In this document: piece by piece, positions 1 to 30,598 of the stretch
How the letters are laid out: each line of letters begins with the position of its first letter
How positions within the stretch are numbered: the stretch's first letter is position 1
Assembly: GCA_946885745.1 (NCBI GenBank)
Contig: CAMPGV010000005.1
Location: forward strand, 1-30,598
Direction of reading: 5' to 3'
Length of the DNA stretch: 30,598 bases
Source of the DNA: an uncultured Candidatus Saccharibacteria bacterium
GTDB lineage: Bacteria; Patescibacteria; Saccharimonadia; Saccharimonadales; JAEWBQ01
Notes under the pieces: generated by a model
The model's input: only the letters and a program-made list of their open reading frames with translations
Database searches by the model: none
Told to the model about the DNA's origin: nothing
Position numbers and translations under genes: made by a program

Positions 1-1175
1 GTGCCGGTAAAACGGTTGTCGCCGGATTGGCGGCTCGTCAAGCGGCCCATCATGGCTTCCAGACAGCCCTTCTGGCGCCAACAGAGATTCTTGCTTCTCA
101 GCACGCCGAAACGCTCAGTCGACTACTTGAGCCGTTTGGTGTGGTAGTGGGTCTACTAACTGGAAGCGTCAAGGGCACGGCGCGTAAGATGCTCTATGAG
201 CAGATAGCAAATGGCGGCGTTCATGTGGTTGTCGGTACGCACGCCATTATTCAGGAAGCGGTTACCTTCCATAAATTGGGCTTTGTAGTGATCGATGAGC
301 AGCACCGCTTCGGTGTGGCGCAGCGCCAGGCTCTTCTGACGAAATCTGAACGCATGCCGCATCTACTCGCAATGACAGCAACGCCGATTCCTCGTAGTTT
401 AGCCCTTACTGTGTATGGGGAACTTGATGTGAGTATTCTTAATCAGCTACCAAAGGGTCGCAAGCCAATTGAGACCAAGATCTGGTCGCCCGTCAGTCGC
501 GATGCGCTGTATAAAAAGATCGACACCGAACTTGCCGCAGGTCGCCAAGCGTATGTCATCTGCAGTTTGATTGATGAAAATCCCGACAACGATATCAAGA
601 GTGTTGAGGAAGAGTACAAGAAACTCCGCAATTCAGTCTTTGGGCATCGTAAAATTGGACTCTTGCACGGAAAGCTCTCAGCTGACGAAAAAGACCAGGT
701 GATGCGAGAATTTGCCGAAGGTCGCTGCAACATTTTGGTAAGTACTACGGTTGTAGAAGTGGGTGTCGATGTACCAAATGCGACGGTTATGATGATTGAA
801 AACGCTGATCGCTTTGGTCTTTCGCAGCTTCATCAGCTTCGAGGCCGAGTTGGTCGGTCATCGCACCAGAGCTACTGCTATCTGGTAACGAGCGACACAA
901 ACAAGCCAAGTCAGCGTCTTCGTGAAATTGAGAAATCAAATGATGGCTTCTACTTGGCAGAGGTAGACCTCAAATTACGCGGTCCGGGCGAAATCTATGG
1001 TCGCGCGCAGCACGGTGCGCTAAACTTGCAGATTGCCACCTTGGCGGATACAAAGTTGATTGCTCGGGCTAGCCATGAAGCAAAGTGGTTCGTCGAAACG
1101 ACTCAAAATTTGTTAAACTATAAAGAACTGGCAGCGCAGGTGGAGCAGTATCAGCGCTTAACCACATTGAACTAA
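1..1175 (+). CDS. recG: ATP-dependent DNA helicase RecG, 3' part (5' end outside window)
   Basis: RecG is a superfamily 2 helicase that remodels stalled replication forks and Holliday junctions. The reading frame is open from base 3 and begins inside the Walker A motif (AGKT), so the N-terminal wedge domain lies upstream of the window. Visible helicase motifs in order are AGKT, the DEQHR box (VIDEQHRFG), MTATPIPRSL (motif III), TTVVEVGVDVPNA (motif V) and QLHQLRGRVGR (motif VI). The C-terminal part (DLKLRGPGEIYGRAQHG) is typical of RecG and helps separate it from Mfd. The next gene starts 4 nt after the stop, so they are probably co-transcribed. A TTG at 27 is only an internal codon. Confidence 0.95.
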   Translation, partial: AGKTVVAGLAARQAAHHGFQTALLAPTEILASQHAETLSRLLEPFGVVVGLLTGSVKGTARKMLYEQIANGGVHVVVGTHAIIQEAVTFHKLGFVVIDEQHRFGVAQRQALLTKSERMPHLLAMTATPIPRSLALTVYGELDVSILNQLPKGRKPIETKIWSPVSRDALYKKIDTELAAGRQAYVICSLIDENPDNDIKSVEEEYKKLRNSVFGHRKIGLLHGKLSADEKDQVMREFAEGRCNILVSTTVVEVGVDVPNATVMMIENADRFGLSQLHQLRGRVGRSSHQSYCYLVTSDTNKPSQRLREIEKSNDGFYLAEVDLKLRGPGEIYGRAQHGALNLQIATLADTKLIARASHEAKWFVETTQNLLNYKELAAQVEQYQRLTTLN

Positions 1176-1179
1176 TATT

Positions 1180-1995
1180 ATGTATTCAGGTACAACGTTT
1201 CGCACTAAATCTGGCCGGGTGATGGGCGTGCATCAGCGTATTGATCGCGTTGCACATCGCCATATTAAGCATCGCGTACCGCGCACGATGCATTTTCCAA
1301 CGACTCACGATATTTTGCATTTCGAGGGTCTAAACGGGCCAGATGGCATTAAACGCAAGAGTCCAGCCAAGGACGAGCCGTGGCACTATATCGATCCGCT
1401 CAACGCAGAGGATCGTGGCTTAGTGGTAATGATCAATGATCACATCCACAACTTGACCATTGCTCTGCGCGACGGCAACAATGAGCGTGCAGCTTTTGAG
1501 GCGGCGTGGCTAGCACACGCGGTTGTAGATGGTCTCACGCCAGCGCACCACTACCCGCTTGAAGCAAAACTCGAAGAGCTACGCGGTGGCAAGGGCCTTG
1601 AGACTCGCACTACAACAAAGGAGAAGTTGATTCTTCCTGGCAAGACACGCCGTCATCAGCTTCGCAATAACTGGGAATACTGGGGTGTAAAAGGTGTTTT
1701 TACGACACATCTGTCATTTGAGTTGGGGGTTGCCTCAACAATCGCGTCGGTTAACTTTGATCATACCGAGCCGACGGATGAAGAATATAGTCACCTTGAA
1801 AATGTTGGGTTTGAACAAGTCTTTCTTGAATCACTCGAGGCAATCGCAAAGATGGATATGTATACGGAATTTTCACGCCAAGGATGGAATCGCCATATTG
1901 TGCGCGAAACACGTAATGTTTTGATGCCGATCATTATTAAAACCGTAACCCTTGGCTGGTATCAGGCGATCTACTGCGCGGAGAAGCAGAGATGA
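1180..1995 (+). CDS. Possible zinc-dependent phospholipase C / P1-nuclease-like protein
   Basis: A 271-residue protein, not recognised by name. Its middle has WHYID (68-72) followed by WLAHAVVDGLTPAHHYP, giving H113, D117, H123 and H124. The spacing H-x3-D-x5-H is that of the zinc ligands H118/D122/H128 of bacterial phospholipase C and the related S1/P1 nucleases. There is a His-rich N-terminus (H18, H25, H28, H31, H38, H43, H47). No signal peptide or membrane segment is evident, unlike secreted family members, so a cytoplasmic or non-enzymatic role is possible. It starts 4 nt after recG, and its stop overlaps the rsmD start (ATGA). ATG 1222 is an alternative start; neither has a good Shine-Dalgarno. 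Fold assignment is inference from one motif. Confidence 0.5.
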   Translation: MYSGTTFRTKSGRVMGVHQRIDRVAHRHIKHRVPRTMHFPTTHDILHFEGLNGPDGIKRKSPAKDEPWHYIDPLNAEDRGLVVMINDHIHNLTIALRDGNNERAAFEAAWLAHAVVDGLTPAHHYPLEAKLEELRGGKGLETRTTTKEKLILPGKTRRHQLRNNWEYWGVKGVFTTHLSFELGVASTIASVNFDHTEPTDEEYSHLENVGFEQVFLESLEAIAKMDMYTEFSRQGWNRHIVRETRNVLMPIIIKTVTLGWYQAIYCAEKQR

Positions 1996-2534
1996 ATATT
2001 CGAATCATAAGCGGTAAGTATGGAGGGCGTAAAATTGAGGCACCTGATACTTCTCGTACTCATCCCATGAGCGAGCGGGCAAGAGGCGCAATGTTCAATA
2101 GCCTGGCAGGTCTTGTCGAGGATGCTGTGGTGCTCGATGCGTTTGCTGGTACCGGATCGGTAGGTTTGGAGGCGCTCAGTCGGGGTGCGGCTCACGCGAC
2201 ATTTATCGAACGCGATCGTATTGCTCAAAAAGTGCTTGCAGCAAATATTACTACACTTGGCGTTGAAGATCAGACAAAGCTCATTCGTACTACTGTTGCG
2301 AATTGGCTTGAAACATCCGGTGATCAGGAGTTTGATCTTATTTTTGTAGATCCACCATATAATGACCCTCAGTTATCCACAGCCTCAAAACTCTTAAGTC
2401 TTTTAAAGCCCGGGGGTTATATGATATTATCACACCCAGGTAGGGGTGAGGTACCGACCAAAAACGGAGTTGTTGTGGTGGACAATCGTAGTTATGGGAA
2501 CGCTTTCCTCACCTTCTACCGCCGAGAAGATTAA
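1992..2534 (+). CDS. rsmD: 16S rRNA (guanine966-N2)-methyltransferase RsmD
   Basis: RsmD methylates G966 of 16S rRNA in the small subunit using S-adenosylmethionine. The 180-residue length fits the family. The N-terminus MNIRIISGKYGGRKI and the THPMSERARGAMFNSL segment are RsmD hallmarks. The SAM-binding glycine loop is VLDAFAGTGSVGLEAL (about 48-63) and the catalytic motif is FVDPPYN (about 116-122), the DPPY form of N-methyltransferases acting on exocyclic amines. The start overlaps the previous stop (ATGA), suggesting translational coupling. A hairpin terminator overlaps the stop codon. Confidence 0.95.
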   Translation: MNIRIISGKYGGRKIEAPDTSRTHPMSERARGAMFNSLAGLVEDAVVLDAFAGTGSVGLEALSRGAAHATFIERDRIAQKVLAANITTLGVEDQTKLIRTTVANWLETSGDQEFDLIFVDPPYNDPQLSTASKLLSLLKPGGYMILSHPGRGEVPTKNGVVVVDNRSYGNAFLTFYRRED

Positions 2535-2555
2535 GACGCATGATGCGTCTTTTTT
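2533..2555 (+). terminator. Intrinsic terminator after rsmD
   Basis: The 9-nt arms AAGACGCAT and ATGCGTCTT are separated by one base (a real loop of 3-5 nt) and end in a run of six T. The hairpin includes the last bases of the rsmD stop codon. Confidence 0.8.
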
Positions 2556-2580
2556 GTATAGATGGTAAGTCGAAAGTTTC

Positions 2581-2613
2581 AAAATAAAAGCAGCTCCGGG
2601 ATTTCTCCCGGAG
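2581..2613 (-). terminator. Stem-loop with T-rich tail on minus strand
   Basis: The arms CTCCGGGA (2594-2601) and TCCCGGAG (2606-2613) form a perfect 8-bp GC-rich stem with a 4-nt loop. Read on the minus strand it is followed by CTTTTATTTT, like an intrinsic terminator. It lies beyond the terminator of the minus-strand tRNA-Leu, so it may back that up, or end a separate short transcript. Confidence 0.5.
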
Positions 2614-2683
2614 TGCAGTCATAACGTAGGATCTTGTTATGTAGTAACTATAGCATAGTAAGGTCTCGTTGTACAGGGAATAT

Positions 2684-2705
2684 AAAAAAGATCCATGCGG
2701 ATCTT
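2684..2705 (-). terminator. Terminator of tRNA-Leu(UAG)
   Basis: The arms AAGATCC (2688-2694) and GGATCTT (2699-2705) have a 4-nt loop. On the minus strand the hairpin is followed by TTTT, 8 nt beyond the encoded CCA end of the tRNA. Confidence 0.8.
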
Positions 2706-2712
2706 CTTTATA

Positions 2713-2797
2713 TGGTACGCGAGAAAGGACTTGAACCTTCACGCCCGGAGGCACTAGCTCCTAAGGCTAGCGTGTCTACCAATTCCACCACTCGCGC
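2713..2797 (-). tRNA. tRNA-Leu (anticodon UAG)
   Basis: An 85-nt class II tRNA with a long variable arm. Acceptor arms are GCGCGAG and CTCGCGT, giving a G1-U72 pair. The D-loop has AATTGGTAGAC and the T-arm GGTTCAAGTCC. The anticodon stem CTAGC/GCTAG encloses loop CTTAGGA, with TAG as anticodon positions 34-36. CCA is encoded. It reads CUA and possibly other CUN codons. The second tRNA-Leu, 1.9 kb away on the other strand, shares the unusual G1-U72 pair. Confidence 0.95.
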
Positions 2798-2822
2798 GTA
2801 GTTGCACATCGTGTGCTTTTCT

Positions 2823-2828
2823 AATATA
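2823..2828 (-). promoter_or_regulatory. Possible -10 box for tRNA-Leu(UAG)
   Basis: On the minus strand TATATT lies about 25 nt upstream of the tRNA 5' end. No good -35 is seen 16-18 nt further upstream, so this is tentative. Confidence 0.35.
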
Positions 2829-2912
2829 ACAAATCCTCAGCAAATTTACCAGATAGTGACCTCATATCCATATTGCTTGTGGTATGATAGTACCAAATGA
2901 AGGGGAATTTGC

Positions 2913-4541
2913 ATGAGTAAAGTGGCTGCATATCTGCAAGAACATATCCTAGGTGAAGTGATTATCCAGCCCTCGGTTCTCGATACTTACAGCACTGACG
3001 CAAGTATTCTTACGGTGCGACCCGAGATGGTGGTGTATCCTCGGGTTACGAATGATATACGTAAAGTTGCTCGGTTTGCTTGGCAACTAGCCGAGAAGGG
3101 TCATATTTTGCCAATTACGGCTCGCGGCAGCGGAACTGACCAAACGGGTGCGGCAATCGGCAGGGGTATTGTCGTAGCAATGCCAGCCCATATGAACCAG
3201 CTTTTAGAATTTGACGCTCGTCAAAAACTCGTCCGTGTGCAACCGGGATTAAATGCCAAAGCCCTTGCCGATGCGCTATTCCTTCAAGGTATGGGTGTTC
3301 CAGCCTTACCTCGCTCTCGTTCGTATAGTACAGTGGGTGGCGCAGTGGCGAATAACGCGACAAGTCCCCGCTCGGCTCGATCAGGCTCGATGCGTCACTG
3401 GGTACATCAGCTCGAAGTTATTCTTGCTAATGGTGATGTACTGCAAACCGAGCGTATTTCAAAGCGTGATCTGAACAAGAAAAAGGGCCTCCAAACTCTT
3501 GAAGGAGAGATCTATCGCGCAATTGATAATTTGCTAGATGATTATGCCGAAACAATCGAAACCAAGATTGGTCAAGACGAGGTGCGCAACAATGCCGGAT
3601 ATGCGGCCATTCGCGAGGTGCGGCAGCGTGACGGCTCGATTGACCTGACGCCGCTATTTGTGGGCTCTCAGGGGACGCTTGGCATTATTTCTGAAATGAT
3701 TCTAAAAGTTGATTATCTGCCAAGTAAGCGAGGCGTAGTAGTCGCTTCATTTGCTACAGCCGAGGCTGCCCGTGACGCGCTTGACGCACTAACCGGTTTC
3801 GACCCGGCAATACTTGAGTATTATGACGGTGAGCTGTTCGCCGAGGCTGACAAACAGGGCGCCAGGTACTCCGTCTATTCAAATACTGACCATCGTGCGG
3901 TCATCGTAATGGTGTTTGAAGATTTTAATGATCATGCAGTTGCAAAGCGTCTTAAAAAGGTAACGAAGTATCTTGCCCAGACCGATGCCGACGTGACGAC
4001 GAGTGAAACGGTGTCCGTGGACGAATTACTAGTGATTCGTGATGTCATGAATTATGTACTTGTTCCAGCGACAAAAGGCATATCGGCGCCACCAATTCTC
4101 GATGGTGTGTATATCCCAAGTAATCGCCGCGAGGAATTTATCGACAAGATAGATGAGTTGGCGCGAAAGCATCATGTCGTGTTATCTCCGTACGGCGATA
4201 TGCTTGATCATGTATGGTATGTCCGTCCGCATTTTCAACTCGCAAAGGTTAGCGACAAGCAGAAGATACTCAAGCTTCTAGAGGAGTACATGGATGTCGT
4301 CGATAGCCTTGGAGGTTATGGCGTGGCAGAAGCTGGCGAGGGTCGCCTGAAAGTCCGCGCCGCTCAGAAAAATGTCGATGATGACGTGCTTGAGATGTAT
4401 GACGTCATTAAAGCAATCTTTGATCCAAACGGCATCCTCAACCCTGATGTAAAGCAGCCTGTTGAGTTGCGACAGCTTGTTTCGCAATTACGAAACGATT
4501 ACGACATGTCAGAAATCGCCCGTCATGGCCTCTGGAATTAG
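2913..4541 (+). CDS. FAD-binding oxidoreductase of the GlcD / D-lactate dehydrogenase family
   Basis: A 542-residue flavoprotein of the VAO/PCMH type. The family oxidises 2-hydroxy acids such as D-lactate or glycolate; the substrate here is unknown. The N-terminal FAD domain shows VVYPRVTNDIRKVARFA (about 41-57), ARGSGTDQTGAAIG, VRVQPGLN, and STVGGAVANNA (about 140-150). LFVGSQGTLGIISEMIL (about 249-265) and the C-terminal FDPNGILNPDVK are also family-typical. The usual GEHGIG near the C-terminus, with a catalytic histidine, appears as AEAGEGRLK, so that histidine is missing. ATG 2913 is preceded by GAAGGGG, a usable Shine-Dalgarno; TATGAT (2883-2888) may be its -10. It stands alone between two tRNA-Leu genes. 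No Fe-S domain is present. Confidence 0.85.
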   Translation: MSKVAAYLQEHILGEVIIQPSVLDTYSTDASILTVRPEMVVYPRVTNDIRKVARFAWQLAEKGHILPITARGSGTDQTGAAIGRGIVVAMPAHMNQLLEFDARQKLVRVQPGLNAKALADALFLQGMGVPALPRSRSYSTVGGAVANNATSPRSARSGSMRHWVHQLEVILANGDVLQTERISKRDLNKKKGLQTLEGEIYRAIDNLLDDYAETIETKIGQDEVRNNAGYAAIREVRQRDGSIDLTPLFVGSQGTLGIISEMILKVDYLPSKRGVVVASFATAEAARDALDALTGFDPAILEYYDGELFAEADKQGARYSVYSNTDHRAVIVMVFEDFNDHAVAKRLKKVTKYLAQTDADVTTSETVSVDELLVIRDVMNYVLVPATKGISAPPILDGVYIPSNRREEFIDKIDELARKHHVVLSPYGDMLDHVWYVRPHFQLAKVSDKQKILKLLEEYMDVVDSLGGYGVAEAGEGRLKVRAAQKNVDDDVLEMYDVIKAIFDPNGILNPDVKQPVELRQLVSQLRNDYDMSEIARHGLWN

Positions 4542-4543
4542 CC

Positions 4544-4572
4544 TTGTAAAATAGGCTGGTAAGCTGTATTAT
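4544..4572 (+). promoter_or_regulatory. Promoter of tRNA-Leu(CAG)
   Basis: TTGTAA (4544-4549), 17-nt spacer, TATTAT (4567-4572). Transcription should start near 4579, giving a 5' leader of about 70 nt before the tRNA. The leader can fold, for example GCAGT/ACTGC around GTTA just before the tRNA. Confidence 0.75.
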
Positions 4573-4650
4573 TTTACAGGTAAACACGAGCATACGCGGT
4601 GGCTTCGGATAGACAACCGTAGACGCGCTGACGCAGTGTTAACTGCACGA

Positions 4651-4737
4651 GCACGAGTGGCGGAATTGGTAGACGCGCTAGCTTCAGGTGCTAGTGCCCG
4701 TATGGGCGTGGAGGTTCAAGTCCTCTCTCGTGTACCA
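4651..4737 (+). tRNA. tRNA-Leu (anticodon CAG)
   Basis: An 87-nt class II tRNA. Acceptor arms GCACGAG and CTCGTGT give a G1-U72 pair. Anticodon stem CTAGC/GCTAG encloses loop TTCAGGT with anticodon CAG, which reads CUG. A long variable arm (TGCCCGTATGGGCG), T-arm GGTTCAAGTCC and encoded CCA are visible. Confidence 0.96.
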
Positions 4738-4744
4738 AACAAAG

Positions 4745-4765
4745 AAGACCTTAGGGGTCTTTTTT
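4745..4765 (+). terminator. Terminator of tRNA-Leu(CAG)
   Basis: AAGACC (4745-4750), loop TTAGG, GGTCTT (4756-4761), followed by T to 4765. The symmetry continues outward to a 19-bp stem (4732-4750 with 4756-4774) that includes the tRNA CCA end; see findings. Confidence 0.85.
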
Positions 4766-4805
4766 GTTTGGTACCAAATGGCATTTTTTTGCATCCTCTC
4801 ATAAT

Positions 4806-4832
4806 AAAATAGCGGCCTATTGCCGCTATTTT
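4806..4832 (-). terminator. Terminator of the DUF975-like gene
   Basis: Perfect 11-bp arms AAAATAGCGGC (4806-4816) and GCCGCTATTTT (4822-4832) with a 5-nt loop. It has A and T runs on both sides, so it can work in both directions. It sits 15 nt after the minus-strand gene's stop. Confidence 0.85.
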
Positions 4833-4847
4833 TAAGGGATGATTTGA

Positions 4848-5645
4848 TTAAACGGTTCCGGTTTCAATTGGGCCGTTCATGTAGTTGAGTCCTGCAAAAG
4901 CCAGGAATAAGGCGGCGAGTATACCAATGATGACAGCCAAGATAAGAAGTATCAATGTGGCAACAGACAGGCCGTGTGGCTTAGGGCGCTGATCGCTCGG
5001 TGTCTGGCTGTACTGGCGGTATAGGATTGCACTCGATGCAGTTGCAACAAGGAGATCGATAATACCGAGTGTGATAATAGTGAAGAGCGTTTGACCGGCT
5101 ACAGTGGTGATCCATGAGCCTTTGGTCAGTGCAACACTGTGCTTGATGGCAGCGTTGCCCCTTAGCTCCTTGTCAAAGAATGCGACTGGCGCTAGTGAGT
5201 ATTGTACTGACTTGATGATACCCGGAATAATAAACAGCAGTGACCATGCAAGTACCTTCAGTGCCGTCAGAATCTGGAGCCATAAGAAACTCCAGAAGCG
5301 CTTAGCGGTAGCACGAAGAGCCTCCTTGATAGTAGCAGTTTCGCCATTTGCGGTTTTAGCGGCTGTGTAGGCCATGATGCCATTTACAAATGTAGCGCCC
5401 GTAATAATGAGGAGGGCTAACGCGACAATAAGCGCTGCAATTTCCGGTGTGACACTGAAGGTTCCGTCCATCGCAGGCTCTTCGGGTTGCTTGTAACTAG
5501 TTAAGACTGACAAGACTGAGAGGATAACAAGTAAGATTGCGACTCCCTGGGCTTTCAAGAAGACGAGATTGATGCCCTTAGTGCCAATGAAGAATGGGTT
5601 GTTGATGTATTCGACCGGTGTTTTCTGCGTTACGGGTTCAGCCAT
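4848..5645 (-). CDS. Multi-pass membrane protein, DUF975-like
   Basis: A 265-residue integral membrane protein of unknown function. Hydrophobic segments lie at about 30-48, 70-93, 125-145, 175-205 and 228-252. The piece LFIIPGIIKSVQYSLAPVAF followed by AIKHSVALTKGSW resembles the central signature of DUF975-type proteins (IPG-I-K-Y-S-AP then A-I-S-LTKG). The N-terminal 20 residues are polar and cytoplasm-like. ATG 5645 has Shine-Dalgarno AGGAG 5 nt upstream. It is divergent from the methyltransferase gene, with about 80 nt between them. Family assignment is by eye. Confidence 0.7.
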   Translation of the reverse strand: MAEPVTQKTPVEYINNPFFIGTKGINLVFLKAQGVAILLVILSVLSVLTSYKQPEEPAMDGTFSVTPEIAALIVALALLIITGATFVNGIMAYTAAKTANGETATIKEALRATAKRFWSFLWLQILTALKVLAWSLLFIIPGIIKSVQYSLAPVAFFDKELRGNAAIKHSVALTKGSWITTVAGQTLFTIITLGIIDLLVATASSAILYRQYSQTPSDQRPKPHGLSVATLILLILAVIIGILAALFLAFAGLNYMNGPIETGTV

Positions 5646-5713
5646 AATGACTCCTAAAATATGTTAATAGCATTAGCGTACCACCCCTTTAGGAGCTTGT
5701 CGATGATGATAGG

Positions 5714-5719
5714 TATAAT
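5714..5719 (+). promoter_or_regulatory. -10 box directly upstream of the methyltransferase start
   Basis: Consensus TATAAT ends 6 nt before ATG 5726, placing the expected transcription start on the A of the start codon. The bases between are AGGAGG, which lies at zero distance from ATG and so cannot act as a normal ribosome binding site. No convincing -35 is seen. Confidence 0.5.
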
Positions 5720-5725
5720 AGGAGG

Positions 5726-6346
5726 ATGAATTTGGACAATATAGAGCAGGTGATCGGTGTTGGTCCGCATCCGCAGCCATGGCCCGATGACTCTCGCTAT
5801 GACCGGGAGCTGCTCGCGCAGGGTGATCGTCGCAATGTCGAAGACAAGTACCGCTACTGGACTGTTAAAGCAATTGTGGCCGACCTTGACCAGTCGCGCA
5901 TAGGGCTGCATGTTGCAATTGAGAATTGGCAGCACGACCTGAATATCGGTACGATTGTCCGTACGGCAAACGCTTTCAATGTCGCGGCTGTGCATGTTAT
6001 TGGTAAGCGGCAGTGGAATCGACGAGGCGCCATGGTGACTGACCGATATTTGCATGTGTTTCATCATCCAACAATTGATCATTTTGTGATGTCCATGAAA
6101 GATAAGCGTATTATCGCAATCGATAATCAACCAGGTGCTACATCATTGTCGCAGACTGTATTGCCTGAAAATGCGGTACTTGTATTTGGTGGCGAGGGAC
6201 CGGGCCTATCTCAGGAGATGATCGTTGCTAGTGAAAGCATGGTTATGATTGAGCAATTGGGGAGTACTCGATCAGTGAACGTTGGCGTGGCGGCAGGAAT
6301 TGTCATGTACGATTGGGTGCGACGTCATCACTTGTCGAGCAACTAG
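5726..6346 (+). CDS. SpoU/TrmH-family RNA 2'-O-methyltransferase
   Basis: A 206-residue SPOUT-class enzyme that would methylate a ribose 2'-OH in tRNA or rRNA using S-adenosylmethionine. Three SpoU motifs are clear: NIGTIVRTANAF (73-84, motif 1 with catalytic-type Asn73 and Arg79), VLVFGGEGPGLS (151-162, motif 2), and GSTRSVNVGVAAGI (179-192, motif 3). These form the trefoil-knot SAM site. The substrate cannot be told: TrmH (tRNA Gm18), TrmL and RlmB share the motifs. About 50 extra residues precede the SPOUT core. The start looks leaderless. Confidence 0.88.
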   Translation: MNLDNIEQVIGVGPHPQPWPDDSRYDRELLAQGDRRNVEDKYRYWTVKAIVADLDQSRIGLHVAIENWQHDLNIGTIVRTANAFNVAAVHVIGKRQWNRRGAMVTDRYLHVFHHPTIDHFVMSMKDKRIIAIDNQPGATSLSQTVLPENAVLVFGGEGPGLSQEMIVASESMVMIEQLGSTRSVNVGVAAGIVMYDWVRRHHLSSN

Positions 6347-6405
6347 GCGCCCGAGTGGCGCTTATCCTTGCGTTTTATAGGGAAAAATGCAAAAATAACG
6401 GAGTT

Positions 6406-7746
6406 ATGAGTACTCTTTCATCTAAGCCCTACAAAGGCACGCGCGACTATTATCCAGCCGAAAAGCGTGTCCAAAACTATATTTTTGGTATGTGGCGCAA
6501 GGTGGCTCATGGTTTTGGGTACGAAGAGTACGGTGCACCGATTCTTGAGCCAATCGAGGTATATGAGGCTAAGTCTGGTCAGGAGCTTGTTGGCGAACAG
6601 ACCTATGTCTTTACGGACCGCGGCGAGCGTCGAGTGGCGATTCGTCCGGAAATGACTCCGACGATTAGTCGCATGGTAGCCGCTCGTCGACAGGAGCTAG
6701 CGTATCCGGCGCGTTTATTTAGTATTGCGAATTTCATGCGCTATGAGCGGCCGCAGCGCGGCCGTGAGCGAGAGTTCTGGCAGTTGAATGTTGACCTATT
6801 TGGTGCTGATACGGTTTTGGCTGATGCTGAAATTATTACGATGGGTGCAGAATTCTTGAAGGTCTTTGGCGCCAAAGATGATATGTACGTGATCAAGATC
6901 AACGATCGACGTGTAATCAACTTTATGATGAATGAGTATCTTGAGCTCGATGCAGTCCAGGCGCAATTAATGATTAAGTTGTTTGATCGCAAAAATAAGA
7001 TTAGCAACGAAGATTTTCGTGACCAAGCAATCGACATCTTTGGTGACGATAAGGCCAAGGAAGGACTTGGAAAGATCGCAGAGCTTCTCAGTGCGACGAG
7101 CATGTCTGAGTTGCCTGCAAAGATACGTGAAAATAGTGCCGTCCAAGAGGTGCAGGAGCTATTCACGCTACTTAGCCAGGCGGGTGTGAAAAATGCCGTC
7201 TTTGATATCACTCTGATGCGCGGCCTTGATTACTATACTGGTACCGTGTTTGAGTTCTTTGATAATCACCCTGACAATAACCGCGCCTTGTTTGGTGGTG
7301 GGCGATATGATGGTCTGGTCGGTCTATTTGGTGCAGAGCCAATCTCTGCTGTGGGTATGGCGCCGGGTCTGACTATGACGGAACTATTTTTGCAGACGCA
7401 CAATCTACTACCTCAGTTGCCATCGACTACTGAAGTGTATGTCGTGGTTCTTGGGCAGTCACAAATCGGCGCGTCTAAGCTGGCAGCGCAGCTCCGTGCA
7501 GAGGGTGTTCGCACAGAACTTGACATTACTGGCCGCAAGCTTGATAAGCAGCTGCGTACCGCTATTAAGAAGAGCGTTCCATATATTGTGTTCGTCGGTG
7601 AAGACGAGCTATCAAAGGAGGTGTATACCTTTAAAGATACTGCAACAACCGAAGAACAGAAGTTGAGCTTTGAGCGGATCGTTTCGACAGTCAAAGACCG
7701 TCGCCGTCACAGTGTCGTCGATTTCGACGACGAGCTATTTTCCTAG
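6406..7746 (+). CDS. hisS: Histidyl-tRNA synthetase
   Basis: A class II aminoacyl-tRNA synthetase that charges tRNA-His in the cytoplasm; 446 residues, usual length 420-450. Motifs in order: KGTRDYYP at the N-terminus, RPEMTPTISRM, motif 2 RYERPQRGREREFWQ (about 112-126), the HisA signature RGLDYYTG (about 272-279), the HisB box ALFGGGRYDGLVGLFG, and motif 3 around AVGMAPGL. The C-terminal anticodon-binding domain begins near TEVYVVVLG. An in-frame extension exists upstream, but ATG 6406 gives the correct N-terminus; GGAG precedes it closely. Confidence 0.96.
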   Translation: MSTLSSKPYKGTRDYYPAEKRVQNYIFGMWRKVAHGFGYEEYGAPILEPIEVYEAKSGQELVGEQTYVFTDRGERRVAIRPEMTPTISRMVAARRQELAYPARLFSIANFMRYERPQRGREREFWQLNVDLFGADTVLADAEIITMGAEFLKVFGAKDDMYVIKINDRRVINFMMNEYLELDAVQAQLMIKLFDRKNKISNEDFRDQAIDIFGDDKAKEGLGKIAELLSATSMSELPAKIRENSAVQEVQELFTLLSQAGVKNAVFDITLMRGLDYYTGTVFEFFDNHPDNNRALFGGGRYDGLVGLFGAEPISAVGMAPGLTMTELFLQTHNLLPQLPSTTEVYVVVLGQSQIGASKLAAQLRAEGVRTELDITGRKLDKQLRTAIKKSVPYIVFVGEDELSKEVYTFKDTATTEEQKLSFERIVSTVKDRRRHSVVDFDDELFS

Positions 7747-7771
7747 CAGGGTAGCTGCGCTCGCTGTTAGT

Positions 7772-7800
7772 TTGTGGCGACTTCTTCAATCTGTTATAGT
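7772..7800 (+). promoter_or_regulatory. Promoter of tig
   Basis: TTGTGG (7772-7777), 17-nt spacer, TATAGT (7795-7800). The -10 ends 9 nt before the tig ATG, predicting a leader of only about 3 nt. Confidence 0.65.
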
Positions 7801-7809
7801 AGGTTGAGT

Positions 7810-9096
7810 ATGAAGACGACTGTTAAACACCTATCAGAGACAAAGGTTGAGCTTACTATCTCGCTCGGCCAAGAAGAATTAGCTGCTGCAGAGCAGGTAG
7901 CTCTTACGAAGCTTGCAAAGAACATTAAGGTTCCTGGCTTTCGCCAGGGTAAAGTGCCTGTTAACGTAGCTGCAAAAAACGTTGACCCTGAAGCGCTCGC
8001 TCAGCAAACACTCGAAGATGCACTATCGAAGGCTGTTGCTGATGCATATATTGCCGAAGGCCTGCAGGCGCTTGATCGTCCTGCTGTTGATATTAAGAAA
8101 TTCGTTCCAGGTCAAGAGCTGGAGTTCACTGCTGAAGCTGAAATCCTTCCAAAGGTAAAGCTTGGTGACTACAAGAAGCTCAAAGTAGAAGAAGAGAAGA
8201 TTTCTGTAGCTGCTAAGGAAGTGACTGAAATTATTGATCGTATGCGCCAAGGCTTCTCAGAGAAGAAGGCTGTTGAGCGTGCGGCCAAAGATGGTGATGA
8301 AGCGACTATCGACTTTGTTGGTAAGAAGGACGACGTAGCGTTTGATGGCGGTACTGGTACAGACTATCCATTGACACTCGGCTCAAATTCATTCATCCCT
8401 GGCTTTGAAGAGGGAATCATTGGCAAGAAACCTGGCGAAACCTTTGATCTTGCGCTGAAGTTCCCTGATGACTACCATGCTGCCGATCTTAAGGGTGCTG
8501 ACGTTGTCTTCACGACGACCCTTAAGGAGCTCAAAGAAGTAGTACTTCCGGAAGTTGACGACAAGTTCGCGGCTCAGGCCGGTCCATTTAAGACGGTTGA
8601 TGAGCTAAAGGCTGATATTAAGCGTGAGCTAACCGAGCAAAAAGAGCGTGAAGCGAAAGAAAAGCTCAAAGACGAGCTGGTAAAGCAGCTGATTGAAGTT
8701 AGCGAAGTGCCGGCACCTGAAATCCTTGTTAAGGACCAGGAGGGTTCAATTGAGACTGATATGACCCAGAACCTTATGTACCAAGGCCTGACGCTTGATA
8801 TGTACCTTGATAACAAGGGCTTCAAGACGAAGGAAGAGTGGCTTGATAAAGAAGTTCATCCTGTTGCAGAAATGCGCGTCAAGGCCGGCCTTGTTCTTGC
8901 CGAGCTGAGTAAAGATCTCAAGGTTGAAGCTTCAACGGAAGAGCTTGAAGAGCACGTAAATATGTACAAGCAGCAGTACGCTAATAATCCGCAGCTTGTG
9001 AAGCAACTCGATACGCCAGATGCGCGTCGTGACATTGCCAACCGTCTCTTGACCGAGAAGACAGTTGAAAAGCTCGTTGAATTAAACACGAAGTAG
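7810..9096 (+). CDS. tig: Trigger factor, ribosome-associated chaperone/prolyl isomerase
   Basis: Trigger factor binds nascent chains at the ribosome exit tunnel. The 428-residue protein has the N-terminal ribosome-binding signature GFRQGKVP (43-50). An FKBP-type PPIase domain follows, from about 150 (GDEATIDFVGKKDDVAFDGG) to 245, with SFIPGFEEGIIGKKPGE. A long charged helical C-terminal chaperone domain completes it. The frame is open further upstream, but only ATG 7810 gives the family N-terminus (MKTTVKHLSETKVEL). A strong hairpin terminator follows. Together with clpP downstream it forms a protein-quality-control neighbourhood. Confidence 0.95.
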   Translation: MKTTVKHLSETKVELTISLGQEELAAAEQVALTKLAKNIKVPGFRQGKVPVNVAAKNVDPEALAQQTLEDALSKAVADAYIAEGLQALDRPAVDIKKFVPGQELEFTAEAEILPKVKLGDYKKLKVEEEKISVAAKEVTEIIDRMRQGFSEKKAVERAAKDGDEATIDFVGKKDDVAFDGGTGTDYPLTLGSNSFIPGFEEGIIGKKPGETFDLALKFPDDYHAADLKGADVVFTTTLKELKEVVLPEVDDKFAAQAGPFKTVDELKADIKRELTEQKEREAKEKLKDELVKQLIEVSEVPAPEILVKDQEGSIETDMTQNLMYQGLTLDMYLDNKGFKTKEEWLDKEVHPVAEMRVKAGLVLAELSKDLKVEASTEELEEHVNMYKQQYANNPQLVKQLDTPDARRDIANRLLTEKTVEKLVELNTK

Positions 9097-9118
9097 CAAT
9101 CACTGCAGTTGCCTTAAG

Positions 9119-9150
9119 CGACTCGCTCATCTGGAGCGAGTCGTTTCTTG
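9119..9150 (+). terminator. Terminator after tig
   Basis: 10-bp GC-rich stem CGACTCGCTC (9119-9128) / GAGCGAGTCG (9134-9143), 5-nt loop, then TTTCTTG. The tail overlaps the -35 of the next gene. Confidence 0.8.
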
Positions 9151-9176
9151 TAAGAGTATGGATTTTATTGTATAGT
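9148..9176 (+). promoter_or_regulatory. Promoter of the 68-aa small gene
   Basis: TTGTAA (9148-9153), 17-nt spacer, TATAGT (9171-9176). Start of transcription is expected near 9183. Confidence 0.65.
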
Positions 9177-9216
9177 TAGTATGCTCTCGGCTCACATATT
9201 CACGAGAGAAGGCGAT

Positions 9217-9423
9217 ATGGGTCTAAAGCAGAAAAATGCCCTTAAAGGTATTGCACTTGCGGTACTTGTAGCTGGAGGAACGGGTATTGTTCGGGTGGCG
9301 GACGGCGCTCAGCGCTGGTTGCGGAAAATTTCCGCAAAAGTGTCTGCTGACGTCAATGACATTCGTACAATTATGAACGCCGACCATGAAGAAGCGGTTG
9401 GTGACGGCTTGTCACTTAAGTAG
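9217..9423 (+). CDS. Small protein of unknown function with one hydrophobic segment
   Basis: A 68-residue protein that I do not recognise. It has a basic N-terminus (MGLKQKNALKG) and a hydrophobic, Gly-rich stretch (about 12-24, IALAVLVAGGTGI). A charged C-terminal half then includes RWLRKISAKVSADVNDI. This could be a single-pass membrane anchor or a peripheral helix. ATG 9217 is chosen because GAGAAGG lies 4 nt upstream. ATG 9181 is in frame, but it is only 4 nt after the -10, too close to be transcribed. It has its own promoter and precedes the clpP operator. Confidence 0.6.
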   Translation: MGLKQKNALKGIALAVLVAGGTGIVRVADGAQRWLRKISAKVSADVNDIRTIMNADHEEAVGDGLSLK

Positions 9424-9475
9424 CTAAACTAAAGTAAGTATGCCCTCTGAGCCGAGAGCACTTACACCGAACTAC

Positions 9476-9502
9476 CTAGCACTCACTTGCAATGAGTGCT
9501 AA
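9476..9502 (+). promoter_or_regulatory. CIRCE operator (HrcA binding site)
   Basis: CTAGCACTC (9476-9484), 9-nt spacer, GAGTGCTAA (9494-9502). This matches the CIRCE consensus TTAGCACTC-N9-GAGTGCTAA at all but the first base. It overlaps the -35 of the clpP promoter, so HrcA binding should block RNA polymerase. It predicts heat-shock control of clpP. Confidence 0.92.
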
Positions 9503-9516
9503 TTTTTGTGTATACT
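9487..9516 (+). promoter_or_regulatory. clpP promoter inside CIRCE
   Basis: TTGCAA (9487-9492) in the CIRCE spacer, 18-nt gap, TATACT (9511-9516). The -10 ends 6 nt before ATG 9523, predicting a leaderless clpP mRNA. Confidence 0.75.
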
Positions 9517-9522
9517 AGAAAT

Positions 9523-10119
9523 ATGAATAAGCCATCGAGTTATCTTGTACCAACGGTAATTGAGAAGACGAGCGAAGGCGAAAGAGCCTTTGATATCTAC
9601 TCACGCCTTTTGAATGAACGTATTATCTTCCTGGGTGAAGATGTAAACGAGCACACGGCAAATATCGTAGTTGCCCAGCTGATCCATCTGGCGTATGAAG
9701 ATCCAAAGAAGGATATCAAGCTCTATATCAATAGTCCGGGTGGTAGCGTCTACGACGGTCTCGCAATCTACGATACGATCCAGTACATCAAACCTGATGT
9801 CCAGACAATCGGTATAGGTCTACAGGCGAGTATGGGTGCTTTTCTACTCAGTAGCGGCACTAAGGGCAAGCGGTTCGCGCTACCGAATAGTCGTATCATG
9901 ATTCACCAGCCAAGTAGCGGTACCCAGGGCAAGATTAGCGACCAGGAGATAACGCTCCGTGAAGGACTTTTCCTTAAGCAGCGTCTCAATGAGATTCTCG
10001 CGAAAAACACCGGGCAGAAGCTCTCGAAAATTGAGAAGGACGCTGACCGTGACTTCTGGATGAGCGCCGAGGAAGCCGCGGCTTACGGTTTGATTGACGA
10101 CGTCATTACCAAGGCCTAG
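9523..10119 (+). CDS. clpP: ATP-dependent Clp protease proteolytic subunit
   Basis: A serine protease forming the tetradecameric chamber used by ClpX/ClpA/ClpC. The 198 residues fit the family. The catalytic triad is visible at family spacing: Ser103 ([12 protein letters not shown]), His128 (MIHQPSSG) and Asp177 (DADRDFWM). The oxyanion-hole glycines are in INSPGGSV (70-77). The frame is open 9 codons further upstream (to 9496), but ATG 9523 gives the family N-terminus and sits 6 nt after the -10. CIRCE places it under HrcA. Confidence 0.97.
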
Positions 10120-10126
10120 CTCACTC

Positions 10127-10156
10127 TTGACAGCACGGGTCCTCTGATGGCATATT
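10127..10156 (+). promoter_or_regulatory. Promoter downstream of clpP
   Basis: Consensus -35 TTGACA (10127-10132) with CATATT after 18 nt (10151-10156); TATTAA at 10153 would need a 20-nt spacer. Leader of about 30 nt to ATG 10194. Confidence 0.5.
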
Positions 10157-10193
10157 AATGGTGTTCGTGTCGGCTCAAACAAAGGCGGTTAGA

Positions 10194-10553
10194 ATGGACT
10201 ATGCGCTACTGCTTATCATGTATGTGGCAGCAATGATGTTTGCAGTAACGGGGCTCGCGAGAGTGTATCTCTATCAGCGTATGCGATCAGATTGGCTACT
10301 TGCGACGACGAAGGTAGACGCGGCGAAGCTTCGTCGTGTAAATCTGCGAATAAGAATGGCAAAAATTATGCTAGCCTTATCAGTTGCGGTGATTGTCGCT
10401 ATGGTAGTCACCCTGGGCTTCGTAGAGGATCCGTTTGGTTGGCCTGCATTTGCCGGTCTCGTGCTGTTTGCATTCGCGGGTCGTTCTGCGCTGCGTATGC
10501 AGGAGCCACCGAACAGCCCCCGAGAGGTCGTATTAGAGTCTTCTCGGGGGTAA
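10194..10553 (+). CDS. Small membrane protein of unknown function
   Basis: A 119-residue protein, not recognised. Three hydrophobic segments are visible, at about 2-20, 58-79 and 84-98. A basic cytoplasmic loop (LRRVNLRIRMAK) lies between the first two. The C-terminus is polar. ATG 10194 is preferred because AAAGGCGG lies upstream and it puts a hydrophobic helix at the N-terminus; the frame is open to 10158. A strong hairpin covers the last codons. Confidence 0.6.
   Translation: MDYALLLIMYVAAMMFAVTGLARVYLYQRMRSDWLLATTKVDAAKLRRVNLRIRMAKIMLALSVAVIVAMVVTLGFVEDPFGWPAFAGLVLFAFAGRSALRMQEPPNSPREVVLESSRG
10517..10550 (+). other. GC-rich hairpin over the 3' end of the gene
   Basis: CCCCCGAGA (10517-10525) and TCTCGGGGG (10542-10550) pair perfectly over 9 bp, directly before the TAA stop. 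No T run follows, so it is not a classic terminator. It may protect the mRNA 3' end. A second small stem, ATTATCT/AGATAAT, lies just downstream (10560-10577). Confidence 0.5.
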
Positions 10554-10613
10554 CCCCTCATTATCTGTGTAGATAATCTGATGAGCTCAAAAGAGCGAAA
10601 GGGTGAAATGTAA

Positions 10614-10642
10614 TTGACACCACTATCTAAGAGTGGTTTTAT
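10614..10642 (+). promoter_or_regulatory. Promoter of the 175-aa membrane protein
   Basis: Consensus TTGACA (10614-10619), 17-nt spacer, TTTTAT (10637-10642); TATAAA at 10640 is the alternative -10. The spacer holds the small inverted repeat CCACT/AGTGG. Confidence 0.6.
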
Positions 10643-10686
10643 AAAATTAATCCAAGCATTAAACGCAGAGAAGGGTGGTAATTGCT

Positions 10687-11214
10687 ATGGACGTCGTACT
10701 GAGCGGTATTACTATCGATTGGTTTAAGATCTTGTCGTTTGTCGTGGCACTCGTCGTAGGAGCTGGGCTGATCCTCGCCTTTCGTCGTAAGTGGCAATGG
10801 GGGATTGTCGGTGCGGTTGCTGCCTATATGGTGGCAACCGCCGGCGTGGGTATTTATATATTACTGCACGTCAACGACTCTCGTTGGTCTGCCGGCAAGG
10901 AGCCCTTGCTCCAGGCGCCGTCATTTTCGGACACGCCGCTCGTTGGGCCGTCACTCGAGCCACTGGATGGGTTCTTAAATGACACCGCTAGCTCTATCAA
11001 CGAGCTCGTTGCATTTCGGCACGCAATTCCGGTTGCACAGGAGTTTTTCGGCTTAGCAGGGTGGGCGTTTCTTGCCTTGATTCCACTGACGCTTGTCGCC
11101 GTGGTGATTGGCAAGTTTCAGCCTAGTCCGGAGCAGCGTGAAATCAATGAATTGCGCGAAGAGCTTCGGCAGGTTAGGGGTTACATCGGCATGGAAGATC
11201 CCAAGCATCATTAG
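10687..11214 (+). CDS. Membrane protein of unknown function
   Basis: A 175-residue protein, not recognised. Hydrophobic segments are at about 12-32, 38-60 and 124-144. A roughly 60-residue polar region between segments 2 and 3 is probably outside, given the positive charges before segment 2 (FRRKWQW). The C-terminal tail (PEQREINELREELRQVRGYI) looks like a short coiled coil in the cytoplasm. ATG 10687 is chosen because AGAAGGG lies about 10-12 nt upstream; GTG 10675 would be too close to it. It has its own promoter and terminator. Confidence 0.6.
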   Translation: MDVVLSGITIDWFKILSFVVALVVGAGLILAFRRKWQWGIVGAVAAYMVATAGVGIYILLHVNDSRWSAGKEPLLQAPSFSDTPLVGPSLEPLDGFLNDTASSINELVAFRHAIPVAQEFFGLAGWAFLALIPLTLVAVVIGKFQPSPEQREINELREELRQVRGYIGMEDPKHH

Positions 11215-11221
11215 TACGCAT

Positions 11222-11251
11222 CCCGCATAGCAGCCAGTTATGCGGGTTTTT
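11222..11251 (+). terminator. Terminator
   Basis: 8-bp stem CCCGCATA (11222-11229) / TATGCGGG (11239-11246) followed by TTTTT. Confidence 0.85.
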
Positions 11252-11263
11252 GTCGCCGTGAGG

Positions 11264-11269
11264 TATAAT
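11264..11269 (+). promoter_or_regulatory. -10 box of the SemiSWEET-like gene
   Basis: Consensus TATAAT ends 7 nt before ATG 11277, with no Shine-Dalgarno in between. No good -35 is seen; the upstream terminator occupies that position. Confidence 0.5.
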
Positions 11270-11276
11270 ACTTCTT

Positions 11277-11591
11277 ATGCTTCACCACGTTCAGCTTGAA
11301 ACTAAAACTAAAAAGAAGAAGAAAAAGGCTCAAGGCGATATTATTCTTGATCGCATTGTCATGATAGTTTCTATCTTGTATCCATTAAGCGCGGTCCCGC
11401 AACTTATAGAGATCATGCACGGTAATGCTGCTGGTGTGTCTGTGTTGTCATGGCTTAGCTTTTTTGCCTGTGCCGGTCTTTTTCTTGTGTATGGTCTGCG
11501 TCACCGCGTGATGCCTATGATTGTTTCTAATTCGCTCTGGGTGGTTGTTGACGGGCTCGTTGTCGCTAGTTTGCTTGTAGCAAAAGCTTAG
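11277..11591 (+). CDS. SemiSWEET / PQ-loop family membrane protein
   Basis: A 104-residue protein with three membrane segments (about 24-42, 54-73, 80-101). SemiSWEETs dimerise to move sugars across the membrane. The family signature is seen in the first segment, YPLSAVPQLIEIMHGNAAGV with the PQ pair at 41-42, followed by SVLSWLSFF. The third segment has N85 (SNSLWVVVDG). A stretch of six lysines (about 12-17) precedes the first segment, consistent with a cytoplasmic N-terminus. The transported substrate is unknown. The start appears leaderless. Confidence 0.8.
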   Translation: MLHHVQLETKTKKKKKKAQGDIILDRIVMIVSILYPLSAVPQLIEIMHGNAAGVSVLSWLSFFACAGLFLVYGLRHRVMPMIVSNSLWVVVDGLVVASLLVAKA

Positions 11592-11624
11592 CGGACTATT
11601 GTCTATTTTTCTCTTGAAATACGC

Positions 11625-11653
11625 TTGACTATTTGGTAATTACACCTCACAAT
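11625..11653 (+). promoter_or_regulatory. Likely rpoBC promoter and leader
   Basis: TTGACT (11625-11630), 17-nt spacer, CACAAT (11648-11653). This predicts a leader of about 125 nt before rpoB. The leader has a stem CTGATC/GATCAG near 11695-11716 and a 13-codon ORF from ATG 11687. A role in rpoBC control is possible but not shown. Confidence 0.5.
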
Positions 11654-11786
11654 AAGTACCAAGAAGTAGTGTAGTTGTGGTTACTTATGTTTTCTGATCC
11701 GGTGGCAACGATCAGGGGGCGGCTATGACAAGAATCTTCGGCGCCGATTCTATCACTAAAACAATTTATTGCGAGGAGTATAACGC

Positions 11787-14700
11787 GTGGCAAATACCAA
11801 GCCTACCGCGACTAAGCGTGTGTTCTTTACAAAAGACGACACCGCTTTGCCGCTACCGAATCTCATCGCTCACCAGAAAGACTCTTGGCGAGAATTCGTC
11901 GAGACTGGTCTGAGCGAGATTTTTGCAGAACTTAATCCAATCGAGGACTACACAGGTCAGAAGCTCGAACTGCGATTTAAGGATTATGCATTCCAAAACC
12001 CTAAGGTTACGGAACAGGACGCAAAAGAAAACAACCTTACTTTCGATGCACCACTGCACGCTAAGGTGGAGCTTACCAACAAGGTAACTGGTGAAGTTAA
12101 GGAACAGGAAATCTACCTCGGTGATTACCCATGGATGACTGATCGCGGTACGTTTGTGATCAACGGTACTGAGCGTGTCGTTGTTTCGCAGCTAATCCGT
12201 TCTGCTGGTGTCTTCTTTACTGCCGACGCTACTGCTGGCCAGAACTACTACGGCGCTAAGCTTATTCCAGGCCGTGGTGCATGGCTTGAGTTCGAGACAG
12301 CCTCAAACGGTGCGATCTACGTTAAGATTGACCGCCGCCGCAAGCTGCCAGTAACCACTCTTCTGCGCGCACTTGGTTACTCAAAGACGAGTGAAATCAA
12401 GAGTCTCTTTGAAGATACCGATACTGGTGAAGTGAAGTATATCGACGCAACTCTTGATAAAGATGCTGCTCGTGGTGTAAACGAAGCGCTCATCGAAGTG
12501 TACCGCCGTCTTCGTCCGGGTGATCTAGCGACTGTTGATAACGCTCGCAGCATGATTGAACGTATGTTCTTCGACTTCAAGCGCTTTGACTACAGCCGTG
12601 TTGGTCGCTACAAGCTTAACCAGCGCCTTGGTCTTGAAGTAGCTAACACTACCGAAAACCGTGTATTCCAAATGAGCGATCTCGTTGCCATTATTAAAGA
12701 GATCATTCGCCTCAACAACACTCAGGATCTTCCTGATGATATCGACGCGCTTTCAAACCGCCGTATCAAGCTAGTTGGTGAGCTCGTAGCTCGTCAGTTC
12801 CGCGTTGGTATGCTCCGTATGCAGCGTAACGCTATGGATCGCATGAGCATGAGCGACCTCGAAACTGTAACTCCTGGTCAGCTGATCAACGCTCGCCCGG
12901 TAGTTGCTGCCGTTCGTGAATTCTTCGCCAGCTCACAGCTTTCACAGCTGATGGACGACGTAAACCCACTTGCTGAGCTTTCACACAAGCGCCGTTTGAG
13001 CTCAATGGGTCCTGGTGGTCTTTCACGTGAGCGTGCTGGTCTCGATGTTCGTGACGCGCACCCAACTCACTACGGACGCCTTTGTTCAGTGGAAACCCCA
13101 GAAGGTGCGAACATTGGTCTCGTGCTTAACCTCGCAAGCTACGCTCGTGTTAACGAATACGGCTTTATTGAAACTCCATACCTCAAGGTTGTTGACGGCA
13201 AGGTGACTGATGAAGTTGTCTATCTTGATGCCGCCCAAGAAGTTACTGAAGTTATCGCTGAAGCTGGTGTTGAACTCAACGAAGACGGCACGTTCAAGGA
13301 TGAGCGCGTTAGTGCTCGTAACTTCCTGAACCCAGAGCAAGTTGATGCTAGTGAAGTGACCTACATGGACGCTGCGCACAAGCAGATCCTTGGTTCTACT
13401 GCGAGCCTCGTGCCATTCGTAGAGAAGGACCGTGTGGACCGTGCTCTTACCGGTTCAAACATGCAGAAGCAGGCTGTACCTCTTCTGTTCCCAGAAGCTC
13501 CAACTGTTGGTACTGGTATTGAGCGTGAAATCGCCAAGAATACCAGCCAGCTGATTACCGCTGAAGAAGACGGTGAAGTTGTTCGTGCTGACGGTGACCA
13601 GGTTCACGTTAAGTACAAGAGCGGCACTAAGATCTACGAAGTCGTTCACTTTGAAAAGAGCAACGACGATCGTTCAATCAACCAGAAGGTCCGCGTTAAT
13701 CGTGGTGATGTCGTCAAGCAGGGTGACATTCTTATCGAAGGTGCATCTGTTGCCGACGGTGAACTCGCACTTGGTCGTGACCTTACGGTTGCCTTCATGC
13801 CGTGGGGCGGTTACAACATGGACGACGCGATCGTACTTTCTGATCGTATCGTCAAGGAAGATGCGCTTACGAGCATCAACATCAAGGACTACACTGTTGA
13901 AGTCCGCGAAACCAAGCTTGGTCCAGAAATCGTCACTCGCGATATTCCAAATGTATCTGAAGAATCACTTCGTCACCTCGACGAAAACGGTATCGTTCAG
14001 GTTGGTTCTGAAGTTAAGGCCGGCGACGTGCTCGTTGGTAAGATTACTCCAAAGGGTGAGCAGGAACTCAGCTCAGAAGAGCGCCTTCTTCGTGCAATCT
14101 TTGGTGAAAAAGCCAAGGACGTTCGCGATACTTCACAGCGCATGAACAACGCTGGTGGTGGTAAGGTCGTCGGTGTTAAGATCTTCAGCCGTGAAAACGG
14201 CCACGAACTTAAAGCCGGTGTTCTTATGCAGATCCAGATCTTCGTAGCACAGCTCCGCAAGATCTCTGTCGGTGACAAGCTGGCAGGTCGTCACGGTAAC
14301 AAGGGTGTGGTCGCTCGTATCCTCCCTGCAGAAGATATGCCATTCATGGAAGACGGCACTCCAGTAGATGTCGTCTTGAACCCACTCGGTGTCCCAAGTC
14401 GTATGAACATTGGTCAGCTGTTTGAAACTCACCTTGGTATGGCTGCGCGTGCCCTTGGTTACAAGGTTGCAACGCCTCCATTCAACGGTGTGCCAAACGA
14501 AGTTATCGGTGATGAGCTTGAAAAGGCTGGTCTTGCCCGCGACGGTAAGAGCCAACTCTTCGACGGCCGTACTGGTGACGCGTTTGAAGAGCGCACGACT
14601 GTTGGTGTCATGCACATGATTAAGCTGCACCACATGGTCAGCGACAAGATCCACGCTCGTTCAACTGGTCCATACACAATGGTCACCCAGCAGCCACTCG

Positions 14701-15146
14701 GTGGTAAGGCCCAAAACGGTGGTCAGCGCTTCGGTGAGATGGAGGTGTGGGCACTGGAAGCTTACGGTGCTGCCGCAACGCTCCAGGAAATGCTTACTAT
14801 CAAGTCAGACGACGTTTACGGTCGCGCAAAGGCGTACGAATCGATCATCAAGAATGAAGCGATCGTTGGTCCAAAGCTACCTGAATCATTCAACGTCCTC
14901 GTGAAAGAACTCCAGGGTCTCGGTCTGCGTGTTGATCTGCTCGACGAATCAGAAGATGAAGTTGTCGATGCTGAGCACTTGATCGCAAACGCTGGTCCAG
15001 AAGACAAGACTGTCCCTGCTGATGTCTCATTTGTAGACGAAGACGCGGAAACTGTACTCGATGAAGCTGATGAATTCGGTGATATCGAAGACGGCATGAA
15101 CATTCAGGATATTGATGAAATTGAAACAATTAAGGAGGAGGCGTAA
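11787..15146 (+). CDS. rpoB: DNA-directed RNA polymerase beta subunit
   Basis: 1119 residues, a compact beta without the large lineage insertions of E. coli. The rifampicin-pocket region SSQLSQLMDD starts at residue 382. The positions equivalent to E. coli D516, H526 and S531 are D390, H400 and S405, all in the sensitive form. GPGGLSRERAGLDVRD and HPTHYGRLCSVETPEG follow. RLLRAIFGEKAKDVRDTS, GDKLAGRHGNKGVV and GGKAQNGGQRFGEMEVWALE are conserved beta segments near the active site and C-terminus. An acidic C-terminal tail follows. The start is GTG 11787 with AGGAG 9 nt upstream. rpoC starts 1 nt after the stop. The rplJ-rplL genes usually upstream are absent; a SemiSWEET gene is there instead. 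Confidence 0.98.
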   Translation: MANTKPTATKRVFFTKDDTALPLPNLIAHQKDSWREFVETGLSEIFAELNPIEDYTGQKLELRFKDYAFQNPKVTEQDAKENNLTFDAPLHAKVELTNKVTGEVKEQEIYLGDYPWMTDRGTFVINGTERVVVSQLIRSAGVFFTADATAGQNYYGAKLIPGRGAWLEFETASNGAIYVKIDRRRKLPVTTLLRALGYSKTSEIKSLFEDTDTGEVKYIDATLDKDAARGVNEALIEVYRRLRPGDLATVDNARSMIERMFFDFKRFDYSRVGRYKLNQRLGLEVANTTENRVFQMSDLVAIIKEIIRLNNTQDLPDDIDALSNRRIKLVGELVARQFRVGMLRMQRNAMDRMSMSDLETVTPGQLINARPVVAAVREFFASSQLSQLMDDVNPLAELSHKRRLSSMGPGGLSRERAGLDVRDAHPTHYGRLCSVETPEGANIGLVLNLASYARVNEYGFIETPYLKVVDGKVTDEVVYLDAAQEVTEVIAEAGVELNEDGTFKDERVSARNFLNPEQVDASEVTYMDAAHKQILGSTASLVPFVEKDRVDRALTGSNMQKQAVPLLFPEAPTVGTGIEREIAKNTSQLITAEEDGEVVRADGDQVHVKYKSGTKIYEVVHFEKSNDDRSINQKVRVNRGDVVKQGDILIEGASVADGELALGRDLTVAFMPWGGYNMDDAIVLSDRIVKEDALTSINIKDYTVEVRETKLGPEIVTRDIPNVSEESLRHLDENGIVQVGSEVKAGDVLVGKITPKGEQELSSEERLLRAIFGEKAKDVRDTSQRMNNAGGGKVVGVKIFSRENGHELKAGVLMQIQIFVAQLRKISVGDKLAGRHGNKGVVARILPAEDMPFMEDGTPVDVVLNPLGVPSRMNIGQLFETHLGMAARALGYKVATPPFNGVPNEVIGDELEKAGLARDGKSQLFDGRTGDAFEERTTVGVMHMIKLHHMVSDKIHARSTGPYTMVTQQPLGGKAQNGGQRFGEMEVWALEAYGAAATLQEMLTIKSDDVYGRAKAYESIIKNEAIVGPKLPESFNVLVKELQGLGLRVDLLDESEDEVVDAEHLIANAGPEDKTVPADVSFVDEDAETVLDEADEFGDIEDGMNIQDIDEIETIKEEA

Positions 15147-15147
15147 G

Positions 15148-18100
15148 ATGAGTCGAGTTGTCGCATCAAACGGCATTGCTGATTTCGACGCAGTGCGCCT
15201 AGCTGTAGCCAGCCCTGAGGATATGCTCAAGTGGAGCTACGGTGAGGTCACTAAGCCAGAAACTATCAACTACCGCACCCAGAAGCCAGAGCGCGACGGT
15301 CTGTTCTGTGAGCGTATCTTTGGTCCAGTCAAGGACATCAACCCACACGACAGCAAGCTAAAGGGTGTTCGTTCACGCGAAGCTGCAGTCGACAAGAACG
15401 GTGAGCTCGTTACGAAGAGCATCGTTCGTCGTGAGCGCATGGGCCACATCAGCCTGGCTGCGCCAGTTGCGCACATCTGGTTTATGCGTGGTACTCCAAG
15501 CGCAATGAGCTTGTTGCTTGGTATTACCGTTCGTAACCTCGAGCGTATCGCTTACTTTGCTACCTATGTCATCCTTGATGTAGATGCTGAAAAGCGCGAT
15601 CAGTACCTTGCTGATCTTGAAGCTGAAACCGAAGCTGGCCGCATGGCTATCAAGATGCGCTTTGAAAAAGAAGCTGAAGTTGAAGGTGCTGACATTAAGG
15701 CACTTGCCGAACAGCAGTCACGTGAAGTTGAAGACCTAAACGAAAGCTACACACTGAAGAAGTCTCAGCTTGAAAGCCTCGTAAAGGGCGCTCTTCTCAA
15801 CGAAACTGACTACCGTAACCTCCCTGAAGAGTACGAAGAACTCGTTAAGGTTGGTATGGGTGGTACAGCCCTCAAGGCTCTTCTCGACGAAATCGACCTG
15901 CCTGTTCTTATCAAGCAGCTGTCTGAAGAAGTTGAAAGTGCTAAGGGTCAGCGTGAGAAGAAGCTTCTAAAGCGCCTCAAGGTGCTTGAAGGTATGCACG
16001 CTGCCGGCATCAAGCCAAGCAGCCTAACGCTTACTGTTCTGCCTGTTATCCCACCGGACCTTCGTCCAATGGTGCAGCTGACCGGTGGTCGCTTCGCAAC
16101 CTCAGACCTTAACGACCTTTATCGTCGTGTTATCAACCGTAACAACCGTCTTAAGAAGCTGATTGAGCTCAACGCCCCTGAAGTTATCCGCCGCAACGAA
16201 ATGCGTATGCTCCAGGAAGCTGTCGACTCACTCGTAGACAACTCAGCTGCCCGCGGTGGTCGTGCTGTGAACGCCACTGGTGGTCGCCGCCGCCTCAAGA
16301 GTATCAGCGACATGCTCAAGGGTAAGCAGGGTCGTTTCCGTCAGAACCTTCTCGGTAAGCGTGTTGACTACTCTGGTCGTTCAGTTATCGTCGTTGGTCC
16401 TAAGCTTAAGATTCACCAGTGTGGTCTGCCAAAGCAAATGGCTCTCGAGCTATTTAAGCCATTCGTCATTAGCTGGTTGATCCGTGGCGAGCACGCACAC
16501 AACATCCGTTCAGCAACTCGTCTGATCGAGGCTGGTGATGCACTCGTCTGGGACGCACTTGACGCTGTGATTGAAGGTAAGTACGTTCTCTTGAACCGTG
16601 CGCCGTCACTCCACCGTCTATCAATCCAGGCCTTCCAGCCAGTGCTCGTAGAAGGTAAGGCTATCCAGCTCCACCCACTTGTCGCCAACGGTTTCAACGC
16701 CGACTACGACGGTGACCAAATGGCTGTTCACCTTCCACTTTCTGACGAAGCGCAGGCTGAAGCTCGCGAATTGATGTCAGCTACAAACAACTTGCTGAAG
16801 CCAGCCGATGGTTCACCGGTACTCAGTATCGGACAGGACGTTGTCCTTGGTAACTACTACCTGACTTATGACAAGCCAGGCGCGCAGACTGATACTGTAA
16901 AGCCGTTTAGCTCTGTCTACGAAGCCGAAATGGCCTACGACAAGGGTACTATCCAGCTTCAGACTCCTATCCGCGTCTTCGCTAAGGGTGAAATCCGTGA
17001 AACTACTCTCGGTCGTGTTTTCTTCAACGAAATCCTTCCAGAGGACTTCCCGTATGACAACTCAGTCCAGAGCAAGAAGCAGCTTAAGAAGGTTCTTGGA
17101 CTTGTCTTTGACAAGTACGGTGCTGAGCTAACTGCCCAGACTGCTGACCGCATGAAGGGTCTTGCATTCCGTTTCGCAACTGTCGCCGCTATCTCAACCG
17201 GTAAAGACGACTACCTGCACTTTGAAGAAATTAGCCAGTTCATCGCAGAAGGTGACGCCAAAGCAGCTCTCATCTCTGAGCAGTTCGACCAAGGTCTTAT
17301 CACTGATGATGAGCGATACAACCTTACTGTTGCTGCGTGGCGCGCAGTTGACCGCCAGGTCACTGAGTTCCTCCAGGACCAGCTCAAGAACATGGACACC
17401 AGTATTTCTGTCATGGTCAACTCTGGTGCTCGTGGTGATATCTCAAACGTGAAGCTAGCGAGCGCAATGATCGGTCTCCAGGTGGATGCTACCAACAAGG
17501 AAATCGAGCTTCCGATTCGTTCAAGCTTTAAGGACGGTCTGAGTTCACTTGAGCAGTTCGTCGCCACCCGTGGTGCACGTAAGGGTCTTATCGACACCGC
17601 TCTTAAGACTGCTGACTCAGGTTACCTGACTCGTCGTCTGGTTGATGTGTCACAGGACGTCTTCACCGTGGAAGCCGAAGAAGAAGATGAAGGCTACGCT
17701 ATTTACCGCAGCGAATCAGAAATGACGATGATCGACTTCGGTAACCGTCTTGCTGGTCGCTACACTGCTGAAGAAGTTCAGGGCCACGTTGGTAAGGACG
17801 AGCTCATTACTCGCGCCATTGCTGACAGCATTGAAGCTGACTCAGAAGTCACAAGCGTAAAGATCCAAAGCGTTCTTTCGACTAAGAACCTCCGTGGTAT
17901 TCCACAGAAGAGCTACGGTATCGATATGGCTACCGGTCACCTGATTGCTAAGGCGCAGCCAGTTGGTGTTATCGCCGCACAGTCAGTCGGTGAGCCTGGT
18001 ACTCAGTTGACGCTTCGTACCTTCCACGCCGGTGGTGTGGCTGGTGGTGACATCACCCAGGGTCTCCCTCGTGTTGAAGAGCTCTTTGAAGCTCGTACAC

Positions 18101-18975
18101 CAAAGGGCCAGGCCTACATTACTGAAGTAACTGGTCTAGTAGATACTTGGGAAGATGGCAAGAAGTACATCGTTCAGGTAACTCCAGAAGCTGGCCACGT
18201 TGAGCGTATCGCCCTCGAAGGTCGTACGGTTAACGTTAAGGCTGGCAGCAACGTAAAGGTTGGTGACGTTCTCGCTACCGCCGAAGGTGAAGCGAAGCCA
18301 CTTGTTGCACCATTTGACGGTGTCGTAGAAGTTGCTGAAGATACACTGGTTCTGGCTGCAAATGCTGGCGCACCAGTTCGCTACGAAATCCCTGGCACGA
18401 CTCAGCTCGTTGTATCAGCTGGTGACACCGTAGAAGCAGGCGACCGCCTGACGATCGGTTCACTCAACTTGCACGACCTGATGCGCCTCAAGGGTACCGA
18501 AGCTACTCAGCGTTACATCATCAACGAAGTTCTGCGTATCTACGCCGCACAGGGTCAAGACGTTGCCGACAAGCACCTCGAGATCATCGTGCGTCAGATG
18601 TTCAGCCGTGTTCAGGTTGAAGATCCAGGTGACAGCTCATTTGTTACCGGCGACATTGTCTCTAAGGCTGCTGTTGTCGAAGCGAATGCCGAATTGGCTG
18701 CAGAGGGTAAGGATCTTATCCGCTACACCCAGCTGCTCCTCGGTATCACCAAGGTCTCTATCTGGAGCGATAGCTGGCTATCAGCTGCGTCCTTCCAGGA
18801 CACAACTCGCGTGCTCATCAACGCTGCAACTAGCGGCCGCGCTGACCGCCTCCACGGCCTCAAGGAAAATGTGATCATCGGTCGCAAGATCCCTGTAGGT
18901 ACGGGTGCAGCCCGCGATGATGTTTCAGAGGATTTCGCCGAAGAAATCGCTGAAGACGTCGAATTTGCCGCCTAG
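15148..18975 (+). CDS. rpoC: DNA-directed RNA polymerase beta' subunit, lacking the zinc-site cysteines
   Basis: 1275 residues. ATG 15148 follows AGGAGGAGG and gives the family-like N-terminus; the frame is open 12 codons further up inside rpoB. Conserved parts: NYRTQKPERDGLFC, VRRERMGHI, PPDLRPMVQLTGGRFATSDL, GKRVDYSGRSVIVVGP, the catalytic loop NADYDGD (517-523), GARKGLIDTALKTADSGY (trigger-loop region) and GVIAAQSVGEPGTQLTLRTF. The N-terminal zinc ribbon (normally four Cys between FGPVKD and VRRERMGH) and the second zinc site (one Cys after RRLVDV, three before GVIAAQS) contain no cysteine. I count only two Cys in the regions examined (C54 and one in IHQCGLP). The catalytic NADFDGD reads NADYDGD. 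An expanded charged helical region lies at about 150-260. Confidence 0.98.
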   Translation: MSRVVASNGIADFDAVRLAVASPEDMLKWSYGEVTKPETINYRTQKPERDGLFCERIFGPVKDINPHDSKLKGVRSREAAVDKNGELVTKSIVRRERMGHISLAAPVAHIWFMRGTPSAMSLLLGITVRNLERIAYFATYVILDVDAEKRDQYLADLEAETEAGRMAIKMRFEKEAEVEGADIKALAEQQSREVEDLNESYTLKKSQLESLVKGALLNETDYRNLPEEYEELVKVGMGGTALKALLDEIDLPVLIKQLSEEVESAKGQREKKLLKRLKVLEGMHAAGIKPSSLTLTVLPVIPPDLRPMVQLTGGRFATSDLNDLYRRVINRNNRLKKLIELNAPEVIRRNEMRMLQEAVDSLVDNSAARGGRAVNATGGRRRLKSISDMLKGKQGRFRQNLLGKRVDYSGRSVIVVGPKLKIHQCGLPKQMALELFKPFVISWLIRGEHAHNIRSATRLIEAGDALVWDALDAVIEGKYVLLNRAPSLHRLSIQAFQPVLVEGKAIQLHPLVANGFNADYDGDQMAVHLPLSDEAQAEARELMSATNNLLKPADGSPVLSIGQDVVLGNYYLTYDKPGAQTDTVKPFSSVYEAEMAYDKGTIQLQTPIRVFAKGEIRETTLGRVFFNEILPEDFPYDNSVQSKKQLKKVLGLVFDKYGAELTAQTADRMKGLAFRFATVAAISTGKDDYLHFEEISQFIAEGDAKAALISEQFDQGLITDDERYNLTVAAWRAVDRQVTEFLQDQLKNMDTSISVMVNSGARGDISNVKLASAMIGLQVDATNKEIELPIRSSFKDGLSSLEQFVATRGARKGLIDTALKTADSGYLTRRLVDVSQDVFTVEAEEEDEGYAIYRSESEMTMIDFGNRLAGRYTAEEVQGHVGKDELITRAIADSIEADSEVTSVKIQSVLSTKNLRGIPQKSYGIDMATGHLIAKAQPVGVIAAQSVGEPGTQLTLRTFHAGGVAGGDITQGLPRVEELFEARTPKGQAYITEVTGLVDTWEDGKKYIVQVTPEAGHVERIALEGRTVNVKAGSNVKVGDVLATAEGEAKPLVAPFDGVVEVAEDTLVLAANAGAPVRYEIPGTTQLVVSAGDTVEAGDRLTIGSLNLHDLMRLKGTEATQRYIINEVLRIYAAQGQDVADKHLEIIVRQMFSRVQVEDPGDSSFVTGDIVSKAAVVEANAELAAEGKDLIRYTQLLLGITKVSIWSDSWLSAASFQDTTRVLINAATSGRADRLHGLKENVIIGRKIPVGTGAARDDVSEDFAEEIAEDVEFAA

Positions 18976-18999
18976 GCAAACAAAACCTCACACAAGCTT

Positions 19000-19036
19000 T
19001 ACCCCTGTTCATAACGAGCAGGGGTATTGCTTTTTT
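19000..19036 (+). terminator. Terminator of rpoBC
   Basis: 8-bp stem TACCCCTG (19000-19007) / CAGGGGTA (19019-19026), 11-nt loop, then TTGCTTTTTT. The tail doubles as the -35 of the next promoter. Confidence 0.85.
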
Positions 19037-19055
19037 ATCTATTTTATGGTAATAT
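19027..19055 (+). promoter_or_regulatory. Promoter of the 75-aa/91-aa gene pair
   Basis: TTGCTT (19027-19032), 17-nt spacer, TAATAT (19050-19055). It overlaps the rpoBC terminator tail. The leader to 19166 is about 104 nt and holds a small stem CCAGT/ACTGG. Confidence 0.6.
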
Positions 19056-19165
19056 TTGCTCAATCCAATCTGGCACCCGCCAGTTGGAAGTACTGGTCGC
19101 TTATGACCGACAGCACGAAAGGAACTTCCGTGGGGGGCTCTGTTCTAAGAAGGAGGTGGGTTCGA

Positions 19166-19393
19166 TTGACTACTCCGCGTAGCGATGAACTTGCACTGCT
19201 CGGTGTGGCAAAGAATCGGTTTAGTACCATTCCAGCCATTCGAGACGCAGAAAATTACCAGCAATTGGTGATTGCATTATTTGAATTCGATGAACAGAAA
19301 CTCGACCGGAAGGCTAAAGACTGGAAAGTCCAGCATGACCTTCAGCTTCGTGTTCGCTCGTTCATCATGGATCACAAGATCAAAAAGGGGTAA
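19166..19393 (+). CDS. Small protein of unknown function
   Basis: A 75-residue soluble protein, not recognised; charged and mostly helical by composition (DEQKLDRKAKDWKVQHDLQL). The TTG 19166 start is chosen because AGGAGG lies 9 nt upstream. ATG 19103 in the same frame would add 21 residues but has no good ribosome binding site. The next gene starts 4 nt after the stop, so the two form an operon. Confidence 0.6.
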   Translation: MTTPRSDELALLGVAKNRFSTIPAIRDAENYQQLVIALFEFDEQKLDRKAKDWKVQHDLQLRVRSFIMDHKIKKG

Positions 19394-19397
19394 GATC

Positions 19398-19673
19398 ATG
19401 GCAGGTACAGAAGTGAGCAAGATTGCCGCTGAAGCACACGAGAAGTTCGGGCTGACAATCCCGGTAATTCTCGATGCGAGTACTGACGGCGGTGTTGCCG
19501 TTGTGCTTCGCAGGGCGCGGCGCGACCTGATCGATTCGGCCTATGAAAGGGCTGATAATGGCGCGTTTAAGCTGACGGATTCTGAGCGTCAAGAACTGCT
19601 TGCAATCGTCGACATGGCGGAGAAGTTTGTTAAGGATCGTCACCTTCAGCACGCATACGACGCACCCTGCTAG
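19398..19673 (+). CDS. Small protein of unknown function
   Basis: A 91-residue soluble protein, not recognised. Its first half may be alpha/beta (IPVILDASTDGGVAVVLRRARRD); the second half is helical (LTDSERQELLAIVDMAEKFV). Shine-Dalgarno AAGGGG lies about 8 nt before ATG 19398, inside the end of the preceding gene. It is the second gene of a two-gene operon and is followed by a very strong terminator. Confidence 0.65.
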   Translation: MAGTEVSKIAAEAHEKFGLTIPVILDASTDGGVAVVLRRARRDLIDSAYERADNGAFKLTDSERQELLAIVDMAEKFVKDRHLQHAYDAPC

Positions 19674-19682
19674 TACGGCTCG

Positions 19683-19738
19683 TTGAAAAGGCCCGTTGAG
19701 TTGTCTCAACTCCGAGCCCGCTCAACGGGCCTTTTCAA
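19683..19738 (+). terminator. Long-stem terminator with duplicated 3' arm
   Basis: Perfect 18-bp inverted repeat (19683-19700 with 19721-19738), core GGCCCGTTGAG / CTCAACGGGCC. GTTGAG (19695-19700) can instead pair with a nearer CTCAAC (19705-19710), giving an alternative small hairpin. The T tail is short. Confidence 0.8.
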
Positions 19739-19862
19739 TTTCTTAGGTACCCTTGCAATTCTTGTATACAAGCAATACCCTATAGGTAGCTTGATGGTTC
19801 CGTGGGGGATTATCGGGTAGTAAGTAGCCACTACGACCAAGCCCGCTGGGGGTAAGAGTGCC

Positions 19863-20165
19863 GTGTTGATCGATCGGATTGATATGAAAAAAGGCAAGAA
19901 GGTAAAAAAGGAAAAGCAGGCAGTCCAACACTGGCGTCAGCAGGTTGAGCGGGCCTTGGTACGCGTCCAGGCGTGCTTTGGCAGCCAACTGGGCGAGGCG
20001 GATCAGAACACTCTGGCCGGCGTCTTTGTTGTCGAAGAAAATGCGCTGCAGTTGTGTGAAGCTGGAAACGTCAGTGCGGCAATCTCGCTCCTCAAGGAGC
20101 AGAAAGGCGCCATGGTACCGGTTGCGATCGATATCCTACAGCGCAATACTGTACAAAAGCCGTAA
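19863..20165 (+). CDS. Small basic protein of unknown function
   Basis: A 100-residue protein, not recognised. A Lys-rich N-terminus (MKKGKKVKKEKQ) suggests nucleic-acid or membrane-surface contact. Helices follow (QQVERALVRVQACFG), then LQLCEAGNVSAAISLLKEQ (62-80), which resembles a segment of the next gene's product. The start is GTG 19863 or ATG 19884; a GGGGG tract upstream (about 19849-19853) favours GTG but is rather far. A possible -10 TATAGG (19781-19786) has no clear -35. A switchable terminator follows. Confidence 0.55.
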   Translation: MLIDRIDMKKGKKVKKEKQAVQHWRQQVERALVRVQACFGSQLGEADQNTLAGVFVVEENALQLCEAGNVSAAISLLKEQKGAMVPVAIDILQRNTVQKP

Positions 20166-20181
20166 ATGAATTGCGGCACCC

Positions 20182-20237
20182 GCCCGAGAAGAGCCCGCGA
20201 AGCAAGTCGCAGCAGCCTTCTCGGGCTCTTCTATTTT
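20182..20237 (+). terminator. Terminator with two mutually exclusive stems
   Basis: Stem A is 10 bp: GCCCGAGAAG (20182-20191) / CTTCTCGGGC (20217-20226). Stem B is 11 bp: AGAAGAGCCCG (20187-20197) / CGGGCTCTTCT (20222-20232), followed by ATTTTC. Both are perfect and share bases on both sides, so only one can form at a time. Stem B is adjacent to the T-rich tail and is the terminating form. Confidence 0.75.
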
Positions 20238-20277
20238 CTCAGGAAAATAAAAGTGTGAAATTATTCACAAAAACCCC

Positions 20278-20306
20278 TTGAAAACCTAAAAATACAGAGC
20301 TATTCT
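20278..20306 (+). promoter_or_regulatory. Promoter of the 79-aa gene
   Basis: TTGAAA (20278-20283), 17-nt spacer, TATTCT (20301-20306). The predicted leader is about 70 nt. Confidence 0.7.
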
Positions 20307-20326
20307 AAAAAGGTAAAGCGAACTTC

Positions 20327-20377
20327 ATGCAGTTGGAGTTGCAGTACCCGACAATACACACTATCTGGGGAAGGTGA
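20327..20377 (+). CDS. Possible 16-codon leader ORF
   Basis: ATG 20327 opens a 16-residue ORF (MQLELQYPTIHTIWGR) whose TGA lies 5 nt before ATG 20383. Its last codons overlap the Shine-Dalgarno (GGAAGG) of that gene. Translation could couple to or regulate the main ORF. Chance occurrence is possible. Confidence 0.25.
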   Translation: MQLELQYPTIHTIWGR

Positions 20378-20382
20378 CAAAG

Positions 20383-20622
20383 ATGTCTATAAGTACATCT
20401 GCAGTAACCGAACGATCATTCTTTGCCGTTGATGTGCCTCAGCCGCGTCGCGATGAGATTATGGAGTACCTTGAATCTCATCCGAACCTGCTGTCGCTGT
20501 GCAATGACGGTAAGGTCGAGCAGGCGGCACGAGCAATTGAAGCGAGTGCGGCCAAAGGTCACCCCGAAGAGCGATCGATGGCATCGGCGCTGCGCAACTG
20601 CGCGGCATTCTGGACCAGCTGA
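20383..20622 (+). CDS. Small protein of unknown function
   Basis: A 79-residue soluble protein, not recognised. The central helix-rich part NLLSLCNDGKVEQAARAIEA (about 35-54) resembles the LQLCEAGNVSAA piece of the gene upstream. Shine-Dalgarno GGAAGG lies 8 nt before ATG 20383; a GTG three codons earlier is in frame but sits on the Shine-Dalgarno. It has its own promoter and terminator. Confidence 0.6.
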   Translation: MSISTSAVTERSFFAVDVPQPRRDEIMEYLESHPNLLSLCNDGKVEQAARAIEASAAKGHPEERSMASALRNCAAFWTS

Positions 20623-20646
20623 TCGTTCAGTCGGCATGAGCCTGGG

Positions 20647-20693
20647 AGGAGCCCGCGAAGTCAATCTTCGCTGAGCTCCACTCGGGCTCCTTT
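20647..20693 (+). terminator. Terminator with competing 3' arm
   Basis: AGGAGCCCG (20647-20655) / CGGGCTCCT (20683-20691), then TT. An inner stem CGAAG/CTTCG (20656-20670) stacks within. A second GCTCC (20675-20679) can compete for GGAGC. It shares the 12-mer GAGCCCGCGAAG with the terminator at 20182. Confidence 0.75.
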
Positions 20694-20699
20694 CATATC

Positions 20700-20728
20700 T
20701 TGAAATATCCGCCAAAATCTGCTATGTT
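20700..20728 (+). promoter_or_regulatory. rpsL-rpsG promoter
   Basis: TTGAAA (20700-20705), 17-nt spacer, TATGTT (20723-20728). It predicts a leader of about 150 nt before rpsL. Confidence 0.65.
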
Positions 20729-20733
20729 TATAG

Positions 20734-20838
20734 ATGAGTTTCCACTTTTTGGAGTTTGTCCGTGAGAGAATGTGTACACACGGCAGGCAGCTGAAAAGTA
20801 AAGATGGCGCGGTCATGCTGAGACCAACCCATAAATAA
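20734..20838 (+). CDS. Possible 34-aa ORF at the 5' end of the rpsL mRNA
   Basis: ATG 20734 lies 5 nt after the -10, at or next to the predicted transcription start. It opens 34 codons ([19 protein letters not shown]..., ending TAA), basic and without known similarity. It ends 43 nt before rpsL. It could be a leaderless small protein or leader peptide, or chance. Confidence 0.3.
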
Positions 20839-20840
20839 CC

Positions 20841-20856
20841 GAAGCGATCTCGCTTC
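20841..20856 (+). other. Hairpin in the rpsL leader
   Basis: GAAGCGA (20841-20847) / TCGCTTC (20850-20856), 25 nt before the rpsL start and just upstream of its Shine-Dalgarno ACAGGAG. Such a position suits translational autoregulation of the S12-S7 operon, but no S7 target motif can be claimed. Confidence 0.4.
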
Positions 20857-20881
20857 ATTAACCATGACAACAGGAGTTTTC

Positions 20882-21295
20882 ATGCCAACTATCAACCAAC
20901 TCGTGCGTAAGCCACGCAAGACTGCTGTGAAGAAGTCAAAGTCTCCAGCACTTGGTCGCATCCACAACGCACTCAAGACTCGTTACTACGACCAGGACGC
21001 TCCGCTTAAGCGTGGTGTTTGTGTCAAGGTAACAACTAAGACACCAAAGAAGCCTAACTCAGCGCTTCGTAAGGTTGCTCGTGTACGCCTGACTAACGGT
21101 CAGGAAGTATGGGCATACATTGGTGGTGAAGGCCACAACCTCCAGGAGCACGCAGTTGTGCTCGTACGCGGTGGTCGTGTGCCAGACCTTCCAGGTGTTC
21201 GTTACCACATCGTTCGTGGTGCGCTCGACCTTCAGGGTGTTGCTAAGCGTCAGCAGGGCCGTTCTAAGTACGGTGCTAAGAAGGAAGGTAAGTAA
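20882..21295 (+). CDS. rpsL: 30S ribosomal protein S12
   Basis: S12 lies at the decoding centre. 137 residues, including the roughly 13-residue N-terminal insertion (about 25-43) found in many Gram-positive-type S12. Conserved: [28 protein letters not shown] with both lysines of the streptomycin loop, [12 protein letters not shown], and RSKYG. The second streptomycin loop, usually GGRVKDLPG, is GGRVPDLPG: Pro101 replaces the lysine that is K88 in E. coli. Asp102, the residue methylthiolated by RimO elsewhere, is kept. ATG 20882 follows ACAGGAG; the frame is open 6 codons upstream. rpsG begins 2 nt after the stop. Confidence 0.97.
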
Positions 21296-21297
21296 TC

Positions 21298-21777
21298 ATG
21301 CCTCGTAAAGTAACTAAATCACTACAGCGTGTCCCAACGCCAGACCGCAAGTACCAGAGCCCGCTTGTGCAGCGCCTGATCAACAAGTCTATGCTCGACG
21401 GCAAGAAGCTTGTTGCAGAACGTGCTGTTTATACTGCGCTTGAAATCGCTGCCAAGAAGCTTGATAGCGAAGATCCACTTGCAGTCTTTGAAAAGGCTCT
21501 CAAGAACGTTTCACCAAACTTTGAAGTTAAGTCTCGCCGTGTCGGTGGTGCCAACTACCAGATTCCATTCCCAGTAGCTGGTCACCGCCAGATGCACTAC
21601 GCGTTTAGCTGGCTTGTCCAGTCTGCACGCGCACGCAACGGTATGCCTTACTCACAACGTCTTGCACTCGAAATCGTTGACGCACACAACGAAGCCGGTG
21701 CTGCCTTCAAGAAGAAGGAAGACACCCACAAGATGGCCGAAGCCAACCGTGCTTTCGCTCACTTCGCTCGCGGCTAA
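21298..21777 (+). CDS. rpsG: 30S ribosomal protein S7
   Basis: S7 starts assembly of the 30S head and contacts the E site. 159 residues, normal length. MPRK at the N-terminus, LVQRLINKSMLDGKK, VSPNFEVKSRRVGGANYQIP and the C-terminal AEANRAFAHFARG are family hallmarks. It is the second gene of an rpsL-rpsG unit with a terminator directly after it. The fusA gene, usually next, is 2.6 kb further on with its own leader. Confidence 0.97.
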   Translation: MPRKVTKSLQRVPTPDRKYQSPLVQRLINKSMLDGKKLVAERAVYTALEIAAKKLDSEDPLAVFEKALKNVSPNFEVKSRRVGGANYQIPFPVAGHRQMHYAFSWLVQSARARNGMPYSQRLALEIVDAHNEAGAAFKKKEDTHKMAEANRAFAHFARG

Positions 21778-21795
21778 TCGCCAAAAGCAACAATC

Positions 21796-21821
21796 AACCG
21801 GTCCTAAGGGGCCGGTTTTTT
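21796..21821 (+). terminator. Terminator of rpsL-rpsG
   Basis: AACCGG (21796-21801) / CCGGTT (21812-21817), extended inward by weaker pairs, then TTTTT. Confidence 0.85.
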
Positions 21822-21887
21822 GTATATTATTTCACATACAGAGGTTGAGAAAGTCTCTATCATGGGTGTAGTAACTAGGAGGTGCAT

Positions 21888-22283
21888 ATGCGTATCATTT
21901 CTACACGGATTCACGGAATCATTGATCTAATTGTGTCCGGTACGCTGATTTTCACTCCTTTTATATTTGGCTTTGCATCCGTGGGTGGTGCTGCTGTAGT
22001 GATCCCGATCATCCTCGGCATCGTACTGGTTTTCTACAGTGAGCTTACCGACGACGAAGAGGGAATCCTCCGAGTGATTAGTATGCCGTTTCACATGATG
22101 CTCGATATCGTCCTCGCGGCCGGCCTCATGTTGTCGCCGTATCTCTTCAATTTCGTCGATCAGCCGCTTAATGTCTGGTTGCCGCATGTTGTCATCGGTA
22201 TCATCCTGATGGTCGTGACGCTTCTGACCAATACTGTCCCATACGTTCGTCGCCACCCACGCTACCCACACTCGGCGTTATAG
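21888..22283 (+). CDS. Four-TM membrane protein, SPW-repeat-like
   Basis: A 131-residue integral membrane protein. Two halves repeat: HGIIDLIVSGTLIFTPFIFGF (about 10-30) and HMMLDIVLAAGLMLSPYLFNF (about 66-86). Each begins with H-x-x-x-D and ends with (T/S)P-(F/Y), and each is followed by another hydrophobic helix. This internal duplication resembles SPW-repeat proteins, of unknown function. AGGAGG lies 5 nt before ATG 21888. It stands alone after the ribosomal genes. Confidence 0.7.
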   Translation: MRIISTRIHGIIDLIVSGTLIFTPFIFGFASVGGAAVVIPIILGIVLVFYSELTDDEEGILRVISMPFHMMLDIVLAAGLMLSPYLFNFVDQPLNVWLPHVVIGIILMVVTLLTNTVPYVRRHPRYPHSAL

Positions 22284-22292
22284 CGCTTATTC

Positions 22293-22321
22293 TTGATTAA
22301 ATCGCTCATTAGCGGTTTAAT
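22293..22321 (+). promoter_or_regulatory. Promoter of the 320-aa gene
   Basis: TTGATT (22293-22298), 17-nt spacer, TTTAAT (22316-22321). The -10 ends 6 nt before ATG 22328, predicting a leaderless mRNA. Confidence 0.65.
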
Positions 22322-22327
22322 CTCTCC

Positions 22328-23290
22328 ATGGAAGATAAACTTGATCCTCGTACTATTGAGGAGCTAAACCACATAAATTGGATTGATCGGCGCCGCCGAC
22401 AAGAAGAGGCTCATTTACTTCGTGCAGCCGAACTTCGCGACACGCTTAATACGTATCGTTTTCAGGATGACGATCAGCGCCTGGCGTACGCCCATAGTGT
22501 ACTCATGGAGCTCGATAAGGGGAGTCCGTATATCAATAGATCGGTGACGGTCAACGGGAATTGCATGTGGCAGGTGTATAACAGCAAGACTGGCGCGGCA
22601 AGAATTAAATCTATGCCATTTGTTGACGCTAAAATGACCGATCGTGGCATGACATTGCTTGCGCACGATCATGAAGATGACGGTGAGGGACGGACGGTGC
22701 TTGCCATCGGTCACTTACTGGAATATGCCGAAGGAGAATCAATCAAGCATGTTGTTGCGCCACTTGAAGGTGCTGACCTAACGTACGATCTTGCAGCTGA
22801 TGATTATGAGGATGCGTTGCGTTCAGTTATGCCTGCGGAGATGGTGGATCTGTTGCGTCGTATAACAGCCGTAACTAGTGACGATGAGCTGCAAAGTGCG
22901 GTTAATTTAATGGCAAGGATGCGCGTTGACGGAAGTCATCTTTCGTCGATAACAATGCGCGATATATCTAACTACGTAGGTGAGCGCTTGGCTATCGATG
23001 ACAAGGTACCGTACGTAATTGCTATGAATGAACATATCCTACAGCAAGAGGGCGGATACAAAAAAATCACCCCAAGTTCATCTGAAGTGCAAGCCGTGCA
23101 AATCATGGACACGGTACTATTGCCGTCAATTGAGGGTACTGACTGGCGCTGGTTCTTCCACGTACTGCCAGTCACGACAGGTGGCATTTACGGCGAAGAG
23201 GGTGAGTTTTTGGTGCCACTGAGCTCCATTGAAGCTCTTCAGCGTATACAAAATGACGAAGATGAAATGAATATTGATGAGCGAAGCTAA
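22328..23290 (+). CDS. Protein of unknown function, 320 aa
   Basis: A soluble acidic protein, not recognised. It begins with a charged helical region (RRRRQEEAHLLRAAELRDTL, about 22-41). A beta-rich middle follows (VTVNGNCMWQVYNSKTG, MTLLAHDHEDDGEGRTVLAIGHL), and a helical part around 180-260 precedes a C-terminal beta-rich section (WRWFFHVLPVTTGGIYGEEG). No catalytic motif is evident. No Shine-Dalgarno precedes ATG 22328; the promoter suggests leaderless translation. Its end overlaps the next gene by 14 nt, so the two are an operon. Confidence 0.7.
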   Translation: MEDKLDPRTIEELNHINWIDRRRRQEEAHLLRAAELRDTLNTYRFQDDDQRLAYAHSVLMELDKGSPYINRSVTVNGNCMWQVYNSKTGAARIKSMPFVDAKMTDRGMTLLAHDHEDDGEGRTVLAIGHLLEYAEGESIKHVVAPLEGADLTYDLAADDYEDALRSVMPAEMVDLLRRITAVTSDDELQSAVNLMARMRVDGSHLSSITMRDISNYVGERLAIDDKVPYVIAMNEHILQQEGGYKKITPSSSEVQAVQIMDTVLLPSIEGTDWRWFFHVLPVTTGGIYGEEGEFLVPLSSIEALQRIQNDEDEMNIDERS

Positions 23291-23819
23291 TTTCTTCAGA
23301 CCTGGATTACCATCGCTCGAACAGGACCTGGCCGAGGAGCGCGTGATCCTTACGGACATGCTCTCGGATTACTATGATCAAAGTGCTGGTCGGCCTCTTG
23401 TCGATGATCGTATAGATTTGCTAGACCCGCCGCTCGAGATTGTGTACCTTGAATCACTAACAGTCTACCTAGGTGGTCGGTCGCATGAGCATTTCTTGGC
23501 AACGCACGCGGCATTTCACTTTGCAATCAATGTTGCCGGTCTGCTGGACTGGCAGGTGAGGGATCTTAAGGGGGCACTGCCGATGCTTGATGAAGTACCT
23601 GATGGCGTCAAGCTCAGTGATGCACGCCAGGTGATCCTCGACATGGCGGAAACTTACATGCAGTCTCGGCCGCGTCTCGATGGCTTGTTTGCGGCCTACT
23701 CGCCCAACATTGATCCTACAGATTCCTTCTTGATGGAGGCGGAAGCGATTTACGCCTTGACGCTGCGTCAGATTGAATTTGCCGGCATCCGCGGCCATAT
23801 TCAGCTGACCGAGGATTGA
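23277..23819 (+). CDS. Protein of unknown function, 180 aa
   Basis: A soluble, mostly helical acidic protein, not recognised. Features are an N-terminal FRPGLPSLEQDLAEERVIL, a middle HEHFLATHAAFHFAINVAG with several histidines (about 64-82), and a C-terminal helix pair. Start ATG 23277 lies inside the end of the upstream gene (14-nt overlap) without a good Shine-Dalgarno, so translational coupling is likely. Confidence 0.65.
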   Translation: MSEANFFRPGLPSLEQDLAEERVILTDMLSDYYDQSAGRPLVDDRIDLLDPPLEIVYLESLTVYLGGRSHEHFLATHAAFHFAINVAGLLDWQVRDLKGALPMLDEVPDGVKLSDARQVILDMAETYMQSRPRLDGLFAAYSPNIDPTDSFLMEAEAIYALTLRQIEFAGIRGHIQLTED

Positions 23820-23833
23820 CAAGGGGTCGCATA

Positions 23834-23862
23834 TTTACAAAAACACTAAAATAGTGTATAAT
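23834..23862 (+). promoter_or_regulatory. Promoter of the 151-aa gene
   Basis: TTTACA (23834-23839), 17-nt spacer, perfect TATAAT (23857-23862). The -10 ends 7 nt before ATG 23870; no Shine-Dalgarno fits between. Confidence 0.8.
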
Positions 23863-23869
23863 AAATTCC

Positions 23870-24325
23870 ATGACAGTTCCCAACTACGAATTTGATCTCA
23901 TCACCAAACAGTATGAAGACCCGGCAGTCACTGCGGCGCTTGAGATGGCCAAGGATATCGAGTCGCGGATCAACAATCCTGAGCTTAGTGATAGCGATAT
24001 TCGAAGTATTTTAGGTGACGATCTCAAGGGTCTGAACGATACCTGGCCATACAAGGGTAAGATGATCCGGCTTTCGGGAGATCTTTTTCTTAAGAATAAG
24101 CAAGGCGCTATTACGGATATTGCCCAATGTAAGAACGAAATAGTGGTTTCAGATGGTTTCGGGATTGCCTGTGCGGTACGTACGCCAGAATCGCCGGCGC
24201 CTACACTCCGGATTGTGCACAATCTAGCCCTGCCGCTTGAAGATGAGGTCGTGGACTGTATTGCATATCGGGACGATGTATTGATCGATTACCAGGACCC
24301 TCAACTGACTAGTCAATCTCTGTAA
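23870..24325 (+). CDS. Protein of unknown function, 151 aa
   Basis: A soluble protein, not recognised. The N-terminal 45 residues are helical and acidic. The rest looks beta-rich: GKMIRLSGDLFLKNKQG, NEIVVSDGFGIACAV, TLRIVHNLALPLEDEVVDCIAY, DVLIDY. This could be a small sandwich or barrel domain. A strong promoter and apparently leaderless start precede it; no terminator is seen before fusA, so it may read through into fusA. Confidence 0.65.
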   Translation: MTVPNYEFDLITKQYEDPAVTAALEMAKDIESRINNPELSDSDIRSILGDDLKGLNDTWPYKGKMIRLSGDLFLKNKQGAITDIAQCKNEIVVSDGFGIACAVRTPESPAPTLRIVHNLALPLEDEVVDCIAYRDDVLIDYQDPQLTSQSL

Positions 24326-24332
24326 AATCTGC

Positions 24333-24411
24333 TAAAATAACTAGGAAACGTTATTTTTGCATGTCTGAAAATAATTCGTAATAATTAAGGAATAAGGAAG
24401 AGATACGCCCC
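24333..24411 (+). promoter_or_regulatory. fusA leader with weak promoter
   Basis: TAAAAT (24333-24338) is a possible -10, with no convincing -35. An A/T-rich leader of about 70 nt follows. The purine tract AAGGAAGAG (24394-24402) is the likely ribosome binding site, slightly far (about 9-11 nt) from ATG 24412. Confidence 0.35.
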
Positions 24412-26505
24412 ATGGCAGAAAAAAATGTCCAGTTAAAGGACTTCCGCAATATCGGTATTATCGCGCACATCGACGCCGGTAAGACCACAACTACCGAAGG
24501 TATTTTGTACCGTACCGGTATTAATCACAAGATCGGCGAAGTCCGTGGTGACGGCGATGGCGCAACCACTGACTGGATGGCTCAGGAAAAGGAGCGTGGT
24601 ATCACGATTACTTCAGCTGCTGTCACGTGTTTCTGGAAGGGTCATAAGATCAACATCATTGACACGCCTGGTCACATTGACTTTACCGCTGAGGTTGAGC
24701 GTTCACTACGTGTCCTCGACGGTGCTGTAACGATCTTTGACGGTAAGATGGGTGTTGAAGCTCAGTCTGAAACCGTATGGCGCCAGGCGAACAAGTACGG
24801 CGTGCCGCGTATTTGTTTCATCAACAAGATCAACCAGACAGGTGGCGACTTCTACAAATCTCTTCAGAGTATTCACACTCGTCTTTCAAAGAACGCTCTT
24901 CCTGTTCACTTGCCAATTGGCTTTGAAAAAGACATCAACGGTCTTGTTGACCTCGTAGAAATGAAGGCATACACCTACAGCGACTACACCGACAAGGCTC
25001 TTATCGAAGGTGAAATTCCTGCCGATATGCTTGAAAAGGCAACAAACGCACGTGCACTTCTCGTAGAAGCTGCCGTTGAAGCTGAAGACGAACTGATGGA
25101 CAAGTTCTTCGAAGGCGGTGTTGAAGCTATTACTACCGAAGAGCTCAAGCGCGGTCTTCGCAAGCGTGTTCTCGCTGGTGACTTCTACCTTGTATCTGGT
25201 GGTGACGGCCGTGGTGTGATCGTTGAGAAGCTTCTCGACATCATGACCGACTACCTGCCAAGCCCACTTGATGTTGACGCTATCTGGGGTACTAACCCTA
25301 AGACTGGCGACGAAGTATCTCGCAAGCCAGACGACAAAGAGCCAATGGCTGCGCTCGCATTTAAGCTCGCAACTGACCCATTTGTTGGTAAGCTGATCTT
25401 CGTTCGTGTTTACTCAGGTAAGCTAACCGCTGGTAGCTACGTCCTCAACACGACGACTGGTGAAAAAGAACGCGTTGGTCGTATCGTGCGTATGCACGCC
25501 GACAAGCGTGAAGAAATTGATTCTGTGAGCGCTGGTGACATCGCAGCAGTCGTCGGTCTTAAGGGTACCTTTACAGGTCACACCTTGACTGATCCTGCGC
25601 ACCCGATTGCACTTGAGTCAATCGTCTTCCCAGATCCACCTGTATCGATTGCAGTAGAGCCAAAGACCAAAGCAGACCAGGAAAAGATGGGTATCGCATT
25701 GCAGCGTCTTGCTGAAGAAGACCCAACCTTCCGTGTTCACACCGACGACGAGACTGGTCAGACGATCATGTCTGGTATGGGTGAGCTTCACCTCGACATC
25801 CTTATCGATCGTATGAAGCGTGAATTTAACGTTGAAGCAAACATCGGTGAGCCACAGGTTGCCTTCCGTGAGTCAATCAAGGGTAGCTCTCAGGTTCAAG
25901 GTAAGCACGCCAAGCAGTCTGGTGGTCGTGGTCAGTACGGTGACGTATGGATTCGCTTCGAACCAAACGAAGTCGGTAAGGGCTTTGAGTTCTTCGACGA
26001 AATCAAGGGTGGTGTTGTTCCTCAGGAATACCGCAAGCCTGTCGAGCAGGGTGTTAAAGAAACCCTCGACGGTGGTGTTATCGCCGGCTTCCCAGTCGTG
26101 GATGTTAAAGCGACTCTCTACGATGGTAGCTACCACGATGTCGACTCAAGCGAACTTGCCTTTAAGTTGGCTGGTAGCCTTGCAGCACGTGAAGGTATCA
26201 AGCAGGCGAAGCCAATCCTTCTCGAGCCTGTCATGAAAGTTGAAGTTACGACTCCTGAAGACTTCATGGGTGACATCATCGGCGACCTTAACTCTCGCCG
26301 TGGCCGTATCGATGCTATGGAAGACCTCATGGGTGGCGCTAAGCTTATCAAGGCTTACGTACCACTTGCGAGCATGTTCGGTTACACTGGCGACATTCGT
26401 TCGATGAGCCAGGGTCGTGCAGCCAGCACCATGGAGCTTGCTCAGTACGAGGAAGTACCACCAAACGTTGCACAGGAAATCATCGAAAAGCGCGCAAGCA
26501 AGTAA
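24412..26505 (+). CDS. fusA: Elongation factor G with altered G4/G5 motifs
   Basis: EF-G drives translocation on the ribosome and, with RRF, recycling. 697 residues, normal length. G1 AHIDAGKT (18-25), G2 [10 protein letters not shown], and G3 DTPGHIDF (84-91) are normal. Domains II-V follow, with [18 protein letters not shown] (domain III), [13 protein letters not shown] (domain IV) and [14 protein letters not shown] (domain V). The G4 motif, normally NKMD, reads NKIN (138-141), so the guanine-binding Asp is Asn. The G5 region, usually SAFKNKG, reads SGGDGRG (262-268). It stands apart from rpsL-rpsG and has its own terminator. It is too regular elsewhere to be a pseudogene. Confidence 0.97.
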
Positions 26506-26518
26506 TCGATGTATCTAC

Positions 26519-26550
26519 AAAAAAACCACCCGACTCTAGGGTGGTTTTTT
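26519..26550 (+). terminator. Terminator of fusA
   Basis: 11-bp stem AAAAACCACCC (26521-26531) / GGGTGGTTTTT (26539-26549) with a 7-nt loop. Confidence 0.9.
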
Positions 26551-26565
26551 TATTGCGTTGCTATA

Positions 26566-26594
26566 TTGACTACATCAGTTTGGGGGCATATAGT
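26566..26594 (+). promoter_or_regulatory. Promoter of the Cys-rich gene
   Basis: TTGACT (26566-26571), 17-nt spacer, TATAGT (26589-26594). Leader about 40 nt. Confidence 0.8.
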
Positions 26595-26639
26595 GTAGGT
26601 ACGTGCTAAGCAGCTAGCATGGTTCTTCCAGGAGACGGG

Positions 26640-27026
26640 ATGCAAACGATGACAGCACCTGTGCAGCCGGAAATTGATCTCAGTCATCTGCCGCTGGTAG
26701 AGAAGCTGAGGGCCAACCATCCGGGGGCAACGATGGCAATACTGGATCTCCTTCGGTATAGGAGGAGGATCTGTGAGCCGTTGGATGCCGACGCAAAGTG
26801 GTGTCTGGGGGCACTTGATACACTCAATATATGTGGTTCGGATCTTTGTGGGCTGTGGTGCAGTTGTAACCAAAGCTCAGAGCAGATGATTCAGTTCCTA
26901 AAAGCTTGTTGTGGCGGGAATTATGGCTTCGGTCGTGATGCTCTCCTTCAGGCGGTTGTACGTGGCAATCAAGCAGCTATAGCCTCAACGGGGCGGCAGC
27001 TGGTCTCGGTAATACCTGGTCTCTAA
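26640..27026 (+). CDS. Cysteine-rich protein of unknown function, 128 aa
   Basis: Not recognised. Eight cysteines lie within residues 45-91 (C45, C55, C65, C70, C74, C76, C90, C91), including C-x4-C-x3-C-x-C. A metal site or disulfides are possible. No signal peptide is seen, so a cytoplasmic zinc or Fe-S site is more likely than secretion. ATG 26640 is chosen because AGGAG lies 5 nt upstream; ATG 26619 is in frame but lacks a site. It has its own promoter and double terminator. Confidence 0.65.
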   Translation: MQTMTAPVQPEIDLSHLPLVEKLRANHPGATMAILDLLRYRRRICEPLDADAKWCLGALDTLNICGSDLCGLWCSCNQSSEQMIQFLKACCGGNYGFGRDALLQAVVRGNQAAIASTGRQLVSVIPGL

Positions 27027-27091
27027 GATATCGGTCGGCCGTACTGGGCGGCTGACCGATATCAAGTCACTTGAGGGTGGCTTATTTTTTT
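27027..27091 (+). terminator. Tandem hairpins ending the Cys-rich gene
   Basis: First hairpin: GATATCGGTC (27027-27036) / GACCGATATC (27054-27063), extended inward by GCCG/CGGC, starting at the base after the stop. Second hairpin: AAGTCAC (27064-27070) / GTGGCTT (27077-27083, one G-U), then A and seven T. The second is the terminating one. Confidence 0.8.
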
Positions 27092-27123
27092 GCAAGACTT
27101 TACTATCGGGCGAGTTGATGATA

Positions 27124-27152
27124 TTGCATATTAATAAAAAAAGTGGTATAAG
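27124..27152 (+). promoter_or_regulatory. Promoter of the 156-aa gene
   Basis: TTGCAT (27124-27129), 17-nt spacer, TATAAG (27147-27152). The leader of about 50 nt contains an 8-bp hairpin AATTCGTG (27161-27168) / CACGAATT (27178-27185). Confidence 0.7.
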
Positions 27153-27208
27153 TATGATTGAATTCGTGTGCATCCGCCACGAATTAACGCTAGATTTACG
27201 GGGGAACA

Positions 27209-27679
27209 TTGTCAGTAGGTACTATCTCACGGTTGCCACTCGATGTTATGACGAGTGAAGCGCTTCGTGAAAAGATTGCAAAACGGATCATCCGTGCGCA
27301 AAGGGCATTGGAGCGGTACGGTGAGGAATTCGTTTTTGGTAGAGACTACTCCTGCGAAAAGCGCAAAGTAATCGACAGGAGCAAGACGCTGTCGCCGCAT
27401 GAGCACCGTCGCGAAAAACAGATCAACGAAAGTCGATCTGCCACGGTGGTTAAGGTTGGCGCCGTTCCGCGCGATCAGTGGCCACTCCACAGGAGTACGG
27501 TGATGATCTACGTCGAATATCACGACACCGACATGCGTCTGTACGCCTCGCGCAGGCGGTTGCGCTACATTGAGGAGGTGCCGTGGGATAAGCTTGACTC
27601 CGCCAAGTACACCAATGTGCTTGATGAGCTCGAGTTTCTCTTGAAGCCCATTCTCGACCAACTGGTTGATGAGAACTGA
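27209..27679 (+). CDS. Basic protein of unknown function, 156 aa
   Basis: Not recognised. An N-terminal helix rich in Arg/Lys (REKIAKRIIRAQRALERYG, about 20-38) and a very basic middle (KRKVIDRSKTLSPHEHRREK) are followed by a beta-rich stretch (STVMIYVEYHDTDMRLYASR) and a helical C-terminus. Nucleic-acid binding is possible but unproven. TTG 27209 follows a GGGGG tract by 4 nt; ATG 27245 is the alternative start but has no ribosome binding site. Confidence 0.6.
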   Translation: MSVGTISRLPLDVMTSEALREKIAKRIIRAQRALERYGEEFVFGRDYSCEKRKVIDRSKTLSPHEHRREKQINESRSATVVKVGAVPRDQWPLHRSTVMIYVEYHDTDMRLYASRRRLRYIEEVPWDKLDSAKYTNVLDELEFLLKPILDQLVDEN

Positions 27680-27698
27680 GATCAACCGTCTAGCGTTA

Positions 27699-27737
27699 CC
27701 CCGTATCTCTTCGGAGATGCGGGGCTTTCGCTTTTTT
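27699..27737 (+). terminator. Terminator with UUCG tetraloop
   Basis: 11-bp stem CCCCGTATCTC (27699-27709) / GAGATGCGGGG (27714-27724, one G-U) closed by C-TTCG-G, followed by CTTTCGCTTTTTT. Confidence 0.9.
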
Positions 27738-27764
27738 GGCCTCTCATACCTAGGGGGTGATAAA

Positions 27765-27793
27765 TTGCCAAATACAGACTGAGCCGGTATAGT
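27765..27793 (+). promoter_or_regulatory. Promoter of the 194-aa gene
   Basis: TTGCCA (27765-27770), 17-nt spacer, TATAGT (27788-27793), ending 7 nt before ATG 27801. Confidence 0.7.
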
Positions 27794-27800
27794 CAGCAGT

Positions 27801-28385
27801 ATGAAAGAGCCGCGAGAGGGTGACATGTTTAACCGACTCGAGCGTGACATGGTGCACGACCTCTCGGCTTGGCGCCGCGAAGTAATCGATTTGTTTAACA
27901 CAATGCATGAGGCGGCTCTCAGATTTCAGCAGGCAAAGAGTGGCAGTATGTTGCCGCTGGTGTCTCCGGCAAACGTCACTGAGATGCGAATCAACTTAAC
28001 TGGCTATATCGCCGAAGAGTGGGATGAGCTTCAGGATGTACCGCTCCCGGGTGAATTTATGCAGATCAGTGGGCCGGTACGCTGGTATGATGCGGCCGAC
28101 CAAGAGGATGTCCCGACGCCGCACCTTCTTTTAGATGACCGTCACATCTACGGCAACTATGTCGACTGGAAGATTCTGCCAAATTTTGATGCAATGTTGC
28201 CGCCGACGCCGCAGGAGGGGCAAATAAAACCTGGTACCGACATCCCGTTCTTTGGGCTACACCTTGTCATCGAAGACCCTACGTTTACAGATGCCAATAA
28301 TAACCTTATTAGAATTTATGCCGATGAGATCTATGTGTCCATACACTATGAGCGTGCACGATTTGTGATTTACGGGAACTACTAG
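27801..28385 (+). CDS. Protein of unknown function, 194 aa
   Basis: Not recognised. Helical N-terminus (about 1-45), then beta-rich segments (EMRINLTGYIAEEW, GEFMQISGPVRWYD, HLLLDDRHIYGNYVDWKILP) and a C-terminal strand-rich end (LIRIYADEIYVSIHYERARF). The layout of helical N-terminus plus beta domain with a G-x-(F/M)-(I/M)-x-(I/L)-SG piece recalls the 151-aa product at 23870; homology is not established. The start is ambiguous: ATG 27801 would be leaderless, ATG 27825 has GAGAGGG 4 nt upstream. No terminator is seen before the next gene. Confidence 0.65.
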   Translation: MKEPREGDMFNRLERDMVHDLSAWRREVIDLFNTMHEAALRFQQAKSGSMLPLVSPANVTEMRINLTGYIAEEWDELQDVPLPGEFMQISGPVRWYDAADQEDVPTPHLLLDDRHIYGNYVDWKILPNFDAMLPPTPQEGQIKPGTDIPFFGLHLVIEDPTFTDANNNLIRIYADEIYVSIHYERARFVIYGNY

Positions 28386-28433
28386 CAAACTCCGCCTCTG
28401 GTTTTCATATGCTACGTTTCTATAAAAAAGTGG

Positions 28434-28439
28434 TATAAT
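28434..28439 (+). promoter_or_regulatory. -10 box sharing a 15-mer with the promoter at 27124
   Basis: Perfect TATAAT preceded by AAAAAAGTGG. The 15-mer AAAAAAGTGGTATAA (28424-28438) is identical to 27137-27151. The -35 position is poor. Confidence 0.55.
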
Positions 28440-28488
28440 ATACAAATTCAGCATGAAACACATACTGAACGATAGGGGGCACACACTT

Positions 28489-28893
28489 ATGGGAGACGTC
28501 GTCAGTCTTATGGCGGGTAATGTCATTGACCTTGCCGACTATAAGCGAGAGCGTCAGCAGCGTGCGCGTGAGCGTGCTGTTGATGAGACGATCATGACTT
28601 GCTATGAGAGTATGTTGAAAGCTGGAGTGCTGCGCGAATTGTCGTTGTACCTACCTGCTTATTGCAGGTCGTCGGCGATATTGACCGATGACCAGCGACG
28701 GGGCTTTGCAGAATACATAGACAATCAGGTCGCAGATGAAGCTACACTAAGGCGCCTCAGGGAGCTTACGCGTCTCTGGGGCTTCGATACTATCCAGCGT
28801 CTGGCCGAGCAGACAGTCTACAAAGGCTGCCTCCGACTGGCGCTGTTCAGAGAAGGTGGCGGAGTTATTGCCATCTGGCGGCGCTGTTCTTAA
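28489..28893 (+). CDS. Helical protein of unknown function, 134 aa
   Basis: Not recognised. A long basic helix (LADYKRERQQRARERAVDET, about 15-34) is followed by helical segments (DEATLRRLRELTRLWGF). Four cysteines are scattered along it. ATG 28489 has AGGGGG 9 nt upstream. ATG 28453, in frame, lies about 7 nt after the predicted transcription start and would add 12 residues. A double hairpin ends the unit. Confidence 0.6.
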   Translation: MGDVVSLMAGNVIDLADYKRERQQRARERAVDETIMTCYESMLKAGVLRELSLYLPAYCRSSAILTDDQRRGFAEYIDNQVADEATLRRLRELTRLWGFDTIQRLAEQTVYKGCLRLALFREGGGVIAIWRRCS

Positions 28894-28907
28894 GTGCTGC
28901 ACACCCT

Positions 28908-28957
28908 GCCGGACCGTCCGGCCACCCTCTGCCGCAACCAGCGGCGGAGGGTTATTT
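28908..28957 (+). terminator. Tandem GC-rich hairpins, terminator
   Basis: A near-perfect palindrome GCCGGACCGTCCGGC (28908-28922) is followed by a 12-bp stem (28924-28935 / 28941-28952, one G-U) with loop AACCA and the tail TATTTAATTTTG. The second hairpin is the likely terminator. Confidence 0.75.
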
Positions 28958-28988
28958 AATTTTGTATCCCAGCCTTAAGCACTCATGC

Positions 28989-29019
28989 TTGACAATTTCC
29001 CTGGTCGGTTTACTATAAG
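28989..29019 (+). promoter_or_regulatory. Promoter of the 246-aa gene
   Basis: Consensus TTGACA (28989-28994) with TATAAG (29014-29019) after 19 nt, or ACTATA after 17 nt. Confidence 0.65.
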
Positions 29020-29025
29020 GTGACT

Positions 29026-29055
29026 ATGGACTGTTCTAAGGATCGAGAAGATTAA
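29026..29055 (+). CDS. Possible 9-codon leaderless leader peptide
   Basis: ATG 29026 sits 6 nt after TATAAG, the expected transcription start. It encodes MDCSKDRED and stops 2 nt before ATG 29058, in another frame. Terminating ribosomes could restart on the main gene. Confidence 0.35.
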   Translation: MDCSKDRED

Positions 29056-29057
29056 TC

Positions 29058-29798
29058 ATGCGTGCACGAATTTATAAACCCCTCTACATCCCTCGTGACA
29101 GCAGTGATCGCTACATGCTTCCGTTAGAGGAGGACATGGTGGGGCGAATACTCACGAATGCAGCTGAAGTTGTGGCAGATCGCGACAGCGAGGATGGGCT
29201 AGAGCGTGTCTATCATGACAACTTGAAACCAGCGAGCATACAGACGCGTGAAGATGGTGACACCGAATATACCTGGAAGATGCAGGTGCGACGTGATGAA
29301 GAAGTAGAGGGCGCGGAGTCATTCCTTGTCTACCAGCTTGAATACACGGAAGAGACGACTGTTGAGATAGGTGATCTAGAGTCTCATGAACAGGAGCAGC
29401 TTGTTGCTCTGCTGCGTGAGCAGGGTGAGCAAAACGAAGACCTTATCGATACCATCACCGCTGTTGCGACAGATGCGAGTGATCCGGTGCATATTACGCG
29501 TCTCAATAAGGTGGCGTACATATGTGGCCAGGAGAATCTCTCAATTACAAAGCGGCACGAAGTCGACTATATTGTAAACGGCGAATCAATTATGCATCTT
29601 AGTGACGATACATCAGAGGCGGCATGCGATGATCAGACGACGACGGTTCGTAGCCTTGATATGGATCTAGAGTTCGTGACGGCTGATGATATTGTAAAGA
29701 TTCATGAAATTCTTTACCGTCTTGGTTTGCCGGGTGGAAAGCTCGTTGAAGATGTTACTGATCGCTACGTTGATGGCAGTTATACCTACGTTGACTGA
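29058..29798 (+). CDS. Acidic protein of unknown function, 246 aa
   Basis: Not recognised. Strongly acidic, soluble and probably beta-rich in the middle (DTEYTWKMQVRRDEEVEGAE, FLVYQLEYTEETTVEIGDLE). A helical stretch (about 110-135) and further strands follow. The C-terminus (VDGSYTYVD) is acidic. Its combination of N-terminal helix and central beta piece is broadly like the other unknowns here, but no alignment is convincing. A purine-rich AAGGATCGAGAAGA lies upstream of ATG 29058. Confidence 0.65.
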   Translation: MRARIYKPLYIPRDSSDRYMLPLEEDMVGRILTNAAEVVADRDSEDGLERVYHDNLKPASIQTREDGDTEYTWKMQVRRDEEVEGAESFLVYQLEYTEETTVEIGDLESHEQEQLVALLREQGEQNEDLIDTITAVATDASDPVHITRLNKVAYICGQENLSITKRHEVDYIVNGESIMHLSDDTSEAACDDQTTTVRSLDMDLEFVTADDIVKIHEILYRLGLPGGKLVEDVTDRYVDGSYTYVD

Positions 29799-29805
29799 TG
29801 GACTG

Positions 29806-29835
29806 CTCGCTAAGACAGCCTAGCGAGTTCTTTTT
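29806..29835 (+). terminator. Shared terminator between convergent genes
   Basis: CTCGCTA (29806-29812) / TAGCGAG (29821-29827), then TTCTTTTT. It contains the stop codon of the minus-strand gene. Confidence 0.8.
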
Positions 29836-30409
29836 CAATATATTCATTATCGACGGCACCGCGGTAGAACTTGCCAATCAATAGGCCGATAACAATAAAT
29901 AGAATACCCATGCCTGTAAGAATGTATGATGGTGCGCTTTCGGCTTCGCCTTCATCGTTAAGGAACGAGGCTACTACTTTGCCTTGCTGGCTGTAGCGCA
30001 GGGTGACGATATCGCCAATTGCATACTTATTCTCGTGTGGCTTTGAATTAAGCGGAACGATGGCTTCATTTCGAATAGTGACGACTGGTAGGTATTCGGG
30101 GTCGCCTGACTTGTCTTCGTTGTAATTTTCGGTAATGTTTTCTACGACAAAATCGCCTTTGGTGCCATCTGGGCCATTGACTGTGCGGATGTCGGCACTA
30201 AGCATGTAACCGCTAATTCCAAAAAATAGACCTAGGGCAATAAATAGTCCGGGCACAAACCATCGCTGGCCACTGCCTCCAGGTTTACCGCCGCGCACAA
30301 AGTAGCGCTGTTCCGCGGGTGCATTCTTTATGATGTGTTTGCGGACGCGACGCCGATACGCGGCATCCGTTTCGTTGGGCTGGCGTGATAGGGAAGGGTC
30401 ATTGTTCAT
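29810..30409 (-). CDS. Two-TM protein with an extracytoplasmic domain, DUF3592-like layout
   Basis: 199 residues. A basic cytoplasmic N-terminus (ETDAAYRRRVRKHIIKN) is followed by a first hydrophobic segment (about 50-70, VPGLFIALGLFFGISGYML). A roughly 85-residue domain with YLPVVTIRNEAIV and YAIGDIVTLRYSQQGKV comes next, then a second hydrophobic segment (about 161-181, ILTGMGILFIVIGLLIGKF) and a short tail. The pattern G(D)xVxLRY between two TMs matches DUF3592-type proteins, function unknown. No Shine-Dalgarno precedes ATG 30409. Confidence 0.65.
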   Translation of the reverse strand: MNNDPSLSRQPNETDAAYRRRVRKHIIKNAPAEQRYFVRGGKPGGSGQRWFVPGLFIALGLFFGISGYMLSADIRTVNGPDGTKGDFVVENITENYNEDKSGDPEYLPVVTIRNEAIVPLNSKPHENKYAIGDIVTLRYSQQGKVVASFLNDEGEAESAPSYILTGMGILFIVIGLLIGKFYRGAVDNEYIEKELARLS

Positions 30410-30450
30410 TAAGGGTGTGCTTTCTGAGTTTGAGTGATGACGGTTGTCAT
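30409..30450 (-). CDS. Possible 13-codon leader ORF
   Basis: ATG at 30450 (minus) encodes MTTVITQTQKAHP and its TAA overlaps the ATG of the DUF3592-like gene (TAATG). This is a classic termination-reinitiation arrangement and would explain the lack of a ribosome binding site. May be chance. Confidence 0.3.
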   Translation of the reverse strand: MTTVITQTQKAHP

Positions 30451-30570
30451 ATTAATAACTCTCACCATCTTATCAACTTAGGCGTATAGGGTCTAATGCC
30501 GTACGGCTGCCTAGAGCTTGCTATCTAAGGCGGTGTGCGTAGCTATAGGGGGCTGGATGAGTGTACTATG

Positions 30571-30598
30571 TTGCTAATTAGGGCAAATATTGTATAAT
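30571..30598 (+). promoter_or_regulatory. Strong promoter at the window end
   Basis: TTGCTA (30571-30576), 16-nt spacer, consensus TATAAT as the last six bases. Its gene lies outside. The stretch 30451-30570 shows only a small palindrome GCCGTACGGC and no ORF. Confidence 0.7.

What the first reader, a model, noticed from the sequence alone, without database searches (positions are those of the whole stretch)
15331..17930. RNA polymerase beta' has lost both structural zinc sites
In most bacterial beta' subunits, four Cys lie between FGPVKD and VRRERMGH (zinc ribbon), and a second site uses one Cys after RRLVDV plus three Cys shortly before GVIAAQS. Here the first region (residues about 64-92) and the second (about 841-850 and 908-925) contain no Cys, while all flanking motifs align cleanly. 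The segments are replaced, not deleted: for example STKNLRGIPQKSYGID stands where the three-Cys cluster belongs. This implies a zinc-free clamp, and suggests adaptation to zinc scarcity or loss of partners contacting the ribbon.
Basis: partly seen in the sequence, partly recalled or inferred. Interest (0 to 1): 0.75.

Follow-up and report, generated by a model that had tools for sequence, protein, structure and literature searches.

The report
Zinc-free RNA polymerase in Saccharibacteria
A group of tiny bacteria has lost the zinc-holding residues normally built into the enzyme that reads genes, apparently as one part of a wider removal of structural zinc from its proteins, which makes it a natural test of what that zinc is for.

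Summary
Confirmed. In the window's RpoC (15148-18975) all eight zinc cysteines are replaced; beta' has two Cys in all. Of 228 distinct RpoC, 110 keep all eight ligands; 118, the lost clade within Saccharimonadia, keep none at site 1 and at most two at site 2; no mixed state was seen. A tree needs one loss. Of 286 Patescibacteria genomes sampled, 278 gave an RpoC: 255 have the first knuckle, 22 (this clade) lack it, one is unresolved. The zinc-less ribbon stays as conserved, relative to its protein, as zinc ribbons do, and keeps its basic face; site 2 does not. Best reading: a stepwise purge of structural zinc that spared some repair ribbons and the catalytic zinc motifs checked. The driver (zinc scarcity?) is inferred, metal content is unmeasured, and the structure models were too poor to use.

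The parts
15148..18975 (+). rpoC, RNA polymerase beta' (1275 residues from the ATG; ORF opens at TTG 15112)
   Evidence: five Pfam RNA_pol_Rpb1 domains over cut-off; the 60 best PDB matches listed are beta' (or 'beta') chains; NADYDGD motif in the translation
15337..15423 (+). zinc-less N-terminal ribbon (site 1), INPHDSKLKGVRSREAAVDKNGELVTKSI; ligand positions replaced by P, D, V, N
17650..17703 (+). first arm of zinc-less site 2 (after RRLVDV); position of C814 replaced (E, gap)
17878..17925 (+). second arm of zinc-less site 2, STKNLRGIPQKSYGID; C888, C895, C898 replaced by T, P, S
11787..15146 (+). rpoB, RNA polymerase beta, immediately upstream; one Cys in 1119 residues

Best explanation
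RNA polymerase of the main Saccharimonadia lineage no longer binds zinc in beta'. Both sites were lost on one branch inside the class. In site 1 each zinc knuckle was exchanged for a metal-free turn (mostly PHD-S/N/A-K and DK-N/E-G) without changing the length of the hairpin or its basic face, so the ribbon most likely still stands at the RNA exit channel and contacts nucleic acid. In site 2, C895 and C898 went first, while C888 and sometimes C814 lingered in some lineages. This is one part of a stepwise purge of structural zinc from transcription, translation and some other proteins; the catalytic zinc motifs checked and several DNA-repair zinc ribbons were kept. Shown: the RpoC losses, their place on the tree, and, in the genomes compared, the direction and the CxxC specificity of the wider losses. 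Inferred: that the protein binds no metal, that the hairpin keeps its shape and role, and that the advantage is a smaller zinc quota in cells with little zinc uptake.
For: Eight ligands, or none at site 1 with none to two at site 2, never mixed, in 228 RpoC. One loss on a tree of 80 rows built without the zinc columns; lost clade (42 rows) SH-aLRT 99, sister L103/L192/L193 with all eight Cys. Phylum sample: 278 of 286 genomes with RpoC = 255 with the first knuckle, 22 without, 1 unresolved. Ribbon mean top-residue frequency 0.925 against 0.817 gene-wide in the lost clade; D72, R81, E82, A84 invariant in the lost clade and different from the intact Saccharimonadia majority. G343 against G100, 334 reciprocal pairs, one skipped for length: CxxC Cys 57 only in G100 and 3 only in G343, isolated Cys 293 against 241, Fisher p 5e-11; 11 proteins against 0 with three or more CxxC Cys lost. 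NCBIfam names: PilB-like x3 (below the model cut-off), uS14, RecR, NrdR, GlyRS, PheS, IleRS, bL36. In the earliest branch G073, uS14, bL36, RecR and GlyRS already lack the zinc set while NrdR, IleRS and PriA keep it. NrdR main copy: CxxC pairs kept in 9 of 9 zinc-keeping genomes that have it and in 9 of 14 lost-clade genomes, gone in the 5 inner ones.
Against: No metal measurement. The AlphaFold2 models were poor (mean pLDDT 60 lost, 63 intact; ribbon about 40-45 and 43-65), so the metal-free turn is read from sequence only. Zinc-type ribbons are also more conserved than their proteins (0.892 against 0.776 in intact Saccharimonadia, 0.871 against 0.687 in the other intact sequences), so the ribbon figure shows maintained constraint, not extra constraint; and the two arms of site 2 in the lost clade are below the gene mean (0.637 and 0.764), which looks more like decay. 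The proteome comparison rests on one lost genome (900 kb), one intact genome (747 kb) and 300 kb of a third; G073 against G100 alone is not significant (16:6 against 126:120, p 0.07; 3 proteins against 1). UvrA, DnaJ, RadA, PriA and Fpg keep their ribbons, and RecR and NrdR, usually scarce proteins (recalled), were lost, so abundance alone does not explain which went. By match range uS14 seems to be in the long form in two zinc-keeping genomes too (G299, G318, letters not read). ZIP importers are not rarer in the lost clade.
Confidence: 0.8

Rival explanations
1. Neutral or drift-driven loss: the sites decayed in small populations of host-dependent cells and the loss has no advantage.
For: Remnant Cys at C888, or C888 and C814, in 13 of 118 lost-clade RpoC look like stepwise decay; the arms of site 2 are less conserved than the protein mean; genomes are small.
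Against: Other Patescibacteria, also with small genomes, keep the first knuckle (255 of 278 with an RpoC match); the zinc-less ribbon stays more conserved than the protein mean with several invariant residues; in G343 against G100 the losses fall on CxxC motifs and not on Cys in general.
Confidence: 0.2
2. Protection against thiophilic toxic metals or oxidants: Cys4 sites were removed because they are attacked, not because zinc is scarce.
For: The losses hit CxxC motifs in particular, which both pressures would predict.
Against: Isolated Cys are nearly even (293:241), overall Cys content is not lower in G343 (0.57% against 0.52%), and UvrA, DnaJ, RadA, PriA keep many CxxC motifs.
Confidence: 0.2
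3. Metal swap: the ribbon binds another metal through the conserved H71, D72, E82 and D86.
For: H71 95%, D72 100%, E82 100%, D86 100% in 118 sequences.
Against: The last ligand position is N, E or K; P70 and V85 cannot bind metal; D86 is also invariant in zinc-keeping Saccharimonadia. The geometry could not be tested.
Confidence: 0.07
4. Loss of a partner: a factor or RNA that used the ribbon disappeared and the ribbon followed.
For: The ribbon is a known docking site (putRNA; PMC9378689, passages read). No search for partners was made here.
Against: The ribbon is retained at full length with its basic face, and site 2 and unrelated proteins lost zinc motifs as well.
Confidence: 0.08

Closest known systems
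Canonical bacterial RNA polymerase beta' (RpoC) with zinc sites C70-C72-C85-C88 and C814-C888-C895-C898 (E. coli)
   Same: Same domains and conserved motifs; same length of ribbon hairpin; gene directly after rpoB
   Different: None of the eight zinc ligands in the window's protein; other residues fixed in the ribbon
Zinc-independent variants of zinc proteins used in zinc sparing, such as paralogues of ribosomal proteins under Zur control (PMC2770081, passages read)
   Same: Loss of the zinc ligands in an otherwise recognisable family member; here also uS14 and bL36
   Different: There the zinc-free form is an inducible extra copy; here five of six lost genomes have one RpoC match, and the sixth has one gene in two neighbouring pieces, so the zinc-free form replaced the zinc form; in the genomes compared it reaches RNA polymerase, RecR, NrdR, GatB, tRNA synthetases and PilB-like ATPases
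Mycoplasma RpoC with an irregular first ribbon (L371, L372)
   Same: Site 1 departs from the usual spacing
   Different: Four Cys remain in site 1 (CxxC, later C-x5-C) and site 2 is intact

Membership tests
Bacterial RNA polymerase beta' (RpoC) | RNA_pol_Rpb1 domains 1-5 in order | tested here: met
   all five over the Pfam cut-off
Bacterial RNA polymerase beta' (RpoC) | catalytic NAD(F/Y)DGD motif | tested here: met
   NADYDGD in the translation
Bacterial RNA polymerase beta' (RpoC) | N-terminal Cys4 zinc ribbon (usual, not taken as defining) | tested here: not met
   P, D, V, N at the ligand positions
Bacterial RNA polymerase beta' (RpoC) | second Cys4 zinc site (usual, not taken as defining) | tested here: not met
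   E (or gap), T, P, S
Zinc-sparing (C-) replacement protein | zinc ligands absent while the family profile is met | tested here: met
   RpoC; in G343 uS14, RecR, NrdR, bL36 over an NCBIfam cut-off without the CxxC pairs
Zinc-sparing (C-) replacement protein | inducible second copy beside a zinc-type copy | tested here: not met
   one RpoC match in five of six lost genomes; in the sixth (G005) two neighbouring pieces of one gene
Zinc-sparing (C-) replacement protein | Zur control | not tested
   no regulator search was made
Zinc-free protein | no zinc in the purified enzyme | not testable with these tools
   needs metal analysis

The most novel reading that the evidence does not exclude
The main Saccharimonadia lineage has a wholly zinc-free RNA polymerase and a core gene-expression apparatus largely stripped of structural zinc (uS14, bL36, several tRNA synthetases, GatB, NrdR, RecR): as far as my searches reach, the first bacterial lineage seen to have turned these near-universal zinc ribbons into metal-free turns in place, in a recoverable order on the tree, while keeping catalytic zinc.
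Probability: 0.65. Interest if true: 0.85.

Novelty: new variant of a known kind. Interest (0 to 1): 0.76.

Why it matters
The beta' zinc ribbon is close to universal in bacteria (recalled, and borne out in the sample here), and its role in RNA exit, pausing and termination has been studied largely through mutants that damage it. Here evolution removed the metal but kept the hairpin in an enzyme that must work, and zinc-keeping sister lineages are known, so the question of what the metal does can be tested by swapping ribbons. At the level of the cell it suggests that a bacterium can lower its zinc need by permanent redesign of its proteins and not by switching paralogues. The genomes read give an order: RNA polymerase, bL36, uS14, RecR and GlyRS early (in G073), NrdR and IleRS later (in G343; NrdR in five inner genomes).

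Tried and rejected
Structure prediction of ORF residues 21-1039 of the window RpoC with 47 lost-clade rows, and of L103 with 29 intact rows, gave models too poor to use; no fold search was run. Overall cysteine avoidance was rejected (Cys 0.57% in G343 against 0.52% in G100; isolated Cys 293:241). Freedom from all zinc was rejected: UvrA, DnaJ, RadA, PriA and Fpg keep their CxxC motifs in G343, and a ThrRS and several HExxH proteins keep their catalytic motifs (names recalled from motifs). Loss of zinc import as the cause was not supported: ABC-3 in 4 of 25 genomes (3 lost, 1 intact; 13 of 14 control genomes), ZIP over the cut-off in 13 of 25 (9 of 14 lost, 4 of 11 intact; 7 of 14 controls). 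A loose scan by recalled motifs found a bL31 with CxxC pairs in G100 and none in G343, and bL33 without CxxC pairs in G100, G343 and G073; neither is counted. The G343 hit of the ribbon pattern lies about 93 kb from its rpoC and was dropped, so 28 of 392, not 29, are counted; the pattern demands K after KY, so 28 is a minimum. For some searches the place of each hit was not held against rpoC, so a few of the 255 could be off-target. In one search my NrdR script misread five reverse-strand loci; one search repeats it by tblastn and replaces it. Two loci too short for RpoC (L235, L236) were dropped before the counts, and one long pair was skipped. Literature: ten searches of the open library listed no paper whose title or abstract start reports zinc-less RNA polymerase in Saccharibacteria; only listings and the passages were seen, and most subscription papers are not held there.

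Full report
What was checked. The window encodes RpoB (11787-15146) and RpoC (ATG at 15148, stop at 18975). The 80 best loci of the genome collection are mostly titled Saccharibacteria, up to 89% identical. The eight zinc-ligand positions of E. coli (numbers recalled; the aligned E. coli sequence L221 has Cys at all eight) read P, D, V, N and E, T, P, S. The ribbon has no gap. beta' has two Cys in all and beta one, so there is no replacement Cys4 site in either large subunit; alpha, omega and sigma were not examined.

How general it is. In the 80 nearest loci no ribbon has a Cys. I then read RpoC from part of a phylum sample and part of a class sample. Of 242 sequences on hand 240 gave a usable RpoC, 228 after removal of copies with an identical core: 110 have all eight ligands; 118 have none at site 1 and none (105), one (9, always C888) or two (4, always C814 and C888) at site 2. 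No sequence has one site intact and the other lost.

In the phylum sample of 286 genomes, 278 gave an RpoC match. Of these, 22 are the lost clade (L081-L102, read) and 225 have CxCGKYK. Of the other 31, six were read and have KYR in its place with the Cys kept (L111, L115, L150, L157, L161, L171), 24 have CxCGKY followed by R or S by pattern, and one (G259, a partial match) is unresolved. The patterns test the first knuckle only, and the place of each hit was not held against rpoC. In the class sample at least 28 of 392 genomes have the first knuckle (one off-target hit dropped).

Outside the phylum, E. coli has all eight. Of 12 further named records (from 73 with a match in the plasmid collection), nine gave a full-length RpoC: Fusobacteriota, Bacteroidota, Actinomycetota (2), Pseudomonadota, Bacillota (2), Mycoplasmatota (2). 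All nine keep four Cys at site 2; at site 1 seven have the standard four and the two mycoplasmas have four with other spacing. The Ca. Stammera fragment covers site 2 and keeps it. The Limosilactobacillus reading keeps site 1 and C814 and then leaves the frame (H at the place of C888, nothing after). The Calothrix RpoC2 piece shows Cys at the places of C814, C895 and C898.

When it happened. A tree of 80 RpoC without the zinc columns needs a single change; the lost clade (42 rows, SH-aLRT 99) is sister to L103, L192, L193, which have all eight Cys and come from the same class. It is a quick LG+G4 tree with some long outgroup branches. C888 remnants are scattered over several lost lineages, which fits late decay of site 2 better than repeated regain, though regain is not excluded.

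Decay or redesign. In 118 lost-clade sequences the ribbon (E. coli 66-96) has a mean top-residue frequency of 0.925 against 0.817 for the protein. Zinc-type ribbons show a like excess (0.892 against 0.776; 0.871 against 0.687), so the loss of zinc did not relax the ribbon. D72, G77, R79, R81, E82, A84, D86, G89 and T93 are at 100%; of these D72, R81, E82 and A84 differ from the majority of zinc-keeping Saccharimonadia. K74 and K76 are at 97% or more. The second knuckle became D-K-(N/E/K)-G, a common turn sequence (recalled). In E. coli L78 and K79 of the ribbon touch putRNA (PMC9378689, passages). I read this as a metal-free hairpin that still contacts nucleic acid; the models could not test it. 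Site 2 is different: its two arms (808-818 and 886-900) have means of 0.637 and 0.764, below the protein mean, so there the loss looks more like plain decay.

The wider pattern. I compared G343 (among the nearest rows to the window on the tree; 900 of 905 kb) with G100:C2 (747 kb, zinc-keeping sister). bL36 was found by motif. Names come from NCBIfam, except GatB and ThrRS (recalled from motifs). In the second pass, 334 pairs on 900 kb, one skipped for length, CxxC Cys were 57 only in G100 and 3 only in G343, with 54 shared; isolated Cys were 293 and 241, with 140 shared (Fisher p 5e-11). Eleven proteins lost three or more CxxC Cys in G343, none in G100; one of the eleven (A859/B232, 25% identity) may be a different enzyme type, and another (A525/B113) is unnamed.

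The order of loss. In the first 300 kb of G073, the earliest branch of the lost clade, uS14, bL36, RecR and GlyRS already lack the zinc set (uS14 and RecR keep single Cys), while NrdR, IleRS and PriA keep theirs. Over 159 pairs of G073 and G100 the Cys test is not significant (16:6 against 126:120, p 0.07; 3 proteins against 1). In the NrdR panel of 25 genomes the main copy keeps both CxxC pairs in the nine zinc-keeping genomes that have it (of 11; G295 has only the second, divergent copy and G306 no match) and in nine of 14 lost-clade genomes; it has none in G001, G343, G006, G250 and G005, which lie in the inner part of the tree. The 120 listed nearest RecR of the public protein set, all 84% or more identical to the query, have no CxxC. 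So the purge was stepwise.

What it means. Scarcity as the driver is the simplest common cause for losses in unrelated folds, and ABC-3 importers are rare in the class panel (4 of 25 genomes against 13 of 14 controls), but on both sides of the loss, and ZIP importers are present in most lost genomes of the panel. Much of the stored zinc of E. coli is believed to be in ribosomes (PMC4424684, passage), and zinc-free paralogues under Zur are known (PMC2770081, passages); a fixed, in-place loss that includes RNA polymerase was not found in the searches listed under Tried and rejected.

Noticed in passing
L371, L372 (Mesomycoplasma hyorhinis, Mycoplasmopsis cynos RpoC): The first zinc ribbon of these RpoC has unusual spacing (CxxC, later C-x5-C), while site 2 is standard.
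   Followed up: no
L200, L203, L211, L216: Four lost-clade RpoC keep exactly C814 and C888 of site 2, a two-cysteine remnant that might form a disulphide or bind metal weakly.
   Followed up: partly
L043, L054: Records titled Chloroflexi and Nomurabacteria carry RpoC of the Saccharibacterial zinc-less type (86% and 73% identity to the window), so the titles are probably wrong.
   Followed up: no
L363-L369 and unfetched places: Many panel genomes, zinc-keeping and lost-clade, have a second, divergent NrdR-like protein (22-36% identity to the query); the seven copies read have their own CxxC pairs.
   Followed up: no
window 15112-15148: The longest rpoC ORF starts at TTG 15112 inside rpoB; the ATG at 15148, directly after the rpoB stop codon, is the more likely start.
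   Followed up: partly
25-genome panel: ABC-3 (Znu/Mnt-type) permeases are rare in the Saccharimonadia panel, zinc-keeping or not (4 of 25).
   Followed up: partly
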